64,000 nt of DNA from the NCBI GenBank assembly GCA_001603275.1, contig LUYM01000020.1, forward strand, positions 124,001 through 188,000. The letters run 5' to 3'. The notes below the pieces were generated by a model. It was not told the DNA's origin. It searched no databases and worked only from the letters and a program-made list of their open reading frames with translations. Below, one piece after another: positions 1 through 64,000 of the stretch; position 1 is the first letter of the stretch, and every line of letters begins with the position of its first letter. The position numbers and the translations under genes are program-made. This stretch comes from Actinomycetales bacterium Actino_02 (GTDB lineage Bacteria; Actinomycetota; Actinomycetes; Propionibacteriales; Propionibacteriaceae).

Positions 1-225
1 CGCGACTTCGGCCTGCTGCAGGACGCCCTCGCTGGCATGCCCAAGAAGGAGGCCGTCGATCACCTGTGCAACCTCTTCCCCCAGAGGACTCACCGCTGGT
101 TCGTGCGGAACTTCCCGCGACTCATGGCCCTCACTCCGGACGACTTCGGATGGGAGCTTGGCTACGCAGACCCGACGGGCAAGACGGCCACCGACCATGT
201 GATGGCGGACAGGATCGCGTCATGA
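1..225 (+). CDS. Hypothetical phage protein, 3' end only
   Basis: The frame is open from base 1 and stops at 223-225, so the true start lies before the window. The visible 74 residues are soluble, rich in charged and aromatic residues, and end in TATDHVMADRIAS. I do not recognise the family. The stop overlaps the ATG of the next gene (ATGA at 222-225), which is typical for translationally coupled phage genes and supports this frame over the others. Confidence 0.6.
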   Translation, partial: RDFGLLQDALAGMPKKEAVDHLCNLFPQRTHRWFVRNFPRLMALTPDDFGWELGYADPTGKTATDHVMADRIAS

Positions 226-659
226 TCCACTCGCTCCCGACCTTCTTCAACGGCGGCGGTCTGCTGCTGGCCTGGATCATCATCGGCGGCCTGCTCACCG
301 TGGGCATGGCGCGCATGGTTCGCCGAGATCGACCGCCTGGCATTCCTCACGGCGTTGGGTTCTTCGGCGACCTCGAGGCCTCGCCAGATTGGATTCCGCC
401 GCGCATGGCGATCTCGCCTGACCCCGAGCCCGACTCGGCGCCAGTCCAGCCGACACCCGGAAGATGGGAGCAGCCGCCGGCGCCGTCAAGAGATCACATC
501 AAGGAGCGGACGGCGTTCTCGAGGATCACCGGACAGATCGACGACGAGTGCCCGATCTGCAGGCAGATCCTCGACGGCGTTGAGGTCGACCACGTCAAGC
601 CAGTCCCCGGTCGCGTCCCACCCCGCCCGCCGAAGTACGACTCGTTCCGACCCCTCTGA
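222..659 (+). CDS. Membrane protein with an HNH-like zinc motif at the C-terminus
   Basis: This 145-residue protein begins with a hydrophobic segment at about residues 10-35 (LLLAWIIIGGLLTVG), followed by a basic, Pro-rich linker. Near residues 107-125 it carries CPICRQ and then VDHVKPV, a spacing seen in HNH nucleases and related treble-clef zinc folds. The remainder of an HNH domain (the second His/Asn and second Cys pair) is missing, so nuclease activity is doubtful. The ATG overlaps the stop of the preceding gene. It could be a degraded HNH protein or a small zinc-binding membrane protein. Confidence 0.55.
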   Translation: MIHSLPTFFNGGGLLLAWIIIGGLLTVGMARMVRRDRPPGIPHGVGFFGDLEASPDWIPPRMAISPDPEPDSAPVQPTPGRWEQPPAPSRDHIKERTAFSRITGQIDDECPICRQILDGVEVDHVKPVPGRVPPRPPKYDSFRPL

Positions 660-693
660 TCTACCTCTCGCCGTGGGGAAGCGGCGGAGGTTG

Positions 694-731
694 CAGCAGC
701 CCGAGCGCACGCCACTGCGCTCGGGCTGCTG
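694..731 (+). terminator. Strong hairpin, probable terminator
   Basis: A perfect 16-bp stem (694-709 pairing with 716-731) closes a 6-nt loop between the HNH-like gene and the next gene. The downstream tract (GGCTTTCCC) has few T residues, so termination may be partial, as is common in high-GC actinophages. Confidence 0.6.
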
Positions 732-762
732 GCTTTCCCAACCACAACCAGAAGGAGGCCTG

Positions 763-1143
763 ATGGCCGACCGAACCTACATCGTCCCCGGGACGGGTGA
801 GGTGGTGGAGGCCCAACCGCGGCCGTTCACCGAAGTGCTCGCCGAGCTTGGCGAGGGCACGACGCTCAGCGAGTTGTCTGAGGCGTTCTACGACGTGATT
901 CAGAGGGTGCAGGAGACGGCCAAGGCCGGCTCGGTCACCTTGCACCTGGCCATCGCTTTCGACGGTCAGGGACGCCTCGTCGTCAAGGACGAGGTCAAGC
1001 AGAAGCTGCCGGAGTTCTCCCGCCCGGAGACCCGCTTCTTCGTCGACAAGACGGGCAACGCCTCCCGGCGCGACCCGAACCAGCCCGAGATCCCGGGCGT
1101 CACCAACATCAAGGACAAGAGAGGAACCGCATCCAATGAGTGA
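763..1143 (+). CDS. Hypothetical phage protein upstream of the DUF2303 gene
   Basis: The 126-residue product starts at an ATG 4 nt after a strong ribosome site (GAAGGAGG, 751-758). It has a small acidic N-terminal half and a basic C-terminus ending in NIKDKRGTASNE, with no membrane segment or recognised motif. Its end overlaps the start of the DUF2303 gene by 8 bases, so the two are very likely co-translated. Position right in front of DUF2303 fits a partner protein of that family, but that is inference. Confidence 0.65.
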   Translation: MADRTYIVPGTGEVVEAQPRPFTEVLAELGEGTTLSELSEAFYDVIQRVQETAKAGSVTLHLAIAFDGQGRLVVKDEVKQKLPEFSRPETRFFVDKTGNASRRDPNQPEIPGVTNIKDKRGTASNE

Positions 1144-2062
1144 TCCCAGCAACACCCGAGAGGCCGCCGCCATCTTCAGCGAGGACGCGCTTCACGATGA
1201 GAACGGGTACGCCCTACTCACCGTCACCGCGCAACAGGCAGTCCTCCCTCGCGAACTCAACGAGGGCATCTACGCCATCCTCGACAAGAACGGCGCGGTC
1301 AAGGTCATCGAGACGCCCGGCTACAAGCAGCAGCGCGAGTTCGACTGGGCCCAGGCCCGCTCCGACAAGCCCGAGTTCGTTCGCCGCGAGGTGACCCTGC
1401 TCGACGTCGACTCGTTCATCGACTACCTGCGGGAGAACACCAAGAGCGACGAGCCTGCGTCGGTCAACAGCGACGAGTACGCGCACGGCACCGGCGGTCT
1501 CGAACTGTGGGGCTCGGTGGACGACCGGCGCATCCTGGCGATCCTCGACGGCTTTGGCGGGCTGCGCAAGCACACCGCCACCCTGTCGGTGAAGACCAGC
1601 CGCGAGTGGGACGAGTGGAAGTTCATCGACGGCAAGCTGTTCGATCAGGCTGAGTTCGCCGGGTTCATCCAGGACCACATCTCGACCATCGGCGCGCCAG
1701 ACGGCGGACTGCTCGTCGATATCTGCGAGACGCTGACCGGCACGGTCGGTGTGCAGTGGAAGTCGGGGCAGCTGGACGCCAGCGGCCAGCGGAAGTTCCA
1801 GTACGAGGAGACGATCGACGGCAAGGCCGGAGCGAAGGGCGACCTCGCCATTCCGACAGAGCTGACCTTGGTGCTGCGGCCCTTCCAGGGCTCCGATCCG
1901 ATCGCCGTGACCGCCCGGTTCCGGTTCCGCATCAACAGCGGCTTCGTGCAGATGGGCGTCAAGCTCGTCGAGCCCGAGCGGATCCTCGAGAAGGCGTTCG
2001 ACGCGATCGTCTCTGAGGTGCAGGACCGAGTGCCGGTCCACGTCCGCATCGGCCGTCCCTGA
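1136..2062 (+). CDS. DUF2303 family protein (YfdQ-like)
   Basis: The 308-residue protein matches the DUF2303 layout: an N-terminal part with LPRELNEGIYAILDKNG and a tyrosine-rich turn, a central F(I/L)DYL segment around residue 98, and a C-terminal beta-rich half ending in RFRFRINSGFVQMGVKL. The family is common in phages and prophages next to recombination genes; its biochemical role is not known. Here it opens the block that leads to an AAA ATPase and a RecE-type nuclease, which is the usual setting. The ATG overlaps the preceding gene by 8 bases. Confidence 0.8.
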   Translation: MSDPSNTREAAAIFSEDALHDENGYALLTVTAQQAVLPRELNEGIYAILDKNGAVKVIETPGYKQQREFDWAQARSDKPEFVRREVTLLDVDSFIDYLRENTKSDEPASVNSDEYAHGTGGLELWGSVDDRRILAILDGFGGLRKHTATLSVKTSREWDEWKFIDGKLFDQAEFAGFIQDHISTIGAPDGGLLVDICETLTGTVGVQWKSGQLDASGQRKFQYEETIDGKAGAKGDLAIPTELTLVLRPFQGSDPIAVTARFRFRINSGFVQMGVKLVEPERILEKAFDAIVSEVQDRVPVHVRIGRP

Positions 2063-2068
2063 AAGAAC

Positions 2069-2146
2069 GTGGTGGGCGCCGGAGCGTGACCACTGCGAAA
2101 GGTCCGGCGATCAGGTAGGAGCCACCCCTGAGACGGCGCCCACCAC
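2069..2146 (+). ncRNA. Structured intergenic RNA, possible leader element
   Basis: Between the DUF2303 stop and the next start lie 195 nt without a gene. The first part folds into a perfect 13-bp closing helix (2069-2081 with 2134-2146). Inside are two small arms: 2088-2091 with 2101-2104, and 2111-2115 with 2127-2131. The overall shape is a three-way junction. I could not match it to a riboswitch or ribozyme consensus; in particular it is not a hammerhead. It may be a cis-acting leader or a processing or packaging signal. Confidence 0.4.
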
Positions 2147-2202
2147 CCTCACAAGCCAACCCATAGAAGGGGTCGAGGTGTACCTCGGCTCCAGCCGAAA
2201 CA

Positions 2203-2237
2203 GGAGCCCGCCTGGCGCGCATTGCCAGGCGGGCTCC
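2203..2237 (+). terminator. Hairpin in the leader of the next gene, possible attenuator
   Basis: A perfect 14-bp stem (2203-2216 with 2224-2237) and 7-nt loop end 20 nt before the next start codon. There is no T tract after it. It follows the three-way-junction structure and may be a factor-independent terminator or an mRNA stabiliser. Confidence 0.5.
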
Positions 2238-2257
2238 GTCATTCCCAGGAGACACCG

Positions 2258-2575
2258 ATGAGCAAGCGCAGCAACACCTTCCCGAACACCAACGCCCGCC
2301 GCGCCGGACGAACCAACCCTGACCTGATCGAGATGCGTGAGGAGACCAACGTTCCCTCGCTCGGCTACCGGCTGTTCGGTGCGATCACCAACACGGCCAA
2401 CCGACTCAGCCGTCGGCACCGCCACCACGGCACCCCGATCAATCCCCGCGGCCATGCCGCCGCCCGCCCGTGGCCGCCGACCCCGACTGACGCCGAACGG
2501 CTCGCGCTGTGGAACCAGCAGCAGGCCCGCGGCTACCAGACCCCGAAGCCCGAACTGAAGGGAGCGTCGAAGTGA
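2258..2575 (+). CDS. Hypothetical basic phage protein
   Basis: The ATG at 2258 follows AGGAGA; upstream in-frame codons lie in the hairpin and are less likely starts. The 105-residue product is very basic and rich in Arg, His and Pro (RLSRRHRHHGTP), without membrane segment, so nucleic-acid binding is plausible. It is transcribed with and overlaps the AAA ATPase gene by 4 bases (GTGA). No family recognised. Confidence 0.6.
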   Translation: MSKRSNTFPNTNARRAGRTNPDLIEMREETNVPSLGYRLFGAITNTANRLSRRHRHHGTPINPRGHAAARPWPPTPTDAERLALWNQQQARGYQTPKPELKGASK

Positions 2576-3831
2576 AGATCGTCAAGCTCAGCGCCTCGAA
2601 CGTACTGCGACTGAAGGCCGTCGAAATCGAGCCCGACGGCGTCTTGCAGGTCATCACCGGCAAGAACGCCCAGGGCAAGAGCAGCGTGCTCAACGCGATC
2701 TACCTCGCCCTGGCCGGCGGAGCCGCCTCCCGCGAGATCGTCAAGCCCGTCCGTGAGGGCGAGGACTACGCCGAGGTGTCCGTCGATCTCGGCGAGCTCA
2801 TCGTGACTCGGACGTGGGACAAGGCCAAGGGCGAGAAGGCCACGACGAAGCTGACCGTGCAGTACGCCGACGGCTCCAAGCCGAACCGCCCCCAGGAACT
2901 CCTCGACGCCCTCGTCGGACACCTCGCGTTCGACCCGCTGGCGTTCACCCGGCTCAAGCCCGCCCAGCAGCGCGAGGAGTTGCTGGACCTCCTCGGTCTC
3001 GACTTCTCCGCCCAGGACGCCGAGCGCGCCCGGCTGTTCAGCCTGCGCGAAGCCACCGGCCAGGAGAAGCGGGCGTTCGGCGTGCAGCCCAAGCTCGACA
3101 AGGGTGCGCCGCTCACTGAGAAGTCGGCCAGCGACATCGTCGCCCGCGTTGCCACGGCGAACCGGATCGAGGAGCGGCGACGTGCCCTCGAGTGGCAGCA
3201 GGCCGACCGCCGGTCACGCATCGGTGGGATCGAGGAGCGAGTGGCCAGCCTCCAGTCGGAGATCAAGGCGTTGCAGGAGGAGGCCGCAGCGCACAGTCAG
3301 ATGATCATCGAGATCGCAGCCGAGGCCGCCGAACTGCCCGAGCCGGAGGACTTGGACGCGCTGCGCGCCGAACTGGCCGAGGTCGAGGACTACAACCGGA
3401 CCGTCCGGGAGAACCAGCAGATCCGCGACAAGACGGCCAAGCAGGACGAGCTCGCCGAGCAGTACACCGCATTGACCCACAAGATCGAGGGGATCGACGC
3501 GGCGAAGGACGCCGCGATCAAGGCCGCCGAAATGCCGGTCGACGGGCTCGGCGTGGATGGGTTCGGCGTGACCTTCAACGGGATGCCGCTCAACCAGGCG
3601 TCGAGCGCTGAGCAGATCCGGGTGTCGATGGCTATCGCGATCGCGCTGCACTCCGAGCTGCGAGTGGCGATGATCTCCGACGGCTCACTGCTGGACGCTG
3701 ACTCGCTCGCCGAGGTGAAGCGCATGGCGGCCGAGCATGACACCCAAGTGCTGCTGGAGATGGTCGGGGACGCCGAGTCCGCGGCGCCGGCGGCCATTGT
3801 CATCGAAGACGGATCGGTGGTGAAGCGATGA
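2572..3831 (+). CDS. RecF/SbcC-like AAA ATPase
   Basis: The GTG at 2572 is preceded by GAAGGGA and overlaps the upstream stop. The 419-residue protein starts with the strand pattern typical of RecF/SMC-type ATPases and has a Walker A at about residues 30-38 (GKNAQGKSS). The middle (about 190-300) is a coiled coil rich in Glu, Ala and Arg. The C-terminal part has a Walker B-like strand (VAMISDGSLLD) and a conserved helix. It is shorter than SbcC and lacks a Zn hook. In actinophages such proteins accompany a RecB/RecE-type nuclease, as here (next genes but one). A role in recombination or protecting DNA ends is likely. Confidence 0.8.
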   Translation: MKIVKLSASNVLRLKAVEIEPDGVLQVITGKNAQGKSSVLNAIYLALAGGAASREIVKPVREGEDYAEVSVDLGELIVTRTWDKAKGEKATTKLTVQYADGSKPNRPQELLDALVGHLAFDPLAFTRLKPAQQREELLDLLGLDFSAQDAERARLFSLREATGQEKRAFGVQPKLDKGAPLTEKSASDIVARVATANRIEERRRALEWQQADRRSRIGGIEERVASLQSEIKALQEEAAAHSQMIIEIAAEAAELPEPEDLDALRAELAEVEDYNRTVRENQQIRDKTAKQDELAEQYTALTHKIEGIDAAKDAAIKAAEMPVDGLGVDGFGVTFNGMPLNQASSAEQIRVSMAIAIALHSELRVAMISDGSLLDADSLAEVKRMAAEHDTQVLLEMVGDAESAAPAAIVIEDGSVVKR

Positions 3832-4472
3832 GGCTGACCATCCGCCCGCTCGGCGACTGGTCCGGGGAGCGCACTCCGCCTCACAAGCGGAAGGCTCACA
3901 ACTTCACTCGGCAGACCGGCAATGGCTGGCAGCGGCAGGACATTCCGTGGTCGGAGACGCTGATTCTCCTGGACCGTGAGCTCGTGGCCCTGGATGCATC
4001 GGCGGTGGTGCTGCAGATCAGCGTGACCGAGAGGGACATTCGCCTCGACGGTCAGTTGCGCGCCGATGCTCGGCCATCCGACCCGGCAGTGCGGCTGCTG
4101 TTCGACTCCAAGCACGGCCAGCTGACCTACCAGTGCGACCGGTTCGCAACCTGGCAGGACAACGCCCGGGCGATCGCGCTCGGCCTGGAAGCGCTGCGCA
4201 AGGTCGAGCGGTACGGCATCACTGAACGCGGCGAGCAGTACAAGGGATGGCTTCAGCTTGAGGCTGGCACCCCGTCCGTGTCCCCGCGAGAGGTGTTCGC
4301 CGCAGTGATCGGCCAAGGCGTAGACGCGGCCGACAGGAGTCTGACTGACGCCGATCTCTGGCGGCGCGCCCGGGCTATGGCCCACCCCGACCGCAATGGT
4401 GGACGGCGCGAGTTGTGGGACCAGGTCGAGGCGGCGGCCCGGACGCTCGGGCTCCTCGAGAAGAAGGGATGA
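3828..4472 (+). CDS. J-domain-like phage protein
   Basis: The 214-residue product overlaps the ATPase gene by 4 bases (ATGA). Its C-terminal 55 residues contain ARAMAHPDRNGG followed by LWDQVEAAARTLGLL, that is, an HPD loop with flanking helices as in DnaJ J-domains. The first 150 residues form a beta-rich region with two conserved aromatic stretches (NGWQRQDIPWSETL). Phage J-like proteins near replication genes could recruit host DnaK to phage replication complexes. No Cys-rich or Gly/Phe region of full-length DnaJ is present. Confidence 0.65.
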   Translation: MRLTIRPLGDWSGERTPPHKRKAHNFTRQTGNGWQRQDIPWSETLILLDRELVALDASAVVLQISVTERDIRLDGQLRADARPSDPAVRLLFDSKHGQLTYQCDRFATWQDNARAIALGLEALRKVERYGITERGEQYKGWLQLEAGTPSVSPREVFAAVIGQGVDAADRSLTDADLWRRARAMAHPDRNGGRRELWDQVEAAARTLGLLEKKG

Positions 4473-4476
4473 TGCG

Positions 4477-5544
4477 ATGGCTCGCCCCAAGATGACCAAG
4501 CTCGCGTGCGGCCACTACTCGGACAACGGCAAGTGCGAGATCTGCCTCGCCCGCGAAGCGATGGAGGCCGCCCAGGCTGCAGCACGTGAGGCCACTGCGA
4601 GCCGCCCGGACCCTACGATCCCGGCCCCTGCCGCTGCGGCACCGGAAAGTGTCGCTGCGGTCTTGGGGACGGGTGAGCCGACCGCCGGGGTGTACGACAT
4701 CCCGGACTCGATCTACTTCAAGGACCCCCTGAAGGCCTACGGCACCGAGTCGCTGTCCGGCTCGTCGGCGAGGTTCCTGATCCCGCCGTCGACGCCGGCG
4801 CACTACCGGTGGCGGATGGATCACCAGAACGATCCGACTCCGGCGATGATCTTCGGCTCGGCAGTCCACGCCCTCACGCTGGAGACTGCCGAGCTTGCGA
4901 TCTTCGAGGGCTCGGCATGGAACTCGGTGGCCGGACGGAAGTTCCTCATCGAACACGACCCGGACGGCGACGAAGCGCCGATCCTGGCCAAGGATGTGGC
5001 CGCGGCGAAGGCGATGGCCTACTCGCTGCGGCACCACCAGATCGTCGCCAAGGCGCTGACCAACGGCAGGGCAGAGCAGGCCATGTTCGCCCAGGATCCC
5101 GACACCGGAATCTGGCTGAGAGGCAAGCTCGACTACCTCCAGCAGGCCGTCAAGGATCGCCTCGTCATCACCGATGTGAAGACGACGCAGGATGCCTACT
5201 TCGGCGAGTTCTCCCGCTCGGCCGCGAAGCTCAGCTACCACGTCTCCGACGCCCACTACGCCCGGATCGTGAAGCTGCTCGGGCTGGCCAAGCGGGTCAC
5301 GATGATCTACGCAACCGTCGAGAGCCATCCGCCCTACCTGGTCAGCGTCCACCAGATCAGCGACGAAGACCTGCGCCGCGGTGACGAACTCGACCAACTG
5401 GCGATCCGCACGTTCGCCCGCTGCCTGGAGACCGGCGACTGGCCGGGATATCCGAACAAGATCAACAAGCTCACGCTCCCGGTCTACGCGGCCCGGAGCG
5501 AGGAAGAAGCGCTGCTCAGCGCCGAAGAAGGAGACCAGCAATGA
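4477..5544 (+). CDS. RecE/RecB-type PDDEXK exonuclease
   Basis: The 355-residue protein starts with a small Cys/His cluster (LACGHYSDNGKCEIC, residues 9-23), then an Ala/Pro linker. The nuclease core follows: FGSAVHALTLE near residue 127, GKLDYL with the metal-binding Asp near residue 218, DVKTT near 232, and a downstream Tyr/His helix. This order is that of the DUF3799/RecE-like PDDEXK nucleases. Such enzymes chew dsDNA 5' to 3' to give single strands for an annealing protein, which is probably the next gene. The genes overlap by 4 bases. The N-terminal zinc-like finger is an addition relative to the bare nuclease fold. Confidence 0.8.
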   Translation: MARPKMTKLACGHYSDNGKCEICLAREAMEAAQAAAREATASRPDPTIPAPAAAAPESVAAVLGTGEPTAGVYDIPDSIYFKDPLKAYGTESLSGSSARFLIPPSTPAHYRWRMDHQNDPTPAMIFGSAVHALTLETAELAIFEGSAWNSVAGRKFLIEHDPDGDEAPILAKDVAAAKAMAYSLRHHQIVAKALTNGRAEQAMFAQDPDTGIWLRGKLDYLQQAVKDRLVITDVKTTQDAYFGEFSRSAAKLSYHVSDAHYARIVKLLGLAKRVTMIYATVESHPPYLVSVHQISDEDLRRGDELDQLAIRTFARCLETGDWPGYPNKINKLTLPVYAARSEEEALLSAEEGDQQ

Positions 5545-6413
5545 CCACCGACAATCTGCCCGCCACCACCGGCCCGTTCGCCAAGCCGGCCTCGCAGGCC
5601 ACCGCGATCGAGCAGGCGTCCCGCGTCGCCGAGGTGCAGGCCCGAGTCACCGTCGCCCAGGCGTGCCCGCGGAATATGGACCGCGCCCAGATGCTGATGC
5701 GCGAGGTCTGCGCCACGCCGGCCCTGGCTAAGCGCGCGTTTTTCTCCTACCCGAAGGGTGATGCGACCACGGTCGAGGGCCCGAGCATCAAGCTGGCCGA
5801 GGAACTGGCCCGCGTGTTCGGCAACATCGACTACGGCCTGACCGAACTCCGCCGGGACGACGAGGCCGGCGAGTCGGAGATGATGGCGTTCGCTTGGGAT
5901 ATCGAGGCCAACACCCGCACCACGCGGACATTCATCGTGAAGCACGCGATCGACACCCGGAGGGGTCGCAAGCAGATCACCGAGCTTCGCGACATCACCG
6001 CCAACAACAACAACTTTGGCGGCCGGGCTGTCCGTGAGTGCATCTACAAGGTGCTGCCGTCCTGGTTCCGCGAGGAAGCCGAGCGGCTGTGCCGCGAGAC
6101 CCTGGCCAGCAATGCCACGCCGGAGAACATCGCCGCGATGATCAGCGCCTACAGCAAGGCGAGTGTGACCCTCGATCAGCTGGAGGCCAAGGTCGGCCGC
6201 ACCCGGGCGAAGTGGACGCCGCAGGACTACGCCCAGCTGACCACGCTCTACCAGTCGCTCGTCAACCGCGAGATCACCCGCGACGAGGCGTTCCCGCCTG
6301 AGGGAACCGACGACACCATGGCCGCCCTCGAAGCTCAGGCCACGCAGACCGAGGAGCCGCAGGGCCGACTGGTCCCTGAGGGTGTGCTGCCGATTGATCC
6401 GGGTGCGTCATGA
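5541..6413 (+). CDS. Probable ssDNA-annealing recombination protein
   Basis: The 290-residue protein is translationally coupled to the nuclease gene. It contains VEGPSIKLAEELARVFGNI around residues 73-91, a beta-rich part, then NNNNFGGRAVRECIYKVLP and an acidic disordered tail. Phage nuclease genes of the RecE type are nearly always paired with a RecT/Bet/Erf-type annealing protein, and size and order fit. I do not see the classical RecT signature, so it may be a divergent annealase class. Role inferred mainly from the neighbour. Confidence 0.55.
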   Translation: MTTDNLPATTGPFAKPASQATAIEQASRVAEVQARVTVAQACPRNMDRAQMLMREVCATPALAKRAFFSYPKGDATTVEGPSIKLAEELARVFGNIDYGLTELRRDDEAGESEMMAFAWDIEANTRTTRTFIVKHAIDTRRGRKQITELRDITANNNNFGGRAVRECIYKVLPSWFREEAERLCRETLASNATPENIAAMISAYSKASVTLDQLEAKVGRTRAKWTPQDYAQLTTLYQSLVNREITRDEAFPPEGTDDTMAALEAQATQTEEPQGRLVPEGVLPIDPGAS

Positions 6414-6646
6414 CGTGGCTGCTGATCCTCGGCGCCGCGTTGATCGTCGGGCTGCTCTTGGTGGCCCGACGGCACCTGACCAAGCGTGGCCAGGCTCGTG
6501 CTGCGGCAAGGGCTCAGCGGCGGGCCGACCTCGCGAAGTACGGCGTCTGCTCAAGGCAGTCGCCCACCGGTGGCCACCGATGCCACCTCCCGAAGAAAGA
6601 ACACGACGAGCACGAATGTAGGTGCAGCTACCGATGGACGAACTGA
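6410..6646 (+). CDS. Small membrane protein with a Cys/His cluster
   Basis: The 78-residue product has one N-terminal transmembrane segment (about residues 3-19), a basic linker, then a soluble tail with four Cys and several His (CSRQ, HRCHL, HECRC). The pattern suggests a small zinc site on the cytoplasmic side. Its ATG overlaps the preceding stop and its 3' end overlaps the next gene. No known family. Confidence 0.6.
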   Translation: MTWLLILGAALIVGLLLVARRHLTKRGQARAAARAQRRADLAKYGVCSRQSPTGGHRCHLPKKEHDEHECRCSYRWTN

Positions 6647-6903
6647 GCCCCAACATCACGAACGGACATCTCATCTCCCCGGCAATCAGCGACATCGCCG
6701 CCGAGCGGGCAACCCACGCCGCGCGCGGATGGACGCCTGAGCACGACGCCGAGCATGGCGTCACACACCTGGTGAACCTGGCTTTCGCCCGTCCAATGGT
6801 CAACTGGCGAGGCGGATACAGCCGCGCTGAGCTGGTGAAGGCCGCCTCGCTGCTCGTCGCCGCGATCGAGCTCCTAGACGCGATCGAGAGTGAGCAGTCA
6901 TGA
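6634..6903 (+). CDS. GWTxEHDxxH family phage protein (MazG-like)
   Basis: The 89-residue product has the signature GWTPEHDAEHG near residue 26 and the helix ELVKAASLLVAAIELLDAI near the C-terminus. This small all-alpha family is common in phages and prophages and is often labelled as a MazG-like nucleotide pyrophosphohydrolase; the EHD...H residues could bind metal. The ATG at 6634 has TAGGTG upstream; a GTG at 6622 is an alternative. It overlaps both neighbours. Confidence 0.7.
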   Translation: MDELSPNITNGHLISPAISDIAAERATHAARGWTPEHDAEHGVTHLVNLAFARPMVNWRGGYSRAELVKAASLLVAAIELLDAIESEQS

Positions 6904-7892
6904 CCGGCCGTTGCGACCTGGACGCGGTCGAGGCGCGCTACTCGCGGGCGCTCGACGCGAAGCCCGGGAAGGGCGAGTACTCGCCGGACGGGATTGCGGC
7001 GATCGTCGACTCGCACTGCGACGTCCGCGAGCTCGTGGCCGAGATCCGAGCGCTGCGGACCCAGGTGAGCCGACCCGCTGGCGACCCCACAGATCGGGAG
7101 ATCGTCGACGCGATCATGAGCCTCGACTGGCCCGGCGTTCTGGAGTGGGGGCCGACGGACGCAGAGCTCGTCACCGCGGTCCGAGGTCTCTACAACCAGC
7201 CCACCGAGCCCGCCATCGCGGACGACTTCGCCGAGCACTACGGGCATCTGCCTGTGATGCTGGCCGAGACTGCGCAGATCCTCGCCAGCTACCTGACCGG
7301 CGATGAGCGCGGCTGGGACGCCGAAGAGGCCGACCTTGACTTGAGCGAGACCATCGCCTCGGTGCAGCAATACGGCATCGTCAACCCGATCACGCTCGGC
7401 ACGGACGGACGAGTGCTCGACGGCCATCACCGGCTGTTGTCTGCCCGAAAGCTCGGCATCGCTCAGGTTCCGGTGCGACTGGCGATCATGCCCACCCGCT
7501 GCGCGCCGAGCCGAGAGGCGTTGGCGATCACCATTCACCGGGTGTGGCATCGCGCCGAGTGTGAGTGCGTTCTGAGTGACTTGGATGCTGGCGAGCATGA
7601 GGCTGTCACCGCCACTGCGGACGCCGTTCAGGCTCTCTGCGCCAGCCAGCGCACCGAAGCTGAGGTCAAGGCCGAAGCGCTCGCACCGATCCATGCCCTG
7701 GCGACACAGATTGCCGACCACTTCGGCGACGAGTGGCCCCACACTCCGGCTTGCCAGGGTGAACCTGGTTGCCCCCTGTGCGAAATCCTCTGGCTCAGTG
7801 CTGGCGGTGATGAGCAGCCCACTCCCGCGTTCGAGGCGATGGGCCTGCCGACACCTGAGGTGCCGAACGTCGGAGGTGAGCAGCGTGGCTGA
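6900..7892 (+). CDS. ParB/Srx-fold protein with N- and C-terminal extensions
   Basis: Of 330 residues, about 138-205 form a ParB-like nuclease (sulfiredoxin-fold) domain: DLSETIASVQQYGIVNPITL followed by DGRVLDGHHRLLSARKLG. The N-terminal 130 residues are helical and acidic; the C-terminal 120 residues include two Cys pairs (CQGEPGCPLC). Stand-alone phage ParB-like proteins may bind DNA, hydrolyse CTP or act as nucleases; no HTH is evident. It overlaps both flanking genes. Confidence 0.7.
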   Translation: MTGRCDLDAVEARYSRALDAKPGKGEYSPDGIAAIVDSHCDVRELVAEIRALRTQVSRPAGDPTDREIVDAIMSLDWPGVLEWGPTDAELVTAVRGLYNQPTEPAIADDFAEHYGHLPVMLAETAQILASYLTGDERGWDAEEADLDLSETIASVQQYGIVNPITLGTDGRVLDGHHRLLSARKLGIAQVPVRLAIMPTRCAPSREALAITIHRVWHRAECECVLSDLDAGEHEAVTATADAVQALCASQRTEAEVKAEALAPIHALATQIADHFGDEWPHTPACQGEPGCPLCEILWLSAGGDEQPTPAFEAMGLPTPEVPNVGGEQRG

Positions 7893-8097
7893 GTACAGGA
7901 TCGACTACATCATCCAGCGCGCCAAGGAGGGCGAGGAGTTCGAGGAGATCGGCTTCGGGTCGTCCGGGGCCTGGAGCACCCCGGGCCAGGCGGCACACAT
8001 GCTCAGCAGTGCCGTTCAGAACTACGAGTGGGAGACCGAGGCCGGGATGCCCGCCCAGGACGAAATCCGACAAGAGGTGGAGGACTCCGATGCCTGA
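7885..8097 (+). CDS. Small hypothetical phage protein
   Basis: A 70-residue acidic product starting at GTG 7885 after GGAGGTGA. It begins AEYRIDYIIQRAKEGEEFEE and looks like a compact alpha/beta fold. No known family. It overlaps the ParB-like gene and the next gene, consistent with an operon of small early genes. Confidence 0.6.
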   Translation: MAEYRIDYIIQRAKEGEEFEEIGFGSSGAWSTPGQAAHMLSSAVQNYEWETEAGMPAQDEIRQEVEDSDA

Positions 8098-8356
8098 GAC
8101 CCGAGAGCAGATCGTCGAGCTGATGGCGCAGAGGGTGGCCGCATACCAGGGGCGCAGCTTCGCCGAGCATGGGGACCGAGGGATTGCCGCCAAAGCCCTG
8201 CCCGTCGCCGTTAAGGCAGTCACCGACCGAGTGCGGGATGCAATCGACGAGGTTGTGTTCGATTTGTCGTTCGATGATCGAACCCGAGTGGTTGCGGTCG
8301 ACGATCTCCTACCTGCACTGGATCGGATCGATGCTGAGCTAGGAGGCGAGCGATGA
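8090..8356 (+). CDS. Small hypothetical helical protein
   Basis: An 88-residue acidic protein with long predicted helices (IVELMAQRVAAYQGRSF and VKAVTDRVRDAIDEVVF). No membrane segment or motif. It overlaps the previous gene by 8 bases and the next by 4. Confidence 0.6.
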   Translation: MPETREQIVELMAQRVAAYQGRSFAEHGDRGIAAKALPVAVKAVTDRVRDAIDEVVFDLSFDDRTRVVAVDDLLPALDRIDAELGGER

Positions 8357-8505
8357 CCGCCCGCCAGACCCGGATCATCGTCGCCCTCTGTGTGGTGCTC
8401 GTCTTCGTAGCCACCACCACCGTGCTCAACGCATGGCAAGAGATCGCCGACCAGCTCGCAGCATTGGCCGGTTGGCTGCCTGTGATCGGAGAGGGGCTGC
8501 GATGA
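8353..8505 (+). CDS. Single-span membrane peptide
   Basis: A 50-residue product starting at ATG 8353 (overlapping the preceding stop as ATGA) and ending at 8503-8505, where ATGA again starts the next gene. Residues 8-25 (IIVALCVVLVFVATTTVL) form one clear transmembrane helix. Both couplings make this short frame convincing. Function unknown. Confidence 0.6.
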   Translation: MTARQTRIIVALCVVLVFVATTTVLNAWQEIADQLAALAGWLPVIGEGLR

Positions 8506-8711
8506 GCGATGTAGTGACCCGCCTATACCGAACTCGCGGATATGTATGGCAGTCCATGATTCCCGCGATTGACCACGCCATCGCACTGGCCAGAGAGGCC
8601 GACTATGAGGCCGAGCGGGCATCCAACGCAGTGCAGGCTGGCATTCCTCCGGCATACCCACCGCTCGTGCTGATGCTGGCCGACGCTGCACCAGATGAGG
8701 CCAACTCATGA
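8502..8711 (+). CDS. Small hypothetical phage protein
   Basis: A 69-residue product coupled to both neighbours by ATGA overlaps. Mostly helical with an amphipathic stretch (MIPAIDHAIALAREADYEAE) and a Pro-rich turn. No family recognised. Confidence 0.55.
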   Translation: MSDVVTRLYRTRGYVWQSMIPAIDHAIALAREADYEAERASNAVQAGIPPAYPPLVLMLADAAPDEANS

Positions 8712-8893
8712 GCGCCCATCGCGCGAGCCTCGAACAGTGGCACGAGGTCGTCTCCGAAGTGATCGCCGACGGCAACGTCGAAGCGGTCCCCGGGATCCTC
8801 GTCTACATGGCCCTGGACGGCTGGGGGCATGAGGCCGAGGAGTTGCGCCGAACACTGATCGAAGCAACACGGTGGCCGTCGCTGAAGCACTGA
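8708..8893 (+). CDS. Small hypothetical phage protein
   Basis: A 61-residue product with helical segments (LEQWHEVVSEVIADG) starting at ATG 8708 in an ATGA overlap. No family recognised; part of the run of small early genes. Confidence 0.55.
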   Translation: MSAHRASLEQWHEVVSEVIADGNVEAVPGILVYMALDGWGHEAEELRRTLIEATRWPSLKH

Positions 8894-8900
8894 GCGCGGC

Positions 8901-9047
8901 ATGAACCCCGCCCGCGGTGTCGCCCGCTCCGGTCGCCACTGGTGGGCCTGCACCCGGCTGGACTGCGACGCCTACGAGTCCGGCCATCCGAACCTCGCCA
9001 TTGCCCTCGCGCGATGGCGCAAGCACGAAGAAGGACACCGACGATGA
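8901..9047 (+). CDS. Small phage protein with a CTRLDC motif
   Basis: A 48-residue basic product (8901-9047) containing HWWACTRLDCDAYESGHP and a helix ALARWRKHEEGH. The two Cys, two Trp and His could form a small zinc site. The stop overlaps the next ATG (ATGA at 9044-9047), supporting that it is translated. Confidence 0.55.
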   Translation: MNPARGVARSGRHWWACTRLDCDAYESGHPNLAIALARWRKHEEGHRR

Positions 9048-9766
9048 AGCTCCCGTACTGCTCCCGCTGCAACCAGCCGCGAACACCGGACCAGCTGCGC
9101 CGAGGCATCTGCGGCGCGTGTCGCCGGCACCGGTGCGAGAAGCACCAGCCTGGGTCCATCGGCTGCTACTGCCGCCATGGGTGCCGCTGCGATGCGTGCT
9201 GTGCGGCGCATTCACGGTCCTGCAAGAGGGCCACGGTCGGACTGTCGCGGATGGTCCCGGATGTCGGAGCCAGGCGTCGGCTCCAGGCTCTCTCTGCCAT
9301 CGGGTGGAGATTCAAGGATCTTGGGGATGAGTTGGGCATTAACCCGCGCAACCTTCAGCGCGTCCGCGCTGGACGGGCTGGAGGGCACATTCAGCGTGCC
9401 ACCGCACAGCGGATAGTCGATCTCTACGACCGGCTGTCGATGAAGCCTCCACCAGATAGCAGGTATGCCCGCGAGCGTCGAACCAAAGCGCGCGGTTACG
9501 GCTGGCTGCCGCCGCTCGCCTGGGACGACGGCACCGGGCCGCACGGCATCGACAACCCAGCGGCGACGCCGCATCCGATGATAGACGGCTTCCGAAAGCC
9601 CGCCGAGATGGCCGCCGAACTCCGCCACATCATCGACACCGACACCCCCGAGAACATCGCTCTACGGCTCGGATATGCGAGCCTCGCCAGCCTGTCGAAA
9701 ACGCTCGACCGGATCGGCGAACACGCACTAGCTCGGCGCATTGACCAAGGAAGAAGGGCCGCCTGA
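9044..9766 (+). CDS. Zinc-finger/HTH DNA-binding phage protein
   Basis: The 240-residue product has an N-terminal Cys-rich part (CSRCNQP, GICGACRRHRC, then HGCRCDACC; residues 6-50) likely to bind one or two zincs. A helix-turn-helix follows at about 82-107 (LQALSAIGWRFKDLGDELGI), then a region with ARERRTKARGYGWLPPLAWD found in many actinophage proteins of this type, and a second HTH-like segment near the C-terminus (ENIALRLGYASLASLSKTLD). A transcriptional regulator or replication accessory role is likely. It sits directly before the replication-initiator-like gene and overlaps it by one base. Confidence 0.7.
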   Translation: MKLPYCSRCNQPRTPDQLRRGICGACRRHRCEKHQPGSIGCYCRHGCRCDACCAAHSRSCKRATVGLSRMVPDVGARRRLQALSAIGWRFKDLGDELGINPRNLQRVRAGRAGGHIQRATAQRIVDLYDRLSMKPPPDSRYARERRTKARGYGWLPPLAWDDGTGPHGIDNPAATPHPMIDGFRKPAEMAAELRHIIDTDTPENIALRLGYASLASLSKTLDRIGEHALARRIDQGRRAA

Positions 9767-10122
9767 TGGCACGTATTCGGACGATCAAGCCCGAGTTCTG
9801 GGGGTCTCCTGAGGTGGCCGCGATGTGCCGTGACGCGAGGCTTCTGACGATCGGTTTGATCAGCTACAGCGACGATGACGGCAGATTTCTCGCGAACTTC
9901 GCGGCGATCGCTGGCTATGTATACCCGAACGACGACGACATCACGCCCCGGAAGCTCGGCCGATGGCTCGATGAAGTGGCCGCCACAGGCATGGTCGAAC
10001 TGTATGAGGATCGAGGAGTCAGATACGGGTATTTCCCCTCGTGGGGCAAGCATCAGGTGATCAACAAGAAGACGCCATCACGGCTGCCACCACCCCCGCC
10101 AACGACCTTGTTCGACGCCTGA
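9766..10122 (+). CDS. Replication-initiator-like winged-helix protein, shortened
   Basis: The 118 residues begin MARIRTIKPEFWGSPEVA and continue with DARLLTIGLISYSDDDGRF and a winged-helix part ending in VRYGYFPSWGKHQVINKK. This is the N-terminal DNA-binding domain found in many actinophage replication proteins, usually followed by a low-complexity tail. The frame stops at TGA 10120-10122 but stays open beyond it for about 90 codons, beginning PLPESSGSPTVV and a Ser-Gly repeat, which resembles the tail of relatives. A nonsense mutation or natural shortening is likely; the folded domain itself is complete. Confidence 0.65.
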   Translation: MARIRTIKPEFWGSPEVAAMCRDARLLTIGLISYSDDDGRFLANFAAIAGYVYPNDDDITPRKLGRWLDEVAATGMVELYEDRGVRYGYFPSWGKHQVINKKTPSRLPPPPPTTLFDA

Positions 10123-10395
10123 CCACTCCCGGAAAGCTCCGGTAGTCCGACGGTAGTAACACCTCTCCGACTCCCGCCCGGAAGTGGAAGTGGAAGTGGA
10201 AGTGGAGAGGGAAAGTGGAACCGGAAGCTCGCGCGCACCTTCGGTGCTTGCGTACCAACTGCTCTTCGAGCAGTTGGATCGAATACCCCTACCGAACTCT
10301 GTAGGTGGTACAGACCCAGCTTACGTTTAGCAATTCACCACAGACCGTGCGCGCGAAATCGTGTGCGGTCTTTCGCATGCAAGGAGGAATGAGAA
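10123..10395 (+). other. Gap with former tail coding region and hairpins
   Basis: No intact gene. Bases 10123 to about 10230 read in frame with the preceding gene and look like its disordered tail. Farther on are three hairpins: a perfect 10-bp stem with 3-nt loop (10255-10264 with 10268-10277), a short one (about 10290-10309), and a 12-bp stem with wobble pairs ending in CTTTCG near 10372, which may act as terminator. A strong ribosome site (AAGGAGG) ends the gap. Confidence 0.5.
10180..10203 (+). repeat. Hexamer tandem repeat (GGAAGT)4
   Basis: Four perfect copies of GGAAGT, followed by a degenerate GGAGAG. In the extended frame of the preceding gene it encodes Ser-Gly repeats. Such repeats are prone to slippage, but changes by whole units keep the frame. 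Confidence 0.85.
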
Positions 10396-10605
10396 ATGGC
10401 GAAGCAGAAGAACGTGGCCGATATGCATCCAAGCGAAATGCTTGGTGAGGCGATGGCCGTCCGGAACATCTTGGCGAAGGCTGACCTGAGTTCGTTCGCC
10501 GAGATGGACGCGAGGATGCAGGTCATCCAGGCGGACGCCCTGATCAGCATCGCCGACTCGCTGGCCCGGATCGCGAGAGCGCTGGAGGTGGCGAATCATG
10601 CCTGA
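10396..10605 (+). CDS. Small helical hypothetical protein
   Basis: A 69-residue product preceded by GCAAGGAGG at 10380-10388. It is strongly helical (MLGEAMAVRNILAKADLSSF and DALISIADSLARIARALEV) with heptad-like spacing, suggesting a small coiled-coil protein. It starts a new run of overlapping genes after the hairpin-containing gap. Confidence 0.6.
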   Translation: MAKQKNVADMHPSEMLGEAMAVRNILAKADLSSFAEMDARMQVIQADALISIADSLARIARALEVANHA

Positions 10606-10822
10606 GTTGACGATGCGAGCCAGTGGCGCCGCCGTGTTCATCGCCCCTGCGGGCACCCCACTCCGGGCCAGGTTCTGGCTGCCGACCCGTCGAACTCCAA
10701 CCACTCGCGGCCGAGACAAGCGCCGCCGAATGGCCACGTTCTTCAACCCTCACCGCGTGCCGAAGAGATGGCGCCGGATCGGATACGTCACCAACATCAC
10801 TCTGGGAGCTGACCATGCCTGA
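10598..10822 (+). CDS. Small basic hypothetical protein
   Basis: A 74-residue, very basic product (TRRTPTTRGRDKRRRMATFF) overlapping both neighbours by 8 bases. Nucleic-acid binding is possible. No family recognised. Confidence 0.5.
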   Translation: MPELTMRASGAAVFIAPAGTPLRARFWLPTRRTPTTRGRDKRRRMATFFNPHRVPKRWRRIGYVTNITLGADHA

Positions 10823-11471
10823 CCTGCTTACCGACGACCAGCTGTGTGAACTCGAAGCGCTGGCCGAGAAGCACCTGCTGAACCCCTACCACGCCTGCGG
10901 TGGCTCAGAGACCGAGAACATGGAGATCCTCAACGCAGTGGCGCGTCTCGCGCACGCCGTCCCGTCGCTGCTGCACGAGATCGCCCTGAGCCGGCAGTCC
11001 GAGGCGTACGACCAGGAGGCTGCCGATGTCGAGCGGCGAACTCTGCGGGCTGAGGTCGAGCAGTTGGCCCGATGGAAGGCCGAAGCCCTGCTGGTGATGA
11101 CCGGGCTGCAGGATCTCGGCAAGGCGCTCAACGTGCCTCTCGGATCTCCGATCACCGGCGAGACCGCAGCCAAGGCCGCCATGGATCTGCGCACCGCTCT
11201 GGACGAGGAGCGCGCCCGATCGGCCCGCTACGCCCAGCGGATCGCCGACCAGTCCCGCACGATGCAGAACGCGCTCGACGTGGCCATCAAGGAGACCGAA
11301 GCGAACGTCGGCGCGATGCTCGATCGGTTGGTCGCGCTGGCCGAGGTTGGCGAGGACGGCAAGACGACCTACCGCCACAACCACGGGCCAATCGCCGACC
11401 GCGGCAAGTACGTCGACTGCCCGGCCTGCTGGGCCGAGTCGATCCTGAAGGCGATCGGAGGTGATGAGTGA
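10815..11471 (+). CDS. Coiled-coil hypothetical protein with a terminal CPAC motif
   Basis: The 218-residue acidic protein is mostly helical (residues 60-175). The C-terminal end carries YRHNHG and VDCPACW, a possible zinc site of two His and two Cys. Similar proteins in actinophages are unannotated. The stop overlaps the next ATG (TGATG). Confidence 0.6.
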   Translation: MPDLLTDDQLCELEALAEKHLLNPYHACGGSETENMEILNAVARLAHAVPSLLHEIALSRQSEAYDQEAADVERRTLRAEVEQLARWKAEALLVMTGLQDLGKALNVPLGSPITGETAAKAAMDLRTALDEERARSARYAQRIADQSRTMQNALDVAIKETEANVGAMLDRLVALAEVGEDGKTTYRHNHGPIADRGKYVDCPACWAESILKAIGGDE

Positions 11472-11896
11472 TGGCCCTGATTCCAGACCGCGACCTCACC
11501 GCCGCCGCAGCGCTCATCACCAAAGCCGCCGCTCGGGTGGCCAAGGCCGAGCGAGACCTCGAAGTCGAACGCAGGCGCCGTGCGGAAATCTGGCGCGAGC
11601 GAAACGAACTGGTTGAGCGTGCCGAGAAGGCTGAGGCTGAGATTGCCCGCCTGGTGCGCGAGGGTGAGTGGGCTCAGGGTGTGGCTGCAGTGACGCCTTG
11701 CTCTTGCTCTGCCCAGCGCGCTCGCGCCGAGAAGGCTGAGGCGGCCTTGCGTGATTTGGCCGACCACGGCACCCGTCACGACCTCAACCCCACCATGCCC
11801 GGTGGAAATGAGGGGATGACCCATCTGCTGCGCTACATCGAGCGCATGGACCAAGCAGTGCGAGACCGCGCGCGCGCAGCCCTGGACGGTGAGTGA
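11471..11896 (+). CDS. Coiled-coil hypothetical protein
   Basis: The 141-residue product starts at ATG 11471, sharing one base with the previous stop; a GTG at 11468 is the alternative. Residues 12-65 form a continuous charged coiled coil, a second helix follows a CSC motif. No family recognised. The composition resembles the preceding protein, so the two may have arisen by duplication. Confidence 0.55.
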   Translation: MALIPDRDLTAAAALITKAAARVAKAERDLEVERRRRAEIWRERNELVERAEKAEAEIARLVREGEWAQGVAAVTPCSCSAQRARAEKAEAALRDLADHGTRHDLNPTMPGGNEGMTHLLRYIERMDQAVRDRARAALDGE

Positions 11897-12171
11897 TGGC
11901 CGACCACCTGACCGAGATGCAGCTTGCTGCTGCTGAGGCTCACGACCTGCTCATGCGCTGGCAGTTGATCCGCGTCCGGCTCCACAACAAGCTCACGATC
12001 GAGACGGTCGCTGAGTGCCTGGGCTGGTCCGAGGATGACGTGATCGAAATCGAGAGCGTCACTGCGAACCCGACCCTGGGTGAGCTTCGCCGCTACGCCT
12101 TTGCTGTCGGCGCGCTGATGACTCGCGACGTGGTGCCCGAGATCATCGCCGAGCCTGAGGACGGTGAGTGA
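11896..12171 (+). CDS. Xre-type helix-turn-helix protein
   Basis: The 91-residue product has a HTH at about residues 34-60 (LTIETVAECLGWSEDDVIEI) followed by TLGELRRYAFAVGA, the arrangement of short XRE-type regulators. A small transcription factor is likely, although no antitoxin-like partner is visible. It overlaps both neighbours by one base. Confidence 0.65.
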   Translation: MADHLTEMQLAAAEAHDLLMRWQLIRVRLHNKLTIETVAECLGWSEDDVIEIESVTANPTLGELRRYAFAVGALMTRDVVPEIIAEPEDGE

Positions 12172-12365
12172 TGGCCCGCCGAGACAAGCACGCCGCCCGC
12201 TTCGGTGCCGCCTACACGCTGCCACGGCTCGAGCGGGCACTTGCCAGCTTCGGCGTGCGAGTGGTGCCGTGGCAGACCCGGTTTCTTCGCTACGCGCTCG
12301 AAAATCCATCCATCACCTCAGCCGCATGGTTGAGCCGAAGACGCTCCCGAAGCGGGTGGCACTGA
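12171..12365 (+). CDS. Small basic hypothetical protein
   Basis: A 64-residue basic product linked to its neighbours by TGATG overlaps on both sides. It contains LERALASFGVRVVPWQTRFL, a likely helix-strand segment. No family recognised. Confidence 0.45.
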   Translation: MARRDKHAARFGAAYTLPRLERALASFGVRVVPWQTRFLRYALENPSITSAAWLSRRRSRSGWH

Positions 12366-12490
12366 TGTGTGGCCCGTGCACCGTCCGCGACCACAAGGGC
12401 TGCATCGAGCGGATTCCCAGCGATCCCCGGTGGCGCTGCGTCTGCGCCGAGAACCATCACCACGGGAGGCTCGATGAAGGATCTCGCTGA
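12365..12490 (+). CDS. 41-residue zinc-ribbon-like peptide
   Basis: Starts at ATG 12365, sharing a base with the preceding stop, and overlaps the next gene. It has MCGPC near the start, then C, and RWRCVCAENHHHG near the end: five Cys and three His in 41 residues, suggesting a minimal zinc ribbon. Short, so translation is not certain. Confidence 0.45.
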   Translation: MCGPCTVRDHKGCIERIPSDPRWRCVCAENHHHGRLDEGSR

Positions 12491-12608
12491 AGTTCTGGCG
12501 ATCACCTATCTCGCCGCCGGCCTCGCTCTCACGATTTCCGGCCGAATCGACGTTGGCCGCGCCTACACCCTGGCCGGCCTCCATAACGCCCGCATCGCTC
12601 ACCACTGA
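12474..12608 (+). CDS. Small membrane peptide
   Basis: A 44-residue product preceded by GGGAGG. Residues 5-22 (AEVLAITYLAAGLALTIS) form one hydrophobic helix. It overlaps the previous gene by 17 bases. Function unknown. Confidence 0.5.
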   Translation: MKDLAEVLAITYLAAGLALTISGRIDVGRAYTLAGLHNARIAHH

Positions 12609-12645
12609 GCGATCGAGCATCACCCCACTACCTCAAGGAGATCCC

Positions 12646-13587
12646 TTGACCACTCGCTCATGCCCGAAATGCAAGGGCCAGTCCCGCGACGGCTTCCTGT
12701 GCTACTCGTGCGTTCGCGCCACGAAGAAGGCTCTCGACCGCATCGCCGACCTCTGGCCGGCGCTGCAAGAGACCATCACCAGGCGCGACCGGACACAGCC
12801 AGCATCGGAGGTTCGCGCCCAGACGATCTACGGGCCGCTGCCGTTCCGTGATGCACCGTCACGGGTCGCGGCTGAAGTGCGCAACGACCTGGTCGGCTGG
12901 GTGCGGATCAGCATCGACGAGCTCGGCGCTGACGTGCCGCGAGACACCATCCCCGGCCTGTGCCGGGCGCTGTCGTCGTCGGCTCACCAGCTGCGCAAGC
13001 ATGAGGCTGCGGCCGAGTGGGCCGAGTCGATCGCCGGCGACATGGCAAGGATCGTCCGGGCGGTCGACCTCACCGACCGTCGGGCGCCGGCCGGCCCTTG
13101 CCCTGAGCGCACCGAGGATGGCGAGCCGTGCGGCGGAGTCATTGTCGCGGTGTATCCCGTCGACGAGCGGGTCTCGCCGTGGATGGAGTGCACCAAGTCA
13201 GATCCGGGAACCGACATCTGTGGCGGAGTGTGGGACGCGACCGAGTGGCGATCGCTGGGGCCGCGGATCCTTGCGCGCAAGGCTCAGATCGACGGCCAGA
13301 AGGCTCGGCCCAAGGCCGATCTGTCGCTGATCGAGTGGCCGGCCGAGGTGCCGGCCGAGGTGACGCCGATCTCAATCGCTGACGCCGCGGTGATCTACGG
13401 CGTCCCACCGGGGACCATCAGGGGGTGGCTGCACGACAAGCGCCTCACGAAGTACCCAATGGCTGCGGGCCTGTCCACACCGGGCAGGCCCGTTACTGTT
13501 GGCGTCGATCCTGAGCAAGTGGCCCGGCTGGCCGCCGAGCGCAAGGCAGAGCTCGAGCGCGTGAGGACGAGAGGGGAGCGGGAATGA
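12646..13587 (+). CDS. Zinc-finger and MerR-like HTH phage protein
   Basis: The best start is TTG 12646, 5 nt after AAGGAG; no ATG is near. The 313-residue protein begins with a zinc finger (CPKCKG, CYSCVR), then a helical region, then a second Cys-rich part (residues 142-190: CPERTEDGEPCGG, CTKSD, CGG). The C-terminus has a MerR-type HTH (SIADAAVIYGVPPGTIRGWL). This layout occurs in actinophage regulatory or replication proteins. It is the last clear early gene before the lipoprotein. Confidence 0.65.
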   Translation: MTTRSCPKCKGQSRDGFLCYSCVRATKKALDRIADLWPALQETITRRDRTQPASEVRAQTIYGPLPFRDAPSRVAAEVRNDLVGWVRISIDELGADVPRDTIPGLCRALSSSAHQLRKHEAAAEWAESIAGDMARIVRAVDLTDRRAPAGPCPERTEDGEPCGGVIVAVYPVDERVSPWMECTKSDPGTDICGGVWDATEWRSLGPRILARKAQIDGQKARPKADLSLIEWPAEVPAEVTPISIADAAVIYGVPPGTIRGWLHDKRLTKYPMAAGLSTPGRPVTVGVDPEQVARLAAERKAELERVRTRGERE

Positions 13588-13704
13588 GCCTGACCTGCAC
13601 GACTCAGCGGCCAGAAGCAGGACGTCCCACAGGATTGGCTATGCGGGTGATCGTCACCGGCATAGGGTCGATGGTGCTGACGTGCGACCTGAGAATGAGG
13701 ACCG

Positions 13705-14214
13705 ATGAAGAGACTAATAGTGGCCGTTGCGGCCACTCTGGCGCTGGCCGGGTGTTCGGCGTCCGGATCGCCGGCAGACTCGCCCAAGCCCTCGGCACGC
13801 GTAACCTCCGCCGCACCCTCGTCGATCGCCACCACCGCGATCACCGCGTCCCCGCCGGCCGCCCCTGAGTTTGTCGTCACTATCGACGGCTCACACAAGA
13901 CGAAGGACTTTGACGGAAAGCCGGCGCTCGTCGTCGATTACACCTTCAAGAACCACAGCGAGGAAGGTGCGACATTCATCGTGGCGATCTTGGCCAAGGC
14001 GTTCCAGAATGGCGTTCAGCTGGAGTCTGCGTTCGTCGTGGATGACAGGAAGTACAACCCTGGCCAGGGCATGAAGGAGATCAAGCCGGGGGCGTCGATC
14101 AAGGTACAGGCGGCCTATGTGCTCGCTGGGAAGTCGGATGTGTCGATCGAGGTGTCTGAATCGCTCAGCTTCGACGACTCACTGATTGCCAGCAAGACCA
14201 TCAAGGTCAAGTAG
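13705..14214 (+). CDS. DUF5067 lipoprotein, possible lysogenic conversion factor
   Basis: The 169-residue product has a lipoprotein signal peptide with lipobox LAGC (Cys17), a Ser/Ala/Thr/Pro-rich linker to about residue 50, and a beta-sandwich domain of DUF5067 type (VVDYTFKNHSEEGATFIVAI, KAFQNGVQLE, IKPGASIKVQAAYVL). DUF5067 proteins occur as surface lipoproteins in Gram-positive bacteria and phages. In a prophage a lipoprotein could block superinfection or change the lysogen's surface. It is separated by 117 nt from the early genes, so it may have its own promoter, but I saw none with good boxes. It converges on the leftward cassette. Confidence 0.75.
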   Translation: MKRLIVAVAATLALAGCSASGSPADSPKPSARVTSAAPSSIATTAITASPPAAPEFVVTIDGSHKTKDFDGKPALVVDYTFKNHSEEGATFIVAILAKAFQNGVQLESAFVVDDRKYNPGQGMKEIKPGASIKVQAAYVLAGKSDVSIEVSESLSFDDSLIASKTIKVK

Positions 14215-14226
14215 GGGCCCGGCGGG

Positions 14227-14457
14227 TCAGCGCTCGGGCTTGGCCCGCCAGTTGCCCGAGCCGGGCCGATCGTCAAGCCACTTCTGCAGCCGTGCGGCGT
14301 CCCATAGCGGCGTGCGCTTGTCGGGCCATTCCTCGACTGGCCGGCGCAGATCGAGCCCCGTCTTGCGCAGCTTGGCCATGCGCGATTGGAAACCTGCCTG
14401 CGTGACTCCGGCGAGCTTGGCCGCCTCAGACGACGTCAACGGCCGCCGGCGACTCAC
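14227..14457 (-). CDS. Small HTH (excisionase-like) protein
   Basis: The 76-residue basic product has a helix-turn-helix near its N-terminus (LTSSEAAKLAGVTQAGFQSR) followed by a wing-like segment (TPLWDAARLQKWLDD), as in excisionase and MerR-like small proteins. It overlaps the upstream gene by 4 bases. It is the last gene of the shorter leftward unit. A regulator or directionality factor is plausible. Confidence 0.6.
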   Translation of the reverse strand: MSRRRPLTSSEAAKLAGVTQAGFQSRMAKLRKTGLDLRRPVEEWPDKRTPLWDAARLQKWLDDRPGSGNWRAKPER

Positions 14458-14729
14458 CGGATCACCTGGCAGCGACCATCAGGGCTGAGGGTGTAGGCGT
14501 CGAAGATCATCGAATCGAGCGGGACGCGGTAGTGCTGCTCGCCGTCGGGAAACTCGTCATCGAGTTCGGCGGCATCCTCCGGCACGCGAAGTTCGATGAT
14601 CGCCTCACCGAAGCCGGTGGGATGGCCGTTCGGCCGGGTCGATGCGCAGGCGGTCGGGCCATCCAGTGCGCCGGCGCGGAGGATCGCCTCTGCGGCCTCG
14701 ACGGTCGTGCGGTGGTAGAGCGTGAGCAT
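14454..14729 (-). CDS. Small protein with YHRTT motif (ART-like?)
   Basis: From ATG 14729 the product is 91 residues; GGGAAGGA precedes it at good distance. A GTG at 14756 overlaps the stop of the upstream reading frame and would add nine residues. The N-terminus LTLYHRTTVEAAEAILRAG resembles the first strand and helix of ADP-ribosyltransferase/RNA 2'-phosphotransferase folds, found in a family of small mobile-element proteins. The rest of that fold is partly present (FGEAIIELRVP). Activity cannot be claimed. Confidence 0.55.
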   Translation of the reverse strand: MLTLYHRTTVEAAEAILRAGALDGPTACASTRPNGHPTGFGEAIIELRVPEDAAELDDEFPDGEQHYRVPLDSMIFDAYTLSPDGRCQVIR

Positions 14730-14752
14730 CGGGCGATCCTTCCCGGTAGTGG

Positions 14753-14951
14753 TCACTCCGCGAGATCCACGGAGACGTTGAGGTAGGCCTCCTCCTCGCC
14801 GATGTACTCGCCGCGGTGGAGCTTGGACTCGAGGTCTTCGCAGACCTGCAGCACCTCGGCGGGAGCCTCAGGGTTGAGCGACTTCAGGGTTTCGGCGATC
14901 GCGTAGCGGTCGGCCGTGGTGGTGGTCGGTGATCGCGTAGGTTCCGGACAT
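14753..14951 (-). pseudogene. Frameshifted small gene, first of the short leftward unit
   Basis: A good ATG (14951) reads MSGTYAI and then leaves the coding frame. The continuing coding frame, one base off, reads ADRYAIAETLKSLNPEAPAE and goes to TGA 14753-14755, which overlaps the next gene's GTG. The sequence TACGCGATC occurs twice, 34 bp apart (at 14931-14939 and 14897-14905). Removing one copy and the intervening bases restores a single 54-codon frame from the ATG. So a 34-bp insertion or duplication probably broke the gene; a sequencing difference or translational frameshift is the alternative. Confidence 0.5.
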
Positions 14952-14995
14952 TTCAGGTCTTCTCTCTGGTGGTCTCGCGGTGTTGCGATAGCTCA

Positions 14996-15024
14996 ATGAT
15001 GACGCGTTAGCGCGTCATTGTCAA
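14996..15024 (-). promoter_or_regulatory. Leftward promoter with palindromic operator (copy 1)
   Basis: On the minus strand TTGACA (15024-15019) and CATCAT (15001-14996) are 17 bp apart. The spacer holds the palindrome ATGACGCG-ttag-CGCGTCAT (14999-15018). Almost the same promoter-operator occurs at 18236-18264, matching in 16 of 18 palindrome bases, so a common repressor is likely. The -35 lies in the last codons of the upstream gene. It would drive the genes from 14951 to 14227. Confidence 0.65.
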
Positions 15025-15435
15025 CGGGTTGATCGAACGAGTTTCCTCCTGGGCCATCCAGAAGCCGAGCCGCCAGGCATTGACGCCCTGTCGGCGCGTG
15101 GCTCGGTCGACCGACAGGGCGAACCATGGGCGAAGCGCGAGAATCAGCCACGCGGGCCAGTCGCCAGCTGAGCGGGGCAGGGTGCCGTCCGCGCCATGGT
15201 CGTAGCCGTCCATGCCGAGCGAGCGGACGAAGACGTCCGGCGACTCGTCGGCGGTCGGTCGGTGCCAGCCGGTGCCCGACCATGCGATGCGGGGTTCCGG
15301 CTTCAGTCCGGACCAGAACGCCCGGAGCGTGCTCGAGGCGATGTGGGCGGCGCGGCGGATCCGCCAGGCGGCCGGGGTGCGGCCGGGAACGGCGGTGCCG
15401 GGGACGGGCGGCGGGTAGCTGTGCAGGTTGGGCAT
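15007..15435 (-). CDS. Hypothetical protein, last gene of the long leftward unit
   Basis: The ATG at 15435 lies behind GAGAGGAA. The 142-residue basic product contains many Trp (AWRIRRAAHIASSTLRAFWS, GDWPAWLILALRPWFALSVD); one moderately hydrophobic helix at about residues 95-115 might touch the membrane. No family recognised. The second leftward promoter overlaps its 3' end. Confidence 0.6.
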   Translation of the reverse strand: MPNLHSYPPPVPGTAVPGRTPAAWRIRRAAHIASSTLRAFWSGLKPEPRIAWSGTGWHRPTADESPDVFVRSLGMDGYDHGADGTLPRSAGDWPAWLILALRPWFALSVDRATRRQGVNAWRLGFWMAQEETRSINPLTMTR

Positions 15436-15479
15436 GGTTGGCTTCCTCTCGGGGTTGTGGTTGGTTGCGGGTGGTGGTC

Positions 15480-16451
15480 TTAGGTGGTCGGCAGTGCTGC
15501 GGTGGCGGCCCGGTGGCCCTTGATCTTGTGCCAGGGGATTCGGTCGGTCCACGAGTAGTCCGTCTCGACGGTCACGGACTTGGCGCTGGCACGGACGACG
15601 CGGCGCCACCCGCTGAACTCGGTGCGGACGATGTCACCGGGGCGGACGGTCTGCGGGCTGTAGTCGCTGGCCTGGCCGGCCTCGATCTGGTCGGCGCGGA
15701 TCTGCTGCCAGTAGGCCAGCTGATCGGCGAGCTCGGCGCGGCGGGCGGCGTAGGCCGTCCGGATGCGCTCGGCCTCGTCGGGCCGCGGTGCGCGGTACTG
15801 CTCCGGCTCGGTGGCGGTCGCGCTGTACCAGCGCGGCGCGGTCGGCTTGCGGTCGATGGCGCGTAGGTCGGCCTCGAGTTTGGCGATCCGGTTACCGACC
15901 GTGGCCGGGTTGTAGCGGGCCGCTGTGGTGTGCGTGGCGGCGTCGGCCCGGCGCTCGGCCTCCTCGGCGTCACGCGTCGCGACGACGGCGCGCCCGGTGG
16001 CGGCGTGCGCCCTCTCGATCGCGGCACGGTGTCCGCGCTCCGAGTGGTGGCCGATGAGGATCGGCTGCCCGTTGTCGGGCAGGCGGTCCAAGGCGGCGCG
16101 CTCTCGATCCCAAGCGGTGCCGGCGGCGGCGGCCTTGCGGTCTGCCTTGGCCTCGAGGGCGGCCACCCGATCGGCCTGCCGGGCGATCTTGTCGGCCTCG
16201 ACTTCGGCGGTGGTGCGGATCTCCTGCGAGATCTCGAGCGCGACCTCGAAGCCGGCGGCGCGTAGTGCCTCGGCGGTGCGGTTGATCTTGGCCAGTTGCG
16301 GCAGGCGGTCGCGGGAGTTCGGCACGAACCACGCGCCGATGCTGCGCCCCCAGCGCCAGCCGGCAGCCTTCAGAACCTCGGCGGAACCGTCACCGCGGGC
16401 CGTGCCCTCGATCATGGTTCCGGCCTCGTGAGTGTGAGTGATGGTCAGCAT
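15480..16451 (-). CDS. DUF3560 domain protein
   Basis: Starts at ATG 16451 behind AAGGAG, 28 nt after the hammerhead 3' end. The first 75 residues match DUF3560: LTITHTHEAGTMIEGTARGD, AAGWRWGRSIGAWFVPNSRD and a helix. The middle is a long charged coiled coil; the C-terminal 60 residues form a beta-rich domain (VRPGDIVRTEFSGWRRVVRA). DUF3560 proteins are typical of actinobacterial plasmids, integrative elements and phages; function unknown. The protein is 323 residues, a usual length. Confidence 0.8.
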   Translation of the reverse strand: MLTITHTHEAGTMIEGTARGDGSAEVLKAAGWRWGRSIGAWFVPNSRDRLPQLAKINRTAEALRAAGFEVALEISQEIRTTAEVEADKIARQADRVAALEAKADRKAAAAGTAWDRERAALDRLPDNGQPILIGHHSERGHRAAIERAHAATGRAVVATRDAEEAERRADAATHTTAARYNPATVGNRIAKLEADLRAIDRKPTAPRWYSATATEPEQYRAPRPDEAERIRTAYAARRAELADQLAYWQQIRADQIEAGQASDYSPQTVRPGDIVRTEFSGWRRVVRASAKSVTVETDYSWTDRIPWHKIKGHRAATAALPTT

Positions 16452-16479
16452 CGCGCTGCGCTCCTTTCGTGCTTCGGCT

Positions 16480-16536
16480 TGTCTCGTCAGGCCGCCGGGT
16501 GCCACCCGGTCGGCGACGCCTTGCGGCGTTTCGACA
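16480..16536 (-). ncRNA. Type II hammerhead ribozyme, in front of the DUF3560 gene
   Basis: Read on the minus strand from 16536: stem II strand UGUC, core GAA, stem III ACGCC with GCAA tetraloop and GGCGU (giving the required A15.1-U16.1 pair), cleavage nucleotide C17 at 16515. Stem I follows (GCCG, bulged A, CCGGGU, loop GGC, ACCCGG, CGGC), then core CUGACGA (CUGANGA consensus) and GACA closing stem II. Every conserved core base of the hammerhead is present and all three helices form. Predicted self-cleavage is between 16515 and 16514, leaving a 63-nt 5' UTR before the DUF3560 start. The DNA also resembles the second element in layout but not in stem sequence, which is compensatory evidence for a conserved fold. 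Confidence 0.9.
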
Positions 16537-16555
16537 GATCGGATCACCTCCCAGG

Positions 16556-16948
16556 TCACAGCCAGATCGAGCCGTCGGCGTAGACGTAGACGAGTTCGGC
16601 GCCGCCATCAGCGAGCGGGGTGCGGATCACGACGAACGACGAGCCGACGCCGTTACCGGAGTCGTCGGCCGCCCACTTGCACGCCTGCTGCTCGACCACA
16701 TCCAGATCCGGATCGGCGGTAGCGGCGGCGTCCAGCATCTCCGAGCCGTCTTCGTACTCGCACGCGGGAATGGTCGGGTCGGCCATCATCGCGTCATAGA
16801 GAGCCCGGCCGGCCGGCCGCGTGCCGTCGTGCGCGGCATAGGTGCCGGTGGTGTCAGTGGGGACGCTGGCCTGCGCTGCCTGCGCTCCAGTGAGGGCGAT
16901 GGTGGCGGTCAGTGTGGCGGTGGTGATGATCGCGGCGAGCTTCGACAT
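16556..16948 (-). CDS. Secreted hypothetical protein of the leftward cassette
   Basis: The 130-residue product starts at ATG 16948 after the second hammerhead. It has a classical signal peptide (AAIITTATLTATIALTGAQA, cleavage likely after AQA-AQA near residue 25). The mature part is small and acidic with two Cys (ACEYEDG, QQACKWAAD) that could form a disulphide, and ends in VYVYADGSIWL. No family recognised. An exported protein in this cassette suggests an effect outside the cytoplasm. Confidence 0.65.
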   Translation of the reverse strand: MSKLAAIITTATLTATIALTGAQAAQASVPTDTTGTYAAHDGTRPAGRALYDAMMADPTIPACEYEDGSEMLDAAATADPDLDVVEQQACKWAADDSGNGVGSSFVVIRTPLADGGAELVYVYADGSIWL

Positions 16949-16975
16949 TTCAGTGGTTCCTCTCGGGTGGTGGCT

Positions 16976-17032
16976 TGTCTCTTCAGGCGTCCGGTAGCCG
17001 ACCGGGGCGCGACCGCTCACGCGGTTTCGACA
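16976..17032 (-). ncRNA. Type II hammerhead ribozyme, in front of the secreted-protein gene
   Basis: Minus strand from 17032: UGUC (stem II), core GAA, stem III ACCGC with GUGA tetraloop and GCGGU (A15.1-U16.1), C17 at 17011. Stem I is GCG, internal CC opposite A, CCGGU, loop CGGCU, ACCGG, CGC. Core CUGAAGA and GACA of stem II complete it. All conserved residues are present. Stems I and III differ from the other copy by paired changes while length (57 nt), core and stem II are kept. Predicted cleavage is between 17011 and 17010, 62 nt before the next ATG. The element begins 3 nt after the stop codon of the upstream gene, so ribosomes ending there would overlap its 5' strand. Confidence 0.9.
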
Positions 17033-17035
17033 GGG

Positions 17036-17569
17036 TCAGCAGGCGCGGCGGGCGGGTGTGCTCGGGGTGACGGGAGTGTCATCAGCGAACCGGCGGCCGA
17101 CAGGGGCGGCGGTGGCATCGAGACTCAGGGTTGAGCGCTCTAGCCATCGGCGAGCGACCTGGCGCGGCGTCTCCCAAGAGAGTTGCTGGCACGTCTGCAC
17201 TCCGGCGTGATCAATGAACATCTCGCCGTCAACGTCGAACCCGATGAGGCTGATAGCCCACCCGATCGCGTGCTCTGAGTAGTCGCGCTGGCAGATCACG
17301 CCGCAGCACGACCACTGGCTATTGCCGGTCGCGTGGTAGCCATCATCCATGCCGTCGAACCGGCTGGACTCGTAGCGGTCGCAGATCGCCCGCACAGTGC
17401 CGTAAGCCGGGCCGTCTTCCCATCGGACAGACAGCCAGCCGTAGGCGCTGCCGCGATCCATCGTGACGCTGAACCGGACGCCGGGGAATGCGCGCCGGAG
17501 TTCGCTCCGGAGTGCTGCGGCGGTCTCTTTGGTGGTGGCGCGAGTCGCGGCCGGGGTGATCGTGGTCAT
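17036..17569 (-). CDS. LPD29-type (large polyvalent protein associated) protein
   Basis: The 177-residue product contains LRSELRRAFPGVRFSVTMDR followed by GWLSVRWEDGP, the signature of the LPD29 domain found in polyvalent proteins of mobile elements and as single proteins in actinobacteria. Downstream are a CDRYESSRFDGMDD segment and two Cys pairs. These domains are thought to travel with conjugative elements and phages; the role is unknown. It ends 3 nt before hammerhead 2. Confidence 0.75.
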   Translation of the reverse strand: MTTITPAATRATTKETAAALRSELRRAFPGVRFSVTMDRGSAYGWLSVRWEDGPAYGTVRAICDRYESSRFDGMDDGYHATGNSQWSCCGVICQRDYSEHAIGWAISLIGFDVDGEMFIDHAGVQTCQQLSWETPRQVARRWLERSTLSLDATAAPVGRRFADDTPVTPSTPARRAC

Positions 17570-17609
17570 TTCGGGATCCTCTCGATGCTGTGTTGCGGGG
17601 TCGGGGTGG

Positions 17610-18194
17610 TCAGAAGCCGACAGCTGCGGCGGTAGCGGCGTCGGAGTCGCCTAGCCAGGCGTCGAACGTGAGGCGCGGGTTACGCGTCCAGAACCACAAG
17701 AGTTCTTCGGACGCGTACAACTCGGCGCGGCGGGCCGGGCCCGTGAACAGCGAGCGGGCCGAGATCCCGGCGAGGCGAGCGGCCGGCTTCAACAGCTGGC
17801 CGTTGCACTCAGCCTCGGCGGCCAGATACTGCAACTCGATCGACTCCCGCCACATGGCCAGCAGTGCGGCGCGGGTGGTGCCGGTTCCGCGGTAGCCCTG
17901 CCGACGGGTGAGCTCGCGCTCAGCCCAAGCGCGGACCGTGGCCGCGTACTCGGGAGCGCAAAGCTCGGTGAGGGATTCGGTGTCCCATTCCGCGGCGCGC
18001 TCGCCGGATAGGTCGATCTCGATCCGGTAGCGGCGGCCGACGGTAACGCGAGTGCGCAGGCAGCATTCGTAGTAGCGGCGGCCATCCTGGGAGAACCGAC
18101 TAGCGCCGTGGTGGTAGCGGCGGCCGACCAAGTCGGAGTGTCGGCAGTGCGCGTAGCGGCGGCCGGCGTACTCGGTGGTCTGGCTGTCGGTCAT
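17610..18194 (-). CDS. Hypothetical protein, first gene of the long leftward unit
   Basis: The 194-residue product has repeated GRRY motifs in the first 55 residues (AGRRYAHC, VGRRYHHG, DGRRYYEC, VGRRYRIE), and a helical C-terminal half. The GRRY repeats with His and Cys suggest a beta-hairpin repeat or metal site. I do not recognise the family. It follows the operator-containing promoter at 18236-18264 by about 40 nt. Confidence 0.6.
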   Translation of the reverse strand: MTDSQTTEYAGRRYAHCRHSDLVGRRYHHGASRFSQDGRRYYECCLRTRVTVGRRYRIEIDLSGERAAEWDTESLTELCAPEYAATVRAWAERELTRRQGYRGTGTTRAALLAMWRESIELQYLAAEAECNGQLLKPAARLAGISARSLFTGPARRAELYASEELLWFWTRNPRLTFDAWLGDSDAATAAAVGF

Positions 18195-18235
18195 TGCCCT
18201 GAATCTCCTGCGGTAGTAGGTGTGCCGTTGTGTCC

Positions 18236-18264
18236 ATAGTGACGCGCTAGAGCGTCACTGTCAA
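18236..18264 (-). promoter_or_regulatory. Leftward promoter with palindromic operator (copy 2)
   Basis: Minus strand TTGACA (18264-18259), 17-bp spacer, CACTAT (18241-18236). The palindrome AGTGACGC-gctaga-GCGTCACT (18238-18259) occupies the spacer. It shares TGACGCGYTAGMGCGTCA with copy 1 at 14996-15024. A repressor bound here would block RNA polymerase. It drives the long unit 18194 to 15007, including both hammerheads. Confidence 0.7.
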
Positions 18265-18686
18265 GTGGGATGTTGCTGCTCGGTATGCCATTGGCCGTAT
18301 ATGCGCCGGCGCTATTGGCCCGCCGAGTGGCCGGCGGATTCGATGGCTTAGCCCTGGCCTATGTGGTGGAGCAGCGATGGCCTGGCGATGGGTGAGCTCA
18401 TCGGCATGCCGGGGTGAGGTGTGGGGGCAATGCCGGCTGAGATGCCGCGGAGTGGCATGGCGGCGGATGCCTACCCCATCTCCCACCCGCCACAAACCCA
18501 CGCATTTTGAACGAAAGCCCTTGTCACAGCCCGTTCCGCGCCCCGAAAACCCAGCTGACCCCCGGGGGGGTGGATACCGCCGCGTGCCCCCTGCCTCTCC
18601 CCCCTGACCCGTGAACCGGGGTTGCGCGCGTGCGCGCGCGAGAACACCCGCTCGATCGCGACACGACGGATTCTCAGAGAGGGTGG
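18265..18686 (+). other. No gene seen; divergent region before the late genes
   Basis: About 420 nt between the leftward promoter and the late promoter. There are repeated short words (ATGCCGG, TTGGCC), a C5/G7 run (CCCCCGGGGGGG, about 18560-18571) and an alternating GC tract near 18615-18640. No coding frame has a ribosome site or phage-like composition. The position, just upstream of an HNH-terminase block, is where cos sites lie in many related phages, but no direct sign of cos was found. Confidence 0.4.
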
Positions 18687-18718
18687 TTGACAAGTGCCAA
18701 CAAAACCCGTGCTAGGCT
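18687..18718 (+). promoter_or_regulatory. Probable late promoter
   Basis: TTGACA at 18687-18692. The best -10 is TAGGCT at 18713-18718 (20-bp spacing) or GCTAGG at 18711 (18 bp). It faces the structural genes, and nothing else in the upstream 400 nt looks better. The -35 is a perfect consensus; the spacing is the weak point. Confidence 0.55.
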
Positions 18719-18727
18719 GCGGCCGTC

Positions 18728-18760
18728 AGGCCGGATTGCTCCTCTGTGGAGATCCGGCCT
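18728..18760 (+). terminator. Hairpin just after the late promoter, attenuator-like
   Basis: A 9-bp stem (18728-18736 with 18752-18760) with an inner CTCC/GGAG helix, followed by TCGTCGTTCT. It lies 10 nt after the promoter -10, so it would be at the 5' end of the late mRNA. It may attenuate late transcription in the lysogen or stabilise the transcript. Confidence 0.5.
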
Positions 18761-18792
18761 TCGTCGTTCTCGGCGTCGAGGGGGTGATCCTC

Positions 18793-18840
18793 GTGGCCAA
18801 GAGCAAGTGCAAGCCGAAGCCGAAGCCCAAGGGTCGGTGA
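18793..18840 (+). CDS. Tiny Lys/Pro peptide upstream of the HNH gene
   Basis: A GTG-started 15-codon frame encodes MAKSKCKPKPKPKGR. Its TGA (18838-18840) overlaps the GTG start of the HNH gene, so ribosome coupling is likely. The composition is too biased to be accidental noise alone, but peptides this short are hard to prove. It may be a leader peptide or a small nucleic-acid-binding peptide. Confidence 0.35.
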   Translation: MAKSKCKPKPKPKGR

Positions 18841-19124
18841 CCTCGGGAGCCTGGGGCGGCCGTCGCGCCGCCGAGGCTCTGGATCGAGTCAAGACGGTCG
18901 GGCGGGCGAAGAACCTACCGTGCTTCATCTGCAAGCTGCCAATCGACTACGACCTCGAGTGGCCGGACCTGATGAGTTGCAGCGTCCAGCACATTCGGTC
19001 TCGCAAGGCTTACCCCGAACTGACGTGGGTGCCGAGCAACTGGGCGGGCGCGCACCTCACCTGCAACTCGGCGGCCGGCGACGGATCGTCCGATCCGTAC
19101 GATCTCGGCGCCACCTCGCTCTGA
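18837..19124 (+). CDS. HNH endonuclease, terminase-associated
   Basis: The 95-residue protein has CFICKLP near residue 31, SVQHIRSRKAYPEL with the catalytic-type His near 55, and GAHLTCNSAAGD near 76, that is the C-x2-C, H, and H-x2-C-N order of HNH nucleases. Small HNH proteins next to terminase genes are needed for cos cleavage in HK97-like phages, and the position here fits. GTG 18837 overlaps the preceding stop. Confidence 0.75.
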   Translation: MTSGAWGGRRAAEALDRVKTVGRAKNLPCFICKLPIDYDLEWPDLMSCSVQHIRSRKAYPELTWVPSNWAGAHLTCNSAAGDGSSDPYDLGATSL

Positions 19125-19141
19125 GTGTCTTCCACTGGAAA

Positions 19142-19355
19142 CACGGTCTGGCCCACCGTGGCATCGAAACGGGCCGCTCAGTCTGTGGGGGTCAACGTCA
19201 GCAAAGCCCCGTCGCCGGGGAGCCGCACACTCTCCCCGGATCGCATTTTGTCGCAGCGAAGGTCGGGCTGGATGGTCCGTGGCGGGTAACGCCAGCCCAG
19301 ACGGGGCGTGCTTCCTTTCTCCATCCACCTTCAACCCGATCTGCCCCCACAGACT
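19142..19355 (+). ncRNA. Highly structured noncoding region between HNH and terminase genes
   Basis: The 252-nt gap (19125-19376) has no gene. It holds nested perfect helices: 19180-19191 with 19344-19355 (12 bp), inside it 19206-19213 with 19300-19307 (8 bp), inside that a hairpin 19215-19222 with 19232-19239 (8 bp) and a helix 19265-19271 with 19292-19298 (7 bp). A separate hairpin is at 19142-19147 with 19155-19160. That nesting is unlikely by chance and suggests a folded RNA of about 180 nt. As DNA it could equally be part of cos. I know no family that matches. Confidence 0.5.
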
Positions 19356-19376
19356 CGACGCCAAAGAGGAGGGTCG

Positions 19377-19682
19377 ATGCTCCAGGAAGAGATCACGCAG
19401 GCCGCGACCAAGAACGCACGGATCCTGTTCGTGATGGATCGCCCCACCTCGCTCGTCCTGAGGGATGTGGTCAAGACGATCACCGAACTCAACCTCGGCA
19501 GTGAGGTTCAGCAGGTCATCCGGACAACCGGCCTCGAGCGTGTGCGCTTCAAGAATGGCGGCGAGCTCATCATCCGCTCACCGCGCCATTCGTCGAGCCG
19601 CGGCTTCTCCGTCGATGTCGTCGTGACGGATTGCCTGCCCGATTGGGAGCGGGACCTGCTCACTGCGTCTGCCGACAGGTAG
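19377..19682 (+). CDS. Small protein before terminase, terminase-fragment-like
   Basis: The 101-residue product starts at ATG 19377 behind GAGGAGGG. The C-terminal half reads GGELIIRSPRHSSSRGF then VDVVVTD, which resembles the segment before Walker B in terminase large subunits; no Walker A is present. The N-terminal half is ILFVMDRPTSLVLRD and helices. It could be a conserved helper or an old fragment. Immediate neighbour of the terminase genes. Confidence 0.55.
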   Translation: MLQEEITQAATKNARILFVMDRPTSLVLRDVVKTITELNLGSEVQQVIRTTGLERVRFKNGGELIIRSPRHSSSRGFSVDVVVTDCLPDWERDLLTASADR

Positions 19683-19685
19683 GCG

Positions 19686-20156
19686 ATGCTCGATCTCCTC
19701 CTGCCGATCATCGCCCGCGTCCTGGCCGACCACGACGTCGAGGATGACGGCGTGGCGTTGGCTCTCGCGAATGCGATTGAGGACGCGCTGCGGATCCAGG
19801 AGGACTCGCTGTTCGAAGCGCTGGTCCGTTCGGTGGCCAAGCATCGCGCCGAGCAGAAGTTGGTGGACTCCGACGAGGCGCTGGTCGTCGCTGCAGGGCA
19901 GATGGCCCGCAAGATCGACGCCGCCGATCTCTACTTCCAGGAACTTCTCGACGAGGCCGAGAGCAAGCATCAGCGTCCGCCGAGTCAGGACAACGTGAGT
20001 CTGCCGACGTTCCTGAAGTTCCTCGAAGCGATGGGCATGACGCCGGCCGCACGCAAGGCTGTCGCCGCGGCGGCGCCGGCCAAGGGGGGTGCTGGTGGCA
20101 GGATCGCAGGCTTCCGCCAGCGCGAGCAGCAGTCCCTCGCTGGCCAAGCCAGCTAG
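19686..20156 (+). CDS. Terminase small subunit (probable)
   Basis: The 156-residue, mainly helical protein is directly upstream of and overlaps the large subunit gene. It has an acidic N-terminal half, a helix LPTFLKFLEAMGMTPAARKA and a basic Gly/Ala/Arg tail. Size and location fit the DNA-recognition subunit; sequence similarity is not obvious because this subunit is poorly conserved. Confidence 0.6.
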   Translation: MLDLLLPIIARVLADHDVEDDGVALALANAIEDALRIQEDSLFEALVRSVAKHRAEQKLVDSDEALVVAAGQMARKIDAADLYFQELLDEAESKHQRPPSQDNVSLPTFLKFLEAMGMTPAARKAVAAAAPAKGGAGGRIAGFRQREQQSLAGQAS

Positions 20157-21987
20157 CGCACGCAAGCGCTCGGGAGATCCCCGAGTCAAGGCGTCGGTCC
20201 GGCCGGATCCGCGAAAGCGCGATCGCCGGAAGCTCGTCGGCAAGACCGTCCCACGGATCTTCACGCCACCACTGGCCGAGGGAGCGCCGGGGCCCTGCGG
20301 CTGTGGATGCGCGCTCACCGAGGCAACCACCCGCGGGTTCGCGGCCGTCGAGTTCGCCGAGGAGATCTGCAAGGTCACCCTCCGGCCGTGGCAGCGATGG
20401 CTTCTGATCCACGCGCTCGAGACCCTGCCGGACGGCACCTACCGCTTCCAGAACATCCTCGTCCTGGTCGCTCGCCAGAACGGCAAATCGACGCTCTCGG
20501 TGGTGCTGTCGCTGTGGGCGATGGTCGCTCGCGGCGTTCCGGTCGTGCTCTCCACTGCACAGGATCTCGACACCGCCGAGGAGATCTGGCAGGCCGGTGT
20601 GAACATGGTCGAGGAGCTGGACGACGAGGAGCAGCCCGTCCGGCCCGACCTCTACGAGCTCAAAGAGCACGTCTCTCTGGTCAACGGCAAGAAGGCGCTG
20701 GTCATGTCGGTCGACCGGCAGATCTCGCGCTGGAAGGTCAAGGCTGCTTCGCGGAAAGCCGGACGTGGACTCTCCGGCGACCTGATCATCCTCGACGAGT
20801 TGCGCGAGCAGCAGAACTGGGAAGCCTGGTCGGCGATCACCTACACGACGATGGCCCGACCGATGTCGCAGGTCTGGTGCTTCTCGAACGCCGGCGACAT
20901 CAGTTCGGTCGTTCTGCGGCACCTGCGCCTATCCGCTCACGAGGCCCTGGGCGATCCGGACGGCGCAGTGCTGGCCGAAGCGGAGCGGATCGTCGCCGCC
21001 GAGGCCGAGCGGTTGGGCGCTGGTCTTGGTGGCCCCGACGAGTACGACCTGAAGCAGGTTCAGGACTCCGACCCCGACCTGGCCGACATCGAACTGGATG
21101 ACCTCGAGGTCGATACCGACGACCTGTTCATCGCCGAGTGGTCGGCCGCTCCGGATAAGTCGAAGTGGGATCGCGATGGCTGGGAGCAGGCCAACCCGTC
21201 GCTCGGCTACGGCGACATCACCGAGCGCAAGATCGCATCCAAAGCCAAGTCCGACCCCGAGTGGAAGTTCCGCACCGAAGCGTTGTGTCAGTGGCCGGAC
21301 GGGGCGATCGAGGGCATCTACCCACCGGGCGCGTGGGAGGCGATCGGCGTCAAGCGGGAGCCGGGGGAGCCGCTTGGCGAGGCGGATCGGATCGTCGGCG
21401 ACGTCCGGGCGGCGTTCGATGTGGCGATCGACGGCTCGAAGGCCTATATCGCCTGGTGCGGGAAGCGGGCAGACGGCGAACTGCAGGGCGAGATCGTCGC
21501 AGCTGCACCGTGCGCCGCTGGCACCGACTGGATCGGCAAGTGGCTGTTGGATCACGCGGGCAGGATCGAGGCGGTGTCGGCGCAAGGCCGAGGCTCCATC
21601 GCGTCCGACGTGCTCACCCGCCTGCAGACCGATCCGAAGTTCACTATCCCGATCACACCGATCGAGGGCCCGCGTCTGACCGCGGCACACAGCAGGGTCT
21701 CGGAATGGGTGACCTCGAAAAAGGTCAGGCACCTCAACCAGGGCCCGCTCAACGACGCAGTGGCCGGCGCGAAGCTGAAGCAACTCTCTGGCTCGCGGGT
21801 CATCGACCAGTTCAAGTCCACCGGCCCGACAGCCGCGGCCATCGCGTGGGAGTTCGCGGTGTTCGAGTGCACCGAAACGCGCTTCGTTCCACCGCCACCC
21901 CCGCCGCCGAAGGTGCTCAAGGCTGAGCGTCCCTCCGGCCGGCGCTCCACCTCGCGTGAGTTCGATCCCGTGACGTCCGGCTTCTGA
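20095..21987 (+). CDS. Terminase large subunit
   Basis: The 630-residue motor protein starts at GTG 20095 behind AAGGGGGG; GTG 20089 is possible. Walker A is VARQNGKS near residue 126, motif region ISRWKVKAASRKAGRGLSGD, and Walker B LIILDE near 230. The nuclease part has AFDVAIDGS near 443 and later acidic residues. The long spacer of Glu/Asp-rich helices at 270-345 is typical of HK97-type actinophage terminases. The Pro run before the C-terminus (FVPPPPPPP) is a disordered tail. Confidence 0.92.
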   Translation: MAGSQASASASSSPSLAKPASARKRSGDPRVKASVRPDPRKRDRRKLVGKTVPRIFTPPLAEGAPGPCGCGCALTEATTRGFAAVEFAEEICKVTLRPWQRWLLIHALETLPDGTYRFQNILVLVARQNGKSTLSVVLSLWAMVARGVPVVLSTAQDLDTAEEIWQAGVNMVEELDDEEQPVRPDLYELKEHVSLVNGKKALVMSVDRQISRWKVKAASRKAGRGLSGDLIILDELREQQNWEAWSAITYTTMARPMSQVWCFSNAGDISSVVLRHLRLSAHEALGDPDGAVLAEAERIVAAEAERLGAGLGGPDEYDLKQVQDSDPDLADIELDDLEVDTDDLFIAEWSAAPDKSKWDRDGWEQANPSLGYGDITERKIASKAKSDPEWKFRTEALCQWPDGAIEGIYPPGAWEAIGVKREPGEPLGEADRIVGDVRAAFDVAIDGSKAYIAWCGKRADGELQGEIVAAAPCAAGTDWIGKWLLDHAGRIEAVSAQGRGSIASDVLTRLQTDPKFTIPITPIEGPRLTAAHSRVSEWVTSKKVRHLNQGPLNDAVAGAKLKQLSGSRVIDQFKSTGPTAAAIAWEFAVFECTETRFVPPPPPPPKVLKAERPSGRRSTSREFDPVTSGF

Positions 21988-22001
21988 GAGGAGGTCTGCA
22001 A

Positions 22002-23291
22002 GTGGCAGGTGCTCCGATCACCGAGAATGGCGCGCTGCGTGAGGCCGGTCAGTTCTGGACGCTTCCTGACGATGAGAGCACGCCCGAGATCCGCTGGCCC
22101 GAGTCGGTCAAGGTGTTCTCTCGAATGCGCCGCGAGGAGTCGCAGGTCGCCTCGGTTCTCCGAGCCGTGAAGATGCCGGTTCGCCGGACGCCCCGCCGGA
22201 TCAACGGCGCTGGCTGTCGGCCCGAGGTGGTCGCGCTGGTTGCGGAGGACCTTGGGCTGCCGATCGTCGGCCAGGAGGACAGTTCACCGCGCCGGACGCG
22301 AGATCGTTTCAACTTCGCCGACCACCTTCGCTTGGCACTCACCGCCCTCGACTACGGGCACTCCGTGTTCGAGCAGGTCTACCGGCCGACGCCCGACGGA
22401 CTGTTCCGGCTGCGCAAGCTGGGCTGGCGACCGCCGCGAACGATCTCGCGCTGGGATGAGGCGGCCGACGGCGGTCTGGTCGCGATCGAGCAGGACATCC
22501 TCGGTGGGAAGTCGACCCGCCTCGAGGTGGGTCGCCTGGTGGTCTACAGCCACGAGCGCGAGGAGTCATGGATCGGTCAATCGCTTCTTCGGCCGGCCTA
22601 CAAATACTGGCTGCTGAAGGATCAGTTGCTCCGTCTTCAGAACCAGGCGCTCGGTCGCAACAGCATGGGCATCCCGGTCTACACCGCACCCAAGCTTCCC
22701 GAGGGCGTGCAGATGACGCCCGAGCAGGCGCGGGCATGGATGCAGGAGCAGATCGACGCCGGACTCGAGATCGCCAAGAGCACCCGGGCGGGAGACAGCG
22801 CCGGAGCCGCACTGTCCAACGGCGCCACCCTGGCCTTCAAGGGTGTAGAGGGCAAGACGCCCGACCCGCTGCCGGCCATCAAGTACCACGACGAGCAGAT
22901 CGCCCGAGCCGTTCTCGCTCACTTCCTGAGCTTGGGCGACAAGTCCTCCTATGCGCTCGGCGTCTCCTTCCAGGACTTCTTCACCCTGTCGCTGCAGGCC
23001 GAGTCGGATTGGTTCGACGACACACTGAACGCGCATGTCGTCGAAGACCTCGTCGACGTCAACTTCGGCCCCGATGAGCCCGCCCCCCGCGTCGTCTCAG
23101 ACCGCATCGGCGCCGCACTCACCGCCGAATCACTCAAGGCCCTGTACGAGGCAGGCGTCCTGACGCCGGATGAGCCGCTGGAGAACTTCGTCCGGCAGGG
23201 CTACGGCCTGCCTGTCCGTGATCCGTCCACCAGTCGCACTCCATCCACGGAGCCGGCACCCAACACTGATTCGGAGGTGGCCAATGCCTGA
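22002..23291 (+). CDS. Portal protein
   Basis: The 429-residue protein follows the large terminase by 14 nt, starting at GTG 22002 behind GAGAGGAGG. It has a helix-rich layout with FADHLRLALTALDYGHSVFE, an arginine-rich strand, and KYWLLKDQLLRLQNQALGRN, consistent with DUF935/Mu gp29-type portals of actinophages. It forms the dodecameric ring through which DNA enters the head. Confidence 0.88.
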   Translation: MAGAPITENGALREAGQFWTLPDDESTPEIRWPESVKVFSRMRREESQVASVLRAVKMPVRRTPRRINGAGCRPEVVALVAEDLGLPIVGQEDSSPRRTRDRFNFADHLRLALTALDYGHSVFEQVYRPTPDGLFRLRKLGWRPPRTISRWDEAADGGLVAIEQDILGGKSTRLEVGRLVVYSHEREESWIGQSLLRPAYKYWLLKDQLLRLQNQALGRNSMGIPVYTAPKLPEGVQMTPEQARAWMQEQIDAGLEIAKSTRAGDSAGAALSNGATLAFKGVEGKTPDPLPAIKYHDEQIARAVLAHFLSLGDKSSYALGVSFQDFFTLSLQAESDWFDDTLNAHVVEDLVDVNFGPDEPAPRVVSDRIGAALTAESLKALYEAGVLTPDEPLENFVRQGYGLPVRDPSTSRTPSTEPAPNTDSEVANA

Positions 23292-24567
23292 CGAGCACAA
23301 GGTCCAGACTCTCGACCCCACCAGGCCCTGGTACAGCTTCCAGGCTGCAGCCGGCACGCGTCGCGCCAAGGTGATGATCTACGACGCCATCGGCGGCTGG
23401 TTCGGCATCCAGACCTCCGAGTTCGTCAAGGAGCTCAACGACCTCGACGTCGACGAGATCGAACTGCATCTGAACTCGCCCGGCGGTGCCGCCTTCGACG
23501 GCATCGCGATCCACAACGCCCTGCGCCAGCACCAGGCCAAGGTGACCGTCATCGTCGACGGGCTGGCCGCCTCGGCCGCGTCCGCGGTCGCGATGGGCGG
23601 CGACGAGGTCGTCATGGCCCGCGGGTCGTCGCTGATGATCCACGACGCGTCGGCGATCGCGTGGGGCAACGCGGCCGACTGCCGCAAGACCGCTGACGTC
23701 TTGGACAAGCTCTCCGGCAACTACGCCAAGATCTACGCCGCCAAGGCCGGCGGAACGCCCGGCGAGTGGCGCACGGCCATGCTCGCTGAGACCTGGTACG
23801 ACGCCGACGAGGCCGTTGAGGCTGGTCTGGCCGACCGCACCGACGACGAGGCTGAGGCTGACGCCGAGGCGATGGCCAGCTTCGATCTGTCGATGTTCAC
23901 CTACGCCGGGCGTGAGAACGCACCGAGCCCGAAGGGTCCGCGCAACCCCATCCCCGCGACGGCGCTGGGGCTCGGATTCCCGCCGCCCGGGCTCGGATGG
24001 AGCGCGATGTCCACGCAGGCGAACACCATCGCCGCCGCCCGGGTGGACATCCACCCCACCAAGACTCCCGTCTCGTCCGAGCCGGGTGAACCAAACCGGA
24101 AGGAGGGGACTCTCATGGACCATGAGAAGTTCCTGGCCGACCTTCGCACCCGGCTCGGCCTGAACGCCGAGGCCACTGCGGAGGACATCCTGGCCGCCCT
24201 GGATCAGCGGACGGATCCGCCCAAGGCGACCCTGCCCGAGGGCATCGTCGCGATCGAACAGACCGCGCTCGACGAGCTCAAGGCCGATGCCGCTGCTGGC
24301 CGCGAGGCCAACAACGCCCAGATCAAGCAGCGCCGCGACGGTCTCGTCGCGCAGGCGCTTCGCGAGGGCCGGTTCAGCGCCACGACTGGCGAAGCGATCC
24401 GCGCCCAGATGGAGGTCGACGAGGTCGGGGCAGTAGCCCTCATCGCCACCTTCGCCAAGGACAGCGTCCCGGTGACCGAGAAGGGCCAGGGCAGCGACCC
24501 TGAGGCCTCCACCGAGGACTCGCTCTACAACAAGGCGTGGCCGTCGGCCGCGCAGAAGGAGGCCTGA
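23284..24567 (+). CDS. ClpP-type head maturation protease with scaffold C-terminus
   Basis: The 427-residue protein has a ClpP-fold protease (about 25-210): LHLNSPGGAAFDGIAI, the nucleophile Ser in GLAASAASA near residue 96, and His in SLMIHDASAIAWG near 120. After a linker, residues 278-427 form a charged coiled-coil part typical of scaffolds. A strong internal ribosome site and ATG lie at the junction (see nested gene). As in lambda C/Nu3, one frame can give protease-scaffold and free scaffold. Confidence 0.9.
   Translation: MPDEHKVQTLDPTRPWYSFQAAAGTRRAKVMIYDAIGGWFGIQTSEFVKELNDLDVDEIELHLNSPGGAAFDGIAIHNALRQHQAKVTVIVDGLAASAASAVAMGGDEVVMARGSSLMIHDASAIAWGNAADCRKTADVLDKLSGNYAKIYAAKAGGTPGEWRTAMLAETWYDADEAVEAGLADRTDDEAEADAEAMASFDLSMFTYAGRENAPSPKGPRNPIPATALGLGFPPPGLGWSAMSTQANTIAAARVDIHPTKTPVSSEPGEPNRKEGTLMDHEKFLADLRTRLGLNAEATAEDILAALDQRTDPPKATLPEGIVAIEQTALDELKADAAAGREANNAQIKQRRDGLVAQALREGRFSATTGEAIRAQMEVDEVGAVALIATFAKDSVPVTEKGQGSDPEASTEDSLYNKAWPSAAQKEA
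24115..24567 (+). CDS. Nested scaffolding protein from an internal start
   Basis: In frame with the protease gene, ATG 24115 is preceded by GGAAGGAGGGG with the AAGGAGG core at 24100-24106, 8 nt away: one of the best ribosome sites in the window, and useless unless translation starts here. The 150-residue product (MDHEKFLADLRTRLGLNAEA ...) is an acidic, helical scaffold-like protein with ELKADAAAGREANNAQIKQR. Separate scaffold production from the protease gene is well known in tailed phages. Confidence 0.8.
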   Translation: MDHEKFLADLRTRLGLNAEATAEDILAALDQRTDPPKATLPEGIVAIEQTALDELKADAAAGREANNAQIKQRRDGLVAQALREGRFSATTGEAIRAQMEVDEVGAVALIATFAKDSVPVTEKGQGSDPEASTEDSLYNKAWPSAAQKEA

Positions 24568-24572
24568 TCATC

Positions 24573-24977
24573 ATGGGTCAGCACGTCCACCTGTTCGCTC
24601 CCGGTGCCGCCATCACCTACACCGCCAGTGCCGCCGTCTCTGCCGGCAACATGGTCGAGGTGACCGGCGACCGCACCGTCGGCCCCGCTGGCGCCAACTC
24701 CATCAAGTGGGTCGGCACCGCGGCCTTCGACGCCGCCATCGGCGAGAAGGTCACCGTCCTCTCCGGCGGCGTCCAGAAGGTTCTCGCAGCCTCCGACGTC
24801 ACCGCAGGGGATCTCATCGTCTGCGCCGCGAGCGGGAAGGTTGCCACGCTCGCCGCGGTCACCACCCCGACCGCTGCCGACGTCACCAACACCCGAGCGA
24901 TCGTCGGTGTCGCGCTCACGTCTGTGGACGTCAGCGAAGTCACCGATGACCGCATCCAGGTCAAGTTCGAGCGCTGA
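24573..24977 (+). CDS. Head decoration protein (DUF2190-like)
   Basis: The 134-residue protein is beta-rich and hydrophobic-alternating (GAAITYTASAAVSAGNMVEV, AFDAAIGEKVTVLSGGV). It matches the layout of DUF2190 capsid decoration proteins and sits between scaffold and major capsid, as usual. Confidence 0.75.
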   Translation: MGQHVHLFAPGAAITYTASAAVSAGNMVEVTGDRTVGPAGANSIKWVGTAAFDAAIGEKVTVLSGGVQKVLAASDVTAGDLIVCAASGKVATLAAVTTPTAADVTNTRAIVGVALTSVDVSEVTDDRIQVKFER

Positions 24978-24987
24978 GGAGGCTCAC

Positions 24988-25926
24988 ATGTCCTACACCT
25001 ACCCTCCGGCGTCCGCTGACGTCGCATCGGATCTCTCGACCATCGAGGTCCACCAACTGATGAAGTCGCCGACGCTTCTGCGGAAGCGCCTGCAGGAGAT
25101 CCTCTCCCAGCGGTACATCGCCGACTTCCTGCTGGCCGGCCGCTTCCAGGCCGTCGGCGGCTCGATCCTGTACGAGACCGGCGAGGAGATCTTCCCCGCC
25201 GACTCGGCTGAGGCGATCGCTCCTGGTGGCGAGTACCCGCTGACCGTCCTCACCTCCGGCGAACTCGCCGCGGCGAAGACGACCAAGTGGGGCCTCGACT
25301 CCCCGGTCACCGACGAGTCCATCGCTCGGATGCAGATGAGCCCGGTCAACAAGGCGCTGCGCAAGTTGGCCAACGGCAACATCCGCGACGTCGACGGGGT
25401 CGCGCTGGCGGTCATCGCCTCCAAGGTCACCCAGACCCGGTCCGTCACCGCCGGTGGCACCAACACCGGTGCATGGTCGACCGACGACGCGATCATCGAA
25501 GGCGTCCTCGCCCTCAAGGCGTGGGCCGAGGAGCAGAACGTCGGCTACGAGTTCGACTACAACACGATCGTGTTGAAGCCGACCCAGTTCGCCAAGGTCG
25601 CCGGCAAGCTCATCACCGGCGGGCTGTTGCCCAAGGAGTCCCAGAACGCCATCCTGTCCGGCGTCATCCAGGACTACATGGGCCTGACCTGGACCACCTC
25701 CACGCACGTGCCGTTCACCAACCCGATCCTGGTCGACCGTGACCAGCTCGGCGGCATGGCCGACGAGAAGCTGGGCGGCCCCGGCTACACCGGACTCGAC
25801 GGCGTCGAGGTGAAGACCATCCGCAAGGATGAGAGCGACAGCTACCTGGTGCGCGCCCGCCGCGTCACCGTGCCTGTTGTGCTCGAGCCGAAGGCCGGCC
25901 TGATCATCACCGACACCGGGATCTGA
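24988..25926 (+). CDS. Major capsid protein, HK97 fold
   Basis: The 312-residue protein has an N-terminal region with FLLAGRFQAVGGSILYETGE, an A-domain-like middle (EQNVGYEFDYNTIVLKPTQF) and a P-domain end (RRVTVPVVLEPKAGLIITD). The gene order protease-decoration-capsid and strong ribosome site (GAGGAGG) support the call. No separate delta domain is seen; the scaffold is encoded with the protease. Confidence 0.9.
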   Translation: MSYTYPPASADVASDLSTIEVHQLMKSPTLLRKRLQEILSQRYIADFLLAGRFQAVGGSILYETGEEIFPADSAEAIAPGGEYPLTVLTSGELAAAKTTKWGLDSPVTDESIARMQMSPVNKALRKLANGNIRDVDGVALAVIASKVTQTRSVTAGGTNTGAWSTDDAIIEGVLALKAWAEEQNVGYEFDYNTIVLKPTQFAKVAGKLITGGLLPKESQNAILSGVIQDYMGLTWTTSTHVPFTNPILVDRDQLGGMADEKLGGPGYTGLDGVEVKTIRKDESDSYLVRARRVTVPVVLEPKAGLIITDTGI

Positions 25927-25931
25927 CCAGC

Positions 25932-26357
25932 ATGGCCGAATTCAAGGTGACCGCTGCGGCGGTCGTCGCGAAGGTCGAGGACGCACGGCGCGAGGTGTAC
26001 TTCTACCGCGGCGCCGTGCTTCCCCCGATCGTGTCCGAGGCGGAGGCTCGACGGCTCGTCGCTGTCGGCCTCGTCGCCGAGATCACGGACGGCCCGAGCG
26101 CGCCCGAACCGCAGACGCCGCCTCCGGGCAACGCCAGCGGCGACGGCAAGGCTCTGGATCCGTCCGGTGATGGCGGTGCCCCCGTCGAACCGCAGACCCC
26201 GCCCGCCGGTGACGGCGCCGAGGTCGACATCGACGGGCTCACCGTTGCCCAGCTGCGGGACTACGCCAAGGCCCATGAGATCGCGCTGAACGGTGCGATC
26301 TCGAAGGACGACCTGCGGGCCGTCATCAAGGCCGCCAGCCAGGCCACGCAGGCCTAA
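25932..26357 (+). CDS. Head protein with C-terminal HeH/SAP-like helix motif
   Basis: The 141-residue product has a beta N-terminal part, a Pro/Gly/Asp linker (PQTPPPGNASGDG, repeated as PQTPPAGDG), and ends in LTVAQLRDYAKAHEIALNGA ... DDLRAVIKAA. Such helix-extended-helix motifs occur in phage head-tail proteins and in Rho-like N-terminal domains. Place after the capsid fits a head completion or head-surface protein. Confidence 0.65.
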   Translation: MAEFKVTAAAVVAKVEDARREVYFYRGAVLPPIVSEAEARRLVAVGLVAEITDGPSAPEPQTPPPGNASGDGKALDPSGDGGAPVEPQTPPAGDGAEVDIDGLTVAQLRDYAKAHEIALNGAISKDDLRAVIKAASQATQA

Positions 26358-26377
26358 AGCAGGAAGGGGGTGGGGCG

Positions 26378-26773
26378 ATGGGTGCACTTCTTGCCGTAGA
26401 CGATCTTCCCGGCATCGACGCTGTCGAAGCCGGCGAACTGATCGACGAGCTCGAGAGCCACCTGTCGCTCCACTACCCGGCCATCTTCGACCTCGAGGAT
26501 CCCGAACGCCAGACGGCGAAGGCGCTGCTGAAGCCTGTTGTCCGCCGCTGGCACGAGGCCGGAACCGGCCTCACCACCACGATCACCACGGGCCCGTTCG
26601 CTGAGCGCAAGAGCGGCGGCGGCGGGCATGTCCTGTGGGAGCAGGAGATCACCGACCTGCGGAAGCTGTGCGGCATGGCCACCGGCCCAGCCCGGCCCCG
26701 CGGATCGTTCCCGCCCCCCGAACCGATCGCCGACCTGTTCATGCGCCGCCCCAGCTGGCCGCGAGGCGAGTAG
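26378..26773 (+). CDS. Head-tail connector protein
   Basis: The 131-residue helical product (ELIDELESHLSLHYPAIFD, RQTAKALLKPVVRRWHEAG) has the length and helical bundle pattern of gp6/adaptor-type connectors. Position after capsid proteins is as expected. Ribosome site AGGAAGGGGG. Confidence 0.65.
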   Translation: MGALLAVDDLPGIDAVEAGELIDELESHLSLHYPAIFDLEDPERQTAKALLKPVVRRWHEAGTGLTTTITTGPFAERKSGGGGHVLWEQEITDLRKLCGMATGPARPRGSFPPPEPIADLFMRRPSWPRGE

Positions 26774-26778
26774 CCACC

Positions 26779-27345
26779 ATGGACGGCCGCCCCGAGTCGT
26801 GCGCCATCTACGGCGGCGCGGCTCTCCCGAAGGCACTACTGGCCCCCGGAGATGTTGGCTACGCCGACATCTACTGGCGCGGGATTCAGGCCGAAATCAT
26901 CCAGCCCGGCCAAGCCCTGGTCATGCGCGGGCAGAACTGGCTCATAGAGGGCGTGGCGCTATGGCTGGGCAGTCCTGGAGGCATCCACGCGAAGGTCCGC
27001 GAGTGTGACTGCGAAGGCTCAGTATTCAGTCGAACCAGCACCGCCACGGCGTTCGGAGTCACGCACGCCACTGCCGAGCAGGGCACTCCGTTCGTCGGCG
27101 TTCTCGGCATCGCGCTCTCCGACGAGAAGGGCGGGATCGTCTCATCGCTGGCGGACCTAACGCCGGCTGGCCACTGGGCCGGGGCGGCGGGGGACCTGAT
27201 CGTTCTTTCCGACGGATCCCGATGGGAGCAGCAAGGGGACGTCACCGAGAGGACCACTGCTGGCGGCACCTGGGCTGGCCGCAAGTCGCGGCTTCCTGTT
27301 GTGCGAGTGAGGAGGATTCGCGATGGCGCGGCGCTCGTTCAGTAA
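26779..27345 (+). CDS. Probable head-tail joining protein
   Basis: The 188-residue beta-rich protein has YRGIQAEIIQPG-like strands and ends VVRVRRIRDGAALVQ. A Gly-rich loop region lies in the centre. No known motif; located between connector and DUF5403 genes, so it may be a stopper or joining protein. The 3' end overlaps the next gene by 23 bases. Confidence 0.55.
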   Translation: MDGRPESCAIYGGAALPKALLAPGDVGYADIYWRGIQAEIIQPGQALVMRGQNWLIEGVALWLGSPGGIHAKVRECDCEGSVFSRTSTATAFGVTHATAEQGTPFVGVLGIALSDEKGGIVSSLADLTPAGHWAGAAGDLIVLSDGSRWEQQGDVTERTTAGGTWAGRKSRLPVVRVRRIRDGAALVQ

Positions 27346-27616
27346 GGTCCTGGCGACCTTGCCGGGGGTTCAGGCGGCAGTCCACCAGACGGCTCGGAGG
27401 GTCCGCGACAACGCGAAGGCTCTAGCAGTGGGACACGGCAGCCTTCCTGAGGTGATCTCCCTCGAGCGCCCCAACGAGTATGACGTCGACGTCGTGCTCG
27501 ACCACCACAATGCCCTCTCAATCGAGACCGGCCACATGGACAAGGTCTTCAACTCGGGGTTCGTCCCGGGCCTACACATCATGCGCGACGCCGCGCTCAT
27601 CACGAGAGTTGAGTGA
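27323..27616 (+). CDS. DUF5403 family head-tail protein
   Basis: The 97-residue product begins ARRSFSKVLATLPGVQAAVH and has ISLERPNEYDVDVVLDHHNA and a Gly-His segment, as in DUF5403 proteins of actinophages, related by position to HK97 gp10-like tail completion factors. Confidence 0.7.
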   Translation: MARRSFSKVLATLPGVQAAVHQTARRVRDNAKALAVGHGSLPEVISLERPNEYDVDVVLDHHNALSIETGHMDKVFNSGFVPGLHIMRDAALITRVE

Positions 27617-27622
27617 TCCACG

Positions 27623-27838
27623 ATGGCCACTGTTCAGCATCCGTCCGGCACCATCATTTGGAGGGTCGAGGATCCGGCCCCGTACGTCTCGGTCGGCTGG
27701 GAGGACATCACCTCGAAGTCGACGCCGCTGGAGAAGATGACGATCGCTCAGCTGCGCGACTTCGCGGATGAGCGAGGCATTGACCTGGGTGATGTAACCA
27801 AGAAGGCCGACATCATCTCGATCATCCGCGAGGCCTGA
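27623..27838 (+). CDS. Small protein with SAP/HeH-like helices
   Basis: The 71-residue product consists of a beta part (GTIIWRVEDPAPYVSVGWED) and a C-terminal MTIAQLRDFADERGIDLGDV ... ISIIREA motif, the same type of helix motif as in the protein at 25932-26357. The two proteins may bind the same partner. Stop and next start overlap by one base. Confidence 0.6.
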   Translation: MATVQHPSGTIIWRVEDPAPYVSVGWEDITSKSTPLEKMTIAQLRDFADERGIDLGDVTKKADIISIIREA

Positions 27839-28206
27839 TGTTCCTGGCCATGCCGTGGGTCCATGACCGACTCACGGCGAGGTTCGACGCGCCCGATACG
27901 GCAGACAAGATTCTCGTCACCCCCGAGATGGACGCCAACATCAACCGATTCCCTGCCCTGGTCTGGTCATTGGTGATCAGTGATCGGGGCGACATCACCG
28001 CCGGAAACCTCACCCTCAACCTGCTGTGCAAGGCCGAGGAAGCCGAGGCCTTGATTCAGGCGGTGGCCGACGAAATCGAGTCCTGGGAGACACCCGGGCC
28101 GGCGCTGTCGGTCGACCTACAGACCTTCACCCAGAACCCAGCTTCTGCGGTGTCGGAAGAGATCAAGCAGTACGTCTTCGTCTACTCCCTGACTTGGGAT
28201 AACTAG
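27838..28206 (+). CDS. Tail terminator-like protein
   Basis: The 122-residue product has two strand-helix repeats (ALIQAVADEIESWETPGPAL) and ends in YVFVYSLTWDN, a common end of tail completion proteins. Its place directly before the major tail protein supports a tail terminator. Confidence 0.65.
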   Translation: MFLAMPWVHDRLTARFDAPDTADKILVTPEMDANINRFPALVWSLVISDRGDITAGNLTLNLLCKAEEAEALIQAVADEIESWETPGPALSVDLQTFTQNPASAVSEEIKQYVFVYSLTWDN

Positions 28207-28214
28207 GAGGAAAA

Positions 28215-28802
28215 ATGAGCGTCAAGAAGTCTGGCCTCATCGTCCCGAAGTTCGGGGCACTGTTCACTGCGACCGAGGGAGCGAGCCCGCTCGCTGTACT
28301 CGACGAGTTCACCAAGGCCGCTGGCCCGACCACTGGATCGTGGAACCACTGGGGCCACCTGTCCCGCGAGAATCTGCCCGAGCCGTCCTCGGATGGTGGC
28401 GACACCACCAGCTACTCGACGTGGCTGGAGATGAACACCGACTCGGAGACCGAGGAGTCGGTCGACTCGGTGACCTACTCGCTGGCCCAGCTGGACGCCG
28501 AGACGATCGCCGCGGTGTCCGCACTCAACGGCAAGAAGGTCTCGATGGTCGAGCTCTGGTTCTACGGGACCAAGCGGTTTGCCGGCTGGTGCCCGTCCGT
28601 CAAGGCTGCAGTCTCGGGCCGCCCCGCCGCCGGCGGCACCGATCAGTACGCCGAGATGAAGCTCACGCTCACCATCTTGACCCCGACCATCAACCTGGTT
28701 CCGCTGATCAACGTCGAGGGCGGCATCGCTCCTTGGCCGACCCCGGAGGCGCCGAACACCCTCTACATCGACGACACGGCGTTCGTCGCTGCGGCGGCCT
28801 GA
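28215..28802 (+). CDS. Major tail tube protein
   Basis: The 195-residue protein has Gly-rich strands, WNHWGHLSRENLP, a central KKVSMVELWFYGTK and the TEMKLTLTIL-like end of tail tube proteins. It precedes the two-frame chaperone genes as in nearly all siphoviruses. Strong ribosome site (AGGAGG). Confidence 0.85.
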   Translation: MSVKKSGLIVPKFGALFTATEGASPLAVLDEFTKAAGPTTGSWNHWGHLSRENLPEPSSDGGDTTSYSTWLEMNTDSETEESVDSVTYSLAQLDAETIAAVSALNGKKVSMVELWFYGTKRFAGWCPSVKAAVSGRPAAGGTDQYAEMKLTLTILTPTINLVPLINVEGGIAPWPTPEAPNTLYIDDTAFVAAAA

Positions 28803-28804
28803 TC

Positions 28805-29221
28805 ATGGCTGCTGCTGCGGTGAAGAAGTCGGGCAAGAAGCCCGGCAAGAAGCCGGCCGATCGACAGGCTCCGGCACCGAAGCGACCCAAGGTCGATCCG
28901 GACGTTGCCAAGTGGGTCAAGGAGGCTCCGGAGTTCCGGGACCTGCGGCGCCCCGCCGCCCGGGCCCGCGCGCTCGTCCTGATGACCAACATGCAGGAGA
29001 AGGGCCTCCTCGACGAGGCTGGATCCGTACAGGTCAGCGAGGAGGAGGGCGTCAAGGCCTTCGCCGAGTTCATTGCCGACATCGACGAACTGCTTGGCGA
29101 GCTCGGCGGGAAGCCGTACATCGCCTACATCGTCGATGTGCCGATGGACGACATGCTGCAGTTCCGCGTGCTGATCGAGCTGTTCGCGTCGCGAGTGCTG
29201 CCGGACCTGGGAAAAGGCTAA
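28805..29221 (+). CDS. Tail assembly chaperone, short form
   Basis: The 138-residue product starts with a Lys/Pro-rich part (KKSGKKPGKKPADRQ) and continues with an acidic helical part ending in VLPDLGKG. It is the product of the zero frame, equivalent to lambda gpG. It helps tape-measure folding and tail tube assembly but is not part of the virion. Confidence 0.85.
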   Translation: MAAAAVKKSGKKPGKKPADRQAPAPKRPKVDPDVAKWVKEAPEFRDLRRPAARARALVLMTNMQEKGLLDEAGSVQVSEEEGVKAFAEFIADIDELLGELGGKPYIAYIVDVPMDDMLQFRVLIELFASRVLPDLGKG

Positions 29222-29613
29222 GCCTCGCCCGACTGGCCGATGGTGCGGAAGTTGAGCTTGTTGCCGACTTCCGCGCCATCTACCACCTTCCCTGGTGGGA
29301 ATCGGTCGAACGTGGGGATCCTGACGAGATTGCCGCTCTCGTCGCAGGACTGAGGCTGCGGCCCGACTCTCTCTATCGGGCCAGTGCGTTCACAGAGAAT
29401 CCGCCGGCGGCCGGCGGCGAGGCGCGCCGCGAGTTGGGCTGGCTGGGTTGGGACCAGTCTTCAGCGCTTCTCCTCGATATCCGAAACATGCTCGCCGGCA
29501 AGCATCGCCTCGCGCCGCCGCCATCGGCGACGCCATCCGATGACGAGGACGAGGAGCGCGAGCCGCCGAGTCCGATTGAGCAGCTGATGGCCCTTCGTCG
29601 GCCGAAGCACTGA
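28805..29613 (+). CDS. Tail assembly chaperone, -1 frameshift fusion
   Basis: A -1 shift on GGGAAAA (29209-29215) joins the first 137 codons to a frame ending at 29611-29613, giving 269 residues. The added part reads RLSLARLADGAEVELVADFR and ends with LMALRRPKH; it has no start of its own. This matches lambda gpGT and is expected at a few percent of the short form. It would bind tape measure and recruit tail tube. Confidence 0.85.
29209..29215 (+). promoter_or_regulatory. Programmed -1 ribosomal frameshift site
   Basis: The heptamer G GGA AAA is a canonical X XXY YYZ slippery sequence in the frame of the chaperone gene, 3 nt before its stop TAA (29219-29221). After slipping, the ribosome reads AGG CTA AGC. 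No clear pseudoknot could be assigned by eye. Confidence 0.85.
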
Positions 29614-29632
29614 ACCAAGGAGGGGGTGTCGT

Positions 29633-32600
29633 ATGGGCTACGTCGATCGCGTCGCAGTGAAGGTGTGGCCCGACACCCGCAGTGCTGATCGAGATATGCG
29701 TCGCTTCACCGAGAAGCGACGGGAGACGGTTATCCAGGCCGTCCTTGAAGCAACCCGGGCGAGGGCAGAGCTCAAGAAGCTGGAGAACTCCCGTGCGGTC
29801 ATGGACCTCGACGTCCGAACCGCAGCGGCAAAGGCGAAGCTGGTCGAACTCAATCGGCAGATGGGCCTCGACACTCAGAAGACGGTTGAGATCACGGCGG
29901 ACGTTCGTGCTGCCCGGCTGAAGATCGCCGAACTCCGGGCGCAGCTTGCTCGGACCAGCGACAAGGACGCCAAGCTCGAGATCAGGGCGGATGTCCGGGA
30001 GGCTCGGGCGAAGATCGCTGAGCTCACCGCCCAGCTTGCTCGTACTCGCGACCACAAGGTCAAAGTCAATCTGGAGGCCACCGAGGCGCGCCGCGAGTTG
30101 CGCAAGTTGGAGAACGACCGGAAGGTCGTACTCCAGGCGAAGGCCGAGACCCTGAATGCCCGACGAGAACTGATGATGGTCGCTCGCAAGCGGATCGCCG
30201 AGATCTGGGTGCGAGTGAACTCGTCGAAGGCGATGGTCGACATCAAGCGCATGGTAGCCGGCCTCTCGGGCCTCAACATGCTCCGCCAGTGGCGTGAGTC
30301 GCTAGTCGGCCTGGTCGAGAACTTGCCGCAGACCATCTTGAAGGTGACTGCTCTCGCCTCGGCCTTGTCGCTCCTAGTTCTCCCGCTGATGAGCGTGCTC
30401 TCTGCGATGGCGCCCATCGGCCGCTCGCTGAGGGCCATTGGGCCGGCGGTGCTCGGAGTGATCCCGGTGTTCGCTGGCATGGCTGCGATGGTCTCGGTCT
30501 TGGTGCTGGCCTTCAGGAATCTCCGCAAGACGTCGTCGATCGAGGCAAAGCGGTTCCTCCGTGTATGGGATGGCGTGAAGACGAAGTTCGCTGGAGTCAA
30601 GACTGCCGTTCAGGACGCATTCTTCTCCTCGGCCTTCACCTCTGGATTCAAGCACCTCACCGACAAGCTGCTGCCGGATCTGCGCAAGGGCTTGGCCGTG
30701 GTGGCCACCGGTGTTGGCGATCTCGGTTCGGCGATGATGCGCGCCTTCACCAAGGCCCTCGATGACGGCAAGCTGGCCAAGTTCTTCGCCAACCTCAAGT
30801 CTGGACTGGACAGGTCGAGCCCCGGCTTCGCCGCGATCACTGGCGCCCTCGTCGGCATTGCGACCGAGGCGTCGAGGCTGTTCCCGAAGATGGGTGACTG
30901 GATCTCCGATCTTGGGCGGCGCTTCCAGTCGTGGGTGTCCCACACCGACATCGCGAAGATCGTCCACACCGCTGCGGTCGAGTTCGGCAACCTCTGGCAG
31001 GCCACGAAGAACCTGGGCGGCGTGATCGCAGGCATCTTTGCAGCGATGGATACCGGCAAGTCGACGGGCCTTGCGGGGTTCGCCGACACTCTCGAGCGCG
31101 TCCGGAAGATCGTCTGGTCGAAGCGATTCCAGGCTGCGATGTCCACTATCTTCGGCGGCGCAGCCATCGGCGCCGAGGCGCTTCGAGACGCACTCGGGCC
31201 CATCGGAGATGCCTTCGAGCGCATGGCTCCGACGCTGCGCTACCTTCTCGGTTCGGCCGGCAAGATCGCCGCGAAAGTCCTCACTGGCATCGCGGATGCG
31301 CTGGCCACGCCAGCTGCGCAGAACGGCATCCAGGCGGCGCTGGATGGCGTGGCCGACATGATCGACAAGATCCCGTGGGACCAGGTTGGCCGACTCGTCG
31401 GATCACTGGGCAACCTGATCGGAACACTGGCACCCGGCCTGGGGGACATCCTGGCCATCGTCGTGCCCGTCCTGCCCGACATCGTCGACGCAATCATTGC
31501 CCTGCTTCCATCACTGCTGGACTTCGTCAAGCAGGTGCTCCCCCTACTGGTTGATGCACTGGGCGACCTGCTCCCGATCATCAAGGACCTCGCCCCGGTG
31601 ATCGCCTTCCTGCTGACCGTGGCCGCCAAGGTAATCGCACTCAACTGGGGTGGGGTCACCGAAGCGCTTCGGATTCTCAGGCCTGTTGTGGAGAAGCTGG
31701 GTGACGCCTTCAGCTGGGCCAATGGGCAGATCGACCAGTTCGGCGGCTTTGACGGCGCGGTGAAGGAGTCTGGTCGCCGGTTCGCCGACTGGGTGATGAA
31801 CAGCTTCCTCCCGTTCGTGAGGAGCATTCCGGGCTTGATGTGGCAGGAACAGCTCAAGATCACCGAGGCGTTCGAAGCCCTCCCCGGCATGGTGGTCTTC
31901 GCCCTGTCGACCCTTGTGACCCTGGTGGTTGACGCCTTTGGCACGATGTTCATCCAGGCGGGAATCATCGTCGAGAATGGCATCGCCGCGATCGCTGGAG
32001 CACTCGGCCAGCTTCCGATGCGGATCGCCGTGGCCGTTGGCCTGCTCCCCGAAACCTTCCCGCGATTGCTCATGTCGATGTTCGCGATCGCGCAAGGCGT
32101 GACCGAGATGCAGCTGTCCGCTCTGGTCAATCTGTTTGGGGGACTTCCGCTTCGGATCACTCTCGCCATCGCGCCTCTTGCTGCGCAGTTTTCCGCATCG
32201 GTCCGGCGGGGCCTCAATGCGGGGAACACGGCGGCCATCGCGGGGATCACGCAGATGGTCAACACCATCTCTCAGACGCCGATGAGGATCATCCTCGCGC
32301 TCGGCACCAACCTCGGCAAGCTGCTTTACCCCGCGGGCAGGTCCATCATGAACGGACTCTGGGCGGGAATGACCGCGGTCTGGGCGACCATGATGAGTTG
32401 GATCAGTGGCATCGCCCAGTGGATCCGCGACCACAAGGGCCCCCTCAGCTACGACTACCGCCTCCTGCAGCCCGCAGGCAAGGCCATCATGGCTGGCTTC
32501 GGCGACTCGCTGGCGGCCGGGATGAGCAAGGTTGAGGCCTTGGTCTCGGATTTCGCCCCGCGGGTGTCGGCGAATGTTCGAGTGGCCGGCGATGGCAGTG

Positions 32601-32743
32601 GCTCAGCTTCGGCTGATGGCGTCTTCTCTCCATCAGCCCTGGCCGAAGCGCTGGCCGACACGCTGGAGGCGCGAGGGATGTCCTGGCTGGCCGTCAGTGA
32701 CCGCGTCTCGGCGGTTCGAACTCTTGCCGAGGAGATGGCGTGA
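29633..32743 (+). CDS. Tape measure protein
   Basis: At 1036 residues it is the longest gene in the prophage. Residues 1-210 are charged coiled coil with internal repeats (AKLVELNRQM, LKIAELRAQLARTSD, AKIAELTAQLARTRD, RRELRKLEN). Hydrophobic helices around 235-300 and 620-700 and amphipathic helices throughout follow. This composition and the position after the chaperones identify it. By the usual scaling of about 1.5 angstrom per residue, a tail near 150 nm is expected. Confidence 0.92.
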   Translation: MGYVDRVAVKVWPDTRSADRDMRRFTEKRRETVIQAVLEATRARAELKKLENSRAVMDLDVRTAAAKAKLVELNRQMGLDTQKTVEITADVRAARLKIAELRAQLARTSDKDAKLEIRADVREARAKIAELTAQLARTRDHKVKVNLEATEARRELRKLENDRKVVLQAKAETLNARRELMMVARKRIAEIWVRVNSSKAMVDIKRMVAGLSGLNMLRQWRESLVGLVENLPQTILKVTALASALSLLVLPLMSVLSAMAPIGRSLRAIGPAVLGVIPVFAGMAAMVSVLVLAFRNLRKTSSIEAKRFLRVWDGVKTKFAGVKTAVQDAFFSSAFTSGFKHLTDKLLPDLRKGLAVVATGVGDLGSAMMRAFTKALDDGKLAKFFANLKSGLDRSSPGFAAITGALVGIATEASRLFPKMGDWISDLGRRFQSWVSHTDIAKIVHTAAVEFGNLWQATKNLGGVIAGIFAAMDTGKSTGLAGFADTLERVRKIVWSKRFQAAMSTIFGGAAIGAEALRDALGPIGDAFERMAPTLRYLLGSAGKIAAKVLTGIADALATPAAQNGIQAALDGVADMIDKIPWDQVGRLVGSLGNLIGTLAPGLGDILAIVVPVLPDIVDAIIALLPSLLDFVKQVLPLLVDALGDLLPIIKDLAPVIAFLLTVAAKVIALNWGGVTEALRILRPVVEKLGDAFSWANGQIDQFGGFDGAVKESGRRFADWVMNSFLPFVRSIPGLMWQEQLKITEAFEALPGMVVFALSTLVTLVVDAFGTMFIQAGIIVENGIAAIAGALGQLPMRIAVAVGLLPETFPRLLMSMFAIAQGVTEMQLSALVNLFGGLPLRITLAIAPLAAQFSASVRRGLNAGNTAAIAGITQMVNTISQTPMRIILALGTNLGKLLYPAGRSIMNGLWAGMTAVWATMMSWISGIAQWIRDHKGPLSYDYRLLQPAGKAIMAGFGDSLAAGMSKVEALVSDFAPRVSANVRVAGDGSGSASADGVFSPSALAEALADTLEARGMSWLAVSDRVSAVRTLAEEMA

Positions 32744-34635
32744 CGATCGCTCTGCGAGGAAACTCGGACATCACCTACACCGCCGATGGCGGCATCAGTG
32801 TGGCGTGGCCATCTGGAGTTCAGGCCGGCGACACGGCATTGCTGTTCACTGCTACCAGCGGTGGACGCAAGCCGGCCACCTCGGTCCCCGCCGGATGGAC
32901 TTTGCTCCGGTCCAACTCTGCTGGTGAAGCTATCTACGGCAGGCTGATCATCACCCCGGCCGACCTCGCTCTGGCGGTGCCCGTGAATGCGGTCATCTGC
33001 GGCATGGTGGTTCTGTCGGGAGTGAGTGCGTTCGGAGCCACATCATCCACGGGAGGCATCACGCTCCCTGCCGCCTCTGGAGCGATCATCACCTTCGGGC
33101 GCAGGAACGAGTCATCCCCGGCACTCACTCCACCGACAGGGCGCATCTTCGCGACGGACGCGATCAACCCGAAGTACTCGTCGTACAAGGTGAAGAAGAA
33201 GACGCACTGGAGGAAGCGCCGCTACAACGCCTGGCTGCAGATCCCGGGAGTCGCCGGCTTCGCCTCCATTTCGGGTAGCTCCGACGCAATGATGAGCGTC
33301 GAACTCATCGCTGACGTGCTGCCGGCGGCCGACGCCTCAGCGATGACGCCCACCACGCTGACCCCCGCTAACGATGCCACTGCCGAGGCTGGACAGATCG
33401 ACTTCCTTTGGGCCAACCCGACCGCATATGCCGAGCCCTTGTGGTCCCTACATCAGCTGCAGCTGCGTGCTGTTGGTGCCGCGACGTGGGGCTCGGTCTC
33501 GAGCGGGACATGGACTCCGGGAGATGGTGATCGAACCGAGGTGGAGAGCGCGGCGACGGGCTCGCAAATCTCGTCGGTGCTCGATAGCCTCGCGGCCGGC
33601 ACCTATGAGTGGCGGATTCGCGCCCAGTTCGCCTCGTCGATTTGGTCAGCATGGTCGGCCACTTCCACCTTCACGGTCGTGGCGCCGCCGGCGGTCGGCG
33701 AGGTGGCAGTGGAGGCCTCACTGACCCCGGTTGTTTCCTGGTCGCTCGCCTCCGGTTCCCAGAGTTATGCGCGAGTGATGGTGCGCGACACCCTTGGTGA
33801 GCAGGTATACGACTCCGGCCTGCAACCGACCGATCTCGGCTCGTGGGTCGTGCCGATGCAGGACTGGGTCAATGGAGGCTCCTACCTCGCGGCGGTGACC
33901 GTCATGAGCGCTGACGGGATGCAGAGCGCCGAGGTGGAGTCCTCACCGTTCGTCGTCGCCTGGACGCCGCCTGAGGCACCGGCATCGCTGACCCTCGCTG
34001 ATGGGCGCCCGCCGCAGGCTGTGGTTACCGGCCTGGCTGGCGCCGCGCTGCTGCGCCTGGAGTGGCTGACCACCTCGGGCGCGACCGCGACCGGCGTCTG
34101 GCCGGTGACGGCCGACACGATGACGCTCGACCTCCCACTGCTTCCCTACGCGGCCGAGACCACGGTGTCAGCCTTCCGCTCCGACGTTGACGGGACGCTT
34201 TGGTCGGCGCCAATCACTGCTGACGTGACGTCCTACGACACGAGGTCTTACCTAGTCGATGACGAGATGGGCAGCTGGGTCGAGATCACCATCGCTGAGG
34301 ATGATGGCCTCACTGAGGCTCAGGCTGTGTCGGCCTCCTATCCGCTTGGCGAGTCGGAGGCGCTGGTACTCCGTTCGGACCGGGCTGGCGATGCCGGTGT
34401 GGTGACCCTGCTGGCTCGAACGCTGGCCGAGAAGAAGCAGATCCGAGAGTGGCTGAGGGATCGCGGCACATTCTGGCTGCGCTGGACGCCCGAGAAGAAC
34501 ATGATGCTCGGCGGTACTCTGCAGGACGCACCCCCGACTCGAATGGCCGCGGTCAGTCCGTGGCGTGAGCAGCGGGTGAAGCAGAAGGCCATCCAGCATC
34601 GGACCATCCCGATCTCGTGGGTGGAACGCCCGTGA
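32740..34635 (+). CDS. Minor tail protein, distal tail type with Fn3-like modules
   Basis: The 631-residue protein overlaps the tape-measure stop. The N-terminal 200 residues are beta-rich; residues 215-430 contain fibronectin-type repeats (LWSLHQLQLRAVGAATWGSV, YEWRIRAQFASSIWSAWS). The C-terminal 130 residues (EWLRDRGTFWLRWTPEKN) are like the end of distal tail proteins. Gene order and size support a tail-tip component. Confidence 0.75.
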   Translation: MTIALRGNSDITYTADGGISVAWPSGVQAGDTALLFTATSGGRKPATSVPAGWTLLRSNSAGEAIYGRLIITPADLALAVPVNAVICGMVVLSGVSAFGATSSTGGITLPAASGAIITFGRRNESSPALTPPTGRIFATDAINPKYSSYKVKKKTHWRKRRYNAWLQIPGVAGFASISGSSDAMMSVELIADVLPAADASAMTPTTLTPANDATAEAGQIDFLWANPTAYAEPLWSLHQLQLRAVGAATWGSVSSGTWTPGDGDRTEVESAATGSQISSVLDSLAAGTYEWRIRAQFASSIWSAWSATSTFTVVAPPAVGEVAVEASLTPVVSWSLASGSQSYARVMVRDTLGEQVYDSGLQPTDLGSWVVPMQDWVNGGSYLAAVTVMSADGMQSAEVESSPFVVAWTPPEAPASLTLADGRPPQAVVTGLAGAALLRLEWLTTSGATATGVWPVTADTMTLDLPLLPYAAETTVSAFRSDVDGTLWSAPITADVTSYDTRSYLVDDEMGSWVEITIAEDDGLTEAQAVSASYPLGESEALVLRSDRAGDAGVVTLLARTLAEKKQIREWLRDRGTFWLRWTPEKNMMLGGTLQDAPPTRMAAVSPWREQRVKQKAIQHRTIPISWVERP

Positions 34636-35774
34636 GCCGAGAGGTTCTGGACATCGACTGGGAAGTCCTCTTCGCGATGCCCGAATGGGCTGAGCAGATG
34701 GCCTCCCTCGACCGAACTGTTGCATGTCGCGTCGAGGTGATCGACCCGGCCGGCATCGCGATCGGCGATGCGCGGATCGACGCCGGCACAGTCACGATGC
34801 GCGGCGGAGGCTCCGAGATGTGGGTCGCCGACCTGAGCGGATCTGACCCTGACTGGTTGCCCATGGATGAGAGCGATGCACTCGACTCCCGTTCAGGAAA
34901 CCGCGTGCGGGTGTGGTGGCAGGAGTGGATTCCCGCCCTCGGCGGCTGGGCTGAGGGTCCGGTGATGACCGGTTGGCCGCACAACCCGAAGGTTACGGAT
35001 AGCCGCACCCTCTCCTGGTCGGTCACCGTTCGCGACTCGCTTCTCGAAGCAAAGCGTGGGGGTTACGGCGGCGCCGTCGTGGAGCTCGGCGGCATGACTG
35101 TCGACCAGGCGCTGACCAAGTTGTTCGACGTCGTGGCGCCGAAGCTGGACACATCATTCCCGCTTTCGTCGGTCCGGCTCCCGACCACCTACACCCTCGG
35201 CGAGAATGAGCCCGACAAGGACTGGACGGCAATCGCAGCGATGGCTGGGTGGACGGTCTGGTCTGATCGCGAGGGCGTGATCGTGGCCGGCCCGCTGAAG
35301 GCCGCTCGAGCCGTGGACTGGTCGGAGGGGCCCGGCTGTCGCATTACGCAACTCGAGCGGTCAACTACAACGACCGACATCATCAACCGCGTCGTCGTGC
35401 GCTCCACCAACTCCGACGTCTCGCCAGCGATCACATCCATCGCAGAAGACGATGATCCAGCTTCGGCCACCTTCGTCGGGAGGCATGGCCCCTGGGAGCG
35501 GGTCATCGAGTCCGATGCGATCGCGTCGCAGCAGGCAGCGGACAACCTCGCCGCCGCTGAGTTGATCGCCGGGCTGCGCCCAACGTCGGAGGTCACCGGG
35601 AAGGCAACCCCGCGGCCGGATCTCGGATGGGGTGACCTGATTCAGCTGGGGCGGGACCGCGTCGGCATCTACGGCCCACACATTCTCACCGAGTTCCGCC
35701 TGACACTGCCAGCACCGAACACCGCGCCGGAACTGATGGCGATCACCGTCTCTCCGATTGGAGTATCTGGCTGA
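34632..35774 (+). CDS. Minor tail protein, hub-like
   Basis: The 380-residue protein starts with GTG 34632 inside the previous stop (GTGA). It is beta-rich with VRDSLLEAKRGGYGGAVVEL in the centre and typical end ELMAITVSPIG. Resembles the hub-like minor tail proteins (DUF5047 type) of actinophages that follow the distal tail protein. Confidence 0.7.
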   Translation: MSREVLDIDWEVLFAMPEWAEQMASLDRTVACRVEVIDPAGIAIGDARIDAGTVTMRGGGSEMWVADLSGSDPDWLPMDESDALDSRSGNRVRVWWQEWIPALGGWAEGPVMTGWPHNPKVTDSRTLSWSVTVRDSLLEAKRGGYGGAVVELGGMTVDQALTKLFDVVAPKLDTSFPLSSVRLPTTYTLGENEPDKDWTAIAAMAGWTVWSDREGVIVAGPLKAARAVDWSEGPGCRITQLERSTTTTDIINRVVVRSTNSDVSPAITSIAEDDDPASATFVGRHGPWERVIESDAIASQQAADNLAAAELIAGLRPTSEVTGKATPRPDLGWGDLIQLGRDRVGIYGPHILTEFRLTLPAPNTAPELMAITVSPIGVSG

Positions 35775-38530
35775 TGGGCGAAACTATCCGCTCGGCGAAG
35801 GCGGCCAAGGCCGCCTCGCGAGCCGCGACCCCCTCGAGGTACTGGATCGGCGTCGTCACCGAGATCATTGACGCCACGCACTGCCGGGTGTCCTCGGCCG
35901 AGAAGAACGTCCCGTGCGTGGTGCCTGCCAGCCTCCTCGTAAGCGAAGGTGCGACAGTCCAGATCCGAGTGCGAGGCAACGACTACCTCGTTGACTCGGT
36001 GCTCAACGGTGAGAATCAGCCCAAGGATCTTCTCGACCAGATCGAAGCCCTCACGCCGCCGCCGCCCGACACTGAGGCCCCGAATCGGCCGTCCGAGGTC
36101 GACCTGACGTCCTATCCGTCCATCGTCGCTGCAGCATGGAATGGCCTCGATTACCTTGGCGGCGCGATGCCGGCCGACTTCCATCACGTCGACGTGCTGG
36201 CTGAGAACGTGACTCCGCCGACGAAGTACGCAGGCCGGATGTCGCACGCGGGGCTCATTGCCCTGGTTGCCGAACCTCACTCGACGATGTACGTCTCGCT
36301 GGTCGCCTACGACGAGAGCGGCAATGCCTCGCCGCCGTCGACTCCGACATCGGTGGTCGTCAAGAGCGTCCTGGATGACACCGATCTGGCTGCCCGACTG
36401 GCCACCTCGCCGCGCTTCTACACCTCACCGGACCATGAGCCGCCGGCCAGTGATGTGCCGGAGTTGTCGTGGTGGGCGAAGGCCGACAGCACAGTTTGGC
36501 AGTACAAGGGTGGCGCGTGGATCGAGCAGTCCGGGTCGCTGACTGGGAGCGTGACCGCCGCACAGATCGCCGCCCAGATTCTCGCGGCCGTCTCGGCCAC
36601 CTTGGGCGATCTCTCGGCGAACGCAGCGACGATTCAGGCGCTTTACGCACAGGGCTTCACCGCTGCGACTGCGGTGATCGGCCAGGTCGAGACGGATCGG
36701 GTCAAGGCTGGGGCTGTCGACTCGATGGTGATCACCTCGCCGACGGTCCGGTCGGGGGTCGACTTCCCGCGCTGGCAGTGGACGCCGCTGGACGGGCTGA
36801 CGATCTACGACGCCAACGGCGCGATCCTGGTCAACCTCTCCATGTCGGAGCTGTCGACATTCAATGGGCGCATCGCGGCATCCGAGCTGATCGCCTCCGG
36901 CGTGGCGCGCCTCACCGCGCCGGGGAACCGGATCGAGGCCGGCGGATCCTTGATCCTTGGCCAGGATCAGGATTCCCCGGCGTCGGCGCCGACGATCGCC
37001 AACGCATATCCGGTCATTCGGCTCTTTGGTGAGGACGGCGTTCCGGTTCGCGGAGCCGGCTCGGTGTCGAAACTGGCCGACGGACGCTGGCTGTCCATTC
37101 AGAACCTGCGGACCATCCGGTTCCACACCGCCAGTGGAGCCTGGATCAGCACCCTGCCCATCACTGGGGACTATCCCACCGGCGACTACGGCCACAGTTC
37201 AACAGTGATCGGCGACTACGCCTACGTGGGTGACCTGGTCGACGGAAACCTCAGGTTCTATGCGATCAACCTGACCACCGGGGTCCGCACCCTGGAAACC
37301 GATCCGCCCACGGGCACGGGCACGGGCCGGTCGTTCTCGGGCGATATGGCAATCGGGACCGATGGGACCCGGCTACTGACCGGCACCATCACCACCGTCA
37401 GGCGGTTCACGATCGCTCGCTCTGGTGAGCAGTTCACTGTGACCTTCGCCGACTACAAGACGGTGCCATTCCTCGAAACCCCCACGGCAATCGCTGGCGG
37501 CACCTTCGACCTCGGCGCAGACTCGTTGCTGCTCGCCGGCGGAACCGTCGTCAGGGCGTTCCCGGTGTCGACGATGACTGAGAACACCGATGCTCGATTC
37601 CCGGCGCCCGACCCCAGTGATCTTCCGAACAACGTTGGGGCATGGTGGGTCGCCTACGGATCCACGATCTACGTCTGCGACGGAGTCACCTGGTCTGGCT
37701 CATCCGCTGAGCGGGCGATCGACGCGGCCTACACCTATGCCAGCCCGTCCTACGAGTCGAAGAAGTCGCCGACGACTACGGCCACGATCAAGCGGCGAGC
37801 CAGGGTCAGGATCAACGCCCCTCAGTGGGCGCCGGGATCGCCGAACTCGAACGTCGAGCTGCTGAAGTTCTATGCGGCGGCGACATCCGGGGCGGCGCTC
37901 TACCTGCAGGGCACCAACCACCTCGGCTACGTCGAGTTGCTTTCGATCGCCGGCGCCGGGAGTACGCCGCCGGCCGTCAACACTTTCCCGCCGCAGGCAG
38001 TCGCGAAGATCACCAACGACGACGAGACGCTGGTGATCGCCGCCGACGGCACGGTCAGGTCGAAGCTCCTCGAGTCGAAGATGACGAAGACGACCACCGG
38101 TCACTCGGCGGCCGGCGGCGCGTTCGCTGCAACCACGTTCACTCAGGTGACAGGCTTCGACCAGGTCGACCTCGCGAACGCGCCCGTCTCCCTCGATGGA
38201 GCGACCGGCCGCATCACGATCCTCGAGGACGCCTTCTACGACGTCGACTTCTTCACCCGCTGGCCGAACTTCGGCTCTGCATTCACTCGCCTGTCGCTGA
38301 TCGCGGTCGGCACTGCCTACAACGGCCGGCAGATTGCGATCGAGGGCCATGGTGCAGCCAACTGGGAGTTCCAGACGGCCCGGGCCCGGGGTGAGTGGCT
38401 GACCGCGGGAACGATCTTGACGCTGTGGATCTACTGCGGGACGAGCTCGACGCTGAATCAGCCGTCCAACCCGACCGCGAACCTGACCATGATGACGAGC
38501 GTCGCCATCCGGCTCGCCGGGAAGGCGTGA
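35774..38530 (+). CDS. Large minor tail protein / tail spike
   Basis: The 918-residue protein overlaps the previous stop by a base. Residues 1-110 are a beta-barrel-like start, 110-220 an Fn3-like segment, 245-300 a helical Ala-rich part (ATLGDLSANAATIQALYAQG) as in phage J-protein stems, and 400-640 a region with Gly/Thr/Asp repeats that could be a beta-propeller (GDYAYVGDLVDGNLRFYAIN). The C-terminal 130 residues form a jelly-roll-like, C1q-like head (FYDVDFFTRWPNFGSAFTRL). It probably contributes to host binding. Confidence 0.75.
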   Translation: MGETIRSAKAAKAASRAATPSRYWIGVVTEIIDATHCRVSSAEKNVPCVVPASLLVSEGATVQIRVRGNDYLVDSVLNGENQPKDLLDQIEALTPPPPDTEAPNRPSEVDLTSYPSIVAAAWNGLDYLGGAMPADFHHVDVLAENVTPPTKYAGRMSHAGLIALVAEPHSTMYVSLVAYDESGNASPPSTPTSVVVKSVLDDTDLAARLATSPRFYTSPDHEPPASDVPELSWWAKADSTVWQYKGGAWIEQSGSLTGSVTAAQIAAQILAAVSATLGDLSANAATIQALYAQGFTAATAVIGQVETDRVKAGAVDSMVITSPTVRSGVDFPRWQWTPLDGLTIYDANGAILVNLSMSELSTFNGRIAASELIASGVARLTAPGNRIEAGGSLILGQDQDSPASAPTIANAYPVIRLFGEDGVPVRGAGSVSKLADGRWLSIQNLRTIRFHTASGAWISTLPITGDYPTGDYGHSSTVIGDYAYVGDLVDGNLRFYAINLTTGVRTLETDPPTGTGTGRSFSGDMAIGTDGTRLLTGTITTVRRFTIARSGEQFTVTFADYKTVPFLETPTAIAGGTFDLGADSLLLAGGTVVRAFPVSTMTENTDARFPAPDPSDLPNNVGAWWVAYGSTIYVCDGVTWSGSSAERAIDAAYTYASPSYESKKSPTTTATIKRRARVRINAPQWAPGSPNSNVELLKFYAAATSGAALYLQGTNHLGYVELLSIAGAGSTPPAVNTFPPQAVAKITNDDETLVIAADGTVRSKLLESKMTKTTTGHSAAGGAFAATTFTQVTGFDQVDLANAPVSLDGATGRITILEDAFYDVDFFTRWPNFGSAFTRLSLIAVGTAYNGRQIAIEGHGAANWEFQTARARGEWLTAGTILTLWIYCGTSSTLNQPSNPTANLTMMTSVAIRLAGKA

Positions 38531-38564
38531 CGCCGATGACCACCATCCACCCCCTGGAGGCCTG

Positions 38565-38969
38565 ATGCCCAACACCCCCGCATCGAAACCAGCCTGGTGG
38601 CGTCAATGGATGATGCCGATCCTGGCCGCAGCGATCGCGTTCCCCATCGGCGTCCTCGCCCCGATTCCCGGCAAGCAGCCGTTCGTGGACGTCAACGACG
38701 CGATCCTGATCGCTGTCCTGGTCGCGGTGGGCGGGTTCCTCGCCCAGCTGTATCTACGGATGGGCAAGCTCGAGGACAAGGTTGCTCAGCTAGAGGCTGC
38801 CCGCTCCGAAGCGCTCGACAAGCTCGGAGCGGCGGCGAGCTTCATCAACCGGATCGGGCTATGGCTGGCGAAGGGTGCTGTCGGCCCGATGCCGCAGCCG
38901 CCGGCGCAGATCCGGGACCACATCGACGCCGAGCTCTGGGAGTCGGACGCTCCCGGCGGCACCGACTGA
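38565..38969 (+). CDS. Small membrane protein, holin-like or lysis accessory
   Basis: The 134-residue protein has two hydrophobic helices (IPMILAAAIAFPIGVLAP-like at about 15-33 and AILIAVLVAVGGFLAQLYL at about 46-64), then a coiled coil (GKLEDKVAQLEAARSEALDK) and an acidic tail. Such proteins next to endolysin genes may be a second holin or regulate holin timing. Confidence 0.6.
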   Translation: MPNTPASKPAWWRQWMMPILAAAIAFPIGVLAPIPGKQPFVDVNDAILIAVLVAVGGFLAQLYLRMGKLEDKVAQLEAARSEALDKLGAAASFINRIGLWLAKGAVGPMPQPPAQIRDHIDAELWESDAPGGTD

Positions 38970-39014
38970 CCTGACCTACTCCACTTCAACCCTCTGGAAG
39001 GAGGGCATCTCGCC

Positions 39015-40235
39015 ATGCCCAGAACTCTGAACATCGAGTCGATCCTGCAAGCTCAGGACGAGTTGATGGCTGTCAAGCCGGCGATCGGCTACACGCAGAA
39101 CGCCATCGGCCGCCGGAAGGTGGTCGACCCGAAGACGATGACGTGGCGGCCGGGTAGCTCGTCGGACTGCAGCTTCATCACCGCCTCGGTGATGATGGTC
39201 GCCGGCCTGGTGTTGTCGGGCTGGCAGAAGATCGTGCTCTACTCCGGCAACATCATCAGCGTGCTGGTCTCCACGGGCCTGTACCGGAAGATCGACGTCC
39301 GCCGCTACAAGACGCTGCCTGCGCTCACCGCGGTGCTGCAGCCGGGCGATGCGATGGCCGGCCCTGGCCACGTCATCAGTGTTGGCCGCGACGGTCGGTT
39401 CCTGTCGTGGGAGCACGACGAGCGCGGCAAGAGCACTGGCGGCAAGGACGGCTGGCAGAAGGGCGAGAAGACCGGCTGGCGCGCCCCGTACATGCGCTCC
39501 CGCGGCTGGACGTCGGTGGCACGGCTGATCCCGACCGCGGAGTTCTTGGGCCAGATCCTGGCCGCCTACGCGAAGGGCAAGAGCTGGGCGAAGCCCCTGT
39601 CCCTGTTCGGCGTGCGGGCGCCGGCCGATGTGAAGCTGTGGCGGCTGTTCCTGGCCGAGCTCACCCGCTGGACCAACGGTGTGCAGCCTGACTACTCCCC
39701 GCGGGTCGTGTCCGACTCGGGCCACGCCTACGTGGTGCTTGGCGGGACCGTCGCGCAGATGCGGAAGCGTCTTGCGGTGGCGCTGGAAGGGCTGCAGCTC
39801 AACCCGAACTCGGTCGTGGTCGTCACCGGTCGCCCGGTGCGCGAGGGCAAGACCGAAGCGATGTGGATGCGCGACTTCCTGCGAGCCGCTGGCATCGCGG
39901 ACGAGCGGATCCTGACCGAGACGAAGGCTTCCTCGACGGTCGGGAACGCCCGCTACAGCCTGCCGATCCTGATGGCCTGCAAGATCACCTCGGCAACCCT
40001 GGTCAGCTACGACTCCCACATCCGGCGGGCCCAGTTGCTGTTCCTGGCTGCGCAGCTGGCGATCGAGACGGCCGGCTCCGGCACCCACCCGACCGGGATC
40101 AGCTGGACGACCCCGCTCGCCTACCCGGACAAGCATGTGGCCGCGACCAAGGCCAGTGCTGCCACGCGGGCCGCGATCGCGGAGGGCATCGCCGCGGTGA
40201 TGGGCCTCACCAAGCAGTACCAGGCCGCGTTGTAG
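39015..40235 (+). CDS. Endolysin with NlpC/P60-like peptidase and DUF218/YdcF-like domain
   Basis: The 406-residue protein has two parts. Residues 20-170 contain SSDCSFITASVMM (catalytic-type Cys), LQPGDAMAGPGHVISVG (His) and a later polar residue, as in NlpC/P60 or CHAP cysteine peptidases of phage lysins. Residues 225-400 carry the DUF218 set: AYVVLGGTV, VVVVTGRPVREGKTEAMWMR, ILTETKASSTVGNA and ATLVSYDSHIRRAQLL. DUF218 proteins (YdcF, SanA, ElyC) are linked to envelope metabolism in bacteria. A fusion with a lysin peptidase is uncommon and could add a second wall function. Ribosome site GGAAGGAGGG. Confidence 0.7.
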   Translation: MPRTLNIESILQAQDELMAVKPAIGYTQNAIGRRKVVDPKTMTWRPGSSSDCSFITASVMMVAGLVLSGWQKIVLYSGNIISVLVSTGLYRKIDVRRYKTLPALTAVLQPGDAMAGPGHVISVGRDGRFLSWEHDERGKSTGGKDGWQKGEKTGWRAPYMRSRGWTSVARLIPTAEFLGQILAAYAKGKSWAKPLSLFGVRAPADVKLWRLFLAELTRWTNGVQPDYSPRVVSDSGHAYVVLGGTVAQMRKRLAVALEGLQLNPNSVVVVTGRPVREGKTEAMWMRDFLRAAGIADERILTETKASSTVGNARYSLPILMACKITSATLVSYDSHIRRAQLLFLAAQLAIETAGSGTHPTGISWTTPLAYPDKHVAATKASAATRAAIAEGIAAVMGLTKQYQAAL

Positions 40236-40308
40236 ATCCAACTCTGGCCCGCGCCGACTTGGAAGTTCGGGCCGACCATCCAACCCAATCGCTCTGGAAG
40301 GAGCACTC

Positions 40309-40764
40309 ATGGATATCACCGTTGGCTCGACGCTCTCTTGGGCGTGGCCGCTGATCCTGACCGCGATCGCACTCGTGCTGACGTCGGTCGTCAACCAGCC
40401 CTCCTGGTCGCCGCAGGCGAAGAAGCTGGCCACGATCATCGTCGCGGGCGTCGTCGGCGCGGTGTACGCGATCGCCGCGGGGTTGATCGCTGAGGTGCCC
40501 GATGCCTGGTCGCAGATCGTGACCCGGCTCATCGTTGTTGCAGCGATCATCCTCGTCTGCGGGCAGGCCGTCTACCAGTTCCTCAAGAGCCCGCTGACCA
40601 AGATCGAGTCGGCGACCGCGATCACGCCGGCGCTGACCACTGCCGAGGGCGACGCTGAGGATGTGTCGGCCGATGCTGCTCCGGATGTGGCTGATGACAG
40701 CGCACCCGAATCCGCTGATGATGTGGCGGCTGTTGCAGCTGACGCCGCGCCCGAGTCCGACTGA
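40309..40764 (+). CDS. Holin
   Basis: The 151-residue protein has three hydrophobic helices (about 10-27, 41-62, 70-90: AWPLILTAIALVLTSVV, LATIIVAGVVGAVYAIAAGL, LIVVAAIILVCGQAVYQFL) and a very acidic C-terminal tail with Asp/Ala repeats. Position directly after the endolysin and short length fit an actinophage holin. Confidence 0.8.
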   Translation: MDITVGSTLSWAWPLILTAIALVLTSVVNQPSWSPQAKKLATIIVAGVVGAVYAIAAGLIAEVPDAWSQIVTRLIVVAAIILVCGQAVYQFLKSPLTKIESATAITPALTTAEGDAEDVSADAAPDVADDSAPESADDVAAVAADAAPESD

Positions 40765-40784
40765 CCCCAGAGAGGAGACGCCCG

Positions 40785-42032
40785 ATGACCGCCTTGTCGT
40801 CCCCGACGCCGTTCGTGTCCGCGACCCTGTACCTGGACCAGGACAATCCGCTGCATGCGGAGGCTGACGATCTGGGCGTCTCTTCTCTTCCGGCCGGGTT
40901 GCGGTTCCATGCTGGCGGCCTGTCGCTTCTGGCCACGCTGGAGACGGTGGGTGGCCGTGAGCGTGCCGTCTGGTCGGTGTCGGCCGCCGACACTGCCACG
41001 TTGCCGCGTGGTGGCCGGTGCTGGATTGGGATGCCGGACGGGTCTGGTGAGCGTCAGGTGGCGGCCGGGCCGGTGTCGGTGCTGGATCATGGCGAAGCGT
41101 CCGGCGAGTCCGGGCTGTCGTTCCGGATAGTTGTCGGCCCGACCGGCCAGTCCGCCTACCAGGCCGCCGTCGATGGCGGATTCGAGGGCACCGAAGCCGA
41201 GTTCAACACCGCGGTGGCCGGCCTCACTGAGGCTCGGGATCAGGCGGTCGCAGCCCTGGCGCAGATCGACGCACTGCTGGCCAACATGCTGGCCAAGAGC
41301 GCGAACTTGTCCGACGTCGCCTCGCCGGCGGCGGCCCGGGCGAACCTTGGTGCGGCTGCAGCCAGCCATCAGCACGCACAGTCGGACGTGACCGGGCTGG
41401 CCAGCGCGCTGGCCGCAAAGGCAGACCTGGTCGACGGCGTGGTGCCGACGTCGCAGATCCCGGCCCGGGCCCTGGTGAACGCCGTCCCGGTCACCGGCGA
41501 GGCGGCGATGCTCGCCCTCACGTCTGCCGTGGTGCAGCCGGGCGATATCGCGATCCGCTCCGATGGTGGCGGGACGTGGATGCTGACCGAGCCGGATCCG
41601 TCGGTGATCGGTTCGTGGGTGTTGATGGCCCCGCCGACGTCGGAGGTCACCAGCGTCAATGGCCAGGTCGGCACCGTGGTGCTGGGCGCCACGGATATTG
41701 GTGCGGCGACACCAGCCGAGGTGGCCAGCGCGGTGGACGCTGTCGAGGTCCTGGCTGCTGGCTACGCGGCGTCGGCTCAGGGGTCGGCCGAGTCGGCGTC
41801 GAGTTCTGCCGGATCTGCGGCCACTTCGGCTGCGGCTGCTGAGACGGCGCGCAGCCAGGCGGTGACCGCGAAGACGGACGCTGAGACGGCCCGCACCGAC
41901 GCGCTGCAGGCGAAGGTCGACGCCCAGAATGCCGCGGCCGCTGTGCCGTCGTGGTGGGCCGGGACGCAGACGGCCTACAACGCGCTCGGCTCCTACGACG
42001 CGACCCGGCTGTACGTCATCACGGCGGCCTGA
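40785..42032 (+). CDS. Tail fibre-like protein with Ala/Ser-rich stem
   Basis: The 415-residue protein has a beta-rich N-terminal domain (residues 1-115), a helical segment with LSDVASPAAARANLGAAA (typical of tail fibre repeats), then ADLVDGVVPTSQIPARALV and a long Ala/Ser/Thr coiled coil (GSAESASSSAGSAATSAAAA). The region is downstream of the lysis genes, a frequent place for accessory fibres. Confidence 0.7.
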   Translation: MTALSSPTPFVSATLYLDQDNPLHAEADDLGVSSLPAGLRFHAGGLSLLATLETVGGRERAVWSVSAADTATLPRGGRCWIGMPDGSGERQVAAGPVSVLDHGEASGESGLSFRIVVGPTGQSAYQAAVDGGFEGTEAEFNTAVAGLTEARDQAVAALAQIDALLANMLAKSANLSDVASPAAARANLGAAAASHQHAQSDVTGLASALAAKADLVDGVVPTSQIPARALVNAVPVTGEAAMLALTSAVVQPGDIAIRSDGGGTWMLTEPDPSVIGSWVLMAPPTSEVTSVNGQVGTVVLGATDIGAATPAEVASAVDAVEVLAAGYAASAQGSAESASSSAGSAATSAAAAETARSQAVTAKTDAETARTDALQAKVDAQNAAAAVPSWWAGTQTAYNALGSYDATRLYVITAA

Positions 42033-42035
42033 CCG

Positions 42036-43361
42036 ATGCCCGTCCTGAACACCGCACCGGGCGCCCGGCTGGGCACCGTCCCGGTTCGGGCGCTGTACCG
42101 CGGCAGCCAGAAGATCGCCGGGCTGCGCAACCTGGCGAACAACCCCAGCTTCGAGTTCACCACGGGTGACGTTGAGGTGCTGCGAAACTACGTAACGCAC
42201 CCTCGCGCAACGGCATGGACACTCTCGGCCGGACAGATCGGCTTTCAGAACACGCGCTGGGGAAGTGAAGGCGTCTACGCACTGCTAACCGGCATCACTG
42301 GCGGCCCCTGCGGCATCACCACGGCGGCGCAGTACACAGTGACCACGGCTCGCGCCGGCCACGGCTTCCACCTGGCCGGCAACGTGGAGGACCCCACTCC
42401 GAGCGCGACATCGACATACCCGATGGCAGCGGGCACGACGCAGACGTTCTCCGTCTACTTTCGCAAGACCGGCGCATCCGTCAACATGCTCCTACGAGTC
42501 AGGCCGGCCGACGCATCGGTCTGGCTCGCCGGAGCGACACAGGTCAGCCTGGCCTCTACCAGCGACTGGCAGCGAATCTCCATCACTTTCACCGCTCCGG
42601 CTGGAACTACTCGGGTCGCCATTTCGATGAACGCGAACACGATGGATGCCGTAGGCGATGTCTACCAGGCGACCGGGTTCGCGATCACCGCGACCCCCGC
42701 ACTCATGCCCTATTTCGATGGCTCATACTCCTCAGACTCTGACCTCACCGCGGCTTGGACAGGAACTGCGAACGCGAGCGTGAGCACCCTGCGCGGGGTG
42801 TGGGATGGAGCTCATACCAGGAACGGTGGCGCGATTCCTGTAGCCAGTGCCCAGTGGGCTTCGAGCGGAGCGAAGTCCCTTCGAGTAATACCATCTGTCA
42901 GCAGCGGCGACTCTGGAGTCTGGGTCGCGGGGTCCTACAACATCGACTCTCTTTCGGGGTATGGCGTCACCTTCGAAGCGGGCAAAACCTACACCGTGCT
43001 GGCCAAGTGCCGGCTCGATGGGCCAACCACTCAGCCCAACCCGACCTACCTGGACAAGCGGTCGATTCAGGTCATCTACAACACGGTCGCAGGCTGGACC
43101 GGCGCTACCTCCCGCTACTCGAACCAGGCCCCGAACGCAGCCGGAGAGACCATCTGCGTCGTGACCTTCACCCTCCCCGCCAACGCCGTAGGTTGCGGAG
43201 TGCGGCTGCGGAATGGAGGCTCGATTGGCCAGGGTGACGTCTGGTGGGACGACCTGATGATCGTCGAGGGCACCTACACCGGCCCCTACCGCGACGGACG
43301 CTCACCCGGCTGGGCCTGGGAAGGCACCCCCGACGCATCACCCAGCTACGGCCTGAACTAG
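42036..43361 (+). CDS. Carbohydrate-binding-like tail fibre tip protein
   Basis: The 441-residue protein contains two jelly-roll-like modules (about 45-230 and 255-430): YPMAAGTTQTFSVYFRKTGA, WQRISITFTAPAGTTRVAIS, and VTFEAGKTYTVLAKCRLDG with VWWDDLMIVEG at the end. These are the features of CBM_4/9-like galactose-binding folds in phage minor tail proteins. It likely binds wall polysaccharide. It is the last rightward structural gene. Confidence 0.7.
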   Translation: MPVLNTAPGARLGTVPVRALYRGSQKIAGLRNLANNPSFEFTTGDVEVLRNYVTHPRATAWTLSAGQIGFQNTRWGSEGVYALLTGITGGPCGITTAAQYTVTTARAGHGFHLAGNVEDPTPSATSTYPMAAGTTQTFSVYFRKTGASVNMLLRVRPADASVWLAGATQVSLASTSDWQRISITFTAPAGTTRVAISMNANTMDAVGDVYQATGFAITATPALMPYFDGSYSSDSDLTAAWTGTANASVSTLRGVWDGAHTRNGGAIPVASAQWASSGAKSLRVIPSVSSGDSGVWVAGSYNIDSLSGYGVTFEAGKTYTVLAKCRLDGPTTQPNPTYLDKRSIQVIYNTVAGWTGATSRYSNQAPNAAGETICVVTFTLPANAVGCGVRLRNGGSIGQGDVWWDDLMIVEGTYTGPYRDGRSPGWAWEGTPDASPSYGLN

Positions 43362-43375
43362 CACCCACCACCCAC

Positions 43376-43413
43376 AGCGGCCCCGGCCTCTCACCCGAGA
43401 GACTGGGGCCGCT
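43376..43413 (+). terminator. Late operon terminator
   Basis: AGCGGCCCC pairs with GGGGCCGCT (43376-43384 with 43405-43413), with an inner CTCTC/GAGAG helix, followed by ATTTCTG. It ends the long rightward transcript and, being symmetric, may also stop leftward transcription from the gene at 43636. Confidence 0.75.
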
Positions 43414-43423
43414 ATTTCTGCGT

Positions 43424-43636
43424 TCAGGCCCACTCCTCGCGCCAGCCCGGCCGATCACGCCACCGCCCAGCCAGACCACGCAACTCAGCGCACGGCCACG
43501 GCTCCCCGCACACCACACAATCCCGCGAACCCCGACCCGGCGAGTGCATCGACGAGATCGTCCACTCGGCCTCCGTCTGGCGGTTGGCACGCAGGAAGTC
43601 ACCCAGCGCAGACGCAGACTCAGGGGACAGGGTCAT
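43424..43636 (-). CDS. Small protein with CVVCGEPWPC motif
   Basis: The 70-residue product on the minus strand has CVVCGEPWPCAELRGLAGRW and ends RDRPGWREEWA. This motif (C-x2-C-x4-P-C) recurs in small actinophage proteins of unknown role and suggests a zinc or disulphide site. It faces the structural genes and lies between the late terminator and the attachment site. Confidence 0.65.
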   Translation of the reverse strand: MTLSPESASALGDFLRANRQTEAEWTISSMHSPGRGSRDCVVCGEPWPCAELRGLAGRWRDRPGWREEWA

Positions 43637-43759
43637 GGAGGCCAGGGTAGAAGCCGGCGGCGACAGTGGGTCTAGCCAACCACCGGGAGCGAGTAGGTCA
43701 CTTAGGCTCGACCATTGGCTAAACCTACAGACCCCGTGCCTTGTCAGAGCGGATAGGCG

Positions 43760-43803
43760 GGGGATTATGAGTCCCCTGCTCTGACCGGCTGAGCTACCGC
43801 CCC
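43760..43803 (-). tRNA. Interrupted tRNA-Met (CAT), 5' half only; right attachment site
   Basis: Read on the minus strand from 43803: acceptor strand GGGGCGG, TA, D arm GCTC-AGCCGGTCA-GAGC, A, and anticodon arm GGGGA-CTCATAA-TCCCC (anticodon CAT with elongator-type CTCATAATC). After the arm the sequence continues CGCCTATCCGC instead of a variable loop and T arm; no GGTTCGA is found. So only the 5' half is here. A promoter-like TTGTCG-N18-TACCGT lies upstream (minus strand, about 43820-43850). The 3' half should be at the left end of the prophage, outside the window. Confidence 0.7.
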
Positions 43804-43972
43804 CAGTGCCGTCCGCGAGTCACGGTATCGGGACGCTCGCTCGAGCGACAAACGATGGACGGGCGTGGCGAGCGCGAGTCTGACGCGAACCCGAAAGCCC
43901 CCGGCGCCGAGGGAGTGGCCGGCACCCATCGTCCGCTTGGACAAGGAGCCCGCGACAACGGTTCATAGCCGT

Positions 43973-44001
43973 TTGACAGGCCGAATCCCAGTGTATACAG
44001 T
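43973..44001 (+). promoter_or_regulatory. Promoter of the surface-protein operon
   Basis: TTGACA (43973-43978), 17-bp spacer, TACAGT (43996-44001): a near-consensus vegetative promoter. It faces the secreted-protein gene 290 nt downstream. Confidence 0.75.
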
Positions 44002-44292
44002 CGTGTGCAGCGGGAGATCTCCCGCATTCCAGGTCGATGAGAGGTGCGTCGTGGCGCGGTGTGACATTTCGGTAGCCGCCCACCGATGTATGGCGGCACC
44101 ACTGCGGCTGAGCTGACCTCAGCGGCCGCGGGCTGCGCTCAACGTCAGCCCAACTGACCTGTGAGCTGACTCCTCAAAGCTCACCAAGACGCCGACGCGT
44201 GCCCGTCCGAGGCGCGCTCTTTGCACGCAACTCCACCGAGTGCGGCTCCGCCGCGCCCTGCGACACCTTGTCGCGCACCCAGAAAGGCAATC
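44002..44292 (+). promoter_or_regulatory. Long structured leader, possible cis-acting RNA
   Basis: No gene in 290 nt. Perfect or near-perfect pairs are: a 16-bp palindrome 44010-44025; 44031-44035 with 44115-44119; 44043-44047 with 44096-44100; GCTGAG/CTCAGC hairpin about 44107-44123, which competes with the 44115-44119 strand; GGGCTG/CAGCCC about 44130-44151; and GTGAGCT/AGCTCAC about 44161-44184. Competing helices are a hallmark of riboswitch-like or attenuator leaders. I recognise no known class. Confidence 0.35.
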
Positions 44293-47016
44293 ATGAGTTC
44301 GGCACGAACCCAGAACCCACTGCGAAGGCTGGCCAGCATCGGCCTGTCGTTCGCAGTGGCGGCCACCACGACCGTGGCCACGTCGGCGCTGTCGGTCAGC
44401 ACCGCGCAGGCGGCGGACACCTACTACCCGTGGGCCAAGGTGGCCAGCACCGGCGACTACCTCGCCGACGCCTACACCGGCCTGGAGTCCGGCCACGTAT
44501 TCGAGAACGTGACCACCGATCGGCTGCTCGACATTCTGTCCAGCAACGGCAACTACTACATCGCCTTCGCCGGACCCGAGCACCCGGCCAGCCAGGCGCT
44601 GCTGCCGGTGATCGACGCCGCCGCCCGCGCCCAGGGGATCACCAAGATCTACCACTTCGACCCCTACGTGGACGGCTACCAGCTCGACTCCACGTTGAAG
44701 AACGGGGTTGCGGACGTCACTGGCGGCAACTCGACCAACTTCCTGGCAGAGGACGGGGTTTCGACGACTCCAGCCAAGATCAGCGATGTCTGGAAGCTGA
44801 TCACCCAGCTGCTGCCGGCCAGCACCATCGCCTCCGGCGGCGCCCTCTACGACTACGCCGGCGACACCGCGGTGCTGCTGAACGTGAACATCACCAACCG
44901 CAAGAACGTCGACAGCGGCAAGACCGTCACCCCGCTCGCCGAGCTCAAGGATGCCGACGTTGCCGCCTTCAACGCCGACACCGGCTCGGTCAAGACGGAC
45001 GCCGTCGCGGCGCTGAACACCGCCTTCACCGGCAAGACCTCCGCGGTCCGGACCCAGTTCGAGTTCTTCTCCCGGCTCTACAACGCCTCGGCCACCAAGA
45101 CCGAGACCGCGACCGCCGCATCCGCTGATCGATTTGGCAGCGCCGTGACCATCTTCGATCCGGCCGACTATCCGAACGCATCGGACTTCAAGCTGAAGTC
45201 GATCGACGTCAAGGAGCTGTACAACCTACTCAACTCCACCGGAGAGTTCCCGATCCTGTTCGCCGGCCAGGGATGCCACAACACGCAGGCGATCATCGGA
45301 TCGGTGGCCAAGCGGGCTAAGGAGCTGAACCTGCCGGTGGTCTACGTCGTCGACTTCGCCCTGGACTCGAACGTGAAGTTCGGCACCGGTGACCTGATCG
45401 ACACAGCCTCGAAGAACAGCGCCACCGGCGGCCTGTGGATTCGTTCGGGCAGCGCGTCGCTGGCTACCACCAGCCCGTACCGCTACGGCTACTCCTACCT
45501 GTACGGAAAGATCGCGGAGTACTTCGGTCCGAACTGGATCACCGAGAACTCCTCCAAGAAGAGCAACTCGGTGGCGTACTACCCCAACGCGGTGCTCGGC
45601 GAGACCTCGACGACCAACCCGTTCGCCGTCGGATTTGATCCGGCCACCCAGAAGGCCAACGCCACCCGGCTCCAGGTGCCGACCATCGTCCGCTACAACA
45701 AGGACGCCGCAAACCCGATCGTGGGCGAGTGGCTGCACAAGGACAAGGTGGCCGACGGTGCCGACCAGACCTACACCGAGTACATGCTTGAGCTCTCCTG
45801 GGTGCGCGGTACCGATCTTGCTAAGGCCGATTCCTCTCGAGTTGGACGAGATGGCCTGACCAAGGCCGAGTTCGGCGCGGAGGCCGTGGCCTCGCTGGAT
45901 CGGGTGCTGACCCACAACGGCACCGTTGTTCATCAGTTCAGCAATGCTCCGACGCCGTGGATCGAAGGCACCGCAGCGGTCGGCCAGCAGTTGATCGCCA
46001 ACCTGGAGACCAACTGGAGCCAGTCGCCGAACCTGGTCTACCAGTGGCGGGCCAACGGGGTGAACATCCCCGGTGCGAACGCCGACCGGTACACGCTCAC
46101 CTCGGCCGAGAAGGGCAAGAAGATCACGGTGACGCTGACCGGGTCCCGTCCGGACTACCAGACCACCACCACGATCTCCGACCCGACGGCCGCGGTGGCG
46201 TCATCGCCGTTCACCACGGCACCGATCCCGACGATCTCGGGGACGGCGCAGGTCGGCCTCACTCTGACCGCCGATCCGGGTACCTGGGAGCCGACCGCCA
46301 CACTTGCCTACAGCTGGAAGGCCAACGGCAAGACGATCAAGGGCGCGACCGCTGCCAGCTACAAGCTGAAGGCGGCTGAGGGTGGCAAGAAGATCACGGT
46401 GACCGTGACCGGCTCAGCCGCGGGCTACGTCACCCAGGCGAAGACCTCGGTGCCAACAGCAGCTGTGGTCAAGGTGTTCAGCAAGACTCCGGCGCCCAAG
46501 ACCAAGGGCTCGGCCACGGTGGACGCCACCCTCAAGGCGAGCATCAGCAAGTGGAGTCCGGGTGCCAAGTTCAGCTACCAGTGGCTGGCTGACGGTACCC
46601 CGATCCTCGGTGCCACCAAGTCCAGCCTGAAGCTGAACCCGACTCTGCTGGGGGTGAAGATCTCCCTCAGCGTGACCGGCTCCAAGGGTGGCTACGCCTC
46701 GGTGACCAAGACCTCGTCCGCCACGAAGGGTGTTGTCGCAGCCAAGTTCAGCAAGGCGCCCACGCCCAAGATCACCGGAAAGGCCACGGTCGGCACCGTG
46801 TTGGGCATCAAGCTCGGCACCTGGTCGCCCAAGGCTGGGGTGGTCTTCAGCTATCAGTGGTTCGCCGGAGGCGTGGCTATCGACGCTGCGACCGCCAGCA
46901 CCTTCACACTCACCCCGGACCAGCTCGGTCAGAAGATCACGGTGAAGGTGACCGCCACGAAGGACGGCTACGTCACCACCACCAAGGCCGCCAAGGCCAC
47001 CGCCGCGGTCAAGTAG
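44293..47016 (+). CDS. Secreted protein with two thioredoxin-like segments and four Ig-like repeats
   Basis: The 907-residue product starts at ATG 44293 behind GAAAGG. Its signal peptide ends near AQA-ADT (about residue 40). Two related segments look thioredoxin-like: YYIAFAGPEHPASQALLPVI followed by GITKIYHFDPYVDGY, and FPILFAGQGCHNTQAIIGSV followed by LPVVYVVDFALD. The CxxC pair of thioredoxins is missing. The C-terminal 330 residues hold four repeats of about 80 residues with YQW or YSWKANG and ITVTVTGS motifs, of Ig-like surface type. No anchor motif is seen. It heads an apparent operon with a symporter and a membrane-anchored secreted protein. Confidence 0.7.
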   Translation: MSSARTQNPLRRLASIGLSFAVAATTTVATSALSVSTAQAADTYYPWAKVASTGDYLADAYTGLESGHVFENVTTDRLLDILSSNGNYYIAFAGPEHPASQALLPVIDAAARAQGITKIYHFDPYVDGYQLDSTLKNGVADVTGGNSTNFLAEDGVSTTPAKISDVWKLITQLLPASTIASGGALYDYAGDTAVLLNVNITNRKNVDSGKTVTPLAELKDADVAAFNADTGSVKTDAVAALNTAFTGKTSAVRTQFEFFSRLYNASATKTETATAASADRFGSAVTIFDPADYPNASDFKLKSIDVKELYNLLNSTGEFPILFAGQGCHNTQAIIGSVAKRAKELNLPVVYVVDFALDSNVKFGTGDLIDTASKNSATGGLWIRSGSASLATTSPYRYGYSYLYGKIAEYFGPNWITENSSKKSNSVAYYPNAVLGETSTTNPFAVGFDPATQKANATRLQVPTIVRYNKDAANPIVGEWLHKDKVADGADQTYTEYMLELSWVRGTDLAKADSSRVGRDGLTKAEFGAEAVASLDRVLTHNGTVVHQFSNAPTPWIEGTAAVGQQLIANLETNWSQSPNLVYQWRANGVNIPGANADRYTLTSAEKGKKITVTLTGSRPDYQTTTTISDPTAAVASSPFTTAPIPTISGTAQVGLTLTADPGTWEPTATLAYSWKANGKTIKGATAASYKLKAAEGGKKITVTVTGSAAGYVTQAKTSVPTAAVVKVFSKTPAPKTKGSATVDATLKASISKWSPGAKFSYQWLADGTPILGATKSSLKLNPTLLGVKISLSVTGSKGGYASVTKTSSATKGVVAAKFSKAPTPKITGKATVGTVLGIKLGTWSPKAGVVFSYQWFAGGVAIDAATASTFTLTPDQLGQKITVKVTATKDGYVTTTKAAKATAAVK

Positions 47017-47036
47017 CGCCCACCTCCCACACGCAG

Positions 47037-47064
47037 GTGGCCCGGTCCGCGCTGGCCGGGCCAC
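47037..47064 (+). terminator. Hairpin between surface protein and symporter genes
   Basis: A 9-bp stem (47037-47045 with 47056-47064) without T tract. It may reduce expression of the downstream genes or protect the upstream mRNA. Confidence 0.45.
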
Positions 47065-47082
47065 CCGCGAGAAAGCAGCACA

Positions 47083-48462
47083 ATGCCATTCGACGTACTC
47101 TCGGCGCTCGCCCTCCTCGCGGTCGTCGCGCTCTACGTGGGGATCTACGTCCTGCGCCGACGCAAGACCAACTTCACGATCACGATCCTGGCGGCCATGG
47201 CTGCGGGCATCCTGGTCGGCTTCGTCTTCCAAGGTCACACCGACTGGATCGTCTCCTTCGGCAAGATCTACGTCACAGTCCTGGGCGCGATCGTCGTCCC
47301 GCTGATCTCGATCTCGATCCTGTCGAGCATCACCTCGCTCGGCTCGGTGCAGCAGTTGAAGGGGATCGGCCTGAAGTCGGTCCTGTGGCTGCTGGCCACC
47401 AATGCGATCGCCATCGTCTTGGCCATCGGTCTGGGTCTGGCCTTCGGAGTCGGCAAGGGCGCCAACCTCAGTATCGAAGGGGTGGATGCCGCCAACTTCG
47501 AACGCAGCACGGTCAGCCTGCAAGAGGTGATCATCGGCTTCTTCCCCCGCAACATCTTCTGGGACGCTTCCAACGACCACATCATCCCGGTGATCTTGTT
47601 CACGGTGCTGATCTCGGTGTCCTACGTCCTAGTGGCCGGCAAGCACCCCGAGCGGGTGGCCCCGCTGAAGGGCGTGATCGAGGCCACCCGCGCCGTGATC
47701 AACAAGGCGGTCACCTTCATCATCGCGCTCACCCCGTACGCGGTGCTCTCGCTGGTGGCCGTCCAGACCTCCCGCGGATTCACCAACACCGGGATCATCT
47801 GGTCACTGTTGGTGTTTTTGGCGGTGGCCTTCTTGGCGTTCGTGATCGACACCTGGCTGCTCAACGCGGTGCTCCTCACCACCTTCGCAAAGGTGTCGCC
47901 GCTGCCGTTCTTCAAGAAGATCGTGCCGGCCCAGGTGGTCGCGTTCTCCACGCAGTCCAGTACCGGCACCCTCCCGGTGACCACCCGAGTCCTCGCCGAT
48001 CGGCTCGGCGTCAGCGCCGAGGTGGCCAACTTCACCGCCCCGCTCGGCACGACGATCGGGATGCCGGGCTGCGCCGGGATCTGGCCGGTACTGACCGCGA
48101 TCTACGCCATCCACGGCCTGGGCATCAACTACAGCGTGGGGGACTACCTGCTGCTCGCGGTGATGTCGCTGTTCGTCTCGATCGGCACTGCCGGCGTCCC
48201 CGGCACGGCGACCGTGGTCACGGCCAGCGTCCTGGCCGCTGTCGGACTGCCGCTGGAGGTGATGGTGCTGACCATCCCGATCTCGTCCCTGGCCGACACC
48301 GGACGCACCGCCACCAATGTCACCGGCGCGATCGTCTCGGCCACCCTGGTCGCCCATTCCGAGGGTGAACTCGACCGGACGATCCTCGACGACCCGACCA
48401 TCTCCGACCCCATCACCGACGACGCGGGGACGGTTCCATTTCCGTCCACCGCCACCCGATAA
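47083..48462 (+). CDS. Dicarboxylate/amino acid:cation symporter, cystine-transporter-like
   Basis: The 459-residue membrane protein has about eight helices and the DAACS hallmark segments: AFSTQSSTGTLPVTTRV (the Ser-rich reentrant loop), NFTAPLGTTIGMPGCAGIWP and the second loop near IPISSLADTGRTATNVTGA. The N-terminal part (ILAAMAAGILVGFVFQGH) resembles L-cystine symporters (TcyP). Substrate cannot be fixed from sequence; cystine or dicarboxylates are most likely. The C-terminal 30 residues are acidic and cytoplasmic. Confidence 0.8.
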   Translation: MPFDVLSALALLAVVALYVGIYVLRRRKTNFTITILAAMAAGILVGFVFQGHTDWIVSFGKIYVTVLGAIVVPLISISILSSITSLGSVQQLKGIGLKSVLWLLATNAIAIVLAIGLGLAFGVGKGANLSIEGVDAANFERSTVSLQEVIIGFFPRNIFWDASNDHIIPVILFTVLISVSYVLVAGKHPERVAPLKGVIEATRAVINKAVTFIIALTPYAVLSLVAVQTSRGFTNTGIIWSLLVFLAVAFLAFVIDTWLLNAVLLTTFAKVSPLPFFKKIVPAQVVAFSTQSSTGTLPVTTRVLADRLGVSAEVANFTAPLGTTIGMPGCAGIWPVLTAIYAIHGLGINYSVGDYLLLAVMSLFVSIGTAGVPGTATVVTASVLAAVGLPLEVMVLTIPISSLADTGRTATNVTGAIVSATLVAHSEGELDRTILDDPTISDPITDDAGTVPFPSTATR

Positions 48463-48488
48463 CCACAACGACTACAGGAGAACCCGAG

Positions 48489-49151
48489 ATGATCAACAAC
48501 ACCTTCCCCAGCCGAGCTCGGCTGGCTCTGGCCGGTGGCGCTGCCGCCTTGGCCCTGCTGCTCACCGGCGTCGCCCCGTTTAGCGTGACGCTCGCCTACG
48601 CGGCCGGTGACGACTACACCAAGTGGGAGGACTGCGACTGGGACGGCTACGACGACCACACCGGCGTCAAGGTGCCCTGGCCCGGCTTCGACGGCACGAA
48701 GGGTGACACCCCGGACGGGCCGTCGAAGGACTCGCAGACCGGCCAGGGCCAGACCAAGCCCAAGCCGACCGCCTCGGCCAGCCCGACGGCGTCCGCGACC
48801 TCGAAGTCGACCAGTTCGGCCAAGCCGACCACCAAGGCCACCGCCACCGCGAAGGCGTCGACCAAGTCGGTCACCGCCGCCACGGCGAGTTCGTCCGGCG
48901 CAGCGAGCCCCGAAGCGACGGCAACACCAGTTGCCTCCGGCGAGCCGACTTCCGTCCCGACGGCCGACGCGTCGGCGGTGCCGGTGCCGAGTTCGTCCGA
49001 GCCGAGCACCGCGGCGGCGTTCGCCGCTCCCGGCGGGGACAGCGGCAACCCTGAGGCCGTGATTGGGCTGTCGGTGCTGGGCGGCTTGGCCGTTGTTGGT
49101 GGCGTCGCAGTGGCGGCCACCACGGTGATTCGACGGCGCGCCAGCGCCTGA
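48489..49151 (+). CDS. Secreted, membrane-anchored Ser/Thr-rich protein
   Basis: The 220-residue product has a signal peptide (LALAGGAAALALLLTGVAP), a short acidic mature start (YTKWEDCDWDGYDDHTG), a long Ser/Thr/Ala/Pro/Lys linker likely to be extended and glycosylated, and a C-terminal transmembrane helix (GLSVLGGLAVVGGVAVAATT) followed by RRRAS. It could be a short surface stalk that presents the N-terminal YDDH part. It ends the apparent three-gene operon. Confidence 0.65.
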   Translation: MINNTFPSRARLALAGGAAALALLLTGVAPFSVTLAYAAGDDYTKWEDCDWDGYDDHTGVKVPWPGFDGTKGDTPDGPSKDSQTGQGQTKPKPTASASPTASATSKSTSSAKPTTKATATAKASTKSVTAATASSSGAASPEATATPVASGEPTSVPTADASAVPVPSSSEPSTAAAFAAPGGDSGNPEAVIGLSVLGGLAVVGGVAVAATTVIRRRASA

Positions 49152-49211
49152 GTGGACAGGCTGCGCGGAGGAGGACTTCGCCGACAGGCGCGGTTCGCGC
49201 AGCTGAACAGA

Positions 49212-49249
49212 GCGGTGGGGTTCGAGAGTCGGCGCTCGAGCCCCACCGC
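49212..49249 (+). terminator. Operon terminator
   Basis: A 15-bp stem with one wobble (49212-49226 with 49235-49249), 8-nt loop, then CGCTGTGCCGTTTGGTT. It closes the surface protein-symporter operon. Confidence 0.7.
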
Positions 49250-49286
49250 CGCTGTGCCGTTTGGTTAGTCTCGACTTGGGTATTGG

Positions 49287-49300
49287 TAGACGATCGTCTA
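49287..49300 (+). promoter_or_regulatory. TetR-type operator
   Basis: The perfect 14-bp palindrome TAGACGATCGTCTA lies 75 nt before the choice-of-anchor A gene. It has the AGAC-N4-GTCT form bound by many TetR-family repressors of actinobacteria. A TetR gene lies just downstream of the target gene, convergent to it. No second copy is seen in front of that regulator. Confidence 0.7.
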
Positions 49301-49374
49301 CGCTAGTAAGCGTATTGAGAGCGTTTGCGGGCAGGCGACGTTAGCGGCCGCCCGCGCTATCTGGGGGGATATTC

Positions 49375-51027
49375 GTGGGGGGTTCGCATTTGCATGCCCG
49401 GGCTACGGCTCGGGCCCATCGTCGTGGAGCCGCGGCAGCGGCCGGGGCGGTCCTATTGTCGGTGGTCGCCAGCGTAGGGCTCGGCGCGGTGCGAGCGGAC
49501 GCGGCGTCGTCCACCTTCAATCCGTTCGACCTGAACCAGGGATTCACCGTGGTGTCGCAGGGCGACGTCACTTTGAACAACAGCGAGCTGGAAGGTTCGA
49601 TCGCCGCCTTCGGTTCGATCACCTCCGGCAACCAGAACGGCTACCCGGTGATCCACAACGCCGCCGGTACGCCGGACTATGTGGTGCCGAAGGTGGACGG
49701 GGTGCCGGTGCGCATCCTCGCCGACCGATTCAGCGGGACTGGAGCCTTCGATCTGAGCAACCGCGATGACTCACACACCATCGCCGCCGACTCGGCCGAG
49801 GCAACCGCCGTCGCGAAGTTCGTGGACGTCTCCGGGCTGACCGGATCGGCCAGAGGTGGCGGCAGTGGGGCTGCAGCGGGCACCGACTTCTTGCGGGTCA
49901 CCAACGCCACCGGCGGAATCCTCGACCTCAAGACGGTGCCGTTCCAGGGCTCATCGGTCGCCGACCTGGCCACCGAGAAGTCGTCGGTGGCCAGCTACTT
50001 CGCCGGTCTGGAGACGGGGATTGCGAAGGCAAACCAATGCCTGGCTTCGCTCTATACTCCCGATCTCGGCCTGGCCAACCAGGTGACCGTCCAGGATGAG
50101 GGCGGTCTGGTGTACGTGTCCGGCTTCGCCACCGATCGTCCCAATGTCATCGACTATGCGGCGATCGCAGGCAAGACCGTCAAGCTCGACCGGGCCGGCG
50201 GCTACCAGCCGAACGCCACCGCGCCGCTGATCGTCCGGGTGTCCGCGGGGACGACGACGCTGGGCAAGCTGCAGTTCGAAGGCTGGTCGGCACAGAAGGG
50301 CGCGCAGCAGGAGTTCGCGCGCTACATCCTTCTCGACCTGTCCACCGTGACCGGGACGGTGACGGTGAACGGCCTGGAGATGGGTGCGATCTGGGCACCG
50401 CAGGCGAGCCTGGCTTTCGACTCCGGAACCACCACCAACGGACAGTGGCTGGCCGCGCAGGTGATCAGCTCGGGCGGCGGCGAGATTCACCATCACGCCT
50501 TCTCCGCAGCGTTGCCGTGCACCGCGGACGAACCGGCAACGCCGGTTCCGACTGCGACTGAGCCGACGCCGACGGTGACTGATCCGACGCCGACCGATCC
50601 GACGCCGACGGTGACTGATCCGACGCCGACCGTTGATCCGACGCCGACGGTTGATCCGACGGAGACCACGGACCCGACGGCGACTGCGACCGATCCGGCC
50701 ACGCCGACTGATCCGACGCCGACGGTTGACCCGACGGAAACCACTGACCCGACGGCGACTGCGACCGATCCGGCCACGCCGACTGATCCGACGCCGACGG
50801 TTGATCCGACGGAGACCGTGGTTCCGACCGTCGACCCGACGGAGACCGTGGTCCCGACCGTCGATCCGACAGAGACTGTCGTCCCGACGGTCGAGGCGAC
50901 CAGTGACACGTCTGGAGACTCCCTGGCCTACACCGGTGCCGAGATCGCCTGGCCGTTGGCCGGGGCGCTGGTTCTGTTGGTCGTGGGTGTCGGTGCGCTG
51001 CTGATCTCTCGGCCGCGGACGCACTGA
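49375..51027 (+). CDS. Choice-of-anchor A surface protein with DPTPT repeats
   Basis: The 550-residue protein starts at GTG 49375 after GGGGGGA. A signal peptide (about 1-40) is followed by a choice-of-anchor A domain (about 45-380: NPFDLNQGFTVVSQGDVTL, SELEGSIAAFGSITSG, EMGAIWAPQASLAF). Residues 390-520 are Asp/Pro/Thr/Val repeats. The end has an LPxTG-like SLAYTGAE, a hydrophobic helix and RPRTH, so sortase anchoring is likely. It may be an adhesin or matrix protein. The upstream palindrome suggests TetR control. Confidence 0.75.
   Translation: MGGSHLHARATARAHRRGAAAAAGAVLLSVVASVGLGAVRADAASSTFNPFDLNQGFTVVSQGDVTLNNSELEGSIAAFGSITSGNQNGYPVIHNAAGTPDYVVPKVDGVPVRILADRFSGTGAFDLSNRDDSHTIAADSAEATAVAKFVDVSGLTGSARGGGSGAAAGTDFLRVTNATGGILDLKTVPFQGSSVADLATEKSSVASYFAGLETGIAKANQCLASLYTPDLGLANQVTVQDEGGLVYVSGFATDRPNVIDYAAIAGKTVKLDRAGGYQPNATAPLIVRVSAGTTTLGKLQFEGWSAQKGAQQEFARYILLDLSTVTGTVTVNGLEMGAIWAPQASLAFDSGTTTNGQWLAAQVISSGGGEIHHHAFSAALPCTADEPATPVPTATEPTPTVTDPTPTDPTPTVTDPTPTVDPTPTVDPTETTDPTATATDPATPTDPTPTVDPTETTDPTATATDPATPTDPTPTVDPTETVVPTVDPTETVVPTVDPTETVVPTVEATSDTSGDSLAYTGAEIAWPLAGALVLLVVGVGALLISRPRTH
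50548..50890 (+). repeat. Tandem coding repeats (DPTPTV, DPTETV)
   Basis: Degenerate 18-24-nt units with GATCCGACGCCGAC-type sequence encode Asp-Pro-Thr-rich repeats; a 90-nt block (about 50645-50735) is nearly repeated at 50723-50813. Such arrays change length easily, so the stalk length of the surface protein may vary among strains. Confidence 0.75.
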
Positions 51028-51051
51028 GACCCGCGCTAAGGAGACCTCGGG

Positions 51052-51087
51052 CTGTCCCGAGCAGCGCGCACGCACTGCTCGGGACAG
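51052..51087 (+). terminator. Bidirectional terminator between convergent genes
   Basis: A 13-bp perfect stem (51052-51064 with 51075-51087) with 10-nt loop lies between the surface-protein stop and the stop of the convergent TetR gene. Confidence 0.75.
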
Positions 51088-51693
51088 TCACACGTCCGCG
51101 CTGACCTCGTCAACGATGGCGTCGATCTCTGCGACACCGGCAGCCGTCATGGTGAACCGGAAGAAGTGCAGAGGCTCGGCTCGGGCCGCGGGGGAGTAGG
51201 CGCGAGCGGCGAAGGCCGCCTCACCCACAGTGGTGATGAAGGCGTACTCGGCCAGGTCGCTCACTGCGGTGTCCTCGGGGAGTTCGCCAACCTGTTTGGC
51301 CAGCTCGAAGAAGGTGGCGAACGAGCCCTTCCAGACCGCGATCATGCCGGCCGCAGCAAAGGTCGGTGACGTCCGATCGGTGAGCAGTACCGCGGCCGCC
51401 GTGACCAGCGGGTCCTCGCGAGACCTGCGTCCGATGGTGAGCAGGAAATGGACCGCGGCCCGAATACCACTGCCCGGGTAGGCCTCCAGCGAGCTCTCTC
51501 GCTGAGAGACGACCACCGTCTCCAGATCGTCCACCACGGCCCGGGCGAGATCCTCCTTGGTCGGGAACTGCCGCGTCAGCGCGCCCTTGGTCAGCCCCAT
51601 TCGCTGGGCGATCGAGGTCAGTGAGGACGCCGCGTAGCCGTGCTGCATCATCTCGGCAGCTGCGGCCTCAAGAATCCTGTCTCTGGTGCTCAT
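51088..51693 (-). CDS. TetR-family regulator (ScbR/ArpA-like)
   Basis: The 201-residue protein has an N-terminal HTH (SSLTSIAQRMGLTKGALTRQ, about 24-45) as in the gamma-butyrolactone-receptor branch of TetR regulators, with RDRILEAAAAEMMQHGY before it. The C-terminal ligand part is helical. The convergent gene's promoter has a TetR-type palindrome, so self-adjacent control is plausible. No ligand can be named. Confidence 0.8.
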   Translation of the reverse strand: MSTRDRILEAAAAEMMQHGYAASSLTSIAQRMGLTKGALTRQFPTKEDLARAVVDDLETVVVSQRESSLEAYPGSGIRAAVHFLLTIGRRSREDPLVTAAAVLLTDRTSPTFAAAGMIAVWKGSFATFFELAKQVGELPEDTAVSDLAEYAFITTVGEAAFAARAYSPAARAEPLHFFRFTMTAAGVAEIDAIVDEVSADV

Positions 51694-51759
51694 TACTCAC
51701 CTGCATTCGCGGACGCGGGCACTGAGGAGCCAGGTCGGGGTGGGGCCCCCAGTGCAGGG

Positions 51760-52569
51760 TCAGCCTAGAACGCCGGACGAACTGTAGCTGGCCAGCTCGA
51801 TTCCGCGATCGGCCAGAGCGGCCAGCACTCGCGGCGACGTGACCAGATCCAGGTCGCGCACGCGAACGACGTGGTAGCTGGTGATGTCGAGCAGTTCGGC
51901 GTCCAGATAGCCCGGGTGGACGATCAGCAAGCTCACCTCATGGGCGGCGATCTGGTCGAGTTGCCCCAGGAAATCCCCGATCGGATCGCAGCCGACCTGG
52001 GCCTCAGCGGTGAACGGAGTCGCGTACCAGGAGTTGGCGACCTGGTTCACCCGATCGAAGCGCATCAGGTCGTCCATCACCGGCACGTCGGATTCGGCGG
52101 CCACCTCGTGCAGCACCTGGTCGAGCATCGGGCTGATGATCGAGTGATGGTGCAGGTAGGCCGGTGGACGGCCGACCAGATCGAAGAAGCGGGCCACCTG
52201 CGCCCGGGCCTCGGCCAGCGTCTGATCGTGGTCGAACGGCTCTGGCTCGAAAGTGGAGTAGAAGCCCTCCTGGGCGAGCGTGCGATGGGTGGCCTTGATC
52301 TGATGCGAGGTGCGGAAGCTGCCGTCGGGACCGACCAGGCTGGGCACCTGGTCGGCGTCCAGCAGCGGAGCGCCGGTGACCAGGTTCAGGTCCATCCCCA
52401 GGTCGAGCTGCTCGATGCCGGCCAGTTCCGCGGCGGCGAAGGCGGCGTCGGGACGATTGGTGAACAGCCCGGCCGCCCGCACCATCCCCGCCCTGACGGA
52501 GTGGACGGTGCCGAGGGTGGCGGCGTGGGTGATGGCCAGGTCGTCGGCCTGGACGATGAGCTTCGGCAT
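51760..52569 (-). CDS. ChbG/YdjC-type carbohydrate deacetylase
   Basis: The 269-residue protein has the YdjC signature: KLIVQADDLAITHAAT (metal-binding DD), then DLGMDLNLVTGAPLLDADQV and AYLHHHSIISPMLDQ. In E. coli, ChbG removes an acetyl group from chito-oligosaccharides before their use. Here it follows LicT and a PTS permease on the same strand, so the transported sugar may be N-acetylated. Confidence 0.8.
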   Translation of the reverse strand: MPKLIVQADDLAITHAATLGTVHSVRAGMVRAAGLFTNRPDAAFAAAELAGIEQLDLGMDLNLVTGAPLLDADQVPSLVGPDGSFRTSHQIKATHRTLAQEGFYSTFEPEPFDHDQTLAEARAQVARFFDLVGRPPAYLHHHSIISPMLDQVLHEVAAESDVPVMDDLMRFDRVNQVANSWYATPFTAEAQVGCDPIGDFLGQLDQIAAHEVSLLIVHPGYLDAELLDITSYHVVRVRDLDLVTSPRVLAALADRGIELASYSSSGVLG

Positions 52570-52595
52570 GGAGGTCCTTCAAGGGGTTGGCGGGG

Positions 52596-53474
52596 TTACT
52601 GATCGGTGAGGGGAGGCGCCTGGGTGGGCTCCTCGGTGCCGAGGACGTCGTCTTGGAGGCGGCGCAGGTGCAGCATCAGGTAGAGCTCTTCCTCCTCGGT
52701 GACGTTCGTGGCGAACTGGCCTTGCAGGTACTCGCCCAAGTGGCGGGCGCAGGCGTAGGTGTCGGGATACTGCCGTTTGAGGGTCTGGAAGATCTCGTCG
52801 AATGACCCGGCGAAGGCCTTGTTGTGGGTGAGCCGCTGGATTACGAACTTCACGTGGGTGAGGAAGCGGGTGGTGCTGGCGCCGTCGGTGTTCAGCCAGA
52901 TGCCCAGATCCTGCTCGACCATGGCAATGACATCGTGCAGCGCGCGTCCCAGGCTCAGCGCGCGAGCCGGGTCACCGACCAAGCCCGCGCTGGCCAGGTG
53001 CATGGCGACGAACCCGGCCTCGTCCAACGGCAGCCGGACGCCCAACGCCTCGTGCAGGTCCTCGAGCACCTCCAAGGCGATCGCGAACTCGGTGGGGTAG
53101 CTGAGCTTGGTCTCCCACAGCATGGGGTTGTAGATCGGCTGACCGGTCTCGACTCGCTTCAGCGCCTGCGCGAAGTGATCGGCCAGCGCCACTTCCAGGG
53201 CCGGGGTCAGGCTGAGCCCGTGACGTCGTTTGAGCTGGGTGGACAGCCTCGTGGTGGCGCTGAGCACCTCATAAGGCAGCTCCAGCAGCACCCGGAAGCC
53301 GCCGCTCTTGGCCAGACCGGTCATTCGGAAGACCCGCTCGACCTTGGTTTCGTCCACGGCCTGGCCGCGGCTGGTCAGGTAGCCGACTCCGGCACCGGTG
53401 GCGATCACTTCCTCGTGGGCGTCATCCACGGCCATCACAATGTTGTTGTTGTAGATCCGTTTGATGACGAGCAT
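52596..53474 (-). CDS. BglG/LicT-type antiterminator
   Basis: The 292-residue protein has an N-terminal RNA-binding CAT domain (LVIKRIYNNNIVMA), then two PRD domains with conserved His (GLSLTPALEVALADHFAQAL; GFVAMHLASAG in PRD1 and CARHLGEYLQGQF in PRD2). It would bind the RAT site before the PTS gene when dephosphorylated on PRD1 and stop the terminator from forming. It is encoded between the permease and deacetylase genes. Confidence 0.85.
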   Translation of the reverse strand: MLVIKRIYNNNIVMAVDDAHEEVIATGAGVGYLTSRGQAVDETKVERVFRMTGLAKSGGFRVLLELPYEVLSATTRLSTQLKRRHGLSLTPALEVALADHFAQALKRVETGQPIYNPMLWETKLSYPTEFAIALEVLEDLHEALGVRLPLDEAGFVAMHLASAGLVGDPARALSLGRALHDVIAMVEQDLGIWLNTDGASTTRFLTHVKFVIQRLTHNKAFAGSFDEIFQTLKRQYPDTYACARHLGEYLQGQFATNVTEEEELYLMLHLRRLQDDVLGTEEPTQAPPLTDQ

Positions 53475-53539
53475 TGCTTCTCCTTCGGTGTGGGGTTGCC
53501 GCCCGTGGCGCGGACGGCAACCCTGACAACCACTGCGGG

Positions 53540-55447
53540 TCAGTCGGCTTTGGGGCCAACGACGAACAACGGCGAACCTGCCTCGATCGGCCCATCGGCC
53601 AGCACGGTGAGCTGCTGCGACTTGGCCAGGTTGGTCACCACGACCGGGCTGACCACCGAACAGCCGGCAGCAGTGATCGCTGCCGCGTCGAACTCCAGCA
53701 GAGCCTGGCCGGCGGTCACCCGTTGGCCCTGCTCGACCAGCATCGTGAACGGGGCGCCGTCGAGGCGAACCGTCTCGATCCCGACATGGATCAGCAGATC
53801 GATGCCCGAGTCGGTGCGCAGGCCGACCGCGTGGGCGCTGGCCGGGGCGGCCACGATGGTCCCGTTGGCCGGGGCCACCACCTGGTTCGAGCTCGGAACG
53901 ATCGACACCCCCGGCCCGATCAGGCCGCCGGCGAACACCGGATCCCCGGTCTTCTCCAGCGGACGAACAACGCCGGCCAGCGGCGAGTTCACCGTCACCG
54001 GAGTCGTGGACGCGGTGGCGTCCGCCACTCCGCCGAAGCCAGCCGTGCCGCGCGGTGCGGCCGGTTCAGCATCGTCGACGCTGGACGTGCTGCCCGGCTT
54101 TTCGTAGCCCCAGAACTGGATCAGCAGGATCGCCACCACGACACCGGTCACCAGGCCGAGCACGGCGCCGACCACCGGGACGAACAGTGGCAGGGCCAGG
54201 ATCGGGGCCGGGCTGAAGCCGGTCATCACCGTGTGGAACAAGCCCAGCACCAGGCCGGACGCCGCTGCGGAGATGACCTCGATCACCAGCAGCCGCCGGT
54301 AGCGCAGCACCAGTCCGTACAGGGTCGGCTCGGTGATGCCGCCGATGACCACCGAAAGGCTGGCAGCAGCGGCAGTGTCGCGCAGCGGCTTGTTCTTCTC
54401 CCGGGCGGCCTTGATCAGCATGCCCAAGGCGATGCCCATCATCGCGTACTGGTAGCCGGCACCGGCGCCCAGGATCGCTGAGCCGCCGTTGGCCATCTCG
54501 ACCAGGCCGATGGTGATCACGGCCCAGTGAATGCCCAGTGAGACCAGCAGCACCCACACCGCGGGCACCACCAGATAGAACAGGAACGGTGCCGTGGTGC
54601 TCAACCAGGACGTCCCGGAGGCGATGCCGTTGGCGAGGACCGAACCGATCGGGCCGAACACCAGCACGGTCAGCGGAACCAGGATCAGCAGCTCCAGGGT
54701 CGGGTTGAACACCTGCTGCAGCGCCTTCGGCAGCCAACGCTTGAGCCCGCGATCCAGGCCGGCCAGGGCCAGCGCGATCAGGATCGAGGGGAACATCGTG
54801 TTTGCGTAGCCGTACATGAACAGCGGCAGCCCGAATGCCTGCGCCACCGTTCCGGTCTCGCCGATCCCGGCGAAGCTCGGGTGCAGCAGCGCTGCGGCGA
54901 TCGTGGCGCCCAGGTAGGGGTTGGCGCCGAGCTTCCGGGTGGCGGTGAAGCCCACGAAGATCGGCAGGAAGTAGAACACGGCGTTGCCGGCCGCGCTCAG
55001 CACCAGGTAGGTGGGATCGGTCGGGGCCAGCACTCCGAACTGGTTCAGCAGCAGGGCCAGCACCTGGACCAGTGCGGCACCGGTGATCGGCGCCAGCAGC
55101 GGCTGGAAGGTCGCGCCCAGGAAGTCGAAGACGCGATCCAGGGGGCTGGCTTTTGCAGCACCGGTGGACGGGCCGGCTTCGGCCAGCCGAGCCCAGCCGG
55201 GCAGCGCCATCACCTGATCACGAACCTGTTCGACGTGAGTGCCGATCACTACCTGGATCTGGCCACCGGCCTTGATCGCCTGGAGCACGCCCGGAATCCG
55301 ACCGAGCTCGGCCAGATCCACCTTGGCCTCGTTCTTCACGACGAAACGCAGCCGGGTGGTGCACGATCCGACCCAGGTCACGTTGTCGGAGCCACCCACC
55401 TTCGCCGCAATCTCTTGCGCGAGGGTTGTTGTCTCGCTTGCCATCAT
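53540..55447 (-). CDS. PTS beta-glucoside-type EIIBCA
   Basis: The 635-residue permease has EIIB first (SCTTRLRF, Cys28), EIIC (about 105-455, with GGITEPTLYG, the substrate-site motif) and EIIA last (LLIHVGIETV, phospho-His about 555). The order BCA is typical for BglF-type transporters. It imports and phosphorylates a sugar, likely a beta-glucoside or related disaccharide. No glycosidase is in the same operon within the window. Confidence 0.9.
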   Translation of the reverse strand: MMASETTTLAQEIAAKVGGSDNVTWVGSCTTRLRFVVKNEAKVDLAELGRIPGVLQAIKAGGQIQVVIGTHVEQVRDQVMALPGWARLAEAGPSTGAAKASPLDRVFDFLGATFQPLLAPITGAALVQVLALLLNQFGVLAPTDPTYLVLSAAGNAVFYFLPIFVGFTATRKLGANPYLGATIAAALLHPSFAGIGETGTVAQAFGLPLFMYGYANTMFPSILIALALAGLDRGLKRWLPKALQQVFNPTLELLILVPLTVLVFGPIGSVLANGIASGTSWLSTTAPFLFYLVVPAVWVLLVSLGIHWAVITIGLVEMANGGSAILGAGAGYQYAMMGIALGMLIKAAREKNKPLRDTAAAASLSVVIGGITEPTLYGLVLRYRRLLVIEVISAAASGLVLGLFHTVMTGFSPAPILALPLFVPVVGAVLGLVTGVVVAILLIQFWGYEKPGSTSSVDDAEPAAPRGTAGFGGVADATASTTPVTVNSPLAGVVRPLEKTGDPVFAGGLIGPGVSIVPSSNQVVAPANGTIVAAPASAHAVGLRTDSGIDLLIHVGIETVRLDGAPFTMLVEQGQRVTAGQALLEFDAAAITAAGCSVVSPVVVTNLAKSQQLTVLADGPIEAGSPLFVVGPKAD

Positions 55448-55500
55448 TTCCTCTCACTTCTTTGGTCAGGAAGTCGAGAGGTCTCGCCTGCACCTAACGC

Positions 55501-55566
55501 AAAAAAAGACCCCAACCGTCGCTCAACCGACGGTGGAGGTCTCCCCTGCGTGCGCAGTAGCAATCC
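55501..55566 (-). promoter_or_regulatory. RAT antiterminator site with overlapping terminator
   Basis: On the minus strand, GGATTGCTACTGCGCACGCA begins the RAT (55566 downward) and continues GGGGAGACCT, which is very close to the BglG/LicT binding consensus. The terminator stem that follows (13-14 bp, centred at 55524) is immediately followed by seven T residues (55507-55501). The RAT and the terminator share bases, so binding of the antiterminator prevents termination. This sets sugar-dependent expression of the operon. Confidence 0.9.
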
Positions 55567-55619
55567 TCATTGATGCGGGCAGTCTGCCCGCGAGAATGGT
55601 GCGGCCCAGGGACGGCTAG

Positions 55620-55654
55620 TGTCAACCCCCTCACCCACGAGCGGGGCTTGACAA
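55620..55654. promoter_or_regulatory. TTGACA inverted repeat upstream of the PTS leader
   Basis: TGTCAA with CCCC and GGGG with TTGACA form an inverted repeat (about 55620-55654). The minus-strand TTGACA at 55625-55620 is probably the -35 of the PTS promoter; the -10 (GCACCA or CACCAT near 55600) is weak. The repeat could be an operator, for example for the GntR regulator next to it. Confidence 0.4.
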
Positions 55655-55687
55655 GGGCCTTCGTGTCAGCGGGAGAGTCGGAGCGGC

Positions 55688-56326
55688 TCAGGCCAGCGCG
55701 CTCAGCCGGACCGACCGGCTACGAGTCAGGTGCGCTTCCATGGCCGCACGGGCCGCAGCGTCGTCCCGGTCGCGGATGGCGTCCAGAATCGCGGCATGCT
55801 CGGCATTGGTCAGATGCAGATCGTCGGTGCGTCCGGGCGGGCCCTGGTCGTAGATCCGCAGCTGGGCCGACCAGCGCTCCAGCGTGGTCGAGATCGTCTG
55901 GTTGTGAGCGGCCTCCCACAGGGCCCGATGCCAGGAGGCGTCGGCTTCGTGGCCGGCCAGGACGTCCGGAGCCTCGGTGCTGGCCCGGTGCAGACTCTCC
56001 AGTCGGAGCAGGTCCAGATCGGTGCGCTTGCGGGCGGCAGCCGCAGCTGCCGCCGGTTCCAGAGCGATCCGGCCCTCGTAGATTTCGATCACGTCCTCGG
56101 CGGTGCCGGTGCGGACCCGGAAGCCGCCCTCGGTGCGCTCGATCAGGCCCTCATGCTGCAGCGCGGTGAGTGCCTCGCGAACCGGCGTGCGAGACACCCC
56201 GTAGCGGGTGGCCAGGGACGTCTCCAGCAGCCGTTGCCCGACGGGGAACTCGCCGCTGAGAATGTCGGCACGGATTCGCAGGTATTGGTCAGTGGCCAGT
56301 GACTCTGCTCCGCTGCGGCTCACCAT
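55688..56326 (-). CDS. GntR-family regulator, FadR/FCD type
   Basis: The start at ATG 56326 has GGAGG at good distance; 56356 is longer but without site. The 212-residue protein has a winged HTH (VGQRLLETSLATRYGVSRTP) and a FCD C-terminal helical domain (EIYEGRIALEPAAAAAAARK, ADASWHRALWEAAHNQ). FCD regulators usually sense small organic acids. It lies just upstream of the PTS operon and may control it. Confidence 0.8.
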   Translation of the reverse strand: MVSRSGAESLATDQYLRIRADILSGEFPVGQRLLETSLATRYGVSRTPVREALTALQHEGLIERTEGGFRVRTGTAEDVIEIYEGRIALEPAAAAAAARKRTDLDLLRLESLHRASTEAPDVLAGHEADASWHRALWEAAHNQTISTTLERWSAQLRIYDQGPPGRTDDLHLTNAEHAAILDAIRDRDDAAARAAMEAHLTRSRSVRLSALA

Positions 56327-56395
56327 GTGCCCTCCCGTGTCGACTTCTGCATGCATCTTCGCACAGGTCGGCCTCCGGCTTGGGGTAATGGCGTC

Positions 56396-57427
56396 TCACG
56401 GCACCATCGAGCGGACGGCGCCGCCCGCGCAGGCCGCGGTGCGCACGGCCTCCCCGGACAGGCAGGCGGCGTCCACAAGGCTGCGATGGCCCAGCGGCTC
56501 AGCCAGCGTGATGCCCACCCGCACCGGGTTGTTGCTCTGGCAGGTGTCCGCGCCGGAGTGACGCGGCTTGGCGTCTATCCTGATCACCACCTCCTTGTCG
56601 CCCATCACGACCACCGGCTTGAGCAGCTCGCCGGTCTTGCCGCTGGCGCACTCCAGCCGGGTGGCGAATACCTCGAAGGTGACCGTGTGTGCGTCGATTG
56701 ACTCCGGCTGAGCGGGAATCCAGGTGGCCGCGACCCCGACCTGTGGCGGGACGCTCACGCCGACCGTTGGAACTGTCGGCTGACCGCTGGGCAGGGCCGC
56801 CCGGACGTCCGGGTCCAGCTGCGGCGCGATCGCGTCGTACACCCGGTTGTAGAAGTTCTGGTCGGGGTCGTCCAAGCGATACATCCCCGATTCCTGCACG
56901 TAGACGGCGGTCGGCAGGATCTGCAGCGCGGGCCGCGAGGGGTCGATCGTGGTGACCAGGAGTCCCCGGAAGCCCAGATAGTCGGGTGCAACATCGCTGG
57001 GCTTGAGCAAACCGGCCGCTTCCTGGTCGGCCAGCATTGCGTACAACTGGTCAGCCACGTCGGAGTCGAGACTCACGACGGGGTCCCGACGGCCGGAGAA
57101 CATCAGCACCTGAACCTTGGCGGTCATGCTGCCGGCCGCGGTCGGCGTGCTCGTTGAGGGGGGCAGTGTGATCGCCGAGGGGGTCGGTGCGATCGGCACG
57201 GCCGGGATACCCTGGCCGCGTCCGGGGCCGTAGACGGCGACCAGCCCGACCCCGGCGACCACAGCGATCACCGCCGCCGCGGCAAGCCAGATCCGAGCCG
57301 AGGGTCGGGGGAGTGGACGAGCGTCGGCTCGCGTGGCCAGCTCGTCGGGATCCAGCGGTGCGATCGGAACCGGCATGCTCGCCGCCGGGCGAAGGGCGTC
57401 GCGGACGCGATCTTCGAAGTCACTCAT
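56396..57427 (-). CDS. Membrane protein, sigma-factor partner
   Basis: The 343-residue protein begins at ATG 57427, overlapping the sigma factor stop by 4 bases. It has a short cytoplasmic part (about 1-47), one transmembrane helix (IWLAAAAVIAVVAGVGLVAV), and a long extracellular domain with two Cys (LECASGKTG, DTCQSNN, ACLSG). This is the topology of anti-sigma or sensor partners; a zinc-finger anti-sigma motif is not visible. Confidence 0.65.
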   Translation of the reverse strand: MSDFEDRVRDALRPAASMPVPIAPLDPDELATRADARPLPRPSARIWLAAAAVIAVVAGVGLVAVYGPGRGQGIPAVPIAPTPSAITLPPSTSTPTAAGSMTAKVQVLMFSGRRDPVVSLDSDVADQLYAMLADQEAAGLLKPSDVAPDYLGFRGLLVTTIDPSRPALQILPTAVYVQESGMYRLDDPDQNFYNRVYDAIAPQLDPDVRAALPSGQPTVPTVGVSVPPQVGVAATWIPAQPESIDAHTVTFEVFATRLECASGKTGELLKPVVVMGDKEVVIRIDAKPRHSGADTCQSNNPVRVGITLAEPLGHRSLVDAACLSGEAVRTAACAGGAVRSMVP

Positions 57428-57957
57428 GGCTGTTCCTCCTTCAGCTCGGCGCGCAGCGCGGCCAAGCCTCGATGGACGTGTGAGCGGGCCGTGGCCTCCC
57501 GACAACCCATCGCGGCGGCGACCTCGGCGAAGCTCAGATCTTGGTAGAACCGCAGCACGACGGCTGTGCGCTGCAGTGTCGGCAGCGCGCCACACAGCCG
57601 CCACAAGGCCGTCGACTCGGCCACCGCCGCACTCACATCGGCGCTGATCGGCGCTTCGCGCAGGCCGTCCGGATCGGCCACCAGATCTGCTTTGCGGTGC
57701 CGGATCACCCTCAGGCAGGCGTTGACCACGCTGCGGTAGATGTAGGACTCCCGCCGCGACCCCTCGGGCAGCTGCGACCAGCGCGGGTACAGCGAGACGA
57801 ACGCGTCCTGGACGGCGTCGCGGGCGTCGTGCCAGTTGCGAGTGATCAGCCAGGCCAGCCGCAACAACCCGTCCGATCGGGAGCGGACGTAGCCCTCGAA
57901 CGTCGCCGATTCGGATCGCCGGGCGGAGGACTTGAGTTCCTCGCTGGATGCGGTCAC
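57424..57957 (-). CDS. ECF sigma factor, SigE-like
   Basis: The 177-residue protein has sigma region 2 (LLRLAWLITRNWHDARDAVQ) and region 4 (LPTLQRTAVVLRFYQDLSFA ... ATARSHVHRGLAAL), with no extra C-terminal domain. The GTG at 57957 lacks a clear ribosome site. Coupled to the membrane partner gene. Confidence 0.85.
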   Translation of the reverse strand: MTASSEELKSSARRSESATFEGYVRSRSDGLLRLAWLITRNWHDARDAVQDAFVSLYPRWSQLPEGSRRESYIYRSVVNACLRVIRHRKADLVADPDGLREAPISADVSAAVAESTALWRLCGALPTLQRTAVVLRFYQDLSFAEVAAAMGCREATARSHVHRGLAALRAELKEEQP

Positions 57958-58151
57958 ATAAGGAAGAGTCCCGCAAAGCCGGCTTCGTTGCAGCGATTCC
58001 GCGCGGGCTGCTTTCGTCCTGGCACCGCCGCGCAGCCACCTTGCCGAGGCGGTGATTGACAGCGGATGGTTTACTGCACCAAGGCGTCTCGGATGAGGCA
58101 GGAGACAGATGTACCCGCTGGTGACCCCTGCTGGCCCACAGGGCGGCGGCG

Positions 58152-59441
58152 ATGGCCGCTAACTTCGCGGCGCGCGTCGATGCGGTCCTGTTCCTGCTGG
58201 CCGGCGCGGCCTCGGTGTGGTTCGCGTACCTCACTCTGCAGGAGGGGATCAGCCCTGGCTGGCCGATGCTCCTGCTGGTGGTGTTCTGGGCCCTGGTGGC
58301 CTACCTGGTTCTTCCTCGGATCCACCGGATCCTCACCCGGATCTACGTGCCCGACTACTTCATCGGACGGACGCGCACCTCGGACGGACTGCTCGGAGAT
58401 CCGGTGAACCTGGCCCTGGTGGGGAGCCCTGAGCAACTACACCGGGCCATGGAGTTGGCCGGGTGGACCCGCGCCGAAGAGGTGACCTTTGCCACCGGCT
58501 GGCGGATCGTGCTGAGCACCTTCACCCGGAAGAGCTATCCGAGCGCACCGGTCAGCCCACTGTTTCTCTTCGGTCGGCGGCAGGACTTCGCCTACCAGCA
58601 GGAAGTGGCCGGCAGCCCGTCCCAGCGGCACCACATCCGGTTCTGGAAGTGTCCGGACGGCTGGCTGCTGCCCGGCGGGTTTGCCGTCGGCTGGTTGGCA
58701 GCAGGCACCTACGACCGCAGCGTGGGACTGTCGCTGTTCACCCTCCAGGTGACCCACAAGATCGAGATGGACATCGACCGGGAGCGGGGGCACGTGATTG
58801 GCACGCTGCGCGCGGCCGTCCCTGAGCTGTCGGTGCAGATCCTCGAGGACTTCTCGACCGGCTACCACTCTCGTAACGGGGGTGGCGACCTGATCCAGAC
58901 CGACGGGCATCTGCCGATTGTCGACCTGTCGGCGCTGCCCATCTCGATCGGAGCGGACGCAGCCGCGCCACCCCTCGCTCAGCCCGCCTCGTCGCGGCCG
59001 CGTCCCCCAGGCTCGGTGATCTTCGGAGTGGCCGCCACCGGCTTGCAGGCGCTGGTCTTCGTCGGACTGGGGTTGGTCTTCTTCGCGGGGACGGACGTGA
59101 TCGCCGCGGCCACCCCGGAGCAGGCGATCACTCCCGAGGTGGTGCTTGCATTCGGCGTGATCGTGACGGCGGCTGGGGTCGCAGATCTGGCGTTGGCATT
59201 CGCAACTCTGGCCAGGCGGAACTGGGCCCGGCTCCTGGTGTGTGCGTTAAGCCTGGTCAGCGTCGGTATGACCTTCGTCTCGCGAACCCTGGAGAACGAG
59301 CACGGACCGATGCACGCCGACCTGATTCCGCTGGCGACCAGCGTGCTGGTGCTGCTGGCTCTGTCCAGTGAGAGCGCCCGTGACTTCGTCAGGTCGAGGA
59401 CATCTCGGAGTGGTTCACACGGGGCCTACGCGTCGCAGTGA
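58152..59441 (+). CDS. LssY_C domain membrane protein
   Basis: The 429-residue protein has two N-terminal transmembrane helices, an LssY-type domain (about 85-245: MELAGWTRAEEVTFATGWRI, HHIRFWKC, LSLFTLQVTHKIEMDIDRER) and four more hydrophobic segments near the end. LssY_C domains occur beside phosphatase-type membrane proteins in type I secretion-linked loci; function is unclear. Confidence 0.7.
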   Translation: MAANFAARVDAVLFLLAGAASVWFAYLTLQEGISPGWPMLLLVVFWALVAYLVLPRIHRILTRIYVPDYFIGRTRTSDGLLGDPVNLALVGSPEQLHRAMELAGWTRAEEVTFATGWRIVLSTFTRKSYPSAPVSPLFLFGRRQDFAYQQEVAGSPSQRHHIRFWKCPDGWLLPGGFAVGWLAAGTYDRSVGLSLFTLQVTHKIEMDIDRERGHVIGTLRAAVPELSVQILEDFSTGYHSRNGGGDLIQTDGHLPIVDLSALPISIGADAAAPPLAQPASSRPRPPGSVIFGVAATGLQALVFVGLGLVFFAGTDVIAAATPEQAITPEVVLAFGVIVTAAGVADLALAFATLARRNWARLLVCALSLVSVGMTFVSRTLENEHGPMHADLIPLATSVLVLLALSSESARDFVRSRTSRSGSHGAYASQ

Positions 59442-59472
59442 GTGCGGGAAAACGGGCCAAGGAGCGGGAAGC

Positions 59473-59544
59473 TCCCCCGCCTGGACTCGAACCAGGAACC
59501 TACGGATTAACAGTCCGACGCTCTGCCAATTGAGCTACAGGGGA
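59473..59544 (-). tRNA. tRNA-Asn (GTT)
   Basis: On the minus strand: acceptor TCCCCTG/CGGGGGA, D arm GCTC..GAGC, anticodon arm TCGGA-CTGTTAA-TCCGT (anticodon GTT), T arm CCTGG-TTCGAGT-CCAGG. All four stems form. No CCA is encoded. Confidence 0.95.
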
Positions 59545-59579
59545 TCGCGCTGGGCGCGAGTAGGTACGTTAGCAGAACT

Positions 59580-60074
59580 TCAGCGAACGTCGTACTCGGA
59601 GCGCAACCGGGCCAGCTCGGACGCCACCAGCCGGTCCGTGAGGACGGATTCGGGGGCGGTGCCGGTGGTGGGCTCGATGTGCCACTCCAGCGGGGCGTCG
59701 CCACGGCCGAGGTCGCGGCGGGCGCTGATCACCGCGGCGCCCGGCCCACTGAGGTCGACCACGCGCTGCACGACGATGCTCTCGGTGACCCGCTCATTGA
59801 AGACTTCGGGCAGTCGCCCACTCTCGGTGAGGTGCAGCGAATGCTCGGTTTGATCCTGCCCGCGCCAGCGCAGCTGCTGGTTGTCCCGGTCCCAACCGCC
59901 ATGGATGATCTGATGCCACGGCTGTTGACTCCACCCGTCCGCGGTGGGGTACCAGAGGCTGTCGGCGGTGGCTACCACCTGTCCGTCCTCGGTGGAACCG
60001 GTGGCAAGTACAGCACGGCGTCCGATCAGCGTGGCCAGGGCGGGATCCGTCCGTTGCTTTGCGAAGAGTGCCAT
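59580..60074 (-). CDS. Hypothetical actinobacterial protein
   Basis: The start ATG 60074 gives 164 residues; earlier in-frame codons lie in the NUDIX gene end. It is beta-rich with IGRRAVLATGSTEDGQVVAT, conserved Trp residues (WYPTADGWSQQPWHQII) and a C-terminal helical part (LVASELARLRSEYDVR). Such proteins are widespread in actinobacteria without known function. Confidence 0.65.
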   Translation of the reverse strand: MALFAKQRTDPALATLIGRRAVLATGSTEDGQVVATADSLWYPTADGWSQQPWHQIIHGGWDRDNQQLRWRGQDQTEHSLHLTESGRLPEVFNERVTESIVVQRVVDLSGPGAAVISARRDLGRGDAPLEWHIEPTTGTAPESVLTDRLVASELARLRSEYDVR

Positions 60075-60091
60075 GACTCCATTGTGCGCGC

Positions 60092-60493
60092 TCAGCTGCC
60101 GATGAGCTTCCACATTGCCGGACGATCCGGCTCGGCCCAGTTCAGGGCGCACAGCCGTGATCGGTCGAACCAGGAGATCACGTCGTGGTCGGGGCTGGTC
60201 GCCGGTAGTGGCGTCAGCGAGTGGACGAAGTAGCAGGCAAGGCTGATCGGGCCGTCCGGCGTCCAGGTCTTTGTGTGATCGAGGAGGGCACCGATCTCGG
60301 CTTCCACGTCGAGTTCTTCACGCAGTTCGCGGATCAGCGCGTCCTGCGGGGCTTCATCCGGCTCGATCTTCCCGCCGGGAAACTCCCAGCGGCCGCCCGA
60401 TCGCAGGTGGGGCCGGCGGCGGCAGGCCAGGACATAGTTCTGTTCGGCGAACACGGCCGCGACGACGTCCAATCCACACCCCCTGATGGCCAC
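60092..60493 (-). CDS. NUDIX hydrolase, MutT-like
   Basis: The 133-residue protein has the complete NUDIX box GGKIEPDEAPQDALIRELRE followed by ELDVE. The N-terminus LDVVAAVFAEQNYVLACRRR and short length fit MutT-type enzymes that clean 8-oxo-dGTP or similar nucleotides. The start codon is GTG. Confidence 0.85.
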   Translation of the reverse strand: MAIRGCGLDVVAAVFAEQNYVLACRRRPHLRSGGRWEFPGGKIEPDEAPQDALIRELREELDVEAEIGALLDHTKTWTPDGPISLACYFVHSLTPLPATSPDHDVISWFDRSRLCALNWAEPDRPAMWKLIGS

Positions 60494-60508
60494 TGTCTCA
60501 CACGGGGC

Positions 60509-61861
60509 CTAACCGCCGGCAGGGCCCATCAGATGCATCAGCCAGTTTTCGTCGGTTCGGATCACGGCGAAACGGGTCGGACGCCCGGCCAGGCCGCCGT
60601 CGGGTCGTCCATGCAGGGTGATGATCACCTCGTCGTCGCGCCACTTCTCCAGTTCGTAGTCGCCGGCATCCCAGATCCGGACGGTGCCGGCACCGTACTG
60701 GCCGGCCGGGATCGTCCCTTCGAAGCTGCCGTAGGCCAGCGGATGATCCTCGGTCTGGACGGCCAGTCGGTTCTGCTGGGGGTCGGTGGGGAGGCCCTTC
60801 GGCACTGCCCAGCTGACCAGCACCCCGTCGTGCTCGAGCCGGAAGTCGTAATGCAGCCGCCGCGCATGGTGCTCGTGGACCACGAAGGAGCGGCCGCTGC
60901 TGGGCGGAGCCGGTTCGGCCGGCACCGGCTCAGGGGTCTTGGACCCGTCGCGCAGACTGCGGTAGGTGGCCAGCCGGTCGGGGCGGGTGAGCAGGGGAGC
61001 GAGCACGTCGCCGTCGGGGAGTCGTTCCAGCACCTCGGCGAACTCCAGCTGGCGAAGCCCCGGCCGGCTCAGCTCGTCCCAGCTGCGTGGGGCGGCCACC
61101 CAGGGACGCTCCCGGCCGCGCAGCGAGTACGGCGAGACCGTGGTCTTCGAGCCGTTGTTCTGGCTCCAGTCCAAGAACACTTTGCCGTCGCGCCCGGCGC
61201 GGCGCATCACCGAGGTCACCCGGTTCGGATGGGCCGCCTGCAGGGCGTTGGCGAGCTCGTGGGCCACCGTCGAGGCCTGATCGGTGCTCAGCGTCCCGTC
61301 CAGGGACGCATAGAGGTGAATGCCCTTGCTGCCGCTGGTGACCGGGATCGTGGTCAGCCCGGCTCCGGCCAGGGCCTCGCCGACCCAGCCGGCCACCTCC
61401 GCGCAGGCGTCCAGGCTGACCCCCTCGCCGGGGTCGAGGTCGAGCACCAGCCGATCGGGCGGCTGCGGGGTGCCGTCGGTGGCGAATCGCCACTGCGGGA
61501 CGTGCAGCTCGAGGGCGGCCAGCTGGGCCAGCCAGACCAGGGTGGCCACGTCGTCGGCCACCGGGTAGTCGTTGGGCCCGGAGCGATGCTCGATCCGATA
61601 GCGGCGCACCCAGTCGGGAGTGCCGTCTGCCAGGTTCTTGGCGAAGAACACATTCGGCGGCTCGGTGCCGTCCCCGACGCCGTCGGGGTAGCGCTTGCGG
61701 GTGATCGGACGCTGCCGCAGGTGCGGCAGCAGCATCGGAGCGACCTCGGCGTAGTAGGCGATCACTTCGGCCTTGCTGGTCCCTGTGGCCGGGTAGAGCA
61801 CCTTGTCGAGGTTGGTCAGCGCCAGCTCACGGCCGTCGACGACCACTCGCTCGGTGCTCAT
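60509..61861 (-). CDS. LigD-like polymerase and 3'-phosphoesterase without ligase domain
   Basis: The 450-residue protein has a LigD polymerase domain (about 1-290: LTNLDKVLYPATG, LVLDLDPGEG with catalytic Asp, SGSKGIHLYA) and a phosphoesterase domain (about 325-445: FVVHEHHARRLHYDFRLEHD, with the metal-binding His/Asp). The ligase domain of full-length LigD is absent; in actinobacteria it is often a separate gene. It would act in nonhomologous end joining with Ku. Confidence 0.9.
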   Translation of the reverse strand: MSTERVVVDGRELALTNLDKVLYPATGTSKAEVIAYYAEVAPMLLPHLRQRPITRKRYPDGVGDGTEPPNVFFAKNLADGTPDWVRRYRIEHRSGPNDYPVADDVATLVWLAQLAALELHVPQWRFATDGTPQPPDRLVLDLDPGEGVSLDACAEVAGWVGEALAGAGLTTIPVTSGSKGIHLYASLDGTLSTDQASTVAHELANALQAAHPNRVTSVMRRAGRDGKVFLDWSQNNGSKTTVSPYSLRGRERPWVAAPRSWDELSRPGLRQLEFAEVLERLPDGDVLAPLLTRPDRLATYRSLRDGSKTPEPVPAEPAPPSSGRSFVVHEHHARRLHYDFRLEHDGVLVSWAVPKGLPTDPQQNRLAVQTEDHPLAYGSFEGTIPAGQYGAGTVRIWDAGDYELEKWRDDEVIITLHGRPDGGLAGRPTRFAVIRTDENWLMHLMGPAGG

Positions 61862-61913
61862 GTCCTCATCCTTGCCCGGCGGGGGATCGGCGTCGAGGCT
61901 GAGTTCTACCCAG

Positions 61914-62633
61914 CTAGAGGACCGCGTCCCCCAGTGCCTGGCCGATCGGCTCCCGGATCACCAGGTCGGCGCGCGAGTCCATCGAGGTCTTGCTGGCGTT
62001 GATCAGCACCAGCTGGTCACCGGTGAAGGCCTCGGTGAGGCTGGCGGCAGGCTGGACGACCAGGGAGGTTCCGCCGACGATCAAGGTGTCGGCCGCGGCC
62101 AGCTCCTCCAGCGCATCATCCAGAACCTGCATGTTCAGCGACTCGCCGTACAAGACGACGTCAGGCTTCACGGTGGCGCCGCACTCGCAGCGCGGAATGC
62201 CCTCTGCGGCCAGGATCAGTTCCATCGGATAGCTCTTGCCACAACGCTGGCAGCTGTTGCGCAGCACGCTGCCGTGCAACTCGAGCACGCGCTTCGAGCC
62301 GGCCGCCTGGTGCAGACCGTCGATGTTCTGGGTGATCACCGCGCTGAGCTTGCCCTGCTCCTCGAGCCTGGCCAGAGCCAGGTGTGCGGGGTTCGGGCGG
62401 GCCTCGGGGTGCAGCAGGTTCGTCCGGTAGTAGTCGAAGAACTCCGCGGTGTGGCTGATGAAGAAGTTGTGGCTCAGGATCTCCTCGGGCGGGTAGTAGG
62501 GGCCCAACCAGCGCTGGTACAGACCCTTGCCGGATCGGAAGTCCGGAATGCCGCTTTCGGTGGAGACTCCGGCACCGCCGAAGAAGACGATGCGCTGGGA
62601 TTTCGCGATCACTTCGGCTAGTTCATTACTCAC
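61914..62633 (-). CDS. Sir2-type NAD-dependent protein deacylase
   Basis: The 239-residue protein has [23 protein letters not shown] with catalytic His after (LELHGS), and a four-Cys zinc site ([12 protein letters not shown]). Length and motifs fit class U/III sirtuins of bacteria. The start is GTG 62633. Confidence 0.92.
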
Positions 62634-62706
62634 GAATCGACCCTAGCTCCCGGTCGACGTGCGGGCACGTCAGCGCGGGATTCCGGCCAGGAATAGGCTG
62701 CCCGCC

Positions 62707-64000
62707 ATGCATCAGGAGTTGCCTGCGCCCAGCGATGCCGCACCCGCCAGAGAAGGAATCGCCGAACGCTTGTCGGTGATGATTCAGCACCCAACGGTTT
62801 CGTCCGAGCTGGACGCCACCGGCTTGACGCCCTTCGAGGATTTCCAGCATCTTCTCGCCGAGCTCTACCCGCTGACTCACACCCGGCTGGAGGCCGAGCG
62901 GATCGGTGATCTCGGTCTGGTCTATCGCTGGTCTCCAGCCGAACTCAACGATGCCGCTCCCGTGGTGCTGATGGGCCATTACGACGTGGTGCCGGTGGCC
63001 GGCCAGGAAGCCGAATGGACGAAACCGCCGTTCTCGGGCGAGATCGTCGACGGCCAGGTCTGGGGCCGCGGGGCCCTGGACGATAAGGGTGCGGTCTGCG
63101 TGCTGCTGGAGGCTGTGGAGAACTTGCTGGCCGAGGGCTGGGCTCCGGCCCGGGAGGTACTGATTTGCCTGGGTGGCGACGAGGAGGTCTACGGACGCTC
63201 GGCTCAGCAGATCGCCACCACCTTGCGTGATCGCGGCGTGCAGCCCTGGTTCGTGCTGGACGAGGGCGGTGCCATCACCGAGATCCCGTTCCCCGGCGTC
63301 AGCGGCTGGTTCGGCATGGTCGGGCTGGCCGAGAAGGGCGTGATGACCGTCCGGCTGAGCGCGGCCGGTACCGGCGGGCACGCGTCCGCGCCGTCCGGGC
63401 TGACCGCGGTCGGACGCATCTCGCGGGCAGCCAATCGGCTCAACCACAATCCGTTCCCGATCCGGCTGCCCAAGACCGTCCGGCAGCTGCTGGCCGCCAT
63501 CGCCGACCACGCCGAGCCGAAGTACGCCCGGCTCTACCGGGCTGCGCTCACCGTCCCGGCGCTGACCAGCCGGCTGCTCACCCTGGCCGGGCCGGACGCC
63601 CGGGTGCTGGTCCAGACCAGCCTGGCCGCGACCATGCTGGCCGGCGGCAGCAGCGCGAACGTGCTGCCCTCGCAGGCGTCGGCCACCCTGAACATCCGGG
63701 TGAATGTGGGGGAGAGCACCGCCGGGGTGCTGGCCCGACTGCGCCGGGTGATCGCCGATCGTGAGGTGAGCGTCGAACTGATCGAAGGCGACGAGCCGAC
63801 TCCCGAATCCGGCTTCGACAATCCGGCCTGGAAAGTGCTGGCCGCCGCCGTCGAGGCCGGCTATCCGGGCGTCCCGGTACTGCCCTACCTGACCACAGCG
63901 GCCACCGATGGACGCCATTGGCACCGGTTCACCCCGGACGTCTATCGCTTCGCCCCGCTGCTGATGGACGCCGCCCAGCGCGGCAGCATCCACGGAAACA
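62707..64000 (+). CDS. M20-family metallopeptidase, cut by window end
   Basis: The frame is open from ATG 62707 to the end of the window (431 codons). It shows the M20 set: MGHYDVVPV with metal His/Asp near 95, GRGALDDKG near 120, GGDEEVYG near 157 and a later DEGGAI. The lid domain (about 215-350) is present. The C-terminal end with the last metal His is beyond the window. It is probably a dipeptidase or acylaminoacid hydrolase (PM20D-like). Confidence 0.88.
   Translation, partial: MHQELPAPSDAAPAREGIAERLSVMIQHPTVSSELDATGLTPFEDFQHLLAELYPLTHTRLEAERIGDLGLVYRWSPAELNDAAPVVLMGHYDVVPVAGQEAEWTKPPFSGEIVDGQVWGRGALDDKGAVCVLLEAVENLLAEGWAPAREVLICLGGDEEVYGRSAQQIATTLRDRGVQPWFVLDEGGAITEIPFPGVSGWFGMVGLAEKGVMTVRLSAAGTGGHASAPSGLTAVGRISRAANRLNHNPFPIRLPKTVRQLLAAIADHAEPKYARLYRAALTVPALTSRLLTLAGPDARVLVQTSLAATMLAGGSSANVLPSQASATLNIRVNVGESTAGVLARLRRVIADREVSVELIEGDEPTPESGFDNPAWKVLAAAVEAGYPGVPVLPYLTTAATDGRHWHRFTPDVYRFAPLLMDAAQRGSIHGN

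Follow-up and report, generated by a model that had tools for sequence, protein, structure and literature searches.

Type II hammerhead ribozymes are not new to prophages. The class was described by Perreault et al. in 2011 (PMC3088659), and that paper already contains clustered prophage hammerheads, together with the proposal that they process RNA. Cleavage in vitro was seen for tandem arrangements from three bacterial genomes, and for one of them also in E. coli; 4 of 18 consensus hammerheads showed none in vitro (PMC3088659). The same paper notes ardA near prophage hammerheads.

The window discussed here is the whole 64,000-nucleotide stretch that was analysed. It holds two type II hammerheads around a single small gene of a prophage. 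This resembles the triple hammerhead around ardA in Agrobacterium tumefaciens (PMC3088659): both sets flank accessory genes in a prophage-like region. Unlike that set, the window has two copies, a small secreted-protein gene, and LPD29 and DUF3560 genes as neighbours. Pfam gave no ArdA match among the 11 window genes scanned. Compared with the Rfam family RF02276, the likeness lies in topology, core, cleavage triplet, the pseudoknot between loop I and the 3' tail, and clustering around prophage genes. The differences are that both window copies score below the curated level and that their stem I is interrupted.

With a probability of roughly 0.78, the element at 16976-17032 is a self-cutting type II hammerhead in an intercistronic gap of a prophage operon, where it splits the polycistronic RNA. 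The analysis documents its sequence, predicted fold, position and strand, and the covariation of its family. Given the earlier publication, what is added is the two window copies themselves and the tight layout of stop codon, ribozyme and start codon.

Table 1 Features of the ribozyme locus, with positions in the window
Feature	Position	Strand	Basis or remark
Second promoter-like palindromic site	14996..15024	minus	promoter scan, 10/12
Gene after sibling ribozyme, DUF3560	15480..16451	minus	PF12083, E=8.4e-17
Sibling type II hammerhead	16474..16536 (body 16480-16536)	minus	R1 48.9 bits; predicted cut 16515/16514
Predicted one-gene RNA, 496 nt	16515..17010	minus	would follow from the two predicted cut sites
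Small protein gene, 130 aa	16556..16948	minus	gene caller; between the ribozymes; signal-peptide-like N terminus by eye
Type II hammerhead ribozyme	~16970..17032	minus	R1 model and MFE fold; 57-nt body 16976-17032 plus pseudoknot tail
3' pseudoknot strand AGCC	16972..16975	minus	pairs with loop I GGCU, 4 Watson-Crick pairs
Predicted cleavage site	17011/17010	minus	after C17 of GUC; read from core sequence
Upstream gene, LPD29 domain	17036..17569	minus	PF18847, E=1.6e-21; stop ends 3 nt before ribozyme body
First gene of putative operon	17610..18194	minus	gene caller; PHROG 12049, E=2.2e-13, near C-terminal end
Promoter-like TTGACA-17-CACTAT, palindromic spacer	18236..18264	minus	pattern common to 14996-15024; possible operator

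Structure of the two elements

The RNA of the element reads UGUC-GAA-ACCGC-GUGA-GCGGU-C, then a stem I hairpin, then CUGAAGA-GACA. Its core (CUGAAGA and GAAA) and its cleavage triplet GUC agree with the definition of the class (CUGANGA, GAAA, NUH). Stems I and III are closed by loops and stem II (UGUC/GACA) is open, both in the minimum free energy (MFE) fold of the isolated element and in the alignment of the covariance model R1, described below. Folded in isolation, the minus strand has precisely this three-stem hammerhead as its MFE structure. The loop I-tail pseudoknot, a common but not universal feature of the class, is also present; in the sibling it has three pairs. By sequence and predicted fold the element is a type II hammerhead, and cleavage activity is predicted for it.

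An earlier note on this DNA had called a hammerhead at this place, before the small secreted-protein gene, without naming a strand. The call holds for the minus strand; the core, the topology, the pseudoknot, the genomic context and a covariance model trained independently all support it. The predicted cut agrees with the position that the note gave. The pseudoknot strand was absent from it, so the unit is somewhat longer than the 57 nt described.

Both copies have a 57-nt body and the same plan, as the note had said. They are identical at 41 of 57 positions, or 21 of 36 outside the core. The sibling has ACGCC/GGCGU, GCAA and CUGACGA where the element has ACCGC/GCGGU, GUGA and CUGAAGA. Two base pairs of stem III are reversed between the copies (C-G/G-C and G-C/C-G), and there are paired changes in stem I too, so that the paired differences claimed for both stems are real. 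The note's further step, to two independent copies, is secure only as far as the paired changes go: an old diverged duplication would look alike.

Stem I is interrupted in both, by an internal loop (CC/A) in the element and by a single-base bulge in the sibling. Fold energy is ordinary: against shuffles the element has a z of 0.08, and the sibling with its tail -1.43. Since shuffles of the element fold just as well as the element itself, its fold energy taken by itself argues for nothing.

Flanking RNA changes the predicted fold. With 40 nt of upstream sequence competing folds dominate, at a penalty of 8.24 kcal/mol for the element when the pseudoknot is left uncounted. Adding 30 nt downstream brings this to 6.27, and swapped flanks give 7.4; the 111-nt context folds differently from the isolated element. 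For the sibling, again with the pseudoknot uncounted, the penalty is 8.63 with 40 nt upstream and 3.18 with downstream sequence added. It fares worse with its native flank than with a swapped one (8.63 vs 5.23). The idea that the upstream flank acts as a switch found no general support, the native penalty being below the swapped one in 85 of 148 cases.

Motif and covariance searches

The motif GTCGAAACN{8,20}GTCN{15,35}CTGANGAGAC matches twice in the window and not once in 100 dinucleotide shuffles. A slightly stricter form with TGTC/GACA matches twice in the 3.05-Mb genome, never in the reversed control, and never in the 40 other genomes searched.

Model R1 was trained on 40 relatives that do not include the window copies; 37 of them come from viral contigs and 3 from genome contigs. 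These are 40 of the 58 non-window candidates and make up alignment A1; several contigs contributed more than one sequence. In a search of the window, R1 scored the element at 50.0 bits (E=2.8e-13) and the sibling at 48.9 bits (E=6.2e-13). Two further window matches were weak, at 14.3 and 13.2 bits (E=0.03 and 0.06). The next match genome-wide, with 150 of 2698 first-look candidates scored, had 15.8 bits (E=0.48).

Within the genus R1 matched 1 of 30 genomes, its own, and none of the 29 others. Across a sample of the order, 3 of 293 genomes had a match: the own genome and two others (G148 and G192), in a search with stricter filters and 18 candidates scored per genome, which may lose weak matches.

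The earlier note had named a covariance search as a check, and the outcome depends on the model. At the Rfam gathering threshold no hammerhead was reported in the window and both copies were missed, while R1, trained on relatives, found the element clearly. In a search by E-value the sibling reached 28.8 bits with RF02276, against a gathering score of 37; the element was absent up to E=10. Both copies thus score below 37, the level of curated RF02276 membership.

Among 37 strong R1 matches (E<1e-7, counted by hand) in 12 loci with relatives, 23 reach the Rfam threshold and 14 fall below it, among them ones at L022, L029, L136 and L137. The Rfam threshold therefore omits a good part of such ribozymes.

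Stem I is interrupted in L029, L302 and L303 as it is in both window copies. A bulged stem I as the mark of a subtype missed by Rfam was considered and rejected, given that ribozymes with an AAGCC tail and a good stem III divide into 12 interrupted and 11 continuous. Further, L022 and L137 are missed by Rfam with a continuous stem I, and the interrupted L133:2079 passes at 37.5.

Covariation and pseudoknot

In the 40-sequence alignment, 92.2% of cells pair. Cells in which both partners have changed number 121, as compared with 37.7 in shuffles, an excess to which kinship of the sequences can contribute even without structure. If the partner is slid by 1-3 columns only 14-47 such cells are left, although the structure was written from the same 40 sequences, which favours it over slid versions.

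The pseudoknot is a further check, because the alignment structure does not contain it. When the middle 10 nt of stem I are set against the initial 7 nt of the tail, 83 of the 88 long-stem-I ribozymes form 4 or more Watson-Crick pairs; in 500 shuffles of the tail the number averaged 20.2 and never exceeded 32. The pairing covaries among relatives. In the form with a short stem I, 4 pairs were found in only 5 of 60. Pairing between loop I and the tail is the pseudoknot described for type II hammerheads (PMC3088659).

Operon context

The ribozymes lie on the strand of all four local genes, minus. The IMG/VR contig IMGVR_UViG_2751185590_000001 (53,537 bp) carries this region of the window, with three proteins at 100% identity and both ribozymes.

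The 130-aa protein encoded between the ribozymes has no Pfam match and a weak match to PHROG 19904 (E=3.9e-5). It had 0 matches in phage records, and among the 293 sampled genomes of the order it occurs in its own only, with no relative in the other 292. LPD29 does not seem to be a standing partner of the ribozyme: at L127 and L128, which carry 46-47% relatives, the DNA examined held no R1 match. The protein of the first gene matches only 644-716 of the 745 positions of a head-morphogenesis PHROG, as if it were a detached domain.

Two promoter-like sites share the form TTGACA-17-CAYYAT, with a spacer palindrome TGACGC..TA..GCGTCA. Patterns written from these two sites matched nowhere in 100 shuffles and at no third place in the genome; with a looser palindrome pattern, matches elsewhere came at chance level only. 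A generic promoter scan of 14200-18900 found the site at 14996-15024 alone; at 18236-18264 the -10 is too weak. The palindromes are possibly operators of one phage repressor. We infer that the two sites would be repressor-controlled promoters, with 18236-18264 driving the ribozyme operon. If that one is indeed a repressor site, a resting lysogen may not express the operon, and the absence of its RNA there would not refute activity.

The proposed course of events is as follows. A minus-strand transcript probably starts near 18230. Its RNA would fold into three stems held by the loop I-tail pseudoknot and cut itself at the site predicted in Table 1, and the sibling would cut at its own. The upstream piece would then end in the stem III hairpin just past the LPD29 stop codon, with a 2',3'-cyclic phosphate. 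The middle piece would be a one-gene RNA of 496 nt for the secreted protein, starting with the stem I hairpin and a 5'-OH, and the downstream piece would carry the DUF3560 gene. What the phage would most likely gain is that neighbouring genes can be controlled separately in RNA stability and in translation.

Survey of relatives

The survey drew on IMG/VR, five genome contigs and the window, for 340 distinct ribozymes on 253 contigs. Of the 149 pattern matches examined first, stem III reaches 4 or more pairs in 143 and stem I 3 or more in 146; with shuffled letters these rates are 20% and 6.8%.

From the 340, 29 were dropped for weak stems, which left 311; a further 22 are run through by a called gene and 9 lack a neighbour, leaving 280. 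The gene caller was home-made and based on codon usage, and its starts are less certain than its stops. A longest-ORF caller had been tried, but it placed ORFs over 97 of 155 ribozymes, many of which were taken as spurious, and the codon-usage caller was used instead.

The layout is regular. Among the matches listed, 264 of 280 ribozymes have the same sense as both neighbouring genes; 13 agree with the downstream gene alone, 3 with the upstream gene alone, and none is antisense to both. In the surveyed loci, 4056 of 4564 pairs of adjacent genes lie on one strand. The upstream stop codon ends within -5 to +1 nt of stem II in 200 of the 267 cases listed, and the start codon follows the ribozyme at a distance of 10-60 nt in 226 of the 277 listed. 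Counting one ribozyme per contig, the stop abuts in 162 of 221 among the matches listed.

This was compared with random placement in the free gap, leaving out rows in which the gap was too short for the reserve or longer than 300 nt. Abutting stops were observed 176 times against 90.2 at random (n=224). Other settings for the room reserved for the ribosome binding site (RBS) gave 155 vs 115.5 (n=189), the weakest of the three comparisons, and 52 vs 27.9 (n=64).

The survey points to a rule of placement (stop, ribozyme, start, on the sense strand) that any account of function has to explain. A search of the open-access literature found no paper on stop-codon placement or on long phage arrays, which is weak evidence as subscription papers mostly lie outside such a search.

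One such account has translation set the time of cleavage. While a ribosome terminates at the adjoining stop, it would cover the 5' strand of stem II, and folding and cutting would follow once it has cleared. Stops closer to stem II than random placement gives are what this would lead one to expect, and here too the stop lies 3 nt before the ribozyme body. Yet compaction of phage genomes could also bring stop and ribozyme together, the sibling has its stop 20 nt away from stem II, and native upstream RNA in general masks the fold no more than swapped RNA does, the native penalty being lower in the 85 of 148 cases given above. We consider timing by translation unlikely.

Arrays and neighbouring genes

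Some relatives form long arrays. Locus L123, from a 65.6-kb contig, has nine ribozymes at 3616-6706 that alternate with mostly small ORFs, for the most part of 35-93 codons; two of these (5161-5370 and 6347-6628) come from the ORF list and were not called by the gene caller. Eight of the nine are strong R1 matches. The ninth has E=0.0015, with a stem III that is enlarged by eye. At L041 eight ribozymes alternate with genes.

Pfam matches for 110 downstream genes include DUF932 (4), AAA_5 (4), GP88 (2), RadC, ArdA and DUF3560; DUF932 also occurs in one control gene. For 94 of 105 upstream genes (9 were already in the downstream set and 2 lay at a contig end) they include the ArdC N-terminal domain (2), ArdA and LPD29. 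PHROG families matched number 42 downstream and 17 upstream, compared with 127 matched by 110 control genes taken from these loci, where the larger family lists cover the best 25 families and ribozyme neighbours are shorter (median 96 vs 113 aa). The control genes are 110 of 121 drawn, the last 11 being left out, and the matches listed for them include terminase, helicase, polymerase and portal. On the whole, the neighbours of the ribozymes tend to be small accessory genes, a few of them anti-restriction genes.

A type II hammerhead in a genome of the same order (G148) lies closely behind an ArdA anti-restriction gene, at L302:1501-1581. It shares with the element at 16976-17032 the interrupted stem I, a UGGCU loop, an AAGCC tail and a close upstream stop. 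Unlike that element, it has a long stem III loop and follows an ArdA gene (PF07275, E=6.9e-27).

A wider view would make type II hammerheads a general punctuation of phage accessory and anti-restriction operons. Repeated cassettes of stop, ribozyme and RBS would yield one-gene RNAs with hairpin-bearing 5'-OH and cyclic-phosphate ends, and termination of translation would gate the cut. This is speculative and, taken as a whole, rather doubtful. If it were true, the hairpin-bearing ends could resist host decay or RNA-targeting defence.

Proposed processing and its alternatives

Processing of the operon RNA by self-cleavage is the reading we prefer. The R1 matches, family covariation, pseudoknot, sense strand, promoter-like site, layout elsewhere, arrays and the published cleavage of tandem hammerheads count for it. 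Rejection by Rfam, the interrupted stem I, ordinary fold energy, competing folds with the flanks and the published consensus hammerheads that did not cleave count against it.

An inactive relic, or a structured spacer that does not cut, would fit three observations: the score lies below Rfam gathering, the 29 other genomes of the genus that were searched hold no match, and the native flanks bring competing folds. A relic would hardly be expected to keep all core bases intact in both copies, with paired stem changes and the pseudoknot retained, and we hold this explanation to be very unlikely. Ligation of the excised RNA into a circular mRNA, for which the two cuts would leave a 5'-OH and a 2',3'-cyclic phosphate on one 496-nt RNA, is extremely unlikely because the host genome has no RtcB ligase match (0/1, with matches in 9/14 control genomes by the same search); Perreault et al. 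reported that they could detect no spliced or circular products (PMC3088659).

For processing by self-cleavage this prophage offers a compact setting: both copies are intact, they enclose one gene and they lie behind a recognisable promoter-like site, and cutting, RNA ends and the effect on each gene could be measured in it.

Other observations

At 43685-43803 on the minus strand of the window, Rfam reports a tRNA match (38 bits) with a CAU anticodon and long insertions, without an ARAGORN call.

The outer pair of stem II is unevenly distributed. Pattern scans of IMG/VR found at least 120 stretches with G-C, at least 120 with A-U, 30 with U-A and 14 with C-G; among the matches listed, G-C and A-U predominate at the outer pair, and U-A and C-G are uncommon. 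The stop codon shares the outer base in 55 of the 267 cases listed. A shared stop codon as the cause of the purine was considered and rejected: without the shared cases the listed matches still have G in 94, A in 91, U in 17 and C in 10.
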